From Aphrocallistes beatrix (taxonomy: Eukaryota > Porifera > Hexactinellida > Sceptrulophora > Aphrocallistidae): a stretch of DNA of 64,000 nt. The notes below the pieces were generated by a model. The model searched no databases, was not told the origin of the DNA, and saw nothing but the letters and a program-made list of their open reading frames with translations. A program made the position numbers and the translations under genes. The DNA lies in the NCBI GenBank assembly GCA_963281255.1, contig OY725497.1:4642968-4706967 (forward strand). The letters run 5' to 3'. Below are positions 1 through 64,000 of this stretch, one piece after another (position 1 is the stretch's first letter; the number at the start of each line of letters is the position of its first letter).

Positions 1-55
1 AAAAGTACATCTTAAGTAAAAATATAGTTAGCAAATAATCAGTAAAATATTTTAC

Positions 56-575
56 GATCAGTACCAATGGTCAGTGTCTATTGTCAGTTTATATCGTTGG
101 TCCCTATGGGTAGCCTCTATGATCAGTACCAATGGTCAGTGTCTATTGTCAGTTTATATCGTTGGTCCCTATGGGTAGCCTCTATGATCAGTACCAATGG
201 TCAGTGTCTATTGTCAGTTTACATCGTTGGTCCCTATGGGTAGCCTCTATGATCAGTGCCAATGGTCAGTGTCTATAGTCAGTTTATATCGTTGGTCCCT
301 ATGGGTAGCCTCTATGATCAGTGCCAATGGTCAGTGTCTATTGTCAGTTTATATCGTCGGTCCCTATGGGTAGCCTCTATGATCAGTGCCAATGGTCAGT
401 GTCTATAGTCAGTTTATATCGTTGGTCCCTATGGGTAGCCTCTATGATCAGTGCCAATGGTCAGTGTCTATAGTCAGTTTATATCGTCGGTCCCTATGGG
501 TAGCCTCTATGATCAGTGCCAATGGTCAGTGTCTATAGTCAGTTTATATCGTTGGTCCCTATGGGTAGCCTCTAT
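56..575. repeat. 65-bp tandem satellite, 8 copies
   Basis: Eight head-to-tail copies of a 65-bp unit starting GATCAGT occur at 56, 121, 186, 251, 316, 381, 446 and 511. They differ by only a few substitutions (for example TATTGTC/TATAGTC and GTTGG/GTCGG). Spacing is exactly 65 bp and there are no unique spacers, so this is a minisatellite, not a CRISPR array. A ninth copy breaks off after GATCAGT at 576. Confidence 0.95.
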
Positions 576-815
576 GATCAGTCAACTGCTAACAGTTGTC
601 ACTAATAATGTATGATCCTTAGATATGATAAAGTGGTATGTACTAATTATGTCAGATTTAAGTGTTTTAACAGATTTAGGTTCGGGAGAGGTTCTGAAAA
701 GTCGACCCAGTTTCCAACTCTAGATAAACTTCCAGTTATATTTCAAAATCATATATAACAGGGCATGCCCTATATAATAGCTGACTTTAGAACGAATTAG
801 TGCGGATAATTATAA

Positions 816-1083
816 CAGTAGACCCTCGTTGATACGAACACGGATATGAACAGATATTTTATCTCCAACGGAGGAAAATACATACCGTATTGCTTCGAAT
901 AAGCGCCCGGGCGCTTATTTATTTCGTGCACCCTTTAGACCCGGCGCTTATTCGAACCGGCGCTTATTCAAGCCCCGGCGCTTATTCAGGGAAATACGGT
1001 ATATTAAATTATTAATACGAATACCGGATTATACGAACAAATTTTTACCATTGCCTGGTGTTAGTATTAACGAAGTTCCACTG
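816..1083. mobile_element. Tigger/pogo-like MITE with another MITE nested inside
   Basis: The left end reads CAGTAGACCCTCGTTGATAC and the right end is its imperfect inverted counterpart (GTATTAACGAAGTTCCACTG), with TA at the right junction. Internal sequence is AT-rich and non-coding. Residues 883-1002 are a second inverted-repeat element. Confidence 0.65.
883..1002. mobile_element. Nested palindromic MITE with GCGCTTATTC motifs
   Basis: Ends are TACCGTATT and AATACGGTA. Inside, the motif GCGCTTATTC and its complement are repeated several times around a central CGCCCGGGCG palindrome. It lies wholly inside the MITE at 816-1083 and so inserted later. Confidence 0.6.
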
Positions 1084-1330
1084 TATTATGAAATTTAAAC
1101 ATTCTTAATACTCTATTTATAGAAATAAATCCTTAACTCACTTGTAGTGTGAAAATCTTGAAGTAATTCTGTCTTCAAAGTAGCGTTTGTATATTTGATA
1201 TTTGTAGTTTTGATTATAGTTATTTCTGTATTCCACTAACTACAGCTATTTATATACTCTCTCTATAACACACACTATCCACTCGAGTGGATTGAGCCTT
1301 GTTAAGTTGAATATTAATGTGGTTATTCGA

Positions 1331-1673
1331 GTGCCACCTCTTCTACGAAGCATTTGATGATAACGTGGTGATGGCACAGTTGTGTCGTGTGGTTGTTTAC
1401 TAGCATCCACAAGATCAACTCATCCAAACGCCACTAATCTTACATCATATGATTTGTAAGTAGAACTATCTTACAACAAAATATTGAACTAAAGTGCAGT
1501 AAACAACAACACAACATGTTATTGATGAGTACAGAGGATCTGTCTAAGAGTCATTTTAGCAACAAGGTTCAGTAGATAATTAACCAATCAAATTGTATCG
1601 TTTGATATTTGGTAAACAGAATCAAGATAACCAAGTTGGCAGATGAGAAACGAGTTTCTAGTTGGAGTCAGTG
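1331..1673. repeat. Direct segmental repeat, left copy
   Basis: About 343 bp beginning GTGCCACCTCTTCTACGAAG is repeated almost exactly at 3408-3753, in the same orientation about 2.08 kb away. Differences are a handful of substitutions and 1-bp indels. I see no clear reading frame shared by both copies. Confidence 0.85.
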
Positions 1674-2181
1674 GTGTAGTGAGGAGGGTAGACAGGTGGA
1701 CTTCATTCTCACACCTCAAATAATGTGTCACATAAGGACACTGAGTTATTTCGCATCCTAAGCAACAAAAAAACAGACAAAAATACTGTAATGGAGTTAC
1801 TATGACAACAAACAATGTTTACAGAGACTTAGCGCAAAATACGATGGACAAACAAAATAAGATAGACGGGGACGTCTCAGGGATTTTCGTCTAAGGGTGC
1901 AAACCACAAAACAATTCTGATGGAAGACAGAACACCACTGGCGGGGTATCTCAGTGGGTTTAGGGGCTTTCCTCCTCGAAGTTAACAGTAAAGAGAAATC
2001 GCTCTTAGCAACTCGGGTTTTTCTCACAAAACAGTTACTAATAAGGAATGTTAATACAAATCTACACTTAAAACGTGGAAATTGAGACAAATGTTAGTTT
2101 CATTATGAATTTGAGAAACATGTCTCAGATTCCTCAAATTTGGATAAATAATGAGATTTCATAAAATTTGGCTATTAAATC
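1674..2181. other. Gene-free stretch, nothing recognised
   Basis: AT-rich DNA follows the left direct-repeat copy. Short ORFs on the minus strand (up to 96 codons) have no recognisable domain and no supporting splice or poly(A) context. Confidence 0.4.
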
Positions 2182-2481
2182 TTGATGGGAGTACGAAACA
2201 CTATAAATAGAAATAATTTTACCAGGAGGGGTATTGCCCTATTGGAGCCATTGAGTATGGCGAATTTCACTGAAATAATTGCTAAGAACTTACACTCTAT
2301 TATGAGGATCTTTCATATAATTTGCTTGGACAAAATAGTAACAGCATGTAAGGGGGAAAGGAATTTCGGGAAGGGTCAGGTATATCTACCTCCAACTGAG
2401 TTGGAAGGGTTTATTCAGCATAACTTAAGTGAGTTTTTGTCTCCATGGAATCAAGTATCAATCAAAACAAACATGGAGTAG
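2182..2481 (+). CDS. Unidentified 99-codon ORF or candidate exon
   Basis: An open frame of 99 codons from ATG to TAG, with mixed hydrophobic and charged composition in its second half and a possible splice acceptor (TTTTACCAG) 40 bp inside. No family is recognised, there is no paralogue in the window and no poly(A) signal nearby. It lies between two copies of a segmental repeat, so it may be chance or a transposon relic. The alternative, a terminal exon starting at about 2225, is equally unproven. Confidence 0.18.
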   Translation: MMGVRNTINRNNFTRRGIALLEPLSMANFTEIIAKNLHSIMRIFHIICLDKIVTACKGERNFGKGQVYLPPTELEGFIQHNLSEFLSPWNQVSIKTNME

Positions 2482-2655
2482 TGTCTGTCAAGTATTGGAA
2501 ACCCACACGACACTATCTCTATGCCACACGACACTATCTCTATGCCACAGGAGAATCAACAATGTTTCCACATTGTAAACTCAGATAAGAATTTAATGTT
2601 ATTAATTAAGAGATGGTAAGCGAGACTGATTTCTATTTTTAGGTCTCGTGAATTC

Positions 2656-2808
2656 CAGGTGACTCCGCTTAATCGGGACACTTTGGTCCCGGATACTTTG
2701 TCCCCATTAAGTGGAGTTCCCAATTAACCGATGAAATTTAGTCTTAGCTTCTATGTATGGGGACAATTCCGTTCCTGGTGACTTGTCCTGATTAAGCGGA
2801 GTTGACTG
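2656..2808. mobile_element. pogo-like MITE, family A (ACTCCGCTTAAT ends)
   Basis: Ends are CAGGTGACTCCGCTTAAT and ATTAAGCGGAGTTGACTG. The interior carries alternating complementary GATTAAGCGG/CCGCTTAATC segments. The same family recurs at 11371, 13308, 17772, 23052, 30506 and 33756. Confidence 0.8.
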
Positions 2809-2867
2809 TATTTTAGTTCAAAAAATGGCACAATTTTTTTTTTTTTCAGATATCTTTGTTTGGAATA

Positions 2868-3408
2868 CGAGGGTCACTCAGTATGTTTTGAGCCTGGAGT
2901 AGTTGCTTCCGTTTGATTTTGTTGAAAATTTCTAGGATTATTCACCTACCTATTATTATCTTTGACTTTGAGTTTGATTTCAATCGGACAAGTTTGTAAA
3001 ATATTGTGATGAAGAAATTGTTCTATGAAAACACAACCACAAGTGTTGAATTGGAATATCTTGGAACATTTATTTAAGTTTTGCAAACGAAATTTAAATA
3101 TGATAATCATAGAATCCCCCCGGATTGTGAATATATCGCATCATTGATAATATTGAATTGTCAAAAGTTTGTTCCTAACTATCATTTTTCTATAAAGAGA
3201 ATAAAGAAAATTCCATAGGAAATGGCTTGCAAATGTGTCGGAGTCCACAAGGACACTCCATTATATGTGGCATAATATTTTAGAAACTTGTCCAATCTAA
3301 CTCAAAGCCAAAGATACAAGTAATAATAGGTAGATGAATAATCCTAGGAATTTTAACGCAATCAAATGGAAGCAACTACTCCAGGCTCAAAACTTATCGA
3401 GTGACTCG
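2868..3408. repeat. Long inverted repeat (foldback element), arms of about 137 bp
   Basis: Arms at about 2868-3006 and 3272-3408 are reverse complements with scattered mismatches; the shared core includes TTTTGAGCCTGGAGTAGTTG and CTAGGATTATTC. A spacer of about 265 bp separates them. The right arm ends where the right copy of the direct repeat begins, which suggests the two rearrangements are linked. No coding region is recognised. Confidence 0.75.
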
Positions 3409-3753
3409 TGCCACCTCTTCTACGAAGCAATTGATGATAACGTGGTGATGGCACTAGTTGTGTCGTGTGGTTGTTTACTAGCATCCACAAGATCAACTCA
3501 TCCAAACGCCACTAATCTTACATCATATGATTTGTAAGTAGAACTATCTTACAACAAAATATTGAACTAAAGTGCAGTAAACAACAACACAACATGTTAT
3601 TGATGAGTACAGAGGATCTGTCTAAGAGTCATTTTAGCAACAAGGTTCAGTAGATAATTAACCAATCAAATTGTATCGTTTGATATTTGGTAAACAGAAT
3701 CAAGATAACCAAGTTGGCAGATGAGAAACGAGTTTCTAGTTGGAAGTCAGTGG
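3408..3753. repeat. Direct segmental repeat, right copy
   Basis: Near-identical to 1331-1673. It starts immediately after the inverted-repeat arm. After GTTGGA the two copies diverge. The 300 bp beyond it (3754-4058) hold nothing I recognise. Confidence 0.85.
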
Positions 3754-4058
3754 ATGCTTACCATTGACACATAATACGTACTTTCAAACTTTACCACTTA
3801 CCAATTCTTCAATCATTTCAAACAAACAAAATCTTAATAAGACAACACAAATTAAAATGTGAAAAGCAATGCACAAAGCGTCGTTGAGTTTACAGGAATT
3901 CTTTCACTTAAAATTCTTGAGACTGTTCAGTAGTGCTTGGCTATTTTTAGGGTTGAAAAGAATATTCCAATATTTGCTCTTGTAATGAGTAAGAATTCAT
4001 ACATTCGAGCTGATATTTGTATATATTTAGGTACTGAGAAGATGTGTGAATTTAAGTA

Positions 4059-4446
4059 CAGTAGAACCTGTATATAACGGCCACCCAAGGGACTGGACAA
4101 AATTGGCCGTTATACACAGGTGATTGTCTTAATCCCCAAAAGGCATCAACGTAGTACAATAAATATCTAGTTTTCAGAAATCCATTACTTGAAGTAATTA
4201 CATGAAACTTGTTTATCGTTTGTAACAGGTCCTGTAATAAACACATAAAAAGGTGAAAAGGTGATGGCCGTTATACACAGTTTTAGGATCAGTAAGGGAC
4301 TACAAACGGGTGGCCGCTGGCCGCGTTGAGCAGGTGACCGCTATACACAGGTTCAATATTATGGAATTTCGGACGGGACTGTTCATTGGTGACCGCTATA
4401 GACAGATGGCCGTTATATAGAGTGGCCATTATAGCAGGTTCGACTG
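4059..4446. mobile_element. MITE, family G (GGCCGTTATACACAGG motifs)
   Basis: The left end is CAGTAGAACCTGTATATAAC and the right end is GCAGGTTCGACTG. The interior repeats GGCCGTTATACACAG and GGTGACCGCTATACACAGG several times, a pattern typical of pogo/Tigger-derived elements with CAGT...ACTG ends and flanking TA. It is 388 bp long and non-autonomous. Confidence 0.7.
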
Positions 4447-4669
4447 TATCCTAAAATAGATTTCTTAAGAATAGTACATGGTTCAAATTATATAATTCTA
4501 AATAATGGACACATTCCATTGGTGGCATAACAGCCACCACACTGATTTTAGTGGCGTATCGCATCAATCTATTGGCTACCCACACCAACCACTATATCTG
4601 TCTAGCACTATACTGTTCAATTAGTATATTTGTCCATTGAATACCTATTAGACATTCCCTAGCAACGAA

Positions 4670-5536
4670 ATGGATAACTGGAATCTCGTGGAATACTCTC
4701 AGATGACAGTTCCCCTGGTGGCAGTGGCAGCTCGGGGCGAGGAAATGGGCGCGCTAAACGGGCCACGTGGCATTGCGTACAGAGAGGAGTCTAAAGAGAT
4801 ATTTATAGCCGATGAACGGAACTCCAGAATCCAGATTTTCAACATAGAAGGAAAATTTATTTTTTCATTCGGGAACGACCAATTAGAGAAGCCTTCCAAT
4901 CTATTTATAGACGGACAGTGTCTGTATGTCACGGATTGGGGCTGGCAGAACTATTGCTTGTTCAAGTTCGATCTGACAACTCTAAAATTCATCAAGAAAA
5001 TCGGGAAAAATAGTTTCGACGCGTCTAAAGATTACAATTTGCTAAGACAGCCAGAATTAGGACCTGGTGAGTATATTTACATCCCAGACAATAACAACAA
5101 CAGAATCTGTGTGTTTAGTAAACATTTAGAAAGGGTTAACGTCCTGGAAGGGGAAGGATTGGATAATCCTGTTGACATAAAGTTCAGAAGTGACAAAGTG
5201 TTTATTCTAAACAACAACAGCTTGTTATGTGTGCATATTTTCACACTTCAGAATTCACACCTTGAGAAAGTTAATTCCATTATTAGCCGAGGAGAACTGG
5301 CAGAAGTGTTGTACCCAAATTTCTTCCTGATTGACTCCGAAAATAGAATAATTGTGTCGGATTTTGTGGATCACTTTGTCAAGGTATTCAGCCCAACCGG
5401 TGACAAAGTGGCATACATTGGCAGAGAAGGGAATGGGTTTGGAGAATTGTGCTACCCAATGGGAATCCAACTAACAGCTGATGGCAAACTTATTGTTGTC
5501 TCGAGCAACGAGAAATTTGGACTCCAGATATTCTAG
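4670..5536 (+). CDS. NHL-repeat beta-propeller protein, single exon, 288 aa
   Basis: One uninterrupted frame from ATG to TAG encodes successive NHL blades. Each has the pattern of a hydrophobic strand, a DxxNxRI-type turn and a short 'xVF/IF' strand: NSRIQIF near residues 57-63, NNNRICVF near 143-150, VKVFSPTG near 240-247, with GLQIF at the very C-terminus. There is no RING, B-box, signal peptide or membrane segment, so it is a bare propeller of probably six blades. NHL propellers in TRIM/LIN-41-type proteins bind RNA or protein, but without the TRIM module the ligand cannot be named. It converges with CDC73, whose stop codon is 195 bp beyond this one. The start is the first ATG in frame. 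The coding sequence contains the over-represented word CTATTTATAG at 4900-4909. Confidence 0.88.
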   Translation: MDNWNLVEYSQMTVPLVAVAARGEEMGALNGPRGIAYREESKEIFIADERNSRIQIFNIEGKFIFSFGNDQLEKPSNLFIDGQCLYVTDWGWQNYCLFKFDLTTLKFIKKIGKNSFDASKDYNLLRQPELGPGEYIYIPDNNNNRICVFSKHLERVNVLEGEGLDNPVDIKFRSDKVFILNNNSLLCVHIFTLQNSHLEKVNSIISRGELAEVLYPNFFLIDSENRIIVSDFVDHFVKVFSPTGDKVAYIGREGNGFGELCYPMGIQLTADGKLIVVSSNEKFGLQIF

Positions 5537-5730
5537 TTTGTTTGAATTAGTGACTTGTAAACACCTGAAAGTGTTGGTAAACAAAATATGTGTATGCCAG
5601 TTATAATAATAATTCCTTGTTTGTACAAAATATTAAAATGTGTCAACTTTCACACTTTCCATCAATTTCACAACAGCACAAAAGTCCATTACAAAAATGA
5701 CCAATCAGAGACCAGAAATTATGAAAGGTG

Positions 5731-8091
5731 TCAAACTTTAAATTTGCTGAGCGCCACTTTGCTGGCAGCTGTCTTGTCTGTCATTTCCCAGAATTTGTTC
5801 ACTGCCACTTTATCCAAGTGTCGCTTCGTCCTACTGATCTCTAAAACTGTCACATTCCATTTCTTGATATTCATTTCCAAGGGACTATCAAGGAATTTCA
5901 AATGAAAAGCGCGGATTTTAACAAATAATTCCACCGGAGACCCGTCCGAAGACAGCCCGGGCCATCCTTTAAACTGCCACTGCTGCCCTGCCACAAACAC
6001 CGCCACCACCCGGTTCCAGTCGTTCTGTCTCAGTTTGGCGGGAGAGTCGATGATCCGGTAGGGGATGGTGAAGGACTTGGACGCTGTTGGCTCATCTTTC
6101 CGCCGCTGAATCAGAATATCCCCGACAGCTTGTGCGCCTACATCCGACATGTGGAAGTACTTCTCGTCTTGCAGGAATTCCTTCGCGTTCTGTAGCGTTA
6201 TGACGGAGGTTAAGGCGGCGGGAACGATTATAATCGGCGTTCGAGACTCCCGTTTCGACCCAGAATGCCGGTCCTCTTCAAATTTCCCCTGCGGTCCTGC
6301 CGTAGGCCCCCTTGGCACCTCCCCACCGACACCTTTCTGGATCCTGTAGGTGCCAGTTGTGTCGATATTGAACACGGACACATCTTTGGTGGGCTTGTAC
6401 TGTTCCTGATCATACCTAGTGAGGGACCAATCAAATTTGAGAGTTAAGACTTTCTGTTTAATAAAATTCGAGGTTGTCTATAATCAATGAAACCTCCCAA
6501 AATGGCGCTAAAAATAGAATAATCTCCATTTCAGACAGCAAAATTGCTGGTATAAATTTAGATTCCTAAATATCCATGGTTCGTGCTATATTAAGAATTT
6601 CATCGGATATTCTATAATTAGCTACCTGCTGTAGGCGCCAGATGGTTTACTGGAGTGGTGTGTGGTCTGTTTAGGTGGCTGAGGGTAGTCGTTAATCCGA
6701 CCTTCTTCTATCCCTAAACAAACACAATAACAACATGAAATAAACAAATACAAGATTACACGTGTGTTAATGCTATCAGTCGAGTAAAGGAAGCTACCAG
6801 GGATATTTTGGGATATATTCCTAATTATAGATTGCTCGAATTCCTAATTTAGACACAAAACTGTTAAACTTCAGTAGCCTAGCAACCTTTGATCTTAGAA
6901 AGAATGGAAAGAATGTTGGTAAAGGTGAGTCCAGAGCTGTCAAGGATGGTGGACCTGTTCCTAAAAAGTCGCTCCCTGCCCAGAATATCCCGCGTCGTGT
7001 CCGCCTCCACATCTCCGAATCCCTGGTCCTTGTATGCACCAGCCCCGATGTCATCAGCTGCTTGGATTGTGGTTCGTTTCTTTCGGATTCGTTTTGTTTT
7101 GATTTCGAAAATCTTCTCTTCTGGCATTGTTATTCCAAGCCCGGAGCCTTTGATCTGTTAGATACATTGTTTACACAAGAAAATGGATCTGATCCTTACT
7201 ATTGCACTAACCATGGATGTAATAATAACACTGAATCACCATCATTATTAATAAATGAATCTAACCAGTAGAATAAATGAATCTAACCAGTAGAATAGCT
7301 ACCTTCTGATATTCATTCAGTTCAGAATAACGAAAAGAAGTTTCTGTTAACTTTAGTACAGAGCTTAGTTATTCGAAGCCGCCCTTCTGATAGGTCAGTT
7401 CAACACCACTAAAAGAGGGTCTACCCGTCAGAGAGAATTTTGTTAAAAAACCGCTTAAATATCTCAACTTTTATCAGAAAAAAATGGTTTCTCAAATTGC
7501 TGCCTATGGTAGATATTCATAAACTCGAATAAAGGGCCTTGAATTAAAAATAGACTGCCAGATATTTGTTTATTCATATCCATGTCGGATTTAAGAGAAA
7601 TATCTTGGTACCTGGTCCTTGGTGATCATGGGGATCCTGGGGGGTTCGATTCTCGGCGGTCTCTTCTTGCGGTTTAGCTGCTCGTCTTCGTGCCTATTCC
7701 CAGCGACAGCTGACGTTCTCTTCAAGCTGGGAGGCGGGACTGACATTTCAAGCGGGCCATTCCTGTCGATCCCAGGCGCCGTGTCGATGTCTCCATTCAA
7801 GTAGCTCTGCAAGGACTTCCTATCCGGGAATCTGATTGGTGGAATCTTAGCGTTGTTCGCTTTCGTGAGGTAGACAGCGTGTCCAAGAGACGCGTGCTTC
7901 AAGAGAAACAGGAGTGTCTCTAGGGTGTAATAGTCCCTCGGAGTGTTGTCTGCTCCTGCCTTGAATATCTGGTAGTTGGTTTTGGTGGTTCGAGGAAATG
8001 CAGCCTGGTCGAATATAATGAAGTCATCCCTCTCAACGATTTCTTTCCGGTTTATGTTATAAGCGCGAAGTAATGATAAACAATCGACCAT
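5731..8091 (-). CDS. CDC73 / parafibromin, PAF1 complex subunit, 4 exons, about 506 aa
   Basis: Exons 8091-7612, 7154-6887, 6713-6626 and 6415-5731 join with GT-AG introns of 457, 173 and 210 bp and consistent phases (0, 1, 2). The N-terminal exon matches the CDC73 N-domain (LSLLRAYNINRKEIV; PRDYYTLETLLFLL; PDRKSLQSYLNG). Exon 2 carries the helical segment with TTRDILGRERLFRNRSTIL. Exon 3 is a short linker. Exon 4 holds the Ras-like C-terminal domain (TPIIIVPAALTSVITLQNAK; WNRVVAVFVAGQQWQFKGWP; SPVELFVKIRAFHLKF; LEISRTKRHLDK). Family members act in the nucleus with PAF1, LEO1, CTR9 and RTF1 during Pol II elongation. Length is close to human parafibromin (531 aa). I chose ATG 8091, five codons inside the longest frame, because it aligns with the family N-terminus. 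No breaks are seen; intron 1 holds a short duplication (AATGAATCTAACCAGTAGAA). Confidence 0.95.
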
Positions 8092-8106
8092 ACTAGAACA
8101 ATGCAA

Positions 8107-9335
8107 ATATTTACTGAAAAACTTTTGGGTAAAACGGAAGGTGGATTTCCCCTACAGTTTGCTCGTTCGCTTCTATGCCTTAATTTCGTATAAAAGTACG
8201 TTAAAACGTGCACAATTTCTGAATGTTACACCCCTTCCCTTTGTGAACCTATCTCTTACTCAAAGTTCTAATTTTGGACATAGAGGAGACTGATATCTGA
8301 TCAATGTCCACATACCGGTTCTGACATATAGAATTATCACCTCAAGATTGCATAACAATTAAACAAGTGAGCAAGGGTAATACACACAAAATATATTCCA
8401 AGTCAAATAGTTGAAGAATCCGATTGGGTATGCTCCTTAATATGATCATATCTGTTGCCATAAGAACCCGAATGGATGGAACAGAGGGTAGAGCATGGTT
8501 TTTCACAAAACCTGGTATAATTTACTAAATAATTACGTCACGAGTTTAGATATTTTGGTTCCAGAAAGCTTAATACTTGGAACAAGTGGCGTCGTGTGGT
8601 TCTAAAAGAATGCGATAAGGGAAGTTCTCTCATTCAAAGCATTCATTTCTCCTATGTCGGATTGCAACGTAGAATAACTGATTCACTCTACGAGTATGAA
8701 AGCATATCTTCGTGCCATTATCACTGCTAGGATACAATATGTCGACCATGGAATGAGCGCCAAGAGTGCAAAGAATAGACACGAGTCATAGGGGAAAAGT
8801 AGCTGGGATTTAGTGCCACTGTATGACTACCAAATTGTAGTAACCAATCAGATTCTAGGGATTTAGCATTAAAGTTGGGTACGACTATGATTGGTCAATA
8901 TTGATCAGACACAACTAATGCAAATAATCGACATTTTATCAAAGTTAATGTTAGCAAAGTCAATTATGCTTAGTAGGCGATTTAGGTTTATCATGTAAAA
9001 TTCAGTGTACCCATTATCTAGATTTTAGCCAATCAAAATCCATATTTACGTAACCCACGTACTGACTTAACTAAAATGATTTGAAATATCAAAATAGTAA
9101 TAATTAAACCTCAATGGTGACAGTATGCAATGCTTTCAAGAGTCTGAAAGGAAATGAATTGGTGACCTTAAACAGTAGAGCTAATATCCTCGAAAACAGC
9201 TCTCAGCAATTACCTCAGACAATTCAGTGAAATTTCTTAATTTGAAATGGTGCATTTATATATTTGGTTGATAATGGAAATCATCCGAGTATAAAAATGG
9301 AATTTTTGAAACATTCTAAACATCTTTGAATACAA
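8107..9335. other. Intergenic region upstream of CDC73
   Basis: About 1.2 kb of AT-rich DNA between the CDC73 start and the small ORF at 9336. No open frame, MITE ends or strong regulatory motif stands out. The CDC73 promoter should lie in the proximal part, but I cannot point to a core element. Confidence 0.35.
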
Positions 9336-9536
9336 ATGGAGGACAGCTACGATTCGAAAAGGCAGGAGATAGAAGCAAATCGAGGGAGAATTGCAGAGTT
9401 GAACTCTCGATTAGAATGGCTGAGTAGTCACAAAAATAGATTAAGAAGACACATACGACACCTCAGCTCACAACAAATGAGATTGAGGACCAATCTGGAT
9501 GGAATCGAGAATGGAAATGGAATGGTTGAGAGATGA
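9336..9536 (+). CDS. Small coiled-coil protein, 66 aa, unidentified
   Basis: The ATG is preceded by an in-frame TGA three codons upstream, so the start is firm if the gene is real. The product is short, highly charged and predicted helical, with heptad-like spacing (RIAELNSRLEWLSSHKNRLR). This suggests a small coiled-coil protein. The stop is followed by an A/T-rich 3' region with AATAAA signals near 9625 and 9640, a gene-like arrangement. No family is recognised and no signal or membrane segment is present. It may be a complete micro-gene or the last exon of something larger. Confidence 0.45.
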   Translation: MEDSYDSKRQEIEANRGRIAELNSRLEWLSSHKNRLRRHIRHLSSQQMRLRTNLDGIENGNGMVER

Positions 9537-9917
9537 TTGTCCAAATTTTCTTCTTTGGGGATTCTTCATTTAATATTGTAGTGTACCTCTTTAAAATAAC
9601 AAACTTTGTGTACAACAATTTCAATAAAATTTGTCAATAAAGGGATCAACAGTTAATGCAAAATGAAAATAAGGAATTATAATATTAATGAAATATATGA
9701 ATATTCAAGTTAGCATCCATCCCAGCTCTGTCACTTCTATTCGTAGCAATTCTCAAACAATCTCACTAGTAAACTACTTTTTAAGTTTTTTCTGTGTCAT
9801 GGTTAGTAAACAAACAAACAAACAAAACAAAAATTAACAAAAAATAAACAAACAAATGATGCCTAGTAACGGCAACTGGAAAATGGTATTTCCAGATCTA
9901 GAATTAAAATATATTAC
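9537..9917. other. 3' region of the small ORF and A-rich DNA
   Basis: Contains tandem AATAAA signals at about 9625-9645, then AT-rich sequence with a short (CAAA)n-like stretch at about 9810-9855. Nothing else is recognised. Confidence 0.4.
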
Positions 9918-10322
9918 ACCGTACACCCTCGCTAATCCAAACAGCTCTGTACCAATACCAGTAATAAAGACTGTTAAAAGATTATCATTGAAATATTATT
10001 GCTTTGAGGATATGCCTAATTTACGGGACGGCATCCTGTCCCGTAAATTAGGGATCTTAACTCGTCCCGTCCAGTAAATTAGGCACCTTTTCTGTCCCGT
10101 CCCGTAAATTAGGCATCTTGACTCGTCCCGTCCCGTAAATGAGGTACCTAGATTTTCCGGGATGATCCCGTCCCGTAATTAGGCATGCCCCTTTTAACGA
10201 AGTTTCTCAAACTTTTGCAAGATCTATTATAAAGGTCGATTCAACACGTATAGGCGAATGAAAGTATATTTTTTCGTTTGGAGTCTAAGAATCAAGTGCT
10301 AGAATTAGTGAGGGCGTCTGTA
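9918..10322. mobile_element. Tigger-like MITE family C, split by a nested family-D MITE
   Basis: The left end resembles GTACACCCTCGCTAATCC and the right end GAATTAGTGAGGGCGTCTG, as in the copies at 32967 and 42075. Within it, 10011-10190 is a family-D element with repeated CGTCCCGTAAATTAGGCA blocks and TATGCCTAATT/AATTAGGCATG ends. Family C is therefore older here. Confidence 0.65.
10011..10190. mobile_element. MITE family D (GGGACGGGAC / CCTAATTTACGGG)
   Basis: Imperfect inverted ends with internal repeats of a 25-35 bp unit containing TCCCGTCCCGTAAATTAGG. Relatives are at 42661, 46472 and 61201. The GC-rich core in an AT-rich genome makes it easy to recognise. Confidence 0.7.
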
Positions 10323-10492
10323 ATAAAGCATGCCACTCGTAATTTTTCAAACTAGGAAATATGACAGTATTGAAAACAAAGTATTTAATATAATAATTGT
10401 ATATAACAAACACAGACACATACGTATACTAATTTAGATTTCATGCACAAGTAAATAATCAAGATGGAACCAAACAGGAAATATCTACAGTT

Positions 10493-13400
10493 CTATAAAT
10501 AGCTACGGATAGTGGTCTGCATTAGCAACGCTATAAATGCAAGAATTCTCCACGCGACAATGATCGCTCCGAGAACTCCGACATCCAACCACAAATTGTC
10601 GGCGTTGAGGTTATAGAAGGAGATTACTTGCTCTCCCGTTCTGAAACAAGCCACAGGGAGAGTTGAGTTGAGACAAGTGCCGATTGTTTGGTTAGAGAAC
10701 GTAAACCCTGACCACTCATTCACGATCAGCGCCTCGAAGCTATACTTGAACCAGGAAATGTACTCGATCCACGAAAGCCAAGGCCCTAGACTGCCAGTTT
10801 GGGCGAACAAACCGCCGAATATGATAAAGGGGAACATGAAGAGGGGTCCAACTGCTAATCCAATCGAGACGCTAGGAGAAACGGCGCTAGCGAAGTATCC
10901 GAGGGATAGAGCCGCATTTCCAGCTAGAGTGAGAACAAAATAGAAAAAGAAAAACCTCCCGGCTTCCACAGTGAGTCCTACCATGAAATAAACCGGAATT
11001 GCGAATACGAGCGGGAAAAAAACGAAGAAAGGCAACTCGGCGAATGTTTTAGAGAGAAAGTAGGCCCAAGTCCTGTACATCCCGGAAAAGTGCTCCTTGT
11101 AGAACACGGGGAGCTGAGAAGGGAAGGAATTCAGAACTCCAAAAACATTCCCCATCGACTGAGAAATGATTGAGAGGAATATTAGTCCTGATACGTTCTG
11201 GATACGCGAGTAGGTGTTAGGAATTTGGAAGTATACTACACCCATCAGTATGCCTAGAAGTAAACAGATATAAATAGCATTCAAATCTGAAACAGTACTG
11301 GGATGTCTATTTATAGAATAAAATTATCGAAAAGAGAACGGAATGCGATAGTAAAATGCTAATGAAATACAGGTGACTCCGCTTAATGGGAGGTCCCAAT
11401 TGGCCAATGAAATTTAGTATTAGCTTGCATGTGTATGAGAACGATTCCATTCCTGGAGAATTGTCCCGATTAAGCGGAGTTGACTAGACTGGTATTAAAT
11501 ATATTCACTGTATGGTGTGAGTAAATGAATAGAGAACAAAGAATTCATTAAAAAAGGGTTTAAAGGTTGAGACCTTAGTTAACAGTGGTGTTAACCACTG
11601 AAAATATGAATTGTCGTGTAACTCCCAAAAATCGTGGTGCAACTTTTTACACCAAAATCGCCTTAAATTTAAACAAAGATGCATTAAAGTCAATTTGAAC
11701 CTCCACCTACACTACAGTTGGATGCCACATAATGGGACACAGTGGAAAACGTCCATGCACTAGAAGTCACAACAAACACAGAGAATCATTCCTAACTGTC
11801 CTAATGAGTATAATGATCTATATCATATAGGACAGTGGTTCCCAACCATGGGTTTATCTAGGATTTTCCAATCCGGCACTTTTTTGGAGGTGATAAAAGT
11901 TATATGGCACCTAAACAGTGGTTTATCTTGTAATTCCATGGGTGATAGCAACCAGGGACCAAAATCGAATCACACTGCACTGCAAGCACCTTGGCTTTGG
12001 ACGTAACCAGGCTGGCACCTATAAGTACCGACCGAGCACCAGCACCTAGATAAACCCCTGTTCCCAACCTGGGGACCATGGACACACTAGTGGTCCACAG
12101 AAGTTATCAGGAGCCCACAAGGTTCAAAATTTTGCATTACAGTTAATAGGAGGGGTCCATAGAATATAGGAAAATTGCTATAGCGGCCCACAGCCAAAAA
12201 AGGTAGAAAGCGGAGGTACAGGAAATACCTTGTACGAGTTGCTGCAGGAATCTGAATATAATCAGTGGCTTATTCCTAAAACTCGACTTCACTTCTCTCC
12301 AGAACACAACCATCAGCTGTACCCAGAATGGAGCTGTGAAGTGGATAGAACGGGGGGTTTTTTTGGTTCTGTTCTCCTCTTCTCCGTTTCCTTTCTCTAA
12401 CTCAGGGGTGTGGTGTTGTAATGCGAAGTGGTCGCAAACTGTCGCAATCTATTATTAGTAACGATTATAGAATATAGTTATTTAATTTCCAACGGCTTGG
12501 AGTCAGTTCTATTTAAAGTAAAGACCCATGTTTTATGGATTCCCCGCCTAAAAGACTTAGCCGGAAATGAGTTAGTTAATCCATAGTCCATTGATAGGTT
12601 AAATATGATGACGTCACCATATATTCTCGCAGTATGTGATAGCATTGAATAGTTCTCCAATCATCCTACACTATAATTACGAATAAACTCACTCTCTGTT
12701 TGCAAGTCTCCTCTTCCCCGGGGACAACGGATAGAACGTTGATGACGTAGTCTGAAGGGTTGTAGTTGGTGGGGCAGTGGAAGTTTAGCTTAGAAAAGTG
12801 GGCGATCATGCCTTCGCGCTCTCCCATGTATGCCACCCTGCCCTCTGCCAGCACCATCACCTGATAAAGTAAACAATAACAACACTCATTCTTAGCCATC
12901 ATTTATATAAATAAACAATTTATACCAATATTAGTTAACTTGTTTGCATATTTGTTTGTTTGTTTGTTTGTTTGTTTGTTTGTTTGTTTGTTTATCTCGT
13001 ACGGACTCACATTAGTGAAGAGAGAGAAGACTTCGGAAGAAGGCTGGTGGATGGTGCACAGGACAGTTCTGTTATTCTCTGCCAGGGTCAGTAGACACTC
13101 TACCACTGTGGCAGCGAGATAGGAGTCCAGCCCAGAAGTGGGTTCATCCGCCAGTAGCAGTGTCGGATTGTTGAGGAGCTCTGTAGCGAATGAAAGTCTC
13201 TTCTTCTCCCCTCCTAACACCATGGATTATAGATACAGTAGAACTCGATTAGTACATACTTCGACTTAATACGTACTCATTTCTCTGAACCAAATTCATT
13301 TAATATACTCAACTCCGCTTAATAGGGTCACATCGGTCAGTGGACATTTTGCCCCGATTAAGCGGAGAACCCTATTAACCGAAAATATTTTGATTAGCTT

Positions 13401-13628
13401 CTATGTGTGAGAGCTATTCCGGTCCTGCAAAAAGTGGCCCGATTAAGCGGTTGACCCGATTAAACAGTGACCCTATTAAGCGGAGTCGAATATATATATT
13501 CCTATGTAATATCAACCCGGTTAGTACGTACTTTTTCCCGCTTCCCGGCGGGGTACGTCTTAACCGAGTTCTACTGTAGTAACAATATCTCTTATGACGT
13601 CATTAGAAATAGACTGCTAGTTCGTTCC

Positions 13629-13659
<31 letters not shown>

Positions 13660-16326
13660 CAAACTGACCAGAGATGCCTTTAGTGAATCCAGGCACTCCG
13701 ATGACGTTATCCTTGCACTTGTCCAGTCCCATCATCTCGATGACCTGCTTGACTCGATCCAACTTAGCTTTGTATGGGACCTGTAATGAACAATTAAACA
13801 AGCAATTTCCTGTTTAAGCAATTTCAGAAGCGGAAACCCTACAAATGGGGTCCAAACTATAAATAGAAAAGACCCCAATAAGTCCAAACTATAAATAGAA
13901 AAGACCCCAGAGTATCCGAATTACATTAATTCCTCGCTTGTCACGCTAGTTTGGCTACAAACTCAGATCAGAAGAGTTAACAGCTGTAAAGCATGCTAAC
14001 GCGATTTAATTAACAAACAAAATTCAACTCAGAAAAAAAAGTAAATAATTATTAATTAAAGAATGTACTAAATACTACTCATTAGTTCTTAAAATGCAAT
14101 CCTCACTTCCCAATATTTAGTGGAATGAATTCCGATTACTCAACTGTTAAAACATCACAATCATTTTGATACTGTTAAGTCCGAGCAAGTGAACAGTGCT
14201 ACTTACGTACATAAAATAATTTAGAGAAGACAAACTGACAAAATTGGGTTCACTCTTATGTGTGACGAATGCACAGACCCCCCACGTCGGCTCTAATTTG
14301 ACTGAAGTGGTTTCATTATAATTAAATCTAATGGATTTGATTGGCTACCTGTCTCTTCATCCTGAGCAGTGCGTAGAAGTTGAGATGCTCGCGGACTGTC
14401 AGTGTGCCTATAAATATGTCTTCCTGCTCGACGTAGGCAGAACGTCGTGCGAGGTCAAACCGAGAGCTCTTCTTCCCGTTCATGGATACCTGACCGCTCA
14501 CTTGGAATTTACGACGACTCAGTCCCTTGTGTGTTAGGTAGTTCAGGAATGTTGTCTTCCCTAAAAGGATAAACAATAAAATTAATTTGCAAAAAGCTTA
14601 AATTTAAGATTTCGCACTACCTGCTCCGGATGAGCCAATGATCGCTAACAGCTGTCCTGACTTAACACTGCCACTAACACCTCTGAGAATGGGTTTCTCA
14701 ATCGTGACAGCTGATTCGGTGTCCTTGCGACACTTTGCCACTAAATAATTGATTGGGTTTGGGCGGATTTTGACAGAAACATTCACATCATGCCATGCGA
14801 GGGAAATCTAAAAATATACAATATTAAGTGACATTCTTCTTATAGAATTGCGTTACTATGGAATGCTAAGGAGGTTGAAGACATGTGTTCAGTCTATATG
14901 TTAGAACTATATGGGTAGAGCTTAAACTGGCTCGAAAAATGGCAGGCAAGCGACAACTCGTGCCACTTTTCAACACCTCTATAGATGTTGGCTTGGATGC
15001 CATCTGAGTAGGTATAGCTGCTAACACATTCCTTCTGTTGATAAGGACGGTATCACGAATCCTGAGATTTGATACGATTAGAGATATACCGGATATTTCC
15101 CATTTCAATCCGGTATCCCGGCTTTTTGCCGCCTTACCGGATATCCGGTCTGGTCGGAAAGTACTACTCATTGACAAAATGCATAAATTGAACTTTTACC
15201 CAAACAGATCAAATATCCAGACGAACTATATCAATACTACAAAAGGAAAGTCTATCTCATTTAAATATTGTGGTTCACTAATACAATAGAACTCGGCTAG
15301 ACTCGGGTAATACGTACTAATACTTGGGATATGTCTAGCCATGCTTCAGTACAGTGGTACACGATGTTCCTACTCGGGACGGAACGGACACATGGAAAGA
15401 GAATTCCAGCCATACACGAAAAGCAATAAACTCACTGGTTCGATTTCCTTCTTTTCTGTGTGAATCAGAGCGTTTTTGAATCTTTGCTTCTTCGATTCAG
15501 ATCTGTCCAAGCCTGTAATTCTCTTTGTAGTATCTTAAAATAGAACTGATAAACTATATATAGATTCGGGATGCAGACAATTCATGACGTAATTAAGTGG
15601 TGCACAGAAAGTCAAATAACTGGAAACTTATGAGATGAATTTGTTACAATTCTCTTGGAAATAGCTGCACTAGCATTAATGGAATGGTGTCATAGTGCGA
15701 AGTGGCCCTCCTCAATTGTGTCCCCACTGGGATTGTGGCACTAGGGGGAGGACCGCTAGCACTCACAACGGGACTACCGCATATCTGAATAGCAGCTGAG
15801 GGTTAAGTTTAAACTCCTTTTCTTGCTTAAGAAAAATTAAAATTTAGGGAAAATAAACTTTTCAATCAAAATATCCAGTCGAGCGATTTGATAAATGGGA
15901 GGACACACTCTGAGATCACTTATGTCTCATCCTTAATTAGAAAGTCTAATCATATCACAAATTGTAGTGTAACGAATTTTAATGTCGCTGATTATCGATC
16001 AAGGATTGTAATCTTAGGTCCGTATCTCGTCCAGTGACAAATAAGTGTCCCTTTAGTCTGAGGAAGAAATTTTTATAAGGACTTAAGCTAAACTCTTCAA
16101 AATGAGGGAAACTCGAATATTATTGAGGGTATTTTATATTTATAGTATATACTCCACACTTTTAGGGTTTCCCCGCCCAAAATGACTTGAGTTAGAAATG
16201 AGTTAGCAAAATCCCTAGTCCGAATCGGGTTTAAGCGTAATTAAAAGTAGCTAATAATAGAATAATCATACCTACGCCATTCATATTCGTGATTACTGCA
16301 GACTCAGGAGATTTTTGCATTTCCAT
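10493..16326 (-). CDS. ABCG-family (White-like) half ABC transporter, 9 exons, about 675 aa
   Basis: Exons 16326-16272, 15512-15436 (or from 15533), 14807-14621, 14560-14349, 13780-13669, 13213-13011, 12860-12693, 12448-12229 and 11286-10493 join in phase with GT-AG introns. The N-terminal nucleotide-binding domain shows Walker A GSSGAGKTT split across exons 3/4 (residue about 100), signature ISGGEKKR split across exons 5/6 (about 212), Walker [14 protein letters not shown] (about 232) and H-loop TIHQPSSE. Exons 8-9 carry the ABC2 membrane domain: about six hydrophobic helices from about residue 400, with NEWSG before the extracellular loop. NBD-then-TMD order and one NBD are the ABCG signature. 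Such half-transporters dimerise and export lipids, pigments or xenobiotics; the substrate is not readable here. The C-terminal exon resembles insect White more than ABCG2, but orthology is unproven. Introns 5, 6 and 8 hold repeats. No disabling change is seen. Confidence 0.93.
11371..11486. mobile_element. Family A MITE in ABCG intron 8
   Basis: Starts AGGTGACTCCGCTTAATGGG and ends AAGCGGAGTTGACTAG. It is shorter than the family consensus because the inner inverted segment is missing. Confidence 0.65.
11847..12060. mobile_element. hAT-like MITE with 8-bp target duplication TTCCCAAC
   Basis: Terminal inverted repeats CATGGGTTTATCTAGG and CCTAGATAAACCCCTG bound a 214-bp element. TTCCCAAC flanks it at 11839-11846 and 12061-12068, the 8-bp duplication typical of hAT transposases. 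It sits inside an older hAT-like fragment that begins CAGTGGTTCCCAACC at 11833, all within ABCG intron 8. Confidence 0.8.
12951..12993. repeat. (TTTG)n microsatellite in ABCG intron 6
   Basis: About ten TTTG units lie directly downstream of ABCG exon 6 in intron 6. Confidence 0.9.
13236..13576. mobile_element. Family B MITE containing a nested family A MITE, ABCG intron 5
   Basis: The outer ends are CAGTAGAACTCGATTAGTAC and GTCTTAACCGAGTTCTACTG, flanked by TA. At 13308-13490 a complete family A element (AACTCCGCTTAATAGGG ... CCCTATTAAGCGGAGTCG) interrupts it. A (CAA)n tract follows at 13628-13660, next to the exon 5 donor. Confidence 0.8.
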
Positions 16327-17301
16327 GTTGTGATCTAATGTTAGAAAATTTCCCTAAATGATTCTAAAAATAGATTAATTAAATACATAATAAACACCGG
16401 ATAGTGTATCTATGAATATACATCCAAATCTCGTCAGAAAGAACACTCTTTTAATTAATAATCCCGGCAATGACATGGAGTCCATTCTATTTATAGTCTG
16501 GACCCCGTATTTCTAAGGTTTCCCCGCCCAAAATGACTTAATCGGAAATGAGTTAGCAATTCTGAATTAGAACTTTCGTTCACAAACAAAGATATATTTA
16601 TTACCGGTATGGTGGAAATAGTTCGACTTTCCAAAAAAGGAAATAGTTCACATAAAAACTACCGTCAATCCTAATGATAAAAAGTCGAACCATTTCCTTT
16701 TTCGAAAAGTCGAACCATTTCCGCATTACCATATTATCATACTCGATGACTGGCAAAGTAAACTTAAAATGCCATCATGGTTGAGTGACTAAAACTATTC
16801 AATACTTTCGCAAACTGTGAAAATATCATAAATTAATAGAATTTTAAAAAAGTTTCAGATTTAAAATGTATAAAAAGGTCATTTTAGATAAATTTGATTT
16901 AAAATGGAGCTATTTATACTTACTGAACAGCTGTCCTTCTCTCAGAATAGTTCACAAATTGCATTATCAACTCTAAAGACGCAAACAATAGAAGATTCGT
17001 ACACAAATAGGAAGTTTTACAGATAACCTTTAATTATTCATTATTACATATTCCTGCGTATGCAGAAATTTGAACAAAATATTAAATAAATTGAACTTAT
17101 ATAGAACAACATTCCAATGAACTTTCTGTCTGGAGAAAATTTATCGTCTGTGTTTTATGGTTGGTATAGGAATATAATTATAATTCTCATGCCACAGGAT
17201 ATGTCACGCATGTTCCCGTATAAGGGGGTTCTCATATATAATCTCATAGAGGTTTATCAATACAACAAAAGATTCAAAACAGACATAAATATATGGATAT
17301 A
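16327..17301. other. Upstream region of ABCG with J-type repeats and a hAT-like MITE
   Basis: Non-coding. It holds the word CTAAAAATAG (16364), a J-type repeat with TTTCCCCGCCCAAAATGACT (16505-16555) containing CTATTTATAG (16487), and the hAT-like MITE at 16606-16730. A second J-type fragment lies at about 16140-16210, inside ABCG intron 1. No ORF of note; the ABCG promoter presumably lies near 16330-16400. Confidence 0.4.
16606..16730. mobile_element. hAT-like MITE family I (GGTAATGCGGAAATGG ends)
   Basis: Ends are GGTATGGTGGAAATAGTTCG and CGAACCATTTCCGCATTACC. Related copies at 18943-19111 and 56988-57136 have clean 8-bp target duplications; here the flanks are degenerate. Confidence 0.7.
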
Positions 17302-17545
17302 CAGTAGAACTCGGTTAGTACGTACCCCTCCGGGAAGCGGAAAAAAGTACGTACTAACCGAGCTGATGTTACATAGGAATCTATATCATAAATGAATTCT
17401 GGTTCAGAGAAATGAGTACGTACTAACCGAGCTGATGTTACATAGGAATCTATATCATAAATGAATTCTGGTTCAGAGAAATGAGTACGTACTAACCGAG
17501 CTGATGTTACATAGGAATCTATATCATAAATGAATTCTGGTTATG
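17302..17545. mobile_element. Family B MITE end expanded into a 69-bp tandem repeat
   Basis: Begins with the family B end CAGTAGAACTCGGTTAGTAC, then three near-identical 69-bp units starting AGTACGTACTAACCGAG at 17346, 17415 and 17484. The array seems to have grown from the right part of the MITE. Confidence 0.75.
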
Positions 17546-17771
17546 TTAGGTAGAGAAACGTAATTCGTGATGGAGGTGTATGTACTTATTTTAACATCAT
17601 TGCCTTCTGAATATCTGACATAGTTGTGCAATGTTATATCATAGGTTTAAACAACTAACCAGGAATGCTGTTACATAATTAGAAGCACAATGATTGGCCA
17701 ACAGACATTCTAATCAACCAATTTCAACTCAACTGTTTCGTCAGATTTTCGTCAATAATATTTCGTTACGC

Positions 17772-18031
17772 ACTGGTGACTCCGCTTAATCGGGACACTT
17801 TGGTCCCGGATATTTTGTCCCGATTAAGCGGAGCTCCCAATTAACCGATGAAATTTAGTATTAGTTTCTATGTATGGGAACTATTCCTTTCCTGGAGACT
17901 TGTCCCGATTAAGCGGAGTTAACTGTATTAACAACTCCCTTATTAGCAATATTGCTCTAATAGCAAACAATTTTCAGGTCCCAGGTGTAGATTTTGTACT
18001 AATTCTGCTCCCTTATTAGCAACTTCGCGTA
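17772..18031. mobile_element. Family A MITE followed by a family H fragment
   Basis: 17772-17927 is a full family A copy (CTGGTGACTCCGCTTAATCG ... AAGCGGAGTTAACTG). 17928-18031 resembles the element at 63531-63690: TTATTAGCAATATTGCT, GGTCCCAGGTG and TTATTAGCAACTTCGCG. Between 18032 and 18477 I see a (TA)n tract and a truncated family A end, but no gene. Confidence 0.65.
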
Positions 18032-18487
18032 TTATATATTATATATATATATATAGTATATATAGTTAACTCCGCTTAATTGGGACAAGTCTCCAAAACC
18101 TGAATAAACCTTTATATAGATCAGGCGCAAATGAATGAGCAGAGGATTGGCTGGAGTGACCGGGTAGCCCTCAAGGATTCTTTGCAGGTTTCAAGCGGAA
18201 TCGAGGGTGATACCGTCAGACAGAGGAGAATGTTTGGGTTCAGCCTGCCACTTCGCTAAATTTAGTTGCTGCACCACACAAAATGAACATAATTAATAAA
18301 TAACTGATGAGATCAAATAAACGGAGCATGGATAGGGCTCGTCCCAAGGAGAATATTTGAGAAACTTAAACAGGTTTTGGTGTAGTCCTAAAGGGAAATG
18401 TCGCTATGGAATGAATGGCAAACTTTATTAAGAGCTAGATGGTTAAAATATGGATATTTTATGAGTTATTAATAAATTACAAGCGCG

Positions 18488-19133
18488 CTTCGCTTGCTTG
18501 CGCTGCGCCACTGGCGGACACTTTGTGTCCACCAGAGGCGTCCCTTGGGCACCTAGGCTCACTTTGATTAATTATAAGGGAGATAACATCTCTAAATACG
18601 TCTGTTCAACTGTTATAATCGATATCGCACGAAAAATCACCAAATTTGTCAATTTTTAAAATTTTTATGCGTAATGATGACGTCATAACAGTGATGAGTC
18701 ATCATTTTTTGATGATTGTTGCATCATATGTGAGGTATATTAATATACACATTCTATTAAAATTTCAGTCTCCTATCACCTAAAACAGCTGAGTTATGGT
18801 CGAAAAACTGATAAAAAGGTGACAATGACGTCATAATTCCATGATGAGTTGACATTTTCATCTGAGCTCAGAAATTAGTGGAGCCATAGCCAAAAGACAA
18901 GTTTTCTGTGGCTGGCAGTTTCTTCAATCAGTTCGTTACAGAGGAATGGTGGAAATAGTTCGCAAGAAAACCGGAAATAATTCGACTTTCCAAAAAAAGG
19001 AAATAGTTCAAAAAACACCATTAATCCTAATGATAAAAAGTCGAACTATTTCCTAAATCCGCAATTCGAACTATTTCCTTTTTCGAAAAGTCGAACCATT
19101 TCCGCATTACCGTTACAGATATATATATATATA
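18488..19133. mobile_element. Helentron-like GC-hairpin element interrupted by a hAT MITE
   Basis: Starts with the palindromic GC-rich block ACAAGCGCGCTTCGCTTGCT and CGGACACTTTGTGTCC, then about 450 bp of AT-rich DNA shared with copies at 29290, 31428 and (inverted) 61545, ending in CAGTTTCTTCAATCAGTTCG and a (TA)n run. The GC hairpin near one end and the AT-rich tail resemble Helitron/Helentron non-autonomous elements. The class is inferred from ends only; no Rep/helicase is present. Confidence 0.5.
18943..19111. mobile_element. hAT-like MITE family I with TSD GTTACAGA
   Basis: A 169-bp element starting GGAATGGTGGAAATAG and ending CATTTCCGCATTACC, flanked by GTTACAGA at 18935-18942 and 19112-19119. 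The exact 8-bp duplication supports a hAT transposase as mobiliser. Confidence 0.85.
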
Positions 19134-19256
19134 CAAGCGCGCTTCGCTTGCTTGCGCTGCGCGGCTTGCGGACACTGTGTGGGCGCCTGGAGTTTCTCAA
19201 TATAACATATTTTGGGATTTTTACTTCATATAAATATTGTAAAGAAAGGTTAACGA

Positions 19257-19690
19257 ATAATTTCTCATATGGATCCGGAAATATAATATTCGAAATCTAC
19301 ACCCCTGAAAACCCTATGTCAACCGTTGGAAGCCAGCCTCTAAGCTATTTTTGTAATTTATTTACTTTATGTATCTATTGTAAACAAAAGTAAACAAATA
19401 ATTTATCATATTGAACTGAAAATATAATATTCGAATTCTACACCCCTAAAAACCCATGTCAACCGTTGGAAGCTAGTCTCTGGCCTACTTTTGTAATTTG
19501 TTTACTTTATGTATATATTGTAAACAAAAGTAAACAAATTAATTATCAAATTTACTCGAAAATATGATATTCGAAATCTCCACCCCTGAAAACCCCATGT
19601 CAACCATTGAAAGCAAGTTTCTAGCATATTTTTGAGATTTGTTTACTTTATGTATTCTATTGTAAACAAATAATTTATCATATAGACCTG
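19257..19690. repeat. About 140-bp degenerate tandem repeat, 3 units
   Basis: Three successive units contain AAATATAATATTCGAA, CACCCCTGAAAACC, ATGTCAACCGTTGGAAGC and TTTGTTTACTTTATGTAT. Single diverged relatives lie at about 30405, 32330 and 36998, so the unit belongs to a dispersed family amplified locally. A partial GC hairpin (19134-19200) precedes it. Confidence 0.7.
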
Positions 19691-19699
19691 AAAATATTT

Positions 19700-19835
19700 T
19701 AATATGAAATAGAATCGTGTGTTTCGCATTATAAAAGTCTGATAATTGATTGGTTCTCACATGAACCAATTAATTTCAATCACAAATAGTCCTTTTGATT
19801 GTATGCAAAAGTCACTACTGTTTGATCCCAATGTA
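19700..19835. repeat. Dispersed repeat N, copy 1
   Basis: AATAGAATCGTGTGTTTCGC and the following 130 bp recur nearly identically at 60945-61078. Non-coding. Confidence 0.75.
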
Positions 19836-20090
19836 TTTGCATTATAAAAGAAACGAATTTCATTGGTCAGCACAATTTGTCACCTATCTCGTCGAGGTGT
19901 GAAGATTTTGCTTAGCTCTTCGAACTTAATCGTAGACTCATTATTATTTACCTGTGTGCCAAATTTCACATTTCTAGCACCTCCCAGTTCCTCAATCAAT
20001 TCTGCACAAACAAACAAAAAATTTTTAAAAAAATTTTTAAAAAAAAACCCCATTGCGTTTTAATATATAAGATATATATATATATATATA

Positions 20091-20231
20091 CAGCAGACAT
20101 CGGGGTTTTTTGACGCACCATTTGCATGGGAAAATGTCAAAAAACCCGATGTCTACTATACCTGAAACTCAGATTTTTGCACCAAAAACAGTAAAAAAAA
20201 GTCGATAGTAAAAAAAACCCGATGCCGACTG
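20091..20231. mobile_element. MITE with CAGCAGACATCGGG ends
   Basis: Ends are CAGCAGACATCGGGGTTTTT and AAAACCCGATGCCGACTG with TA on both sides and an internal copy of AAAACCCGATGTC. 141 bp, non-coding. Confidence 0.7.
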
Positions 20232-20452
20232 TATATATATATATAGATTAATCGAGTTTTAATAGTAAGGATATATATAGATATATATACAAACATTAAT
20301 CGAGTTTTAATAGTAAGGATGTGTAATTTTAACACCTCTAGTTGGTATAGTATAGTATAGAGCAGCACGGCTTATCAATATACTTTTTTATGATTAGCGA
20401 ATTTATAAAGTCTTGAAACGTATAGAATAGTTGTTATATATCTATATCTATA

Positions 20453-20770
20453 CCAGTGGTTCTCAACCGGGGGTGCACGCACCTCTTGGGGTGTGAGGGA
20501 CGATTCTGAGGGGTGCGAGAAAGTATAGCCACTTGATTAATATTTATTGAGTAATAACAAATTTTTTCCATTTTGCCTACTCAATGAATTGCATTGTTTA
20601 GCTTTAGCACATTTTATTGTATCCGTGGAAGTGCTTTTCAAAATAATATAACGTGTAAATCAATGCATTTTATTGAATAGGCGTAATGACGCTCCTTTTT
20701 ATTAAAAAGGGGTGCGAGAGTTTATTTCGAAAGCTGAAGCCGGTGCGGAAGTTTAAAAAGGTTAAGAATT
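20453..20770. mobile_element. hAT-like fragment (CAGTGGTTCTCAACC end)
   Basis: Begins CAGTGGTTCTCAACCGGGGG, the classical end sequence of several hAT families, and runs through GC-poor DNA with repeated GGGGTGCGAGA. A clean right end and target duplication are not visible. No gene between 20771 and 21154. Confidence 0.5.
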
Positions 20771-21154
20771 AATAATTAATAGCGACAGAAACGTACAGAA
20801 GCTAATTAATACTTAAAACACGTTAACCACGGAGTGCATATAAGTTTTAATATATCGAGTCGGAAGATAATCTAGTCGGAAAAAGATTTAACTGGTATAC
20901 GACATTTTAACATATTACTGGTAGTAGGATTGTTATATTATACTCAGTGCCTATTACCTAAATCCATGTGACTATTCCTAATTTGGGAATAATTCGATTG
21001 ATAAACACGCTATTCGACCATTTCAACCCTTATCACAGGAGTTGTCACGGTAGTGGACAGAATTATCGAAACATTCAAATCCTGAAAGAAATATAGGCAC
21101 CGTAACCAATATGAATTCACCAGGGCTAGCCAGAAACAATTAAGTTGAGCCGTG

Positions 21155-21322
21155 ATGTCTAAAGGGCAGAGGGGCGTTGATGAAGCCATTCCCGCGACCG
21201 CGTTCCAGCTGTTTCGGACCTTAATGGGGCTAGAACAGACTTGTCTTATATCTGGGAAACAAGTTACTTACGGGAAGGGACGTTTCATATTTCAATCAAT
21301 ACGTTGTACGACCTGGGCTTAG
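21155..21322 (+). CDS. Unidentified 55-aa ORF with coding-like composition
   Basis: A short frame from ATG to TAG with balanced amino-acid use (DEAIPATAFQLFRTLMGLEQ) and higher GC than its surroundings. No family is recognised. It could be an exon linked to the candidate exon at 21746, but no good donor site is seen inside it. Confidence 0.2.
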   Translation: MSKGQRGVDEAIPATAFQLFRTLMGLEQTCLISGKQVTYGKGRFIFQSIRCTTWA

Positions 21323-21745
21323 AGTATTGGAACAGTTACCACAATAATGTTCATCATATATAGAGTTAAATTGAGTTTATTTATTCATCAAACGACTACT
21401 GAAACTGTACAATAAATAGCAAATCCGTATTCTAAGATTCAAATTACTTAGCTTGGAAGCTTTCGACAGAATAATTATTTCTAAAAACTAATCCTGTTCC
21501 ACTTATAATTCCAGGTGGAACAGGGTCGCTTTTAGAATGGATTATTCCATAGAAAGCTATTTTTAGAAAGGATAGAATGGAGATTACTATAAGACGTGGT
21601 CGTTTGAATCGAGTCGTGGGTACCACATGTAATAGGCACTTGTTCAAGTAAACTACGTGATTGGTTGAACAAAAGAAAAGTTTCAATGCTATTTGTTATC
21701 AATGCTACTCCAATTACAGAGTTTGATATGCGGAAGATTCTACAG

Positions 21746-21888
21746 ATCCTAATTATGCCTCAGATGAACTAGCGCACAAAAATTTACGCAGGAGAATTGA
21801 ATTCTTGCGTCATATCCGTATTAGCAAGCAAATTTCCAAAACTAAGCGAGGCAAGAAAAACGACGAGAAGAAATTTCGGCATAAGATG
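21746..21888 (+). CDS. Candidate internal exon, basic helical peptide
   Basis: An open stretch between a plausible acceptor (TTCTACAG) and a strong donor (AAGATG/GTAAGT). It encodes a lysine/arginine-rich helical segment (DELAHKNLRRRIEFLRHIR, then KTKRGKKNDEKK). Composition suggests a nucleic-acid-binding or nuclear tail. It is on the same strand as the bHLH exon 5.4 kb downstream, but that exon has an in-frame stop just before its ATG, so they are probably unconnected. Unrecognised family. Confidence 0.3.
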
Positions 21889-23051
21889 GTAAGTATTGTG
21901 GGCAGAACAAGTGACTATATAATTTTCGATGTGGTACATCGCGACACAATTATGCTACTTTGTGTTTCTATGCTTATTTCATTCGTTCGACCGATTAAAT
22001 CGATACGATTACCTGTTTACCATCGAAAGGTAAACAAATATTCTCTCAAAATTGAGCAAATCCAATCCCTGATTTGAATTTTTTTGCATTGCGTAACCAC
22101 TAGTTCCATTATAGAATCTCAGTACGAATTAGTTACTCTTTCAGCCCAGATTATTAATTAGAATAGAATGCAGTTGTATTGATGAGGCAATGGGTGTAAT
22201 ATTCCCGATTTTTAGAAGGAATGTGAGTGGAAAAAACTTTCTGATGACGCTCTAGTCTGAAATTACGTATTAGAAATACAAAAAATCGTATGGAAGAACA
22301 TTGAAGTTGATACAATTATTCAAATCATTTCATAAAATATAACTAACCTTGCAAAGTGGGCCTATTATTCTGTCTTTTGAAGGCACATCGACAGAGGACT
22401 TTAATAAAGTTAATTAGTTCTCTAATTTACTAATAAATGTCGATTAAACCTTACAAGAAATGCAATAAAATGGAGGAGTAGAACAACTTTAAGTCGCTGT
22501 TGTTCCGAAGTAAATAGGTACAAGTATAGATACATATATCCATCTAACACCTCTAACTAGCGATATCGCAATAACCCAGATCTATACCCCTGGTTCTTCT
22601 TAATTTTTAATGGAAATTAAATAGGGCTAAGACAGGTAGCTACTTTTCTAGGATTTCTTGATCAGTAGAAAAGTTAAAGTGAATTAGCGTCGCCGGGACC
22701 TATATTAGGGGTACATTATGGACAAATTAGGGGCACATTAGGGACACATTAGGGGTACATTAGGGATACAAATGGGCGTAATTTCGTGACTATTCTATTC
22801 CTGAAATATCTTAGAATGACAACTCCACTCGTTGGCTAGCATTATCCAATTATTCCGTCGGGAAACCCAGGTTACTATCGCAGGCCTCTCAACTCTCACG
22901 ATTTCGTCGTGTGTCTCACGATTTCCTGCCAGCACACGACCAGTTAGAGAGAGGTTGAGAGGCCTGGATTCGAACAGTTTGTACGTACATCTAGAACGGA
23001 CTAATTCCACACCACCCAAGGTCTAAATATTATGGCTTTTGATTTGTAATA
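21889..23051. other. Gene-free region with short repeats
   Basis: Includes a short degenerate repeat of (G)TACATTAGGG(G) units at about 22705-22770 and, at 22870-22975, an imperfect inverted repeat around CAGGCCTCTCAAC/GTTGAGAGGCCTG. No convincing gene. Confidence 0.4.
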
Positions 23052-23239
23052 CAGTTGACTCCGCTTAATAGGCTCACTTTTTAATCGAATCAACCCGCTT
23101 AATCGGGCCACTTTTGGCAGGACCGGAATAGCTCTCACACATAGAAGCTAATACAACATATTTTCGGTTAATAGGGTTCTCCGCTTATCGGGGCAAAATG
23201 TCCTCTGACCGATGTGACCCTATTAAGCGGAGTCGACTG
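23052..23239. mobile_element. Family A MITE, complete, TA-flanked
   Basis: CAGTTGACTCCGCTTAATAG ... CTATTAAGCGGAGTCGACTG, 188 bp, TA on both sides. It is the best-preserved member of the family in the window. Confidence 0.85.
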
Positions 23240-24610
23240 TAATACACGTCTGTGGCATATTTTCTTCGAAGCAATGCTCAGCTCTGTAATCGAGCATGGA
23301 TTTACACTGTTTTTTTGCATATTTTGTTATTCCTCAGCGAAATTACGAGATTTTTTGAGGACTATACTCATAATTCAGTATCTTGGAGCGGGAGTATGTA
23401 CGATATACATACCAATCTCCTCTACAAGCTATTTTGGTTGTTAGGAATCCGTATAATTTGATACATAAGAAGTATTCACGAAATAGTTTAACATCATAAT
23501 TGCACAATAAACCGACACACTAATAGTCTTTATTTAGACTATGTGCAGATATAAATACGTTACATATTCATCGATCTGAATGCACGATATGGACTCCGAT
23601 CTTATATCTTTTGCGGATTAATTAATAATATTATATATATATAATCTTATAAGCGATAAATACATCGTATACCATTAATTAAAAACAGATGGTACTTACG
23701 TTCATTGTATAGCTTTAAATTATAAATTAGAGGTAGAAGTTACTGTCCAGATGAAAAGAAATGAGGTAGATGGACACCTTGAGTAGAGGAACTCATCCAC
23801 CACTTTCAAGCCAAGAGAGTCTCGAAGGAGCTTGTCGTTGATCAAGTGACAAAGCGTTCATTTGCGTGCCACTTCAATATGGACCGGTGAGGTGAAAAAT
23901 GAGAGAGCTGAACACCCAAAAATGAACAACAGAGCAGCGACACTGGCGGCTTTTCTGACACTCATCTTGACGTAACAGCAGTTCCCAGAAGTGTGCTTGT
24001 GAGTATCTTTGACATATCTAATTGAATAAGGAGAGTTCTGAAATAGGGTTCCAACTGGGAGTTCTATTTTGCCCCATTACCACTCCACCTCAGCTATACC
24101 AAAGGGGCCTGGCTTACTTATGAGATTATTGCGTTAGGAGAGAAACAATGGATTACAATGTTAACTATAGTGCCTCCTAACGCACTAACTGTTTTTAAGT
24201 TACGGAAGGGTGGTAGTGGAGAAATTTGGGCGCGAGGAATTGGTATCTATGGAATTTCACCTTTACCAGTTAGAAAATCTATTATTTCCTCATCAGTGAG
24301 ATTCATTTTAAAAAACCCTAGTTTCTCAGTGATCAAATTTCCTCGTGACAAATTTTCTCCTGGATCAAATTTCAAATAGAAAAGTAATGAATTACAATTA
24401 CAAGTACATTAGCAGAAATACTTTCAATACTTCTAATTTCTGGTTGATGACAATTATATACATTAATTAATGAGGGGATTGTAGTTTGTACTCGTTATAT
24501 ATTTTGTAAGTAAGTTAGTTGTACACATTGTTATACACTTTCAAAACTGTGATATCAAACCTCATTGATATAAATAAGTATGAAAAATACAAAATTGTAA
24601 ATACTAAAAT
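23240..24610. other. Gene-poor region with one UGA-interrupted ORF
   Basis: Mostly AT-rich. On the minus strand a frame from ATG 23965 to TAA 23720 is open apart from a TGA at codon 36 and begins with a signal-peptide-like segment (see findings). No other candidate. Confidence 0.35.
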
Positions 24611-25130
24611 GTGATTGTAACCAAATTTCCTCGCGACCAATTCTCCTCGATCAAACTTTTCGCGGGACGAAATTTTTTTGCGTCCAATTTTCTCCTCAAT
24701 GAATTTCCTCGCGACCAATGTTCTCAGCGATCAATTTTTTTCGCGGGACGAAATTTTTTGCGTCCAATTTTCTCCTCGATCAATTTCCCTGCGACCAATT
24801 TCCCTGCGACCAATTTTCCTCGCGACCATTTTTTTTCGCGGGACGAAATTTTTTTGCGTCCAATTTTCTCCTCGATCAATTTCCCTGCGACCAATTTCCC
24901 TGCGACCAATTTTCCTCGCGACCAATTTTTTTCGCGGGACGAAATTTTTTTGCGTCCAATTTTCTCGACCAATTTCCCCGCGACCAATTTTCCTCGCGAC
25001 CAAATTTTTTCGCGTTCAAAATTTTTCGAGGGACGAAATTTTTTTGCGTCCAATTTTCTCCTCGATCAATTTCCCCGCGACCAATTTTCTTCGCGACTAA
25101 ATTTTCCTCGCGACCAATTTTCTGCGACCA
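24611..25130. repeat. Complex minisatellite of TCGCGACCAATTTTCCTC-type units
   Basis: Short units (TTTCCTCGCGACCAATTT, GCGGGACGAAATTTTTTTGC, GTCCAATTTTCTCCTCGATC) are arranged in a higher-order repeat of roughly 90-115 bp. Because unit lengths leave many frames open, several long ORFs appear on both strands; their products are pure repeat and I do not call them genes. Confidence 0.85.
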
Positions 25131-26405
25131 TCTTCTTGCCATTCCTATTTTTAGCATACAGCTGTGAGTTAGCATTGATATTCAGCAGTTGAATTGTTAA
25201 TTGATACTTTTGCAGCTACATTTGAATCACTACATACTAGCCTCATTTGTTAAATTTGCTGGATTGTAGGATTAAGGTCAAGAACTGTATTGATCTCGAA
25301 AAATGACAGCCGTGGAACGAAAATGCACCAGGAGGGAAGTGGTCCTTTTGTCAGCCATGTAATCTGCTGAAATTTCCAAAATGCACCCTTATTTTTAGTG
25401 GGACACTTCATGGCATAGTTTACTTTATAATTATTGGAGTTCAGGAAAACGTGATTTATAGGTGTTGGTACCCCCCATTAGGATTTAATACATTAATTTT
25501 GTGTAATTTTGACGTAATTTATTCCATTGCACGTGATTTATTCCAATTAGAGTAATCTGAGAAATTATTAAACCTTCAATAATATACCTATATATGCTGG
25601 TAATTGTCCATAATGTTAATTATATTATACTGTATGGTATATGTAATTTGCCTTCAACATGACTAAGGTTATATTCTGAGTGCAAATAACCTTTATCCTG
25701 TGCCAATCCTATGCTAATCTCCACATAATCGAAATTCCTGTGTTAGCTTTGCCAAAATAAGTTCCGGTCGCTAAGAACCAATCAGACTTTGAAGAAATGT
25801 CTCCACCAATCAACTTTTTCCTTAGGGCATTCAAAAATTTCTCATCCCAAATCTCTATCTCAAATGATAGTGAAAATAGGATATTTTCGATTTATCCATT
25901 GTATTCCTTAGGGGATCACCTTCCAATTTGTATATTGGTTTATTTTAAAGATTATTGTGGTTCCTTCATTAGATTTTTGTACATCGGTTTAAGGTAGTCC
26001 CTTTGAGGGTGATTTTGGGGTTCCCTTTGATATATTCCAGTTCTGAGCAAATTTAGATTAAAACTGATCCCTCCATCGAATTCTATGCATCAACTAACAT
26101 ATAGATTGACTTCTCTAAAGTATTCTAGTTTTGGGCTGAGGGAAGAATGTGTTTTGAAGTGGTTTACTACCACTACTTTTGTCCCACTTTTTAAGTGGTG
26201 AAAATTAGCCAAAAATCCACTAAAAGTGGCATGATATCTTTTCAACACGAGTAGTTCTACTGAACAGCTCCCGTTTACTTTTTCACATTGATTCTCAATT
26301 ATTTAACCTTATAATTATCTTATTTTACGATTTTCACAATTTTTATTCTCCAAATTTTGTTTTAAGCCACTTTCAATGAGAAGATTTTTCGATAACTTTT
26401 CGACA
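25131..26405. other. AT-rich gene-free stretch
   Basis: No ORF with recognisable domains, no clear MITE ends. Contains the word CTATTTTTAG at 25145. Confidence 0.4.
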
Positions 26406-26764
26406 CTAATCTAAACCGATGTACAAAAATATAATGTAGGAACCACAATAACTGTCCTCTTTTTTAATTCTATTGGACCAAATTGCACCAAATTTGGACC
26501 ACATATTCCTTATATGGTGGAGGTTTGAACCTGGGTCCAAATTCTGGAAAATTTTCACAAAAGGTGTCAAAATGTATAGCCAATCAGAATCCAGGGATTT
26601 AACATCACAGTTTGCTTTCAATTTACTGATTAATAACTCTTAAATGACGCTAGATTTTTGCTAACTCATTTCCGATTAAGTCATTTTGGGCGGGGAAACC
26701 TTTAGAAGTGTGTGGTATTTTCTATAAATAGAAATGACCCCAGGTAATTTAAGGGTTTAATTAA
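26406..26764. repeat. Dispersed repeat M plus a J-type MITE
   Basis: 26440-26530 contains CCAAATTGCACCAAATTTGG and TTCCTTATATGGTGGAG, shared with 36780-36965, 57395-57545 and in part 61080-61180. About 26640-26764 is a J-type element (GTCATTTTGGGCGGGGAAAC, TTCTATAAATAGAA, GGGTTTAATTAA). Confidence 0.65.
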
Positions 26765-27333
26765 TAGGGATGATATTACAATGACTCTCTAAACTTGAAA
26801 TCTGATTGGTTGACATGGAAAAAAATGTTTAAAACGCATTACGGCTGTATATTATGCAAATGCCCTACGAGTCAAGTCACTCAATGGAGCTGCACTATCA
26901 GTCTGTCGACTGACATTTCTACCTAAAATACCCTCTTGGCTCAATAACTTTGAATTCAAACTCAATATAATTAAAGTTATTGAGCTAAGTGGGCATTTTA
27001 GGTCAAAAAAGCCTCAAAGGATGTTTGGTGGGGTTTAGAGGTAAACTACATCTATCAACCTCATTTCCGTCCAATAGTGAGCTTTTAACAAATTTTCTAT
27101 TTTGACCTGTACTCATTTAACCTTAATTAAATAGCAATACCAACGTGATAAGTATGGATTAGGTACATAGATATCCCCACCCTTCTAAAATGCCATTTCT
27201 CACTCAACCCCCACTGTCAAGTGTCAACGTCATTTCGATACGGTCCCAATGATTAATTAACTTAATTCGGATACAAGTTGCTTGATGGATAATTTAACGA
27301 GAATTGTATTTGTCAGATTCCAGAGAGTGAAAC

Positions 27334-27510
27334 ATGTCTCAACTTAAAAGACACGACAGAATGCGGCTGAAGATCTCAGATCTATGCAGGATGCTACCAC
27401 ACGACGATGAATTGAAGAAAGGCCTTGACTCGCAATCCGTTTTGAGGCTGACTATCTCCACAATAAGGGCAATCAAGAACGCAGATTTCAGTGGAGACCT
27501 TTCCGCCCAG
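27334..27510 (+). CDS. bHLH exon of a bHLH-PAS transcription factor (first coding exon)
   Basis: Fifty-nine codons from ATG to a clean donor (CCCAG/GTATAT), ending in phase 0. The peptide is a basic helix-loop-helix: basic/helix 1 KRHDRMRLKISDLCRMLP, loop with DDELKKG, helix 2 LDSQSVLRLTISTIRAIKNAD, closest in style to the AHR class of bHLH-PAS factors. An in-frame TGA two codons upstream fixes the ATG unless a cryptic acceptor intervenes. The basic region is short. The next same-strand exon that fits is the PAS exon at 44610, which starts in phase 0 behind a CCCATAG acceptor and would give a 484-aa protein. bHLH-PAS proteins dimerise through these domains and bind E-box-like DNA in the nucleus; the ligand or signal is unknown. 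Confidence 0.8.
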
Positions 27511-28231
27511 GTATATTCTATTTATTTTTTGACATTTCTGATGATAAGGGAATATGTGTATTAAGATGCTGAATTCAGCCTTTGACAAAAAATAGTTCTA
27601 CAAAAGACTTCTTTAACAGAACCGATGCTTATTGAAAATTGTTCCGGTGTTAAGTATCAACCAATCAAGTTAAATACTGAAATAATTCCCGCCCCCCAAA
27701 GAGGGTTAAAATATTTCGCTACCCCTTAGAATTAAATGTAAATTTTTCCCTCCAACCATATATACAGTCATCTTTGTGGTTCTTTTATATCTGAAATATT
27801 ACTTTTTTTAACATCCCAAGGGATGTAATAATTAATAATAAAGTCTTTGTACATGTAAATTGAAACTAATTATGGTTTTAAATTAATGAGTAGAATGTTT
27901 CATGCAATATCTGGTAGAAAGGTTCATACGTGTTCTCTCATTCTCTTGACTTACAGTGTATTATGTACATTTATCTTTGTTTATTGTTAAATTGCCGTGA
28001 CCACATACAAAAGTAAAATTTCTAATAATAACAAGCGGCCGGCGGACACCTTTTTCCCGCATGAGTACAATAATAACAATAACCTATTTCAGAAAAGAAT
28101 AAACAAATAATCTATATAATTAAAACTCAACTGTTATACGCATGGCCTACTTAATACACGGCTGTATATGTCACCGATAAAGTCAGAAAAATAGGAGGCC
28201 AGTCTTAACACAGTTCAAAGTTGTATTAGAC
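27511..28231. other. Start of the bHLH-PAS intron, nothing recognised
   Basis: AT-rich DNA after the splice donor with no MITE ends or open frames of interest. Confidence 0.4.
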
Positions 28232-28432
28232 CAGCGGTTCCCAAACTGGGGTGCATGAACCCCCTAGGGGTGCACGGGTCCTTAGTCAGGGGTGCACGGG
28301 ACAAGGATTCGTCCTTATTGCAATGACAAGTCGGATCAATAGAGTTTTTCAGACTTAGGTGGGTCCTGGGGTGCACAAAATAATATTTAGGTGTCAGGGG
28401 GTGCACGAGGTAAAAGAGGTTGGGAACCACTG
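28232..28432. mobile_element. hAT-like MITE with TSD TATTAGAC
   Basis: 201 bp, ends CAGCGGTTCCCAAACTGGGG and GAGGTTGGGAACCACTG, flanked by TATTAGAC at 28224-28231 and 28433-28440. Exact 8-bp duplication and ends mark a hAT element. Confidence 0.88.
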
Positions 28433-28850
28433 TATTAGACCGATAAATCAAAAAACGTAGACGATTGACCTTTGAAATGTATTACTGCAATTACAAACAT
28501 CGTATCAGAGTCTGCAATTCAGTTGTCGAGAAGTTAAAAAGTCGTCATCATGTGATTGCGCAATAGGCTCTTAGGGCGAAACAAGGGGCTGTTTTAACCT
28601 CTAAGACTACCGAAATGTACCACAGTGGCACAACTTTATGGCTTATTTCCCATTGAAAATGGCTGGAGACAAGAAGAGTTTTCGATAATCTAGGGTTAAA
28701 CCTCGTTATCTGCATTAGAATGCTTGATTTTTTGATCGAGCAACAATAGGAAGGCCTTAATCGTCAAAATTTGATTGGAATAGCCAACCATTCCTGCGTT
28801 GCTATGAAAACAAAAATTTCAATGTTTATAAGCCATAACTGAAAAAGTAT

Positions 28851-29107
28851 AAATGATAGACACTGAAAAATTAAACCATTCAATCCACAATCTAGTACTT
28901 CCTATGATAATCATACTGTCCGCATATTTATCTTCAATATTCTCTCAGTTATCTAGGATTTTGTCACGATCTATAGAGAAACAATGTGATGTGACAAAAT
29001 CCTAGTAAACTGAGAGAATATTGAAGATAAATATGCGGACAGTATGATTATCATAGGAAGTACTAGATTGCGGATGGAATGGTTTAATTTTTCAGTGTCT
29101 ATCATTT
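28851..29107. repeat. Long near-perfect hairpin: 117-bp arms, 23-bp loop
   Basis: Arms 28851-28967 and 28991-29107 are reverse complements with only about four mismatches by hand alignment; the loop is 28968-28990. Flanks are not obviously duplicated. A transcript across it would fold into a long double-stranded RNA, although a foldback transposon is the simpler origin. Confidence 0.9.
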
Positions 29108-29289
29108 ATATTTTGTATCGATAGGATTGCAATCGATTGATATTCATCGTTTTCTTCTATTTTTCCGATTGTTTCAACGATTTTTATCTTTTGGGATTCA
29201 TAAATATAATATTTTTTATTACAATACTCAAGTATATAGACTGATAAAGTGCGTATGCATTAATTCAAACCTGATCAGTAATATTATTA

Positions 29290-29721
29290 AATACAAACGC
29301 GCTTCGCTTGCTTGCGCTGCGGGGCTGGCGGACACTTTGTGTCCCCCCGGAGGCTCCCTTTGGGCGCCTAGGCTCACATTGATTAATTATAACTTAGTTA
29401 ACATCTCTAAATACGTCTGTCTTACTGTTATAATCGTTAGCACTCGAAAAATCACATTTTTTATGATAGTTGTATCATATGTGAAGAATATTATCATACA
29501 CATTCTATTAAAATTTCAGCTTTTTATCACCTAAAATGGCTGAGTTTTAGTCGAAAAACTGAAATTTCTAATTCTAAAAAAAGGTGACAATGCCGTCATA
29601 ATCCCATGATGAGTAGACATTTTCGTCTGAGGTCAGAACTTAGTGGAGCCATGGCCAAAAGACTCCAACATGGCAAAAATCAGCTTTCTGTGCCTGGCAG
29701 TTTCTTCAACAATCAATTCGT

Positions 29722-29772
<51 letters not shown>
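29290..29772. mobile_element. Helentron-like GC-hairpin element and (TA)n tract
   Basis: Begins ACAAACGCGCTTCGCTTGCT and CGGACACTTTGTGTCC, ends near CAGTTTCTTCAACAATC followed by a long (TA)n run (29729-29772) and the tail ACAAACATTAATCGAGTTTT shared with other copies. 29773-30505 shows no gene. Confidence 0.55.
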
Positions 29773-31231
29773 AACATTAATCGAGTTTTCATAGTAAGGA
29801 TATCCTAATGTTTAAAAACTCAGAAATTACAATTGTGGGAGAATTATTCATATCATAGCTTGATTGGGATAATGAAATAAAGTGAGGATAATCGATATTG
29901 ACAAGTTTAGTCAATCCAAAATTTAATTTTTGGATTCGAGTTTGCATGCAAACTTAGCTTCTTTTTACAGAACCACATGCAAATATTGAAAATGGAACGG
30001 TTGGCCAGATACCAACACATTTTACTCAGGGCTTTTCACTCGTCATCATCTCTAATGACTCAAGTTACCGAGTCATGACTCGAAGACTTGTGATGATTCA
30101 CCAATCAAATGACTCGTGCAAAGCCCTGATTTCATTGGATGTTGTCGAATGAGCAACATCATCAGATAGAAATGTTGGTGCTTGTCGCTTGGCTTTTCGT
30201 CACTAATAAGGCGTCTGGAAAATAATAGGTAGCACATTCCAAAGTGCGAAAACTTTATAATAAGGTTGCTATGCAGTATTTGTAGGGGTTTTTAATATAC
30301 ATCTTGTATACTAGTATTATTGTTAAGCTTTTTACACCATAATATGTATACATATTTTCACACCTGTTGATTAATTTTTAAAACATACTAGAGACTAGCT
30401 TTCAAGGTTGACCTAGAGTTCTTAGGGGTGTAGATAAATATCATATTTTTGGGGCTGTATAACAAATATTTGTTTGTTTTAGTTGACTCTACTCTTTTAC
30501 ATGTACAGTTGACTCCGCTTAATAGGGCCACTGTTTAATCGGATCAACCGCTTAATCGGGCCACTTTTGGCAGGACCGGAATAGCTCTCACACATAGAAG
30601 CTAATACAACATATTTTCGGTTAATTGGGTTCTCCGCTTAATCGGGGCAAAATGTCCTCTGACCAATGTGACCCTATTAAGCGGAGTCAACCAGTGCCGG
30701 ATTATCCATAGGGCACTAGAGGCACTATGCCTCAGGCCTACGAAGGTTTGGGGCCTAAAATATACAAGCATACAGTGGAACTCGGATAATACATACCCCT
30801 TCGGGAAACAAAAATTCGTATGTACTATCCTAGTGTACGTCTTACTTATCCGAATAAGAATTGCAATAAAATGAGTGGAGACTAAATTTTTGGTTTGAAA
30901 GAAATAGTACGTCTTAACATAATAGCCGATATCTTATAAATCTAAATGTTTCGGTAAAACATTAAACAAATTGGTGTTACCAATAACAATATGGTCAGGG
31001 TAACAATGCCATATATTTGTAGCATATTGCATTTATATGAATGTGTAAACGTTAAACAACAACAAACACGTAATATATTAAGTCTCCCCTTCCTTTGGAA
31101 ACTAAAATATTTGATCGAAATGTCAGATGGGTATAAACGGAAACATGAATCTTAAAATTCTTTTCAGCTGAAAAGAGAAAGAAAAGCGAGGAGATAACCT
31201 CAAACACAATTGAAAAATTCATTGTTAAATT

Positions 31232-31426
31232 ATGTTAATCTGCCTGATCATGGAAATGAAGGAAAGAATATCGATCCCATTTTTTACGACGATGAAACTT
31301 TCATCACTGTCGCTCCTATCTATTGAATGCGAGTTGCTTCGCTCAATAGATTTTAGAGACGTGATAAGAGCCGGAAATTTACACTGTAGCCAGCATTCAA
31401 CATCATTTCAAAACACTATTAAATAA
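31232..31426 (+). pseudogene. hAT transposase C-terminal remnant
   Basis: A 64-codon frame whose end matches the hAT dimerisation region: a run of KLSSLSLLSIECELLRSIDF followed by RDVI, the family's typical 'rLs-Lallsie-eL-r-idf-dvI' signature. Only this C-terminal fragment remains; the catalytic DDE part is absent. It lies inside the element bounded by an 8-bp duplication, which supports the assignment. Confidence 0.7.
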
Positions 31427-31427
31427 A

Positions 31428-31974
31428 CAAGCGCGCATCGCTTGCTTGCGCTGCGAGGCTGGCGGACACTTTGTGTCCGCCGGAGGCGCCTGGGGTCACA
31501 TTAATTAATTATAAGGGAGATAACATCCCTAAATACGCCTGTCCTACTGTTATAATCGATATCGCACGAAAAATCACAAAATTTGTCAATTTTTAAATTT
31601 TGATGCGTAATGATGACGTCATAACAGTGATGAGTCATCTTTTTTGATGATAGTTGCATCATATGTGAGGTATATTAATGTACACATTCTATTAAAATTT
31701 CAGCCTTCTATCACTTAAAATGGCTGAGTTATGATCGAAAAACTGAATTTTCTAATTATAAAAAGGTGACAATGACGTCATAATTCCATGATGAGTCGAC
31801 ATTTTCGTCTGAGCTCAGAACTTAGTGGAAGCATAACTAAAAGACCCCCACATGCCAAAAATTAGCTTTCTGTGCCTGGCAGTTTCTTCAATCAATTCGT
31901 TACAGATATATATATATATATACACATATATGTATATATCTACACAAACATTAATCGAGTTTTAATAGTAAGGA
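31428..31974. mobile_element. Helentron-like GC-hairpin element inside the hAT element
   Basis: Starts ACAAGCGCGCATCGCTTGCT, continues with CGGACACTTTGTGTCCGCC and the shared AT-rich body (GATGACGTCATAACAGTGAT), and ends ATTAATCGAGTTTTAATAGT-AAGGAT. It interrupts the hAT remnant just after the transposase fragment. Confidence 0.6.
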
Positions 31975-32115
31975 TTCATATTTATGACCCATTCCATTTA
32001 TTAAACTAGCATTTCAAAACAAAATTAAATTATTAGGAAATTTTGTGTTGAAATAGCTGAAGAAAAAAGTGCCCCAGGCCTACTAAGGTATATTCCGGCC
32101 CTGGAGTCAACTGTA

Positions 32116-32966
32116 TTTCGCTATTCAAAATTTTAATTTTGGACTAAATGTTGCAATATTCTCCCAATTTTGATATCAGAATCTACCACTGGGACTGTTC
32201 AAACGTTACGTAAGCAGAAATCCTCTCTCTCTCCCTCTCTATGTCACAATCTCCCATACCTCCCTTTCAGCATTACGTAACATGGCTAAGCCATTTTGTT
32301 TTCTTCACGTATCTATTGTAATCAAAACCAAATGAAATAGGTATCATATAGTTTCGAGAATACAGAATCGACACCCTAGAGACCTTAGGTCAACCGTTGA
32401 AAGCTAGTCTCTAGCATCATTTTTAAATTAGTCAAGAGGTGTGAAAAATTGTATGAAAAGCATTTCTTAACCTAAGTTGATTAATTTATTAAAAATGGCA
32501 AAGAATTATGAATTATTCGAAAAGTTCATTCATATAATTCATTATATTTCTTGTTAAAAGCTTTCAATTTCGAATAATTCTTCTCAGGCTTGATGAATTA
32601 TGAATTATTCGAATTATTCATTAATTCGTGAACTAGTCAACTTAGTTCTTAAAATATAAGATTTATATTAAGAAACCTTGCAAATACTGGATGGTAACGT
32701 ATAAATTTTCGTACTTTAAAATCGATAAAATTTTCGATTGGATTGGATTGGATTGGTACATCTAATTTTATGTGTTGAGTGACAATTTTTAGGTTTTGAA
32801 GCGATATTTTTTCCGAAAAATGGGACTTTTATATTCGACCACCAATCAGCTTTGAATATTTTAGCATTTAAAGTTTATTCAGGATCTATTAACTCGCAGT
32901 TTCCATTGTTTCGACCCTGTCAGGATTTAACCAACTACTTTTTGTGACAAATATTGGATTTAAATA
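32116..32966. other. AT-rich intronic stretch
   Basis: Contains a diverged member of the 140-bp repeat family (about 32330-32460) and a short (GATTG)n run near 32737-32756. No gene recognised. Confidence 0.4.
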
Positions 32967-33229
32967 CAGTACACCCTCGCTAATCCGAACTCTTACAATC
33001 CGAGCCCCCAAAATATTATCTTATTCGTCTCTATGCTTTGAATAAATTTATATCAATCAAGATGATTGAGAAACCTCGTTAAAAAGCAATCATAACCAAA
33101 TAATTTACTAAATTTTCTAACAAACACATTTATTATAGTTAATACTCCATTGAATTAGTGTTATTTCACTAATCGGAACGATTTTTCGATCATTGGCACA
33201 GAGCTGTTCGGATTAGCGAGGGTGTACTG
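32967..33229. mobile_element. Tigger-like MITE family C, complete
   Basis: CAGTACACCCTCGCTAATCC at the left and GGATTAGCGAGGGTGTACTG at the right form near-perfect terminal inverted repeats, flanked by TA. 263 bp. Confidence 0.85.
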
Positions 33230-33458
33230 TACTATAATCTAAATCAGAAGGATTTGGACATTATGAAACAATGTAGTCAGCTTTCAGGGATTACAATGCA
33301 CCCCCAGGTCCGACTAAAGTGTCCCCATGTCCCCTCCCAGTTTGGTGTTGTGCCCCGTCATAGGATTGGAAATAATCCTGGTAGCGTCCCTGGTTTAGTA
33401 CATATTGACGTTCGCAAACGAAAGTAACATCGCCAAAGAAGGAAGACAAAGGGTGGTA

Positions 33459-33680
33459 CAGGGTGCAACAAAAGTGTTGTCGCCATAGATTATTCATCAT
33501 TATGCTTGATTGATTTCGAACCAATAGAATCAAAAACAAAACTCTTAGCCTGTCGAAAGCTATCACGCATTCCTATATTTTGAGACATCACACCATTTGC
33601 GAAATACACTTTTCCTTTCCCATGTTCACCTATTAATTAGAGCTTGTATTCAAAGGTGACAACACTTTCGTTACACCCTG
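33459..33680. mobile_element. Mariner-like MITE (CAGGGTGCAACAAAAGTGTT ends), TA-flanked
   Basis: Ends CAGGGTGCAACAAAAGTGTT and AACACTTTCGTTACACCCTG with TA on each side, 222 bp. CAGGGTG is a common start of Tc1/mariner-type ends. The ORF crossing it on the minus strand is incidental. Confidence 0.75.
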
Positions 33681-33755
33681 TACAAGTTTCAAATTACTGT
33701 CAAGTGAGTTTAGCATATTTCAGCCGCACTCCGCTAGCTTGCGAAGGGCGCTGTT

Positions 33756-33896
33756 TGCAGAGGACATTTTGCCCCGATTAAGCTGAGAACCCTATTAACC
33801 GAAAATATTTTGTATTAGCTTCTATGTATGAGAGCTATTCCGGTCCTGCCAAAAGTGGCCCGATTAAACAGTGACACTATTAAGCGGAGTCGACTG
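33756..33896. mobile_element. Family A MITE, 5'-truncated
   Basis: Matches the right two-thirds of the family (ACATTTTGCCCCGATTAAGC ... TTAAGCGGAGTCGACTG). The left terminus is replaced by unrelated GC-rich DNA at 33722-33755. Confidence 0.7.
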
Positions 33897-34689
33897 TATC
33901 TTACTAAGACTATAGTCTATGGATGGCAGCAGCCCTCCAGAGATACGCTCCTAATCTAAAATCCCTAAATTTTAATACGCCTAAATCTATAAATTGCATT
34001 ATAAAATAGGGTAAATTGGGTATTATTCTGGATTTTCACGCTCCTAAACACTTTGAGGCTTAAAATCATACGCCTAAAGGAGCGTCTCGCGCTCCTAGAT
34101 AATCTCCTGGATGGCAGATCGAAGTAATGAATCTAGATTTGTTATTTGCAATTGCACTGTCAACAATCCTCAAACCTTAGACGAAGAGAAAACAGAGATT
34201 GAGTGATTTATCTCGACAATAACGCGACCTACTTGCAAACAGAACTTTAAATGTCATAGCAAAAAGGATCCTTATTGAGCACGTTTTGAAATAAATTGAT
34301 TATTATTCCAAATGTTTTTCATAAATGAGAGGTTTTCCTTTCGAATGTGACTAGAATCATTATTATATCCCAATCACAATTAAAACGAGAACAATTTAGT
34401 TTCGTGCATCTTTTACAGTCAAGATGAAATTGAGAATTTCGTCTATTTGAATAAAAGTCAAATAAGTATTCTATTTTCTATGTTTAGATTTTAACCTCAA
34501 CTATTTATAACCACAAAACAAATAACCAAAAGTCTATTGGCTCACAGGAACTAATTTGATCATAAGACTTAGCGTACTGATGATGTCAGTGAATATTTCG
34601 CATATTCCAGACTCGTCTAATTAATAATTCTGAATAAATTTCAATCTCAGTGTTAAATAGCGTAATCCTAATATTGCGATAATAAAATT

Positions 34690-34935
34690 AGAACTGAGAG
34701 AAACTCCCCCAAAGTTATTCAAGGGAATATGGCGCTGAAATACATCGGAGAATCGCTGTTCCAAGAAGCACTGTTTCTCGCATAGTGGAAAACGGTGGTA
34801 GATCTCTTGTAAGCTTAGCAAATCGGAACCGCAAGATGTCCATACGAAAAATTACAAGCCGATTCAAGCACCTTCGCGGAAAACACATCCCAATGAGACG
34901 GCGGGGAAGGAATTACGAGGAGGGCACACACACAA
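34690..34935 (+). pseudogene. Probable Tc1/mariner transposase N-terminal remnant
   Basis: A plus-strand frame reads REYGAEIHRRIAVPRSTVSR followed by IVENGG, then a basic stretch with RKMSIRKITSRFKHLRG. The helix-turn-helix with 'IAVPRSTVSRIV' followed by a charged region resembles the N-terminal DNA-binding domain of Tc1-like transposases. Stops appear soon after and no DDE domain follows, so it is a decayed fragment. It could alternatively be an exon of a domesticated gene. Confidence 0.4.
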
Positions 34936-35382
34936 AGTTCCAAGAAATATTCCTGTGCTAATGGATCATCACAAGCAACGGAGGAACTCGTTTAGCGGCG
35001 AGATGTCAATTTAGCTAGCTGGTAAAAAATCTCAATTTCATCTTGACAGACCGTATGACACATCCTGTGTAAGCCATTTATCTTCTCATCAATGGAATAT
35101 GCAATCCCGCCAAAACAGATCCATGTAGAGCTGAACATTACCTCAAACTGATGGCACTGTATCCTTCACAGACAGCTACTGGGAAACAAACCACTTGTCA
35201 CCTTATAAGGATGATCGATGAATTAGAACAGACCAGAATATCGATATTGTTGTTTCAACAAAGAGGTTTGGAATGCATTACAAGTTTTCTCAGGTTTCGA
35301 TATTTCTGTGTTTAAAAGTTTGGTCATCACTGAAATCCTGTGATGAACAGACTTGCCATTGTAGCTGGCTGGATTGTATTGC

Positions 35383-36116
35383 GCATACTTTCCAATTGTC
35401 CCATTTTGCACTCTTTCATTGAGCTAATTATACATGAAATTTCCCCCATCATGTCCCGCTTTTTTGATTCTATATATAATACTTTTCCATTGCGTCCCGC
35501 CATGTCCCGCGAAATCAACGCTGCGTCCCGCTTTATCATGGCTCAGGTTGGCATGTAAGATCGAATCCAATAAAATCAGAACACGACTTATCAAAATATT
35601 ATATAGTCGACCTTAGGTAACACCGTAGGCTCGCCAAGTGTGGGTACCTGGAAGGGGGGCCGCCCCCCCCCAGGTTTGGAGCCTGTGGGGGGCCGTGGTG
35701 CCGGGCAGTGGAACAGTGGAGGAAGCTGTGGCATGGCAGGACTCCACACAAACTTAGGTTACAACTAAACCCCAAAATTATGTAATTGAGTCTAAATAAT
35801 ATCCCAATTACATTTTTCCACTATAGTCCGAGATTTTCTTTTCTTTCGGTAACAACAATAGCTGTACATCGATATTTGAGCATCTAAGAGACCCCCCTTA
35901 CCGTCGCTCTCTCTTGCCCCCCCCAGGTTTTATGCTATTTTGAATTTCGCGGGACATGGCGGAACGCAATAGAAAAGTACTATAAATAGAATACAAAAAA
36001 ATCGGGACATAATTGGGAAATTCCATGCAAAAGCGGGACACTCGAGAAAATTAGCTCAATAGAAGAGTGAATAAAGCGGGACGTCCCGCCAAAAACGGGA
36101 CAGTTGGCAAGTATGC
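35383..36116. mobile_element. Family K inverted element (GCATACTTGCCAACTGTCCCG ends), with insertion
   Basis: The left part (GCATACTTTCCAATTGTCCC, CGCCATGTCCCGCG) is mirrored by the right part (CGGGACATGGCGG ... CGGGACAGTTGGCAAGTATGC). Between them, 35620-35775 is a GC-rich repeat also found at 51527-51672. Related to 51114-51431. Confidence 0.6.
35620..35775. repeat. GC-rich dispersed repeat L, copy 1
   Basis: Contains GGGTACCTGG, poly-G/C runs and CTCCACACAAACTTAGGTTA. The reverse complement recurs at 51527-51672. Both are adjacent to or inside family K elements. Confidence 0.7.
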
Positions 36117-36779
36117 ACATATATAAAAAGGGAATTTCACACTTGAGAAACCTCAACGAAGTTCTAGCAATTACTCATTAATTTAATGTTTATTTCCGCG
36201 CGCGAATGAGCATATTTAATTAATTAATAGCTCACTTTTATATGGACCAAGGACGATTTTTTGCATTCATATGGAGTCCGACCTACTCTCGTGATTATTG
36301 TAATTGCGCTATCGTTCATGTCAAACCATAACTCTTCTTTTCAATTAGATACTTTCTTCGTCCATGGTTATACTCTAAATACAAAATTACTGTTCTCGAA
36401 TATACAACTTGGACATGTGAATAGTTACAATAAGCCCCGGGGTTTAATGTCCCACAGATTAGGTGGAAATTACGTCATCACCATGATAAAAGCATTTTAT
36501 ATTCCATGTAATGTGTGAGAATAATTGTGATCAGTAATGGTGTTTGCATCACATAATTATACTTGATTTCCCAGATTATATATTCATTCTAGTCACTATA
36601 TATTTCTGCAACTGACATTTCCTTCAATTCCGTATGGAATTAAGGCCAAGCAAAATAGATTATTTGTACTCATCCATCTTTTTATAGAAATTAGGTGCGA
36701 AAGGGGATTTTATTTATGATAATTCAAATTGTCACCATTACTATCCAAAATTGATTCGAATCCTTTATAAATGTAGTTA
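36117..36779. other. AT-rich intronic stretch
   Basis: Nothing recognised; an 85-codon open frame at 36261-36518 shows no domain. Confidence 0.35.
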
Positions 36780-36965
36780 CAATTGACAAGTGTTGCCACC
36801 TATTTTTAGTGCAGTTCCTAGTATGGAGATGTCTTATGTCTGATCGGCGTGCGACCTCCGTCTGCTCGCTCCTGGAAATTCTATTGGACCAAATTGCACC
36901 AAATTTGGACCATATATTCCTTATATGGTGGAGATTTGAACCTGTGTCCAAATTATGAAATATTT
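36780..36965. repeat. Dispersed repeat M, copy
   Basis: Shares CCTAGTATGGAGATGTCTTA, CTGCTCGCTCCTGGAAATTC and the following block with 57395-57545 (opposite orientation) and 61080-61180. Confidence 0.7.
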
Positions 36966-37403
36966 TCACACCTTTCCAATTGGTGAGAGGGGAGTGTTAT
37001 CTCACATGAAATCTACACCCCTAAACCCCATGTCAACCTTTGGAAGCTAGTGTCTAGCTTGTTTTTCAATTCGTCAAATGGTGTGAAAAATATATATATA
37101 TATACAGTCGACTCCGCTTATTAGGGCCACTTTATATTTTGTTTATTTATGTATTGATTCTCAAAGAGAGCTCAAAATGGTACATAATGATAGCTCATGA
37201 TCATACCAAAACTCCATTTCCGTTGGGAAGAAATTTGAATCCAAAACTCGCCTTGTGACAGTAGGAATTTCTAATTTTATCTACTTATTGTGGTTACTCG
37301 ACTTTGGAATGCAAAAATGAAAGAATTTATTGTCTCAGACAAATATTTTTGATGAATTTCTAGGTTCTCATATTACTAGAATGTGGTAAACACCTTCGTA
37401 AAC

Positions 37404-37463
37404 AAATTGAAGAGTACGAAATTTAATGCTATTGCAAGCATGAAATTTCGTACTCTTCAATTT
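37404..37463. repeat. Short perfect-type hairpin, 27-bp stem, 6-nt loop
   Basis: 37404-37430 and 37437-37463 pair with one mismatch (AAATTGAAGAGTACGAAATT and its complement), leaving loop 37431-37436. Its length resembles a small-RNA precursor, but no expression evidence is available. Confidence 0.85.
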
Positions 37464-37750
37464 CAACAACTGTGAATTCTTTCCAAAGCACAATTACGAG
37501 TACCTGTATCCCCTTGTGCCACTTGCCACCATTATATATTATGGGAACAAGTGGATCAAGGTGGCACAAGCGAAATTAATTCCCTTTAGGCATAATTGAT
37601 GAATAGAAAACTTCTAAACTGGGTAACTCGAGTGTGTAGATTTGGAATTTGATATCAGATTTTCGGTAGCTGTCGTGAGTTTAATGAATTTGCCTCAATG
37701 GAGAGACCCATTTTAGTATTATTTATGATTCAAAGGAATATGGTGTTCCA

Positions 37751-37816
37751 ATACTCGGCTAGTACGTACTAATAACTCCTTCCCGAAGGGGTACGTCTTA
37801 TCCGAGTTCTACTGTA
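37751..37816. mobile_element. Family B MITE, internally deleted
   Basis: AATACTCGGCTAGTACGTAC and GTACGTCTTATCCGAGTTCT-ACTG flank only about 25 bp. Followed by a Helentron-like AT-rich fragment and a G/C-run repeat (37965-38085). Confidence 0.6.
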
Positions 37817-38693
37817 TAAGGTAGATAACATCTCTAAATAAGTCTGTCTTACTGTTATAATCGATATCACTCGAAAAATCACAAAATTTGGCAATTTTTT
37901 ACTTTTTAATTAATACGTAATGATGACGCCATGACGCAACCATTTTATGAGCAAAACTCGAGTTGGTTCCAGGGGGGGGGCTCGGCCCTAAATTTTGTAT
38001 TGCTTCTATGGGCCATCTTCGAATCCAGGGGGGGCTGGGGGGGGGCTCGAGTCCCCCAGTCCCCCCGGGTTCGGCGCCTATGTCCCTGAGTATTGAAGAT
38101 TCAATACGTTTTTATTGGAAATGTACCAAAAAATAAATTATTGTCATAATATTAGCAATTGTAATAACATTTTAGGAATCAATACCCTCAAAACATTATG
38201 AAGATCTTGTATGCTAAAATAATTTTTAAATCTGTTCACTTATTTGAACTTTTAAAAAGTATAACTTCAGGAAAACTATTTTTGGAATAAGAATAAGTCC
38301 TACTTTTTATGTTTGGGACTTTGTAGTTACATTTCCGGGTACATAAAATCCCCTCACAAATGATGCATGAAGTGTGCATGGTGGGTTTGTTCGTTGTGTA
38401 ATAATGAAATTAAAAGTCTAACCTCGCCCTCGTCATTTGCATTTTGCTCTCAAATTACGTAGCTTCGTAATGTAATCTGAGCCTAACTCTCTTACTGAAC
38501 CTTTGTGACCTGAAGCACTGTTGCGTGAAATTATGTGGCGATTATATAACAGGAACCATGGATGTATAACTCTAGGATCTCCGATACATTGTTGAGTTTT
38601 CGAAAGTGTTAATAGCCGCAAGCAAGAATCTTGATAACTTAAAACTACCAAATTGAACCAAATGATCATGTTTTGTGAAATATTCTGTAATAG

Positions 38694-38814
38694 GAACTAC
38701 AAGTTGCATAATATTAGATCAGAGTTTGCTAAGGCTTCTAAGCGAATGTCTCAGAATTTCACGAAAGTTGTACATCCATGTTCCTGTTTATACCCTCTAA
38801 CACCACCCCATGAG
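38694..38814 (+). CDS. Candidate exon A of a possible BRCT-domain gene
   Basis: An open 121-nt stretch between acceptor TGTAATAG and strong donor ATGAG/GTAAGT. It encodes NYKLHNIRSEFAKASKRMSQ and a proline/cysteine-rich end. It ends in phase 0, which matches the start of exon B 962 bp downstream. The peptide itself has no recognised domain. Confidence 0.35.
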
Positions 38815-39108
38815 GTAAGTGTTAAAGTGGCTGACACATAAGTAAACTCAAAATATAATATTCGCACACAAAATTTCCATTATACACATTCTAATGCTAT
38901 AAATAGAAGCAACTTACCATGGTGATGCTGGAATGTAAGATTATCAGAAATAGTGGCAGTGTTTTGAATTGACCGCAAACTTGATTTAGAGTTGAACACT
39001 TCCAGACGGTTAGACAGGAACAACCAACTTCAATAGCTCTCCTCTGATCTGAAAAAAGTAATACAAATAATGAAAAAATGAGTGAAAAATTGAAGTATTA
39101 AAAGTCCA

Positions 39109-39161
39109 TTGCGCATGCGCAATCGTCACATTGCGCATGCTCAATTGACCAATTGCGCATG
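39109..39161. promoter_or_regulatory. NRF1-like palindrome cluster
   Basis: TTGCGCATGCGCAA (39109-39122) is a perfect palindrome matching the NRF1 consensus (YGCGCAYGCGCR). Two further half-type sites, TTGCGCATGC and TTGCGCATGA, follow within 40 bp. Such sites mark CpG-type promoters in animals. It lies between candidate exons A and B, so it might be a promoter of a nested gene or incidental. Confidence 0.45.
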
Positions 39162-39776
39162 ATCTATCATCACTTTGCACATAATACGCAAAAACCACTT
39201 AAAATATTTCTATATGTGCAAAACTCCAAAAATTAATGTCGCTAAAACCACCACATTGAATTGAATTGCGTCTCTACCGGGAGCCTTTAGCGAAAAAAAG
39301 CCTCATTTCGCACATTTTTTGATCCAATCTCCAACTAAAACGCCTCGGACCGAGCAGAGGATCCTGTCAATCGGACCTAAAAGCCTCCATTCGTCACCTT
39401 TGGGATTGTATTCCTCTCTAATGTGTCAATTGATCATGCACAATGAACTTTTTAATATATGGAAAAATTCCTTTTTTTGTGCACTTTTTATTCCGAAAAA
39501 TATACAACAATTATGAGTTTGGGATGTTATTGAGAGATTTAGGGGGTACATGTTTCCAAACGAAATTGATTCTAATTCCTGAAAGAGGTTCGAAATTTCC
39601 TTTCGGAAATCAATCTCACCCCTGCTGACTCAAAATATAAATTTGCTCCCATTTTGTTGACTCGAAGCTGGGAAAATAGTTACTACCTTAACAGGTCTCT
39701 ACGATACATCTCGCTTAGATATCAAGATGATTAGATCACTAAGGAATTGAATGTTTTCAACTTACAATTTATTCAG

Positions 39777-39936
39777 GAGGAATACTGTCTTTTTACGTCA
39801 AGTAGAAAGTATGTTACGATCTCATGCATAAAGTCATCAAAAACTTCCGAAATATTTCGCTGTTCCAAGGGAGTGTGTGTTGATTGGATTGTAGAGTCTG
39901 TCATAAGACGAAATATAAGCCACATCACACATCCAG
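39777..39936 (+). CDS. Candidate exon B: BRCT-like segment
   Basis: A 160-nt exon between acceptor TTTATTCAG and donor CATCCAG/GTAGAT. The peptide includes CSKGVCVDWIVESVIRRN, the pattern of the last helix of a BRCT domain (V-x-x-x-W-[IV]-x-x-S). BRCT domains bind phosphopeptides in DNA-repair proteins. The frame is in phase with exon A. A third possible exon at 40054-40176 encodes KRLLAQESYYVSGKR and ends in TAA, but its phase does not match this donor. The gene lies on the same strand inside the presumed bHLH-PAS intron. It could be a real nested gene, an alternative interpretation of the locus, or a relic. Confidence 0.45.
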
Positions 39937-40917
39937 GTAGATAAATTTAGAATCTATTGTAAAATAAATGAATACAAAATGTGAATGCATATATTCTGGG
40001 ATTGAATGAGAGGAATTTGCGAATTTTGTATCATCATTGAAATTTTGTTTTAGAATAAGAGGTTATTAGCTCAAGAATCGTATTACGTTTCGGGAAAGCG
40101 TTGTTTATTGTGGGCAAGCAATTACAGAGTTCCGAATTCGATTGATTTGTCTAATTATCCCTATCGGTTTATATAATTATTAAAATCAAGCATTAGACTC
40201 TTCTAGGGTTTTAAAATGAAAATGGAATTATAAATCCTTTATCAATCTGAAGACTATTCGATTCAGATAACTGATGTTTTTCTAAAGTAAGCTGATTGAT
40301 TACCTATAAATTGATAACCAACTGAGTTAGGCAAAATAACTAGTAAAATTCCAAGGTGGCGAAATGTAATAATGGCAATGTAGTGTGCTAGCATATAGCT
40401 GATAGTGTCTTGGTCATGAACTCTCCTTTAAGTCATGATCATTTTGCCATCAGGTCACGATTTTTTCACTTTAGGAAATAGAATATTATTATAATATCCT
40501 GCGGTTGGCTTAGTGGTTTTTCTATTTATAGAAGACCCAAACTTGTATGGCTTCCCCACCCAAAATGGCTTAAACCGGAAATGACGCAACAAAACACCTC
40601 GCAAACCGCGAGATAATTCTTAAGAGTATTTTAGTTTCGACAGCGGGCGTTCAACAAGTATATGATTCATTATTGATACTTAGATTGGAAAGCAGTTGTT
40701 ATGTTGGATGGTTGTCATATTCGAATTCCCTTGGAATATTTGCTAACATCTTATACGGGGATTCACACGAAAAGCATTTTATTTATGGAATTAACTTTGA
40801 TTATATAGAACTAGATCCACCTAGCAGTAGTAGCCTCATATCAATTTCAAGTAAATACATTGGATACTTCAACTTAATTGAAAAAATGCCAGTCGACAGA
40901 CTTATTGTGCAGCTCCA
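39937..40917. other. Intronic DNA with a candidate third BRCT exon
   Basis: 40054-40176 is open for 40 codons to a TAA behind acceptor GTTTTAG. About 40500-40600 is a J-type repeat with CTATTTATAG. Otherwise unremarkable. Confidence 0.35.
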
Positions 40918-41052
40918 TTAATTAAACCCGATTCGGACTAGGAATTTTGCTAACTTATTTGCGTTTGAATCATTTTGGGCGGGAAAACCCTAAAAGTGTG
41001 GGGTATGTTCTATAAATAGAAGATGCCCCAAGGCTAAATAGGGTTTAATTAA
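40918..41052. mobile_element. J-type MITE (TTAATTAAACCC ends)
   Basis: 135 bp, ends TTAATTAAACCC and GGGTTTAATTAA, interior with CATTTTGGGCGGGAAAACCC and TTCTATAAATAGAA. TTAA at both borders followed by CCC recalls piggyBac-type target duplications, but this is only suggestive. Diverged relatives occur at about 12530, 16150, 16490, 26640, 40500 and 41200. Confidence 0.6.
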
Positions 41053-41147
41053 GTGTCGTAGGAGGCGAAATGTGAATAAATATTATAATCGAGCGGGAAA
41101 TATCCATTTCGAGCTTTCTAAATTGTTAAATTTGAAATGTATACATC

Positions 41148-42074
41148 AGTGGTTCTCCACCTCGGGGTGCCATTAAAACCCTCCGTCGCCCCTGGAATGT
41201 GTCGCGTCATTTCCGGTTTAAGCCACTTTGGGCGGGGAAGCCATAAAAATCGGGGTATTTACTATAAATAGAAAAAACCCAAGCCACCCGGGGGAACATT
41301 TCTTGGGGTCGCCGAAATTTTATTGAGGTAATACAGTCGGCTCCACTTAATAGGCTGACCCTATTAAGTGGAGTCGACTGTATTTATATGAATTGAGTTC
41401 AGGGCTATTGCATGAGAAATTTGACACAATTATGCCACTTTGTGTCTTTGTGTAACTTGTGTTACTGAAAAATTTTCGTGCAAACTATTTTTGCAAACTT
41501 GATGCTATCTGATAAGAGTAAATGTTGCAACACAAACTTTCTTTGGATCATAACTAGAGATTTCACAATTTCCATTTTAACTGTAGAATGCCGAGCACTT
41601 ACATTTGTATGGCTTCAGTGGCATATTAAATGTCTGGGAGACATCCACGATAAGGGGACACTGTGTCCCCAGTTTCTGTCGAGGGTATAAATTCGGTTTA
41701 AAGATGAGCTGTTAAGCGAAATTGAAATTGTTTACTTGAAATCGATATGACAGATTGAACAAACTTATTCCTTTCATCTTTTTGTAAATATTTGGAACAA
41801 AAGAAAATTTGTTGTTCCGAGTTCAATAAATCTAATGTAGTGGCTATTCCTAACATAATTATTTTCATTCAATATTCTTTAACTCTCACACTTCGCGTTT
41901 GTTAGACTGTTAGAAGTTTTAAATGATTTTAATCTTACCTGCCAATGCAATTAGGAGAAATTCATCATTGATTAGAATTCATGTTCACAGGGCACTCTCA
42001 ATTCTCACGATTTAGAACCAATAGAACTCGGTTAGTCGTACTCGGATAATATACGTGCTTCGGTTTAGTACGTA
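41148..42074. other. Repeat fragments and AT-rich DNA
   Basis: A hAT-like end (CAGTGGTTCTCCACC at about 41148), a J-type fragment (41200-41290) and a minimal family A remnant (41332-41383). No gene recognised. Confidence 0.45.
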
Positions 42075-42374
42075 CAGTATACCCTCGCTAATCCGAACAG
42101 CTCTGTTCCAATCATCGAAAAAATCGTTCGGATTAGTGAATTTGTTCCGATTAGTGAAATAACACTAATTCAATGGGGCATTAATTATAATAAATTTGCA
42201 TTGTTAGAATATTATGGATATTATTTCGCTATGATTGTTTATTTAACGAGGTTTCTCAATCTTATTGATATATTTAAGTTTATAAACGTTTATTTAAAGC
42301 ATAGAGGCGAATGAAATTATATTTTGGGTGTTCGGATTTTAAGAATGAAGTGTTCGGACTATCGAGGGTGTACT
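42075..42374. mobile_element. Tigger-like MITE family C, complete
   Basis: CAGTATACCCTCGCTAATCC at the left; ATCGAGGGTGTACTG at the right; TA-flanked; internal sequence matches 32967-33229. Confidence 0.8.
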
Positions 42375-42660
42375 GTACTCATTCCTCTGAGTTACCAAAA
42401 TACTGGTTGGACATGTTAACACAGTGGGCATTTTTTTGGGGTGAAATGGAAGTATGAAAACTATGCAAGATAGAGATACATGATGTATTATTACCCTATA
42501 GGATATCAACCCCAAGAAAACGATTTCTGCAGAAAAAAATAATCTAGGTCTTCCCATTATAAAGTTATGACGTCATACTCAGAAATTATAGTTTTGAGTT
42601 TTAAAATTCAGTAACTAGAGGCAATAGAGGCATTTTATTTGAACCACAGACAGTTCAATT

Positions 42661-42799
42661 CGGACATACCTAATTTACGGAACGGAACGGAACCATTCCG
42701 GGAAATCTGAGCGCCTATTTTACGGAATGTTCCGTAAATTAGGCATTTTAAATCCCGGAATGGTTCCGTTCCGTTCCATTCCGTAAATACGGTATGTCC
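42661..42799. mobile_element. MITE family D variant
   Basis: CGGACATACCTAATTTACGG and CCGTAAATACGGTATGTCC ends with GGAACGGAACGG/CCGTTCCGTTCC inside. A diverged version of the GGGACGGGAC family. Confidence 0.65.
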
Positions 42800-43944
42800 T
42801 TCAATTCCATACTAGCAAAGGTGTAGCTAGGAAACTAAAGTGTCAGCTTATGCAGGTTCCACTTTATTAACTAAAAACTATTACACACGCATTCCTATTG
42901 GTACGAAAAAATGTCAGAAAGATCCCGCTAAGTCCCACAGTATGACACAAGCCCTTGCAGACTATCATGGTTCTTTAATAAAGGCAAAGCGCCTAAGGCG
43001 GAATCCGGCGTTTGGGTTCGTGACGGCGAAACCAAGGTCAAGGAACCGTGTGAACGCCCGCGCAATCTTCGTGGGTGGCGATATCTGTCCAGTTCAGCTG
43101 TCGCTAGAGCCAAAAATGAATCCGACATATCTTCGAACGGACATTTCCCGGGGCGACCAAGAATCTTGATCAACCCAAGAGCAACTCGGATCCTTACCGG
43201 GGGGCTAAATTAGAGTATCTTTGTTAAATTTCTTCCAATTTTTCCCCCGACAGGGTTGTAGCCCCCCCCCCCCCTTGGCGCCACCCCTGATCCTTACTCG
43301 AATCCGAAGTTCCTCTCCATCATCCAAACGCGACCCATGTAATCGAGACTGGGACCATTTGCCTGTAAAGCATAGACAGAACCGATGTCTCCCTCACTCT
43401 AGCACAAATCGACACACAGAAATGCTAAATGACGGAATCTCTGTTCCTTGGAACAGTCAGATAATTATATTTACCAAAAAGGACAGTGGCACCAGATTTG
43501 TATACCCCCGAATCCATGCTAATATGTTCTCAGGGGTTTACAATCTAGGTGAGGTGCTAAACCTACTGATAGTTGTATGCACTGCATGTGTGTGTGTATA
43601 TTATTGCGTGTTTACAGAGAAAAACTCGGCTATCAGTAGGCAAGAAAGATAGCACCCTAACTTTACCTTTACCTTTAGCGAGATGACATCCTTAGTGCTT
43701 TTGGCTCACTAAGGTTCTGCAAAAGTGTAGGCTCAGGTTATAACCCCAGGAGCATATTGAGTGGCCAAGGGCCGAATGTGGAGTTGCAGAATTTTTCTAT
43801 GACGTGCCATTTTTTTACAATCTTGATTTTAAAATAAATTATTCCTTTCACACTATTTGATACGAATAGATTTCTATTGTTCTGGATTTAACACCCGTTA
43901 CCAGAAGCTACTGTGAGATTGTGAGAGAGCTGTAGTTGTTCACG
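42800..43944. other. Moderately GC-richer region, possible decayed transposon
   Basis: Open frames of 109 and 143 codons occur at 42840-43169 and 43221-43652 with a poly-C run between them. Neither shows a confident domain; one phrase (HLPVKHRQNRC) hints at a zinc-binding transposase tail but the cysteines are lost. I leave it unassigned. Confidence 0.3.
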
Positions 43945-44275
43945 ACATGGACTGAAATTGGTTGATTATTCAAGTATAATAATATTTAGTAATGTGAACT
44001 TTGTGGATTAAAATTGACCTTACATTCAGGATTAGTTGACTTAATACGAAGTAAATTCTATTTATCACGAACCAAAATTTCCTGCTACAGTTCTGATTTC
44101 ATTAATGTAACTGCAGACAAATGGCAATTCAGCATACTTAGTAGAGAACAAGAGAGCGACGTATTGTTTCTCTAATATCCCCAAGCGCCCACTGGGTAAC
44201 TCTGCGGACACTGCGTGTCCGCAAACCGCACAGCTCAAGCAAGCGAAGCTGCTTGTCATGAGTATGCACTGAAAA
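43945..44275. repeat. Segment shared with the upstream flank of the second PAS gene
   Basis: About 330 bp (GACATGGACTGAAATTGGTT ... GCGGACACTGCGTGTCCGC) recurs in inverted orientation at 60531-60845 with roughly 90% identity by eye. In both places it lies just upstream of the PAS exon and in the same direction relative to the gene. Its end carries the GC-hairpin of the Helentron-like elements. Confidence 0.8.
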
Positions 44276-44609
44276 GTGTCTTCTATTTATACTCGGTAGG
44301 AATGCATTTTGAGCTCTATACTGAAAATACTTGACGCTGGTTGGTCAAATATAAAAGTTTTATTTTTAAGGTGAAACAAACAGACATACAACAATTAAAA
44401 TGTATTTATATAAGGACGAAAATAATATCAAAAAGATATCCGAGTTGACTTCCATCTTTCTCACTCAGTAACCATCCAAACTACCACAAATATGCCATAC
44501 TTGGTATTGCGGCGCATTTGTGGGATGTTTGTATGGATACTGGCTGGGCGCCAAAGATGGAGGTCAACTGGATATCTTTTCGATATTTTTTACACCATTT
44601 CTCCCATAG

Positions 44610-45887
44610 ATGTCTAACAATATTGCACCTCAAGATGAAGATGCACTCCGTTACTCTGATCAGTTTTTCATCGTCTTTGATCAATCATTGACGATTTTCT
44701 ATTTGAGTCCCAATTCCAACAAGTTCATCAATACTATGAGCAACAAACTGATTGGCCAACCGCTGAATAAGATAATATTGCCAGAAGATCTCGTGGAGCT
44801 CAGCCAAATAATTCAATCTCTGAGAGACCAACCCAGCCAACCGAAGCAAAGCTTTGTTTGTCATTCCCGGTTTAAAGCATCAGCTAACAAAACCAAAAAG
44901 TATTTTAACAGCATCCCTGGTTACAAGCTGTACAAGGTAACTGGGACTGTTGACACGCGTGATGGCGGGTTAATCCACGCGTTATGCAAACCCATCTTTG
45001 TTGACGAATTGATGGACCGTCCAATGGAGGACCACATTTTTATCACTCTTCTCAGTGTAGACACTTTGTCCATTCTCCATCAGGACCAGCGAGCACAGAA
45101 GTACATTAACCTAGGGCTTGATGAAGTCAAAGGACAATCTGCCATGTCGTACATACACTCTTCCTTCGTCGACAGCTTTTCTCCGCTATGCGCGTTGCTT
45201 TTCAAGAAAGGAGAATCGATGACTGATGCGTATTTGAGTAAGTCCCGTGATGGATGGATCTGGTTACGCTCCAGAATGGCGTTCTACTATACAACTGAAA
45301 AAAGCAAAAAAGAGGGAGATCGAAAAGTCATGATTGTTATATCCCAGGTGTTAAATGGCTCGAAGCACATTTCCGATTCAGATTCGCATAACATCAGAAT
45401 GACTGCTGCCTCAAAACCTGTTAAGCGGACCCCCCAGATTGATACGGTCCCTCGGATCTCCCAGGAACCTGAGTCTACCAGAGGCTATCCGGACGTCCAA
45501 TATGGCCACGGCTTATCAATGGCTACTCAGTCAGACTTGCCAATGCCTGGCATCTCCAATCCACAGTATTTTCCTGATAGTTCCACCTTTTCCCCTTTTG
45601 CTATTCCTCCACAGCACTCCATATATGATTTGGAGCAACAACCACTTAGCGACACTATTGAGTGGGACCCCAGCTTTAGCCAATGCCTGTTTTCAGACCA
45701 AGATATGGGTTTGGGGTTCAATCCGGTTGAGAATTCGTCTCTTCCGCAGTTTCTTCCGAGCTATTCACAAGACTATCCGCCCTTTGAGTCCATGCAGCAA
45801 GCCAGCAACGCAATGATCGATGAAAACTATCCATCGAGTGATGGAGCTTCAAGCGATATGTTTTCATTCGATCAGAGTGATCAGTAG
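44610..45887 (+). CDS. PAS exon of a bHLH-PAS transcription factor (terminal exon)
   Basis: The exon starts after acceptor CTCCCATAG in phase 0 and runs 425 codons to TAG. PAS-A lies at about residues 20-75 (FFIVFDQSLTIFYLS) and PAS-B at about 150-250 (VKGQSAMSYIHSSF; DGWIWLRSRMAFYY). The C-terminal 170 residues are rich in S, P, Q, F and acidic residues, like a transactivation domain. The ATG at 44610 aligns with a valine (GTG) at the start of the paralogous exon on the minus strand, so it is probably internal and the true start is in the bHLH exon at 27334, which ends in the matching phase. It shares roughly 60-65% identity across the PAS region with the paralogue at 58165-60438 but lacks that gene's long repeat array. 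Class assignment (AHR-like or other) is uncertain. Confidence 0.88.
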   Translation: MSNNIAPQDEDALRYSDQFFIVFDQSLTIFYLSPNSNKFINTMSNKLIGQPLNKIILPEDLVELSQIIQSLRDQPSQPKQSFVCHSRFKASANKTKKYFNSIPGYKLYKVTGTVDTRDGGLIHALCKPIFVDELMDRPMEDHIFITLLSVDTLSILHQDQRAQKYINLGLDEVKGQSAMSYIHSSFVDSFSPLCALLFKKGESMTDAYLSKSRDGWIWLRSRMAFYYTTEKSKKEGDRKVMIVISQVLNGSKHISDSDSHNIRMTAASKPVKRTPQIDTVPRISQEPESTRGYPDVQYGHGLSMATQSDLPMPGISNPQYFPDSSTFSPFAIPPQHSIYDLEQQPLSDTIEWDPSFSQCLFSDQDMGLGFNPVENSSLPQFLPSYSQDYPPFESMQQASNAMIDENYPSSDGASSDMFSFDQSDQ

Positions 45888-46471
45888 TTCCATGTAAGAT
45901 TGAATTTATCTTTGGATTCTTTGGATTATTTATATTTGAGATTCTAGGTCTGTAGTACTACCTAGATTGACCCATTTTTACTCATTTCTTTTTTTGTTTC
46001 TAACATGTTTTTTGATATTGTTTGAGTAACTCATGAAATTAATTAATTAATATAATTAGCTCCCTAACACCCAATCCCCTCCTTCGGAATTCAGATTTTT
46101 TTGTCAGAAATGTGAAAATGCTAACTCATTTTGTTGATGACATCCTTTTCAGCTTTTTAAAAAAAAATTCACATTTTATGTGGATAACAGATCAGCTGAT
46201 TTTGAGAATGTATCTTTAATAGTTTTTACATCATATGTTGTTTCAGTATTCGATAACCTGCAACTATACACCTCATTCCTATCCACTATAAGGGTAACTA
46301 AGCATTCCTTTCACACCTTTACTCACTAACTTAAAATTATATATTTGAAGATTGAATGCTAGTCATGAGGACTGTTACCAGTTCTGTTAAGAACTTCTTT
46401 GGAAGAGATCTTGAATTCTGTTGTTACAATCACACATATAGATATTGCTATAAATAGAATGGACCCCATGT
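45888..46471. other. 3' flank of the PAS gene
   Basis: AT-rich intergenic DNA between two convergent genes. No clear AATAAA close to the stop codon; the word CTATAAATAG occurs at 46448. Confidence 0.4.
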
Positions 46472-46620
46472 CGGGCATGCCTAATTTCCGGGACGGGACG
46501 GGATACCGTCCCGGAAATTAGGCATCTTAACCCGTCCCGTCCCGGAAATTAGGTACCTTTTCTGTCCCGTCCCGGAGATTAGGCATCTTGACTCGTCCCG
46601 TCCCGGAAATTAACATGCCC
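46472..46620. mobile_element. MITE family D (CCGGGACGGGACGG)
   Basis: GGGCATGCCTAATTTCCGGG at the left and repeated GTCCCGTCCCGGAAATTAGG blocks up to CATGCCC at the right. 149 bp, between convergent genes. Confidence 0.75.
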
Positions 46621-46747
46621 CCCCCCATGTCATTTTAAGTAACCCTGGGGTATATTCTATTTATAGCCCGAATTTAAATCTGGGATAAACTCGAATAAAA
46701 TCCAGAATTTTAATATTGTACACTTCTTCCTGACTGAGAGACCATTG

Positions 46748-47878
46748 CTAATAAAACATTTTTCTCTGCATAATACTTGGGCCTGTATCGTCATACTCAA
46801 CCTTTGTGATGCAAATAGAATCGAACATGCTTAATGAAGCTAGACACACGCCTCCCAGCCAGCTGGAGTAGTGTCTATTTTTAGGAGCATCTATTTTTAT
46901 CAGGAAAGCTGGAGGCGTGGTTGGCCTGATACCGTTGAAGAGGCGCTGTTCTATTCCTGGAAACATCGTGTTGCCACCTGATAGAACGATGTTTCGGAAT
47001 AAATCCCTTTGGATATCCAAATCGGAGTTCATTATTGCTGATTGGATGATTTGGTGAATGCCTGGGGAATCCATTCCGAAAAGTTTCGGTTGGAACATTG
47101 GTTCTGGGCAGCGACACATTTCGCTACCGACTGAGACCAACTGGCCATCAGGGAGCTTGTACTCCTTGTCCCCATTGGAATTACAACCATACTCTGCCAC
47201 TTTCTTTTGAAAGTCGAGTGCCACAAACGTGAGCTTCTCTTTCATGTCCCGAACCACTTTCCTCTCTGAGATGTTTGTAAAAAAGTGTCCTTTCTGTCTC
47301 AGCATCTGTGAAAGGTAGTCTGTCATGTCTCGCCCGCCCAAATTAAATCTAGCGATGTCATTCGTTTCCGCCCATCCCTCGTAGATTGGAACCACGTGTG
47401 AAATTGTGTCGCCCGAGTCCACCACCAGTCCCGTGGTTCGTCCGGAGGCGTAGAGCGACAACACTGCCTGCATGCCTATGTACAAACCCGAGGTGTGAAG
47501 TGTCTCGAACATTATCTCTGCCATCTTTGCCTGGCACAATCTAGGCGCGAGTGGCGGCAAAGTGAGGAGGACGGAGTGTTCCTCCGGGGCAACATGGAGC
47601 TCGTTATGGAATGTGTGTAACCAGAGGTGCTCCATATGGTCCCAATTGTTTGGTATGCCACCATCAATCGGAGAGCTGAGCGAAAGAATTCCTCTCTTGC
47701 AATAAGCCTCTTCTCCCACGTACACATTCCTTAGACCCATTTGTGTAGTTAGGCCCGGGTGAATCGGACTTCCTACCCAGGTGGGGAATATCGCACGAGG
47801 AACATTCTCTCCCGCAAACCCAGCTCTGGTGCTATCAGAACCTGCGTCGATCACAACTGGGATTTTATACGAACCCAT
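46748..47878 (-). CDS. Divergent actin-family protein, intronless CDS, 376 aa
   Basis: The ATG at 47878 (MGSYKIPVVIDAGSDSTRAG) aligns with the actin N-terminus, and a possible 5'-UTR acceptor (TTTCCAG) lies just upstream; the longer open frame upstream is not actin-like. Actin landmarks are all present: nucleotide-binding loop 1 (DAGSDSTRAGFAGE), YVGEEAYCKRGIL, NNWDHMEHLW, HTFHNELHVAPEEH, QAVLSLYASGRTTG, VVDSGD, GGRDMTDYL, LSGGNTMFPG and ending GPSIMQRKMFY. Length equals conventional actin. Many normally invariant positions differ (loop 1 DNGSG is DAGSD; VGRPRH is VGSPIH; the terminal KCF is KMFY), so this is an actin paralogue or actin-related protein, not a core cytoplasmic actin. The lack of introns could mean a retrocopy, but the frame is intact and selection seems likely. 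Confidence 0.9.
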   Translation of the reverse strand: MGSYKIPVVIDAGSDSTRAGFAGENVPRAIFPTWVGSPIHPGLTTQMGLRNVYVGEEAYCKRGILSLSSPIDGGIPNNWDHMEHLWLHTFHNELHVAPEEHSVLLTLPPLAPRLCQAKMAEIMFETLHTSGLYIGMQAVLSLYASGRTTGLVVDSGDTISHVVPIYEGWAETNDIARFNLGGRDMTDYLSQMLRQKGHFFTNISERKVVRDMKEKLTFVALDFQKKVAEYGCNSNGDKEYKLPDGQLVSVGSEMCRCPEPMFQPKLFGMDSPGIHQIIQSAIMNSDLDIQRDLFRNIVLSGGNTMFPGIEQRLFNGIRPTTPPAFLIKIDAPKNRHYSSWLGGVCLASLSMFDSICITKVEYDDTGPSIMQRKMFY

Positions 47879-48635
47879 AGAATACCTGGAAATAACGTAT
47901 CTCCTATAATGTATTATGATAGGAACTGCACTAAAATTACTATTAACATATGCGAATAGTATTTTCAATATATATTCTACTATAAAAATCAATTCAACCG
48001 ATTATACAGACTTGTAAAGCTAAATGCTCAAGTTGCATAGCAGAGCTATTGTCGTAAAGTTTTGTCCGTGAATGTTTTACAGACGAAGTTCTAACTTATA
48101 AAGGATTAAATTCCCTCTAAACTATGGACACAGGTAATGTCGGAGGAGTTTTAAAATCATACATTCGCTAGAGAGAGAATGGTTGCCATGGTCTGGCCCT
48201 TTTGATACTTGGATTTTCTAGACCGAATTCCTGTACCAATTTCAGGAGTTATTTTGAGGATGTTATGTAGTCCAGCGATTTCACGAGGGATATAAATTAG
48301 TTTTTAGTTAATGTCCGACTAATTTCGGCCCATTTCCAACGCTGCTCTACCCTCAACCAATCAAATATTGCACTCTAATGTCAGCCATCATTTCAATTGA
48401 CATTTTATATTTGAACAATTTCTAACTCTCACACACAAAACATGGCAGAAAAGTTGAGGGTTTTTGAGAAACGCTGAAAGTACAGGTTTTGTTTATAACA
48501 TAGATTGACCCTCCAACTCAACTTGCTAAGGTTCTGCGCCATATTTGTACGTATATGTCTGTTTCTATTTATAGACCTGTTTACACGTTTCCAATTGATT
48601 TTGTTATTTTCTAGTATTAGACATAATCACACCTA
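47879..48635. other. Divergent promoter region between actin-like gene and TMEM165
   Basis: About 750 bp shared by two divergently transcribed genes. Contains CTATTTATAG at 48565, 70 bp before the TMEM165 ATG. A pyrimidine tract with TTTTCTAG (48606-48615) could be a 5'-UTR acceptor for TMEM165. Confidence 0.4.
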
Positions 48636-49367
48636 ATGGCAGAGTCAGCTGATATTTTCTTACCACAAGACGCCATCTCAAGCACAACCGATTTCCTATA
48701 CAAATTCGCGCACGCGTTCACCGCATCATTTCTATTTATAGTAGTGTCTGAATTGGGCGACAAGACATTCTTCATCGCCGCCATTCTCGCTATGAGAAAG
48801 CCAAGAATGGTCGTTTTTCTCGGTTCAATCTTCGCTCTAGGCCTAATGCATACTTTCTCCGTCTTAGTCGGAATGAGCGCCAAATTAATCCCGCGCTATC
48901 TCACCCAGACAATCGCCAGTGTTTTGCTCCTAGTTTTTGGCGCCAAAATGCTCTACGATGGCTGGCAGATGAAAAGTGGCAGTGAGCAGGAAGAATTCGA
49001 GGAAGCGAAACAAGAGGTCAATAAGGGCGAGAGTAGCGAGGAACCGGAAAGTGCCGGTCTTCGACCCACGAACGATCGCATGTTTCTCCGTCGCTGGATT
49101 TCACCGGTATTCCTGCAGGCATTCACTCTAACCTTCCTAGCGGAATGGGGAGACAGGAGCCAGCTGACAACCATTGTCCTCGCCGCGAAAGAAGAGCCGA
49201 TTGGCATCACTCTAGGCGGGATTTTAGGTCATACTATATGCACCGGCCTAGCCGTTTTGGGCGGGAAATTCTTATCTGAGCGCATTTCCACGCGAACTGT
49301 GACTATAATTGGCGGGCTCGTCTTCATTGGTTTCGCAGTCTATTCCTTCACATTCAGAAATGCTTGA
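48636..49367 (+). CDS. TMEM165/GDT1 family (UPF0016) Golgi cation transporter, 243 aa
   Basis: A single-exon frame with the family's two signature motifs, E-x-G-D-[KR]-[TS]: SELGDKTFFIAAILAMR near residue 38-54 in the first membrane block and FLAEWGDRSQLTTIVLAA near 166-183 in the second, separated by an acidic loop (EQEEFEEAKQEVNK). Six to seven hydrophobic helices. TMEM165/Gdt1 exchanges Ca/Mn for H across the Golgi membrane and supports glycosylation. The protein is shorter than human TMEM165 (324 aa) because it lacks the N-terminal leader extension. An in-frame TAA four codons upstream fixes the start. An AATAAA at 49597 is a likely poly(A) signal and lies just before the next gene. CTATTTATAG occurs within the coding sequence at 48732. 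Confidence 0.95.
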   Translation: MAESADIFLPQDAISSTTDFLYKFAHAFTASFLFIVVSELGDKTFFIAAILAMRKPRMVVFLGSIFALGLMHTFSVLVGMSAKLIPRYLTQTIASVLLLVFGAKMLYDGWQMKSGSEQEEFEEAKQEVNKGESSEEPESAGLRPTNDRMFLRRWISPVFLQAFTLTFLAEWGDRSQLTTIVLAAKEEPIGITLGGILGHTICTGLAVLGGKFLSERISTRTVTIIGGLVFIGFAVYSFTFRNA

Positions 49368-49627
49368 CATTCCAAGCAAACTTCTCATTCTTCATTCTCT
49401 GTAAATTGCATTTAATTAATTCTCAATTATTTTAAATATGCTATAGTGAATGAATTTAGGTGAATGCCAATGAATCTAATTCGTTGCTATATTGTATATG
49501 ATTCCACAGGAATTTAAATTATTTAGATAGAATCGTTGTGGTGACTTTTATTCTTAATTCTGGGTCTAAATCCAGGAAAGATGTTCCAAAATAGATAATA
49601 AAATATTTATTAGGGTACAACGGCTAG

Positions 49628-50101
49628 CCTGGATACAGAGTGCGTGCATAGGAATGCAGATGGGCAGGAGCGGGTACTGTACATTCTTCGTGGGTGTCCC
49701 GGGAGCGGGAAATCCACTCTGAGCAGAGAGCTGAAAGGGGAGACTGGCCGCGTCTTCTCGACTGACGACTTCTTCATTCGGTCGGACGGAGAGTACGCGT
49801 TTGACCCGAAGAAAGTGGCCGGATTCCACAAGCGGAACCAGGAAAGGGCGCGCGATGCCATTTCGGAGGGCCACTCGCCGGTGGTGATCGACAACACGAA
49901 CACGACCGCTTGGGAGATGCGTCCGTACGTGGAGATGGGGCTCCGCCACGGGTACAGGGTTGAGTTCCGCGAGCCGAGCACTCCTTGGAGGTACGAGGCC
50001 GCCCAACTGAGCGAGAGGAACACCCACGGAGTGGGCATAGACACCATCCGCCGCATGCTGAAGCGGTTCCAGAAAAATGTGTCCGTGGAGAGTGTCATGG
50101 G
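49628..50101. repeat. Duplicated kinase block, copy 1
   Basis: Aligns without gaps to 52747-53220 (offset 3119 bp) with eight differences by hand count, five of them in the first 60 bp. Flanks differ completely on both sides. GC content is visibly higher than in the surroundings. Confidence 0.92.
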
Positions 50102-50936
50102 GAAAAGGATGGGTGCATTCGCTTCGAAGAGAAAACTAGCGTTCAGTAGTGAGCAGGCGCCTATTGATAAGGCGCCAAACTGTCCGAATGAATGGCAGCT
50201 GCCAGATGTAAAGGAGCAGGAACCTCCGCTCACAGAGTGTGATTTGATTGGTCAGGAAAATGCGTTTTTATACAACCCATTCAACCTGCTAATCGAGGAG
50301 AATTTGGAAAGTGATCAAGTTGTTCCTAAAAATAGAGATTCAGTTCCTAGCATATTTAAGGACGATCTTCTAGGAGTCGATGAGTTGCTAATTTTAGACT
50401 CAAACCCATTTTCGATGTGCCAAGAAATTCCCGACATTTTAACAGGGCAAGACATTCCATTCGACCCAACTGGTAACGATTCTAATTTCAGAAATTCTAT
50501 TTTTGAAGACATTGAGGACTTTCCACGCCTGAATTCTTCTTCACAAGTACTGAGTCCAAATAGTTCTGGTTTCCATGGAGATTTAATCGGGGAATGCTAT
50601 GCAGTCCAGGAACGGAATGTTACTAAAATTATCCCGCTTGTGAAAGAGACAAAGGTTAAAAATATAAAAAAGAAGTCATTTTTTCTCGGATTTAATTCAC
50701 AAATGTTATTTAAAATGTTTTCACGTTTTTCAGTAAACAGTCAACATTCCCGATTTGAAATCAAGAGTCAGATTTTAAATTATTTGTTTATCAAATCTTT
50801 AATTCCATTTTGTTTACGTAAACAGAGAGTCAAAAAGTGTTTGAGTTTGCTGTCCCTTTGTTTACTAAACAAGAATAAACATTCCATCTGTCGAAAAATA
50901 CGAAATATTCGCAAATCGAAACAGCTGAAAAACTAA
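49644..50936 (+). CDS. N4BP2-like P-loop polynucleotide kinase, short paralogue, 5' end unresolved
   Basis: An open frame whose first 150 codons are the N4BP2/T4-PNK-type kinase domain: Walker A LRGCPGSGKSTL, STDDFF, VVIDNTN, AWEMRPYVEMG, YRVEFREPSTPW. The remaining 280 codons are unrelated to the neighbouring gene, acidic first and then strongly basic (KNIKKKSF, RKIRNIRKSKQ), ending in TAA. The visible frame begins with GTG and has no upstream ATG before a TAG at 49611, so the initiator must come from another exon (the acceptor GGCTAG at 49622-49627 is a candidate) or the gene is a truncated duplicate. The 474 bp at 49628-50101 are about 98% identical to 52747-53220 in the long paralogue. 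The intact 430-codon frame argues for function. Vertebrate N4BP2L1/L2 are similarly short kinases of unclear role. Confidence 0.75.
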   Translation: MHRNADGQERVLYILRGCPGSGKSTLSRELKGETGRVFSTDDFFIRSDGEYAFDPKKVAGFHKRNQERARDAISEGHSPVVIDNTNTTAWEMRPYVEMGLRHGYRVEFREPSTPWRYEAAQLSERNTHGVGIDTIRRMLKRFQKNVSVESVMGKRMGAFASKRKLAFSSEQAPIDKAPNCPNEWQLPDVKEQEPPLTECDLIGQENAFLYNPFNLLIEENLESDQVVPKNRDSVPSIFKDDLLGVDELLILDSNPFSMCQEIPDILTGQDIPFDPTGNDSNFRNSIFEDIEDFPRLNSSSQVLSPNSSGFHGDLIGECYAVQERNVTKIIPLVKETKVKNIKKKSFFLGFNSQMLFKMFSRFSVNSQHSRFEIKSQILNYLFIKSLIPFCLRKQRVKKCLSLLSLCLLNKNKHSICRKIRNIRKSKQLKN

Positions 50937-51113
50937 CACCTCCACTCTGCCACATTTTAAGTGGTGTGATGAAACACGTTGAATTAATATTTTTTCATAT
51001 TTTTGATTTCCATTCTCTATTTGCTGCAATTGAGAAGCAATGTTTGTATTTTGTGTTGTAATTATTATTGTACACATGATATTTTTCTGTTAAACGAATT
51101 GGTCTAGCTGTAA
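50937..51113. other. 3' flank of the short N4BP2-like gene
   Basis: AT-rich; no clear poly(A) signal identified. Confidence 0.4.
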
Positions 51114-51431
51114 CATACTTGCCAACTGTCCCGCCCTTTTCACTCTTCTATTGAGCTAATTTTCTCGAGCTTTTACATGAAATTTCCCGCTTTTTTTATT
51201 CTTTCTACAGTCAGGGTCGCTTAATATGAACATTCGTTTATTATGAACTAACCTCCTGATCCCAATTTCATTTTTTAGATAGGATTTGTATTGAATCAAG
51301 TTCGTTTAGTATGAAGTATCTCTATTATGAACATATTTTTGGTCCCCTGGTGGTTCACAATAAGCGACCCTGACTGTATAATACTTTTCAATTGTGTCCC
51401 GCTTTCATCATGGCTCAGGTTGGTAGGTATG
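51114..51431. mobile_element. Family K element with nested family E MITE
   Basis: Outer ends CATACTTGCCAACTGTCCCG and CTCAGGTTGGTAGGTATGC. At 51208-51375 a family E MITE (CAGTCAGGGTCGCTTAATAT ... AAGCGACCCTGACTG, TA-flanked) interrupts it. Confidence 0.75.
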
Positions 51432-52291
51432 CTGTAAATAGAGGTACTTGCCACCTTTTAGATAAATGGTTTAGCAAACCATGCCACTTTTCCTTCAATT
51501 CATATTGGGACATATATCTAGACTCAATAAACATAATTTTGGAGTTTAGTTGTAACCTATAAGTTTGTGTGGAGTCCTGCCATACCACAGCTTCCTCCAC
51601 TGTCCGACACCACAGGCTCCAAACCTGGGAGGAGGGGCCGCCCCCCCCCCAGGTACCCACACTTGGCGCCTATAATCACAGGCCACTATTTGAGGATGTT
51701 TCCATGGATACCTCTCAATAAATACGATTCATGTTCATAATTAAAATTAATTTTAAACTCTAAAGACGAAAGATAAAATCTATTTCTTTGTTTTTGAAAA
51801 CTTATCAAACACTTTTTGGGCGAATTTGTGTCACTGGCATTAAAGTGACTCCATAAATGTGCAACCAAACTAACCACTCCTCCTCCTCCTCATTCAATTA
51901 TGACCACCAATCCATATGCATGCATATAAGGTGTCCAATATGCTTTCAATACTCTTCTTATTTAAGCAAATTCTGTGAGATGACACAGTTGTATTATATA
52001 CAACTTTTAATTAAAAGCGCAAAATTCCATAATTTGCCGCCCGAGTATCTGGATTTCAGGTTTTATCCTAGTTACCTCGAGAGGTGACAGGTATGTACAA
52101 ATGTTTAGCTGATATTTCCCTAGTTACGCACGTAATTTTAACTATGTGTTTATCTACGAACTGATTCTGTTTATAATATCACACTTAGCAATGCTATCTG
52201 AGTATGCAATGTTCCATATTTTTTAAAATTTGATTTTTACTCGGAAGAATTGAATCGTCATTGCTTATTGTACTATTTTTAATTCCGCTAA
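51432..52291. other. Intergenic region with GC-rich repeat L, copy 2
   Basis: 51527-51672 is the reverse complement of the GC-rich repeat at 35620-35775. The rest is AT-rich and should contain the promoter of the long N4BP2-like gene; no specific element stands out. Confidence 0.5.
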
Positions 52292-55200
52292 ATGGAGCTG
52301 AGCATACACCCAACCCTCTGCACCACCAAGGGGCCACCACAGGACCAAGCCACTGCGACACAATCTTTTAGTCCTTCCAAAAAGGTGATGAAAATCGGTG
52401 GGAAAGATATAACTTTTCTCCTAGAAGGAGACCATCCGATTGGTTCGACACAATCGGGGAGTGGTTTGGGCGGGAACTTGGTGAGAGGCCGGAGGGGCAT
52501 TGGAAGGGGGGGTGGGTGGTGTGGGAAAGTGGACCTAGATAAAATAGGCGGGGAAAACTGTGTTCTGCCACAGGAGAAAATGGCGGACTGTGATTGGCTG
52601 GGAGATTCAAGCGCGGAATTATGTATTATGCCTATTGCGAATGAAATGCGCAACAGAGAATTTGATTGGCTGAGAGAGAGTGAGAAGACTGATCCCAACG
52701 AAATGTCCGACCAGGAAACCACATTAGTGGCGCAGCAAACTGTCTCCCTGGATACAGAGTGCGTGCATAGGAATGCAGGTGAGCAGGAGAGGGTTTTGTA
52801 CATTCTTCGTGGGTGTCCCGGGAGCGGGAAATCCACTCTGAGCAGAGAGCTGAAAGGGGAGACTGGCCGCGTCTTCTCGACTGACGACTTCTTCATTCGG
52901 TCGGACGGAGAGTACGCGTTTGACCCGAAGAAAGTGGCCGGATTCCACAAGCGGAACCAGGAAAGGGCGCGCGATGCCATTTCGGAGGGCCACTCGCCGG
53001 TGGTGATCGACAACACGAACACGACCGCTTGGGAGATGCGTCCGTACGTGGAGATGGGGCTCCGCCACGGGTACAGGGTTGAGTTCCGCGAGCCGAGCAC
53101 CCCCTGGAGGTACGAGGCCGCCCAGCTGAGCGAGAGGAACACCCACGGAGTGGGCATAGACACCATCCGCCGCATGCTGAAGCGGTTCCAGAAAAATGTG
53201 TCCGTGGAGAGTGTCATGGGTCGTGAGGCCATGAAACGAATTCGTGGCGAGTCAGCTGGCGAACAGCTGATTGAAGATGAGGTGAATTCCAATCAGGATT
53301 TGCTTAGCAACTCAGCTGATGATTGTCGTAGTGTCGGTACTTCTGTGTCGGATAGTTCTGTGCAGGACAACGAGTCTGGCGCTCAGGAATTTGAATCAGC
53401 TGATCAAGCAACCAATCAGGTACTGAGGTCAGTTGATTTCCAGCTGTTGCAGGATAGAGACGCAGTTTACCCGCCAATATTTCAGAATTCCGCATCAGCT
53501 GGTCCAATGAACGATGAAGATACCAAATCAGCTGATTTGTTATCCAATCAAATTCAAGCATCAGCTGTTCAGGATACTGAAACAGCTGTTCAAGATACAG
53601 AAACAGCTGTTCAAGATACTGAAACCGCTTTTCAAGATACAGAAACAGCTGTTCAAGATACAGAAACAGCTGATCAAGATAAAGAAACAGCTGTTCAGGA
53701 TACAGAAACAGCTGATCAAGATAAAGAAACAGCTGTTCAAGATTCTGAAACAGCTGATCAGGAAGATGTGCTAATTATAGATCCAGCTAACCAGGATCTT
53801 ATTTCTCACGAATCAGCTGATATCTGCCAATCAGCTCATGATCAAACTGACACACCTAACAAGCCAGAAATAGAACATTTGGAGCCCAGAAATTCCACCC
53901 AGAAAAGTTCGATTGTGTCCAATCAGGAGCGTTTCAACCAACAGCTGGTATCGGAACTAACCAACCGCAATAGTTCCATATTCTGCCTCAACCTCCAGAG
54001 CCTACCTGTTCTGCAGGATATTCTAAATATAGACAAGGTTCTTCAGGTGCAGAGCAACTTTCCTCTCGCACAGCTGTTAATCCCCGCGCAAATTCGCGCA
54101 CAGCTGACTCACACACAGATAGCCAACTTCCAGCACAACTACCAGCGTTACATTCAACACGTGTTACATGGCAAGAGGTCTAATATGACTGGCAGCGGGC
54201 TTTCCGACACTTCCCAAACTATGAGGTTGGATCTGAGGGGAAGTCAAGGGGTTTATTCTCAAGCGCGTATGCGAGCCACTCAGCCACATGTCACCCTGCC
54301 ACTTGTGCCGACACCAAACATCTCTCAATCACATAAACTTTCTCCCGCGATTCACGCCGAGACGAATTTAGCGCGAACTGCTAGCCCGCCAATCAGCGCT
54401 CAGCCTTCTTTCCCGCCTAATTCGGTGGCGTCATTGAATGGGAACCAACTGAATTTGGAACCAGAACCTAGTCTGCCAGCGACAAACGATGGTGAGAAAT
54501 TGGAAGATTCAACCTTTCCATTCAAACATACCAGCACCCCAGTATGCCCAGAAATAAACTCTGAAAATCAAATCGAACCAATCGAACTTAGTTTTAAACT
54601 CGGAAGTGAAAGTAATGAGGAGAATGGGACCATTCCGGATAGCGTCATCGATAATTCTTCTTTGGACACTTTATCACCTGATAAATCTCTATCTGCCACC
54701 TCGACACTAGAAAATAGCACTGATTTTCACCAGGCAACAGAAAGTAAAGAAGGAATTCAGACAAACAAAGAAACCCATTCTTCCACAGAAGCCCTTTCTA
54801 TTGGCTATTCAGCTCAGACCGCATCTCATTCTATTGGTGTAGATTCAACGTTGCAGATAGAAATTTTATCAAACAACCAAAAGCGAACAGATTTGAATTC
54901 TTCTGTTTGCTCGACAGAGGCGAATTCACCAACTGAGGTGGATTCCGACATATCGCGACACAATCCTGACGATAAGCAAATGTGTGAAACGGTTTTTAGA
55001 GAAAGTCCACCTTCAGTCGATGCATCCTTGCCCAAAACCACAAATTCTCCCAGCGAACCCGAGCAAATAAAACGGATTCTTTCTGAGAAAATTGATTGGA
55101 GCGATTCTTCCGAATCGGAACTGTCCAGTCCAAATTTAGTAACATCTGGAAGTACACACTCAGCTGACAGACTCCCTGACAACCAGATGAATGCCAATGG

Positions 55201-56761
55201 CTCCAATACGGAACTAAAACAGGCGCCATTTTCGAAATCAGCTGCTCCCTGGAATACCTGGTCTGGGTGGAGTTCTAATTTTATCACACCTCACACTCAC
55301 GACCACCTGGTCCCCACTGACCAATCAGCTGATCCGCAATCAGGGACGAAGAAATTTGACCCGACCATACAACCTCCGAAGAAGCACTCCACCCCAGCAA
55401 TAAAGTGTCCAACCGACATCCACAATTTCACACCTTCATTCTCTCGTTTTATGTCTTTCGAAGACAACTCAGAAATCCCTCTACCACAATCCACTCGTAA
55501 ATTAAGTCTGCCACCTAACATTCCATCAGCTGTTTCCCGCCCAAAGTGGCCTTCTTCTGAGTCTACCATCAAAGGAAACCCAAATGTCCTCTTCATGCCA
55601 GCTGGTGCTGAGTGGCAGTGGGCCAAAGCGACACCTAACAAAAGTGAGAATAGTGACACGAGAAGCGACTCTGAAGATCCGCGCAATTCTAAACCACTCA
55701 ACCCTTTCGCCATTCCTTGGAAACCCGGCGAGACAACCAACCAGCAGTCCACCAATGAGAAGCTCGAACACCTGAAAGGGTTCTTTCCAACCCTCCCGCT
55801 TGAAGAATTGCGCGCCTTCCTAGCTCAGAATAAAAACGATATCGACAAAACCTTGGAGGCCATAATCGACAGAGCCGAAGAACACAACCTTGACTTGCCA
55901 ATGTCCTCCCAAGTTCCAATCCCGCAGAAATTGGCCAAACGACTTCGATCCCCGAAAAAAGGTGACAAAGTCGTGACTCCACTTGATGCCACTGCTCCTG
56001 AGTTCCGGACGGAGCTAAGCGACACTCTTGAGACGAAGTGGTCACCAAATGGGGACGCCACTTCCAATTCTTGGACCAACCAATCACCATTTAAGGAAAG
56101 TGTCGCTAGCACATTTGACACTCCAGAGGTGGTAGTTGACTTAGACCCACAAACGAAGGAATACAGAAAGAGTTCGACTGAGAATTTTGTCGCGGACACC
56201 TTAGAGGACACATTTTCTGCCACTACGGCCACTTCGCCAGATGTAATCCCCAGTCTGAATCTCAGCTCGGATTTGATTGGCTATCTGGTCAAAAAGTTCG
56301 GTCCCATTCCTGGGTACACAAAGGAGTCAAGTTTGGAACAGTCGCAGATTCCTCTCAGCGAAGATTCCGCTCGGAACATACACCAGATTTGGTGTCGGAG
56401 CCATGCCATCCAATCCCCTCCGTTCTTCCCTCCATCCCCTCAAAGTGGCGGGGCGTGGGTGCCACCTGAAGATCCAATCGAACAAGCTAAACTGAGAATT
56501 TATACTTTGTACCCCGGCATTGACACAGCTACACTCGATCAGATATTAGCTGCGAAAAACTTTTCTCTCTCGGCCGCCAATAATTTTATTCAGGCCGCTT
56601 TGAATTCAGCGAAAATGCCACAGCAGAATTTAGTACCTTCCTTTGCTCACATCACCAAACAAAGTGGCACTCAATCTTTTCCGCCACTACCTTCCAAAAG
56701 CCACCACCAGCGTCAAACGAACTCTCTCTTTGGCCTGAACACCTCCAAACCATCCTTCTGA
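52292..56761 (+). CDS. N4BP2-like protein: P-loop kinase plus CUE-type domains, 1489 aa
   Basis: One 4.5-kb open frame from ATG to TGA. The P-loop kinase domain starts with Walker A at about residue 174 (LRGCPGSGKST), then STDDFF, VVIDNTN, AWEMRPYVEMG as in human N4BP2. A 7-residue repeat (AVQDTET-like, nine copies) spans 53563-53760. A long disordered S/T/P/N-rich region follows. Two CUE/UBA-like helical modules lie near the C-terminus: LKGFFPTLPLEELRAFLAQN at about 1160 and RIYTLYPGIDTATLDQILAA at about 1401. Human N4BP2 has CUE before the kinase and ends with a Smr nuclease domain; here the order is reversed and no Smr domain is seen, though a further exon cannot be excluded. N4BP2 has 5'-polynucleotide kinase activity and binds ubiquitin pathway proteins; by homology this is a kinase of nucleic-acid ends. 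The kinase block is shared with the gene upstream. Confidence 0.92.
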   Translation: MELSIHPTLCTTKGPPQDQATATQSFSPSKKVMKIGGKDITFLLEGDHPIGSTQSGSGLGGNLVRGRRGIGRGGGWCGKVDLDKIGGENCVLPQEKMADCDWLGDSSAELCIMPIANEMRNREFDWLRESEKTDPNEMSDQETTLVAQQTVSLDTECVHRNAGEQERVLYILRGCPGSGKSTLSRELKGETGRVFSTDDFFIRSDGEYAFDPKKVAGFHKRNQERARDAISEGHSPVVIDNTNTTAWEMRPYVEMGLRHGYRVEFREPSTPWRYEAAQLSERNTHGVGIDTIRRMLKRFQKNVSVESVMGREAMKRIRGESAGEQLIEDEVNSNQDLLSNSADDCRSVGTSVSDSSVQDNESGAQEFESADQATNQVLRSVDFQLLQDRDAVYPPIFQNSASAGPMNDEDTKSADLLSNQIQASAVQDTETAVQDTETAVQDTETAFQDTETAVQDTETADQDKETAVQDTETADQDKETAVQDSETADQEDVLIIDPANQDLISHESADICQSAHDQTDTPNKPEIEHLEPRNSTQKSSIVSNQERFNQQLVSELTNRNSSIFCLNLQSLPVLQDILNIDKVLQVQSNFPLAQLLIPAQIRAQLTHTQIANFQHNYQRYIQHVLHGKRSNMTGSGLSDTSQTMRLDLRGSQGVYSQARMRATQPHVTLPLVPTPNISQSHKLSPAIHAETNLARTASPPISAQPSFPPNSVASLNGNQLNLEPEPSLPATNDGEKLEDSTFPFKHTSTPVCPEINSENQIEPIELSFKLGSESNEENGTIPDSVIDNSSLDTLSPDKSLSATSTLENSTDFHQATESKEGIQTNKETHSSTEALSIGYSAQTASHSIGVDSTLQIEILSNNQKRTDLNSSVCSTEANSPTEVDSDISRHNPDDKQMCETVFRESPPSVDASLPKTTNSPSEPEQIKRILSEKIDWSDSSESELSSPNLVTSGSTHSADRLPDNQMNANGSNTELKQAPFSKSAAPWNTWSGWSSNFITPHTHDHLVPTDQSADPQSGTKKFDPTIQPPKKHSTPAIKCPTDIHNFTPSFSRFMSFEDNSEIPLPQSTRKLSLPPNIPSAVSRPKWPSSESTIKGNPNVLFMPAGAEWQWAKATPNKSENSDTRSDSEDPRNSKPLNPFAIPWKPGETTNQQSTNEKLEHLKGFFPTLPLEELRAFLAQNKNDIDKTLEAIIDRAEEHNLDLPMSSQVPIPQKLAKRLRSPKKGDKVVTPLDATAPEFRTELSDTLETKWSPNGDATSNSWTNQSPFKESVASTFDTPEVVVDLDPQTKEYRKSSTENFVADTLEDTFSATTATSPDVIPSLNLSSDLIGYLVKKFGPIPGYTKESSLEQSQIPLSEDSARNIHQIWCRSHAIQSPPFFPPSPQSGGAWVPPEDPIEQAKLRIYTLYPGIDTATLDQILAAKNFSLSAANNFIQAALNSAKMPQQNLVPSFAHITKQSGTQSFPPLPSKSHHQRQTNSLFGLNTSKPSF
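52747..53220. repeat. Duplicated kinase block, copy 2
   Basis: Partner of 49628-50101 in direct orientation, ungapped, about 98% identical. The central run of about 340 bp is identical. Confidence 0.92.
53563..53760. repeat. In-frame 21-bp tandem repeat in the long N4BP2-like gene
   Basis: Nine units of about 21 bp (GCTGTTCAAGATACAGAAAC-type) encoding A-[VDF]-Q-D-[TKS]-E-T. Being a multiple of three it keeps the frame. The product is an acidic, flexible linker. Confidence 0.9.
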
Positions 56762-56987
56762 GCGGCCAACCAATCATATTAGCGACAGCTGTATATATTT
56801 GATTCTCTTTCAAAGTAATGGCGAGGATGAGACATATACCATAGGCTACTGTATCTCTTTTGTTGTCTTTTGTTTTGTATTAAAAATGGAAAACAGAAAA
56901 AGTATCAGTGACAGTTTTCTGTCTTCTCCCGTTCTCTTGACTGGAGCACACAGATATCTTAATTCAGTGGGAATGGGAGGTTTATAA
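56762..56987. other. 3' flank of the long N4BP2-like gene
   Basis: Short AT-rich flank; no strict AATAAA identified. Confidence 0.35.
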
Positions 56988-57136
56988 GGTGATGCGGAAA
57001 TGGTTCGACTTTTCGAAAAAGGAAATAGTTCGACTTTTTATCATTAGGATTAGTGGTGTTTTTTTTCTATTTCCTTTTTTGCAAAGTCGAACTATTTCCG
57101 GTTTTTGTGCGAACTATTTCCACCATACCCAATACC
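56988..57136. mobile_element. hAT-like MITE family I with TSD GTTTATAA
   Basis: GGTGATGCGGAAATGGTTCG ... GTTTTTGTGCGAACTATTTC and ending CCAATACC. GTTTATAA flanks at 56980-56987 and 57137-57144 form an exact 8-bp duplication. Confidence 0.88.
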
Positions 57137-57394
57137 GTTTATAACTATGATTTACAAAATGGTTTTCTAGACCGATAAATTATCGTTTCATTGCTTGCTT
57201 AATCCAATATTTCCTGAAGTTAAATTGGTGAGGTTGCCATGGATACGAAGTGGCACTATTGTAATTTGAAAACGTTGGTGATTTGCATTGAGTTAGGTCT
57301 AATCCCTATTAGCCAATAAAAATAAAAGCCAGCTGTAACGTTAATTCATTAAATCCCTGGATTCTGATTGACTAATACATTTTTTGTGAAAAGG

Positions 57395-57812
57395 TGTGAA
57401 AATTTTGCAGAATTCGCACCCAGGTTCAAATCTCCACCATGTACAGAATACATGGTCCGAATTTGTTGCAATTTGGTCCAATAGAATTTCCAGGAGCGAG
57501 CAGACGGAAGTTACACACCGATCATGACATAAAACATCTCCATACTAGGAGCTGCACGAACAATATCAGTTGACAGACATAGTATTGTTCCAGGATATGA
57601 CTAGATGGATGTGGCTGAATAAATATGAAATACAGTCAGGGTCGCTTATTATGAACACCTTGGGGACCAAAAAGTCTGTTCATAATAGAGAGACTTCATA
57701 TTAAGCGAACTCGACCTAATACAAACCCTATGGAACCTGTTGAATTGGGACCAGAGAGTTAGTTCATAAAAAACGAATGTTCATATTAAGCGACTTCATA
57801 ATAAGCGAACCT
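57395..57812. mobile_element. Repeat M copy followed by family E MITE
   Basis: 57395-57545 holds repeat M (TTGGTCCAATAGAATTTCCA, GCGAGCAGACGG). 57633-57812 is a family E MITE (CAGTCAGGGTCGCTTATTAT ... AATAAGCGAACCTG) with internal complementary blocks. 57813-58164 is AT-rich with a (TA)n run and no gene. Confidence 0.7.
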
Positions 57813-58164
57813 GTATTGTCACGAGTTTGAAATGTGATTAATCTATTTATAGAACTACAAATATATTTTTTTACCATTTATATTTCATTTTAGTTGTGAA
57901 ATAAAACTTTAATTTCATTGGTCAGTGCAATTTGTCATTTTTTGAGGGAAGGTGTGTAAATAAATATATATATATATATATATATACGATTTAGTAACGA
58001 CAATAATATATTTAATTTTTGTATTTGTGAATCAATTAAAACTCAAAAGTGAACAAGAAGTGTTCCTACTGTATTAATAAAATATAAAAAAGTTAAATTA
58101 TCAGGACATTAATTCTGGTAACTAGAGGCAACTAGAGGCGATTCTGATTGGTCCGTACAAGAGA

Positions 58165-60438
58165 TCAAAATAAAGTATCGGGCATACCATCAATCGTTGA
58201 AAAGTTTTGATCAATTATGTCAGTTTTAACGTTGTAGAGAGATCCCTGTGGGCAGGGTGATTGCAACGGTTGTATGGTCTGGTTGAAGAAGTTCGGATTG
58301 TCCTCCAAACCAAATTCCAAATTCACAATTTGATCGGAAAACAGAGATAGATTAAACATGTGGTCACATTCTAGATCTTGAGGGTTGACTGGCTCTTGTT
58401 GTGGGCTGTATATGGATGGTTCAGGCGGAGGAGGAAGATTGTATGGAGCAAAAGTGGCATTATCAGGAAAATGATCTAAATTTGGGATGCCGAATATTTG
58501 AGATTGAGGTGAGATTGCCAGTTGAGATTGAGGTGAGATTGCCAGTTGAGATTGAGTTGGGATTGGAAGGTGAGATTGAGTTGGGATTGGAAGGTGAGAT
58601 TGAGGTGGGATTGGAAGGTGAGATTGATGTGGGATTGGAAGATGACATTGATGTGGGATTGGCAGTTGAGATTGAGGTGAGATTGGCAGTTGAGATTGAG
58701 TTGGGATTGGCAGTTGAGATTGAGTTGGGATTGGCAGTTGAGATTGAGTTGGGATTGTCAGTTGACATTGAGGTGGGATTGGAAGGTGAGATTGAGGTGG
58801 GATTGCCAGTTGAGATTGAGGTGGGATTGGAAGGTGAGATTGAGTTGGGATTGGAAGGTGACATTGATGTGGGATTGTCAGTTGACATTGAGGTGGGATT
58901 GGAAGGTGAGATTGAGTTGGGAATGGAAGGTGACATTGAGTTTGGATTGGAAGGTGAGATTGATGTGGGATTGTCAGTTGACATTGATGTGGGATTGGAA
59001 GGTGAGATTGAGGTGAGATTGCCAGTTGAGATTGAGGTGGGATTGGAAGGTGAGATTGAGTTGGGATTGGAAGGTGACATTGATGTGGGATTGTCAGTTG
59101 ACATTGAGGTGGGATTGGAAGGTGACATTGATGTGGGATTGGAAGGTGAGATTGAGTTGGGATTGGCAGTTGACATGGAGTTGAAATTGGAAGGTGAGAT
59201 TGAGTTGGGATTGGAAGGTGACATTGATGTGGGATTGTCAGTTGACATTGAGGTGGGATTGGAAGGTGAGATTGAGTTGAGATTGCCAGTTGACATTGAG
59301 TTTGGATTGGAAGGTGAGATTGATGTGGGATTGTCAGTTGACATTGATGTGGGATTGGAAGGTGAGATTGAGGTGAGATTGCCAGTTGAGATTGAGGTGG
59401 GATTGGAAGGTGAGATTGAGGTGAGATTGCCAGTTGAGATTGAGGTGGGATTGGAAGGTGAGATTGAGGTGAGATTGCCAGTTGACATTGAGGTGAGATT
59501 GTCAGTTGACATTGAGGTGGGATTGCCAAGCCGTAGTCATATAGGATGTCTGGGGAGGTTATTGTAGACACTGGATCTTGTAATATTGGACCTAATATGT
59601 CCTTCTCGAAGGAAAAATCTCCAAATGGCATTGGGCTCACATTCTCTGGGATTTTATGCGGAACAAAATTAGTCTGTTTTGTGTTGCTCAACACTCGTGC
59701 AATAGTAATCATAGTTTTCCGCCCTACTTCTTTTTGGCCTTCATCTTCACCTGTATCGTAGAATGCTGATCTTGAACGTAGCCAAATCCATCCGTTACGA
59801 GACTTGCTCAAATATTCTTCAGTCATTGCTTCTCCTTTCTCGAAAAGCAAAGCAAAGGCTGGGCCAAGCGTGTCGATAAAGGAGCTGTGTAAGAAAGACA
59901 TCGCTGACTGTCCTTTCACTTCGTCTAAGCTAAGGTTAGTGTAATACCTAGCGCGGTGGTCCTGATGTAGAATGAACATCGTCTCTACACAGAGTAGTGT
60001 TACAAAAATGTGTTCATCTAATGGACGATCCATCAACTCATCAATAAAAACAGGTTTGCACAATGCGTGGATCAATCCGCCATCACGTGTGTCCACAGAA
60101 CCATTTATCTTGTACAGCTTGTAACCAGGGATGGTGTGTAGATTTCTAACTCGCTTAATTTGTGATTTGAGTCTGCAAAAGCAGACAAAATTCTGCTTCG
60201 TTTTATCGTATTGGTCTCTCAGAGATTGTAGCAGTTTGTTGAGGTACACGAGATCTTCTGGATATATTATCCTATTCAGCGATTGGCCAATCAATTTGTT
60301 GTTTCTGGTATTGATGAATTTTTGAGAATTGGAGCTCAAATAGAAAATCGTCAATGATTGGTCAAGGACGATGAAAAACTGACCAGAATAGAGAAGTGAG
60401 GTATTTTCATACTCTTGAAGTGAATAATCATTTGCCAC
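58165..60438 (-). CDS. Second bHLH-PAS factor: PAS exon with a 43-unit octapeptide repeat, 757 codons
   Basis: The exon begins at GTG 60438 directly after acceptor TTGTGTAG, in phase 0 as in the plus-strand paralogue, so the bHLH exon must lie beyond the window to the right; none is visible up to 64000. PAS-A (FFIVLDQSLTIFYLS, residues about 20-75) and PAS-B (VKGQSAMSFLHSSF; NGWIWLRSRSAFYD, about 150-250) match the paralogue closely. Residues about 302-646 are 43 tandem octapeptides of the type L-[PAT]-I-[PS]-[PTH]-Q-[SC]-[HQ]; the C-terminal 110 residues again align with the paralogue (FGIPNLDHFPD..., SLFSDQ). The protein is thus an intact PAS factor whose transactivation region was expanded by a 24-bp repeat. 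The frame is uninterrupted. Nuclear transcription regulator by homology; dimer partner and signal unknown. Confidence 0.88.
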   Translation of the reverse strand: MANDYSLQEYENTSLLYSGQFFIVLDQSLTIFYLSSNSQKFINTRNNKLIGQSLNRIIYPEDLVYLNKLLQSLRDQYDKTKQNFVCFCRLKSQIKRVRNLHTIPGYKLYKINGSVDTRDGGLIHALCKPVFIDELMDRPLDEHIFVTLLCVETMFILHQDHRARYYTNLSLDEVKGQSAMSFLHSSFIDTLGPAFALLFEKGEAMTEEYLSKSRNGWIWLRSRSAFYDTGEDEGQKEVGRKTMITIARVLSNTKQTNFVPHKIPENVSPMPFGDFSFEKDILGPILQDPVSTITSPDILYDYGLAIPPQCQLTISPQCQLAISPQSHLPIPPQSQLAISPQSHLPIPPQSQLAISPQSHLPIPHQCQLTIPHQSHLPIQTQCQLAISTQSHLPIPPQCQLTIPHQCHLPIPTQSHLPISTPCQLPIPTQSHLPIPHQCHLPIPPQCQLTIPHQCHLPIPTQSHLPIPPQSQLAISPQSHLPIPHQCQLTIPHQSHLPIQTQCHLPFPTQSHLPIPPQCQLTIPHQCHLPIPTQSHLPIPPQSQLAIPPQSHLPIPPQCQLTIPTQSQLPIPTQSQLPIPTQSQLPISPQSQLPIPHQCHLPIPHQSHLPIPPQSHLPIPTQSHLPIPTQSQLAISPQSQLAISPQSQIFGIPNLDHFPDNATFAPYNLPPPPEPSIYSPQQEPVNPQDLECDHMFNLSLFSDQIVNLEFGLEDNPNFFNQTIQPLQSPCPQGSLYNVKTDIIDQNFSTIDGMPDTLF
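58500..59531. repeat. 24-bp in-frame tandem repeat array, 43 units
   Basis: 1032 bp of 24-bp units (plus strand GATTGAGGTGGGATTGGAAG-type). A higher-order pattern is visible: seven consecutive units beginning LPIPHQCQ-LTIPHQSH recur 15 units later with few changes. Because 24 is a multiple of 3, antisense frames are also open over more than 1 kb; I regard those as shadows. Confidence 0.95.
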
Positions 60439-60530
60439 CTACACAAGAAAATATGTAAAAACAACACCTTGCAGAGAAAGATAATAATCCTTACTACGTC
60501 GTATTAAAACTCGATTAATGTTTGTATATA

Positions 60531-60845
60531 TACAAGCGCGTTTCGCTTGCTTGCGGACACTGTGTGTCCGCAGAGTTACCCAGTGGGCGCTTGGATATTA
60601 GAGAAACAATACGTCGCTTTCTTGTTCTCTACTAAGTATGCTGAATTGCCATTTGTCTGCAGTTACATTAATGAAATCAGAACTGTAAAACAGAAAATTT
60701 AGGTTCGTGAAAAATAGAATTTACTTCGTATTAGTCAACTAATCCTGAATGTAAGGTCAATTTGGATCCACAAAGTTCACATTACTAAAGATTATTATAC
60801 TTGAATAATCAACCAATTTCAGTCCATGTCGTTAACAACAATTAA
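60531..60845. repeat. Segment shared with the upstream flank of the first PAS exon
   Basis: Inverted counterpart of 43945-44275: GCGTTTCGCTTGCTTGCGG, TGCCATTTGTCTGCAGTTAC, AATTTCAGTCCATGTCGTT. About 95 bp separates it from the PAS exon start. Confidence 0.8.
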
Positions 60846-60944
60846 CGTGTGTCATATGTATAATCAATCAATTCGATCATAAAATAACTTTCAACAGTCA
60901 AATAATAGACTCAAAATAGCTGAATTCAATAATTTATATATGAA

Positions 60945-61200
60945 ATAGAATCGTGTGTTTCGCATTATAAAAGTCTGATAATTGATTGGTTCTCACATGA
61001 ACCAATGAATTTCAATCACAAATAGTCCTTTTGATTGTATGTGTATAAGTAACTACTGTTTGATCCTAATGTACAGAAATTTGGTGCAATTCGGTCCAAT
61101 AGAATTTCCAGAGCGAGCAGACAGACGGACGGACGTCGCACGCCGATCATGACATAAGGCATCTATACTAGGAGCTGCACTAAAAACAACAAAAAATATG
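60945..61200. repeat. Repeat N copy 2 and part of repeat M
   Basis: 60945-61078 matches 19700-19835 nearly exactly. 61080-61180 matches repeat M (TTCGGTCCAATAGAATTTCC, CGATCATGACATAAGGCATC). Confidence 0.75.
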
Positions 61201-61532
61201 GGCATGCCTAATTTCCAGGACGGGACGGAACCATCAGGTACCCAATTTCCGTGACGGGACGAGTCAAGATGCCTAATCTCCGGGACGGGACAGAAAAGGT
61301 ACCTAATTTCCGGGACGGGATGGGTTAAGATGCCTAATTTCCGGGATGGGACAGGTTAAGATGCCTAATTTCCGGGACGGGATGGGTTAAGATGCCTAAT
61401 TTTCGGGATGGGACGGGTTAAGATGCCTAATTTCCGGGATGGGACGGGTTAAGATGCCTAATTTCCGGGACGGGACGAGTTAAGATACCTAATTCCCGGG
61501 ACGGGATCCCGTCCCGGAAATTAGGCATGCCC
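61201..61532. mobile_element. MITE family D with internal 31-bp tandem expansion
   Basis: Ends GGGCATGCCTAATTTCCAGG and CCCGGAAATTAGGCATGCCC. Between them about eight units of roughly 31 bp (GGGTTAAGATGCCTAATTTC-CGGGA) are tandemly repeated, so the element has grown to 332 bp versus about 150 bp elsewhere. Confidence 0.8.
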
Positions 61533-61544
61533 AAAAAACATTGC

Positions 61545-61886
61545 GTTTTAATATATAAGATATTTGTAACGAATTGATTGAAGAAACTGCAAGGCAAATA
61601 ATGCTGATTTTTGGCATGTGTCAGTCTTTTGGCTATGGCTCCACTAAGTTCTGAGCTCAGACGAAAATGTCGACTCATCATGGAATTATGACGCTATTGT
61701 CGTCATCATTACAATTTTGTTTTTAAATTGACAAATTTGGTGATTTTTCGAGTGATACCGATTATAGCAGTAAGACAGACGTATTTAGAGATGTCATCTA
61801 CCTTATAATTAATCAATGTGAGCCTAGGTGCCCAAAAGACGCCTCTGGCGGACACAAAGTGTCCGCCAGCCGCGCAGCCCACTTGT
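61545..61886. mobile_element. Helentron-like element, inverted copy, internally shortened
   Basis: The reverse complement of the 18488/29290/31428 family: GCGTTTTAATATATAAGATA, GAATTGATTGAAGAAACTGC, CATCATGGAATTATGACG, then GGCGGACACAAAGTGTCCGC and GCGCAGCCCACTTGTA. Confidence 0.6.
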
Positions 61887-61890
61887 AATA

Positions 61891-62039
61891 CAGTAGAACT
61901 CGGTTAATAAGTACTCGGATAATACGTTCTTCGGTTCAGTACGTACTCATTTCTCTGAACCAAAATCATTTTATAATATAGATTTCTATGTACTACAAAC
62001 TCGGATAGTACGTACTAACGTCTTATCCGAGTTCTACTG
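61891..62039. mobile_element. Family B MITE, complete, TA-flanked
   Basis: CAGTAGAACTCGGTTAATAA ... CGTCTTATCCGAGTTCTACTG, 149 bp, TA on both sides; inserted beside the Helentron-like element. Confidence 0.8.
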
Positions 62040-62187
62040 TATATGGATTCAATCGTGGTTGAACCAATCTAACTTACAACAGTTGTGGTAATCAATGACA
62101 ATGTCAATTTAAGAATGTGTTTTTCTTGCAAAATCAACAATTCCGAATACTCTTACTATTCGCGGTTTTCACACTTGATACGTCATA

Positions 62188-62357
62188 CACTAAGTCCTCT
62201 CTAATTGTCCACCATTGGGTAATGGGGTCCTAAGTGGACAATTTGAGAACCCCGGACAATTAGAGAAAGTGTGAGCACATAGTACTCCTATTCTGGCAAG
62301 TGGAAAGATAGAGAACCTGGACAATTACAGAAGTGGACAATTAGAGAGGACTGACTG
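62188..62357. mobile_element. MITE family F (TCCTCTCTAATTGTCCAC)
   Basis: TAAGTCCTCTCTAATTGTCC at the left and GGACAATTAGAGAGGACTGA at the right, with inner complementary blocks. Only copy in the window. Confidence 0.75.
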
Positions 62358-63530
62358 TAATTAATTAATTAATTAAAACAAGAATTTCATTGGACAATGT
62401 CAATCAAACATAATTATTGAATCAATCGCAATGAAATATAATTCTGCTGCATTTTATCAATAATTAATTTTAAAAACTTCATAACTCAAATTGTATTTGC
62501 TTTATAAAAGCTGAAAATTTGTGTCCATTGAACCAATCGATTTTAAGTCGAGAACAGTCACTATGTCTTTGATCGGAAATCAACACATCTTCCCCCCAGC
62601 CTAGAATTAGTTAAGTTTACAAACTTTCATAATTCTAGCCATCTCTCAAATCGATTTCTGACAAACGAACACAAAATCGGTATTTAGCTGTACGAGTATA
62701 TACTTTTGCAGGGATGTTACAATATGGACTGTTAATTGATCAAATTTGTCAAAATGGACAGGCTTGGCCCACACATCGTGCGAATCATTCGTCATATTCG
62801 AATGTTTACCTTCGATTTAAATAAACATTAGTGAATCTATATAGTTGCTGTGATGAGAAATACACTTTGTGATCTGTTGATATTTTATTGATGAATTGGT
62901 TGCATGATAAAAATAGTTAGGAATTCTCATCAGTTGCGTATTCGCGAACTTTGGGGATATTCCCAACAAATTCCTTAATTGCATCACAGAATCCTGCCAA
63001 ATAATCATCAAACTATTTGACGGTCTAGACTTTCAACTTTCAATTCCTACAAAGCAGTTTCATATCGCATAAGTGAGCTGTATTTCGATTAGACCAATGG
63101 TTTGTTCCCCTTGCGGGTAAACGTCACAAAGATGCCACTTTCTTGTCTGATATTGTTCGGTGTGTGGTTAATAATCGTACCACTTTGGGAGGCAACTACC
63201 TGCCACTTTCCCCAGGGATATCTAGGGATACAATATGCCATTTCATTTCATTATTTTTAATATGTGTTATAGAATAACTTTTTTTCTTTGTCAAATCAGG
63301 CGTCAAATCTTAAATAAATGAGCCAATCAACATTCAGGGAATAAGTGAACAAATTGTATTAACCAATGACATTGCAGGGTCGAATTGAATATTATCAGTA
63401 GGATTACACAACTCAATGTTTACATATCTCGATTTTAATTCCTATAATCCTGAGTGATTTGCATCTACAATCAAACTCATTACTCATTATGATATCCATA
63501 TACTCGTGTTATAAGAAATATTGCATTTAC
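62358..63530. other. Gene-free AT-rich stretch
   Basis: No domain-bearing ORF, MITE ends or RNA gene recognised. The missing bHLH exon of the minus-strand PAS gene was searched for here by eye and not found. Confidence 0.4.
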
Positions 63531-63690
63531 AATAGAATTCGCTTATTAGCAACTCCAGTTTTGCTCATAAAATGGTTGCTAATACGCGAAGTTGCTAATA
63601 AGGGAACATAATTAACACAAAATCTTCACCTGGGACCTGAAGATTGGTTGCTAATAGGGCAATATTGCTAATAAGCGAATTCCAATGTAT
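63531..63690. mobile_element. MITE family H (GAATTCGCTTATTAGCAAC ends)
   Basis: AATAGAATTCGCTTATTAGC and GCTAATAAGCGAATTCCAATG form inverted ends; interior has GTTGCTAATACGCGAAGTTG and GGTTGCTAATAGGG. A related fragment lies at 17928-18031. 63691-64000 shows nothing recognisable. Confidence 0.8.
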
Positions 63691-64000
63691 GTTTGCATAG
63701 TTTTTACGTAAATATTCTCTAATTATCCACTTGGGACTGGCAGACAGTTGATAGTATAATGTACCAAATGAATGACGTATTTTCACACTTTGTGCAGATT
63801 CTTATCATGAATGGAGTTCTCAAAGGCTAAAATGGTCTCCGAAGGTGTCGTTTTCGAATATTTTATCGTATTTTGGTAGTTCTGTGACGTATTTCGTATG
63901 GCAAATAATCTGAAACTTTCGACGATTAGTTTGGAGTTACTTTTCTAGAATTTTTTTAAAAAATGCCGAAAATAGTTTTATTGTGCAACTATGTATATTT

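Follow-up and report, generated by a model that had tools for sequence, protein, structure and literature searches.

How does a coding exon come to carry 43 copies of an octapeptide at a site where its paralogue carries about two, and does the resulting stretch serve the protein? We addressed this question in a window of 64,000 nucleotides from the glass sponge Aphrocallistes beatrix (contig OY725497.1, positions 4,642,968 to 4,706,967), the whole stretch of DNA that was analysed, which holds the array-bearing second exon of a minus-strand gene (hereafter M) and its plus-strand paralogue (hereafter P). The two form a clean natural pair for the study of coding-repeat growth—one site, with about two worn units in one gene and 43 young units in the other—and the block duplications among the 43 are still legible. 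Recent unequal exchange probably amplified the array in a weakly constrained tail of M, a reading that we develop below against its alternatives.

Gene Models and Family of the Two Paralogues

Both genes are modelled as a bHLH exon followed by a second exon that encodes PAS-A, PAS-B and a C-terminal tail, and they lie in convergent orientation. The second exon of M is an open frame of 757 aa plus stop (58165..60438, minus strand; inferred acceptor TTTTCTTGTGTAG/GTGGCA), and its bHLH exon lies 6.6 kb upstream, outside the window (L011 7035-7217 = C11:4710002-4710184, minus strand). The bHLH exon of P (MSQLKRHDRMRLKISDLC...; 27334..27510, plus strand; inferred donor CAG/GTATAT) is 17.1 kb upstream of a second exon of 425 aa plus stop (44610..45887, plus strand; inferred acceptor TTTCTCCCATAG/ATGTCT). 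As inferred, both introns are of phase 0 with GT-AG ends, and the modelled proteins measure 818 aa (M) and 484 aa (P). The bHLH exons are 70% identical across 50 aa (E 1e-20). In the second exons, 175 of 304 alignment columns before the array are identical, and beyond it the exons match again, though more weakly (45 of 148, E 8e-09), which bears out the original prediction that the alignment of the two proteins resumes on either side of the array. Between P and M lies a gene of the actin family (46748-48001, minus strand; 359 bits to the Pfam model Actin). By eye, a similar segment is present near both genes (about 43950-44200, plus strand, and 60600-60830, minus strand), and we gave this pair no weight on the question of the gene duplication, since frames like these, again judged by eye, recur in the flanking sequence L011.

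Profile searches recover a helix-loop-helix followed by two PAS domains in both genes. At E up to 1, a profile of exon-joined M and P without their tails matched 46 distinct PDB sequences, with HIF1A, EPAS1 and BMAL1 best, then HIF3A, NPAS3 and NPAS1; the HIF1A match covers positions 12-297 of 316 (E 7.4e-15), and BMAL1 ranked among the HIF chains. With the query P0001 alone, phmmer placed NPAS1 and HIF1A on top, and a genome search with the same query scored three best-candidate places, one in P and two in M. By the ranking of PDB matches, M and P resemble HIF/SIM/NPAS-like bHLH-PAS proteins. Individual Pfam PAS models stayed under their cut-offs (in M, PAS_11 at 19.6 of 25 and PAS_3 at 18.9 of 25.6 bits; in P, PAS_2 at 17.2 of 21.4 bits), and the 49 PF00010 matches listed for the genome include neither of the two bHLH exons. 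Two further matches of M, to Cornifin (17.8 of 34.8 bits) and dut (18.6 of 102.55), were rejected as low-complexity chance matches.

The first exons open with MSRIKRHDKM in M (L011 7217, minus strand) and MSQLKRHDRM in P (27334, plus strand), placing the ATG just before a short basic region, which we take to be shorter than that of HIF or ARNT. The basic DNA-binding region of both proteins may be truncated, and its shortness raises the question of whether either binds DNA. The HIF hydroxylation motif L[D/E]x[L/R]AP, and the looser L..[LR]AP, found no match in M or P. The same genome also holds an ARNT-like gene (L022), whose matches are led by ARNT2 and BMAL1, and a CLOCK/BMAL-like gene (L021). 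Locus L023 was considered as a bHLH-PAS gene and rejected: PAS_11 reached 23.8 of 25 bits, no bHLH accompanied it, and WD-repeat-like sequence lies nearby (by eye). In the passages cited here, the HIF-SIM-NPAS group has sponge bHLH-PAS proteins as its sister, and these are described as lacking the hydroxylation motif (PMC5800844), as M and P do; those passages mention neither glass sponges nor an octapeptide array, whereas M carries one. Oopsacas minuta, another glass sponge, is reported to have three bHLH-PAS proteins of class C, in the Clock, ARNT and BMAL families, although the same passage gives a PAS domain to two bHLH proteins of that species (PMC10280926); on this account, the M/P pair is without a named counterpart there.

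The Array and Its Probable Seed

The array occupies 58498..59529 (minus strand) as 43 complete 24-bp units, all contained in the unbroken 757-aa frame of M. TRF places it at 58499-59525 as 42.8 copies, at 84% matches with 0% indels. Repeat finder and frame mapping agree on the array that the original prediction described in the C-terminal region of the minus-strand PAS gene; the interval given there, 58500..59531, was two bases off. The 43 units, among which LAIS and LTI types are mixed, have the consensus LPIPPQSQ and comprise 25 distinct DNA sequences and 22 distinct peptides. Leucine at position 1 is constant (43/43), and isoleucine at position 3 and glutamine at position 6 are nearly so (42/43 each). 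The predicted peptide is an uncharged P/Q/L/I/S/H stretch of 344 residues, with 0 charged and 1 aromatic. Array DNA was found at a single place in the genome, at the sensitivity of a search that passes over simple repeats and words of very high frequency. An open frame of 392 codons also spans the array on the opposite strand (58389-59567, plus strand), as is expected from a 24-bp unit without a stop in that frame.

At the matching site, P carries two unit-like octapeptides, LSMATQSD LPMPGISN (45513..45560, plus strand), located by tail alignments. The left flanks are PDILYDYG in M and PDVQYGHG in P; on the right, IFGIPNLDHFPDNATFAP in M faces LPMPGISNPQYFPDSSTFSP in P. When the second exons were aligned in full, MAFFT put the P tail in the wrong place, and we therefore used alignments with most units omitted. 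The best tail score was 148 with no unit kept, 174 with one, 191 with two, 183 with three and 175 with four, and with two units phase 0 was the best of the eight phases. None of 1000 shuffled 16-mers reached the mean of the real two-unit inserts (177.1), and in a one-unit control the best real score was reached by 3 of 2000 shuffled units. Since two units in phase 0 align best and the shuffled 16-mers stay below the real mean, the seed was probably about two octapeptides. The proposal of a single ancestral octapeptide is thereby half sustained: a short seed is still visible in P, and the one unit-like phrase described there is better read as two octapeptides, a single-unit seed being rejected on the scores (191 against 174). 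Aligning both proteins and mapping the units, as the original prediction had suggested, yields 43 units in M and about 2 in P.

A 14-residue stretch of P, LSMATQSDLPMPGI, scored 34 against the array, a value equalled in 1 of 5000 shuffles, and the best of 471 such windows in P is the array-site stretch (35). The best window elsewhere, out of register, reached 29, which indicates that low complexity contributes to the match.

Growth by Nested Block Duplication

The array is a set of nested block duplications. Among lags of 1-30 units, lag 15 has the top mean unit identity (0.890 against 0.853 in 2000 shuffles of unit order, z 3.25) and lag 9 the second (z 2.12). Exact runs of four units occur at both lags; a run of four arose in 0 of the 2000 shuffles and a run of three in 61. 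Only units 6-14 (59194..59409) and units 21-29 (58834..59049, both on the minus strand) show the 15-unit shift strongly, with identity at 211 of 216 nt. At a shift of nine, units 18-24 and 27-33 agree at 163 of 168 nt; units 12-14 and 18-20 are identical at all 72 nt, and exact three-unit copies are present at lags 6 and 2. The nested duplications at lags 2, 6, 9 and 15 rule out one clean 15-unit higher-order repeat. Of the nested 15-unit repeat and block growth originally proposed, block growth beyond the shuffled expectation is therefore retained, and the single clean period is not.

Age, Constraint and Rival Readings

Array units are far younger than the M/P gene split, or have been homogenised since. 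Unit pairs differ at a mean pS of 0.099 (pN 0.164), and M and P at a pS of 0.556 (dS 1.01, dN 0.345; in this alignment M kept array units 11 and 12), so that the youth claimed for the array stands when measured relative to the split between the paralogues. Divergence between M and P is lower in the bHLH-PAS part (dS 0.86, dN 0.24) than in the tail (dS 1.39, dN 0.57). Among distinct unit variants, 11 nonsynonymous and 3 synonymous changes compare with 51:19 possible (Fisher p 0.74, with the unit-1 codon read as TTG, Leu), and no constraint on the amino-acid sequence of the unit is detectable by this comparison, which with 14 variants is a weak test. A ratio as expected by chance implies that similarity among units reflects youth. 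The lack of indels is likewise weak evidence of coding constraint, because two TRF rows with periods of 31 bp and 35 bp, neither of them in a long open frame, have 0% indels too, and we set it aside. The case illustrates that low divergence among repeat units says little about selection.

One rival reading makes the array a selected functional domain, its LPIPPQ-type motifs forming a multivalent activation or condensate-forming tail; the transactivation or condensate-forming domain of the original prediction finds no support here, variation among the units looking neutral at the amino-acid level. A selected domain could have grown by the same mechanism, and the difference lies in function; an uncharged P/Q/S-rich composition and the constancy of L1, I3 and Q6 would suit it. 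Yet the third positions of codons 2, 4, 5 and 7 are equally invariant (43/43), so that the L/I/Q constancy needs no selection, and the unit variants fall as chance would have them; we consider this reading unlikely. A different history would have a longer array predate the gene duplication, with P since shrunk to about two units and M homogenised by concerted evolution. Tandem arrays can shrink as well as grow, as is generally known, and P does retain two octapeptides rather than one. This history requires more steps, however; the two octapeptides of P match one another at just 12 of 24 nt, and three or more kept units align worse than two. It strikes us as no more probable than a selected domain, and a gain in M is favoured over a loss in P.

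Two further readings concern the transcript and the assembly. The array could be an exitron, spliced out of some mRNA so that the protein often lacks it: a donor-like CAG/GTGAAG lies 221 nt before the array and scores 7 of 9 (against 8 and 7 for the two inferred donors), a second donor-like site with a score of 7 lies 111 nt before it, an acceptor-like TTTAG ends 22 nt past it, and the first span (221 + 1032 + 22 = 1275 nt) is a multiple of 3. That span, however, would cut into sequence conserved between M and P just past PAS-B, and the donor scores are crude counts of matches; an exitron seems very unlikely. We would be equally surprised if the assembly had miscounted or misordered the units, as the array is short (1032 bp), comprises units diverse in DNA sequence and keeps a continuous frame, and an error of that kind would more likely alter the unit count than create the array.

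Recent amplification by unequal exchange thus remains our preferred reading, with the following course. A pair of octapeptide-like units would predate the gene duplication, and slippage and unequal exchange would have amplified it in M alone, in part through block duplications with shifts of 2, 6, 9 and 15 units. M would tolerate the array for two reasons: beyond PAS-B the tail is under weaker constraint than the domains, and a 24-bp unit never shifts the frame. Its most likely effect on the protein would be a longer spacer separating PAS-B from the C-terminal end, and copy number would be largely free to drift. That M instead acquired a recent, length-tunable regulatory tail with a new activation or scaffolding property, its copy number an adjustable trait of the kind suggested for PER3 and reported in period, we regard as a long shot.

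Comparison with Known Coding Repeats

PER3 is a PAS protein that is not known to have a bHLH domain. The VNTR in its gene in simian primates, with a 54-bp unit of 18 aa present in 2 to 11 copies across species and, according to its authors, derived from one ancestral copy (PMC4164614), is the closest analogue in the sources covered: like the array of M, it is a coding, in-frame and lineage-restricted repeat in a PAS protein. The two differ in unit and length and in copy number (2 to 11 against 43), and variation between individuals is documented in the PER3 source, whereas the array of M is known from one assembly. M shares with PER3 an in-frame unit in a coding exon with homologous flanks, and copy number differs between the related genes (43 in M against about 2 in P). 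For the Thr-Gly repeat of Drosophila period, length variants are reported to differ in temperature compensation of the clock (PMC4709423). This repeat, too, lies in the coding sequence of a PAS protein and varies in length; as described there, it differs from the array of M in its dipeptide unit, in having an effect that was tested and in lacking a paralogue comparison. By analogy, the array of M looks like an ordinary recent expansion of the same kind as the length-variable repeats of PER3 and period. Within the small part of the literature covered, no bHLH-PAS protein was reported to carry such an array.

Other Repeats, Neighboring Genes and the Host

A second in-frame array lies in the same window: about 9.5 units of 21 bp (AVQDTET; 53562-53760, plus strand) within a gene at 52292-56761 (plus strand) that has AAA_33 and CUE domains (Pfam) and that we take to be N4BP2-like. 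Four TSSQGP-type hexapeptides (18-bp units) follow PAS-B in the CLOCK/BMAL-like gene (L021 1891-1962); together with M, this places tail arrays in two of the four bHLH-PAS genes seen in the genome. Our TRF survey covered 174.5 kb in a non-random sample of 21 sequences, which besides the window and its flank comprise contig ends, gene-hit loci and four arbitrary 10-kb stretches, and 22 rows passed a filter of period at least 9, at least 2.5 copies, 70-95% matches and about 100 bp or more; some of these rows represent one array. Seven of the 22, including the array of M and the 21-bp array, combine a period that is a multiple of 3 with 0% indels. Arrays of a 31-bp unit of the type ATGCCTAATTTCCGGGACGGGACGGGTTAAG were found by TRF at 10034-10144, 46506-46612 and 61204-61506; L008 and L013 have TRF rows of the same 31-bp period.

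Contig C28 is the mitochondrial genome of the host (17,996 bp). It has an atp9-like frame and the gene order atp6-cox3-nad2-nad5-trnF-trnC-nad1, with COX1 named by Pfam and the other genes by eye. Its COX1 has 11 in-frame TGA, and AGR falls at COX1 positions that we take to be usually serine. Base counts give an AT skew of 0.17 and a GC skew of -0.29. In the account of Aphrocallistes vastus mtDNA (PMC2267718), atp9, in-frame TGA, AGR as serine, this gene block, a positive AT skew and a negative GC skew are glass-sponge traits, and the skews are 0.18 (AT) and -0.28 (GC); Thr and Glu tRNAs are reported there as missing, whereas ARAGORN predicts both in C28. Taken together, the mitochondrial traits point to the class Hexactinellida.

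The N4BP2-like gene is the second of two tandem AAA_33 genes on the plus strand. CUE had no Pfam match in the first (49614-50936), and the kinase-like domains of the two appear nearly identical by eye.
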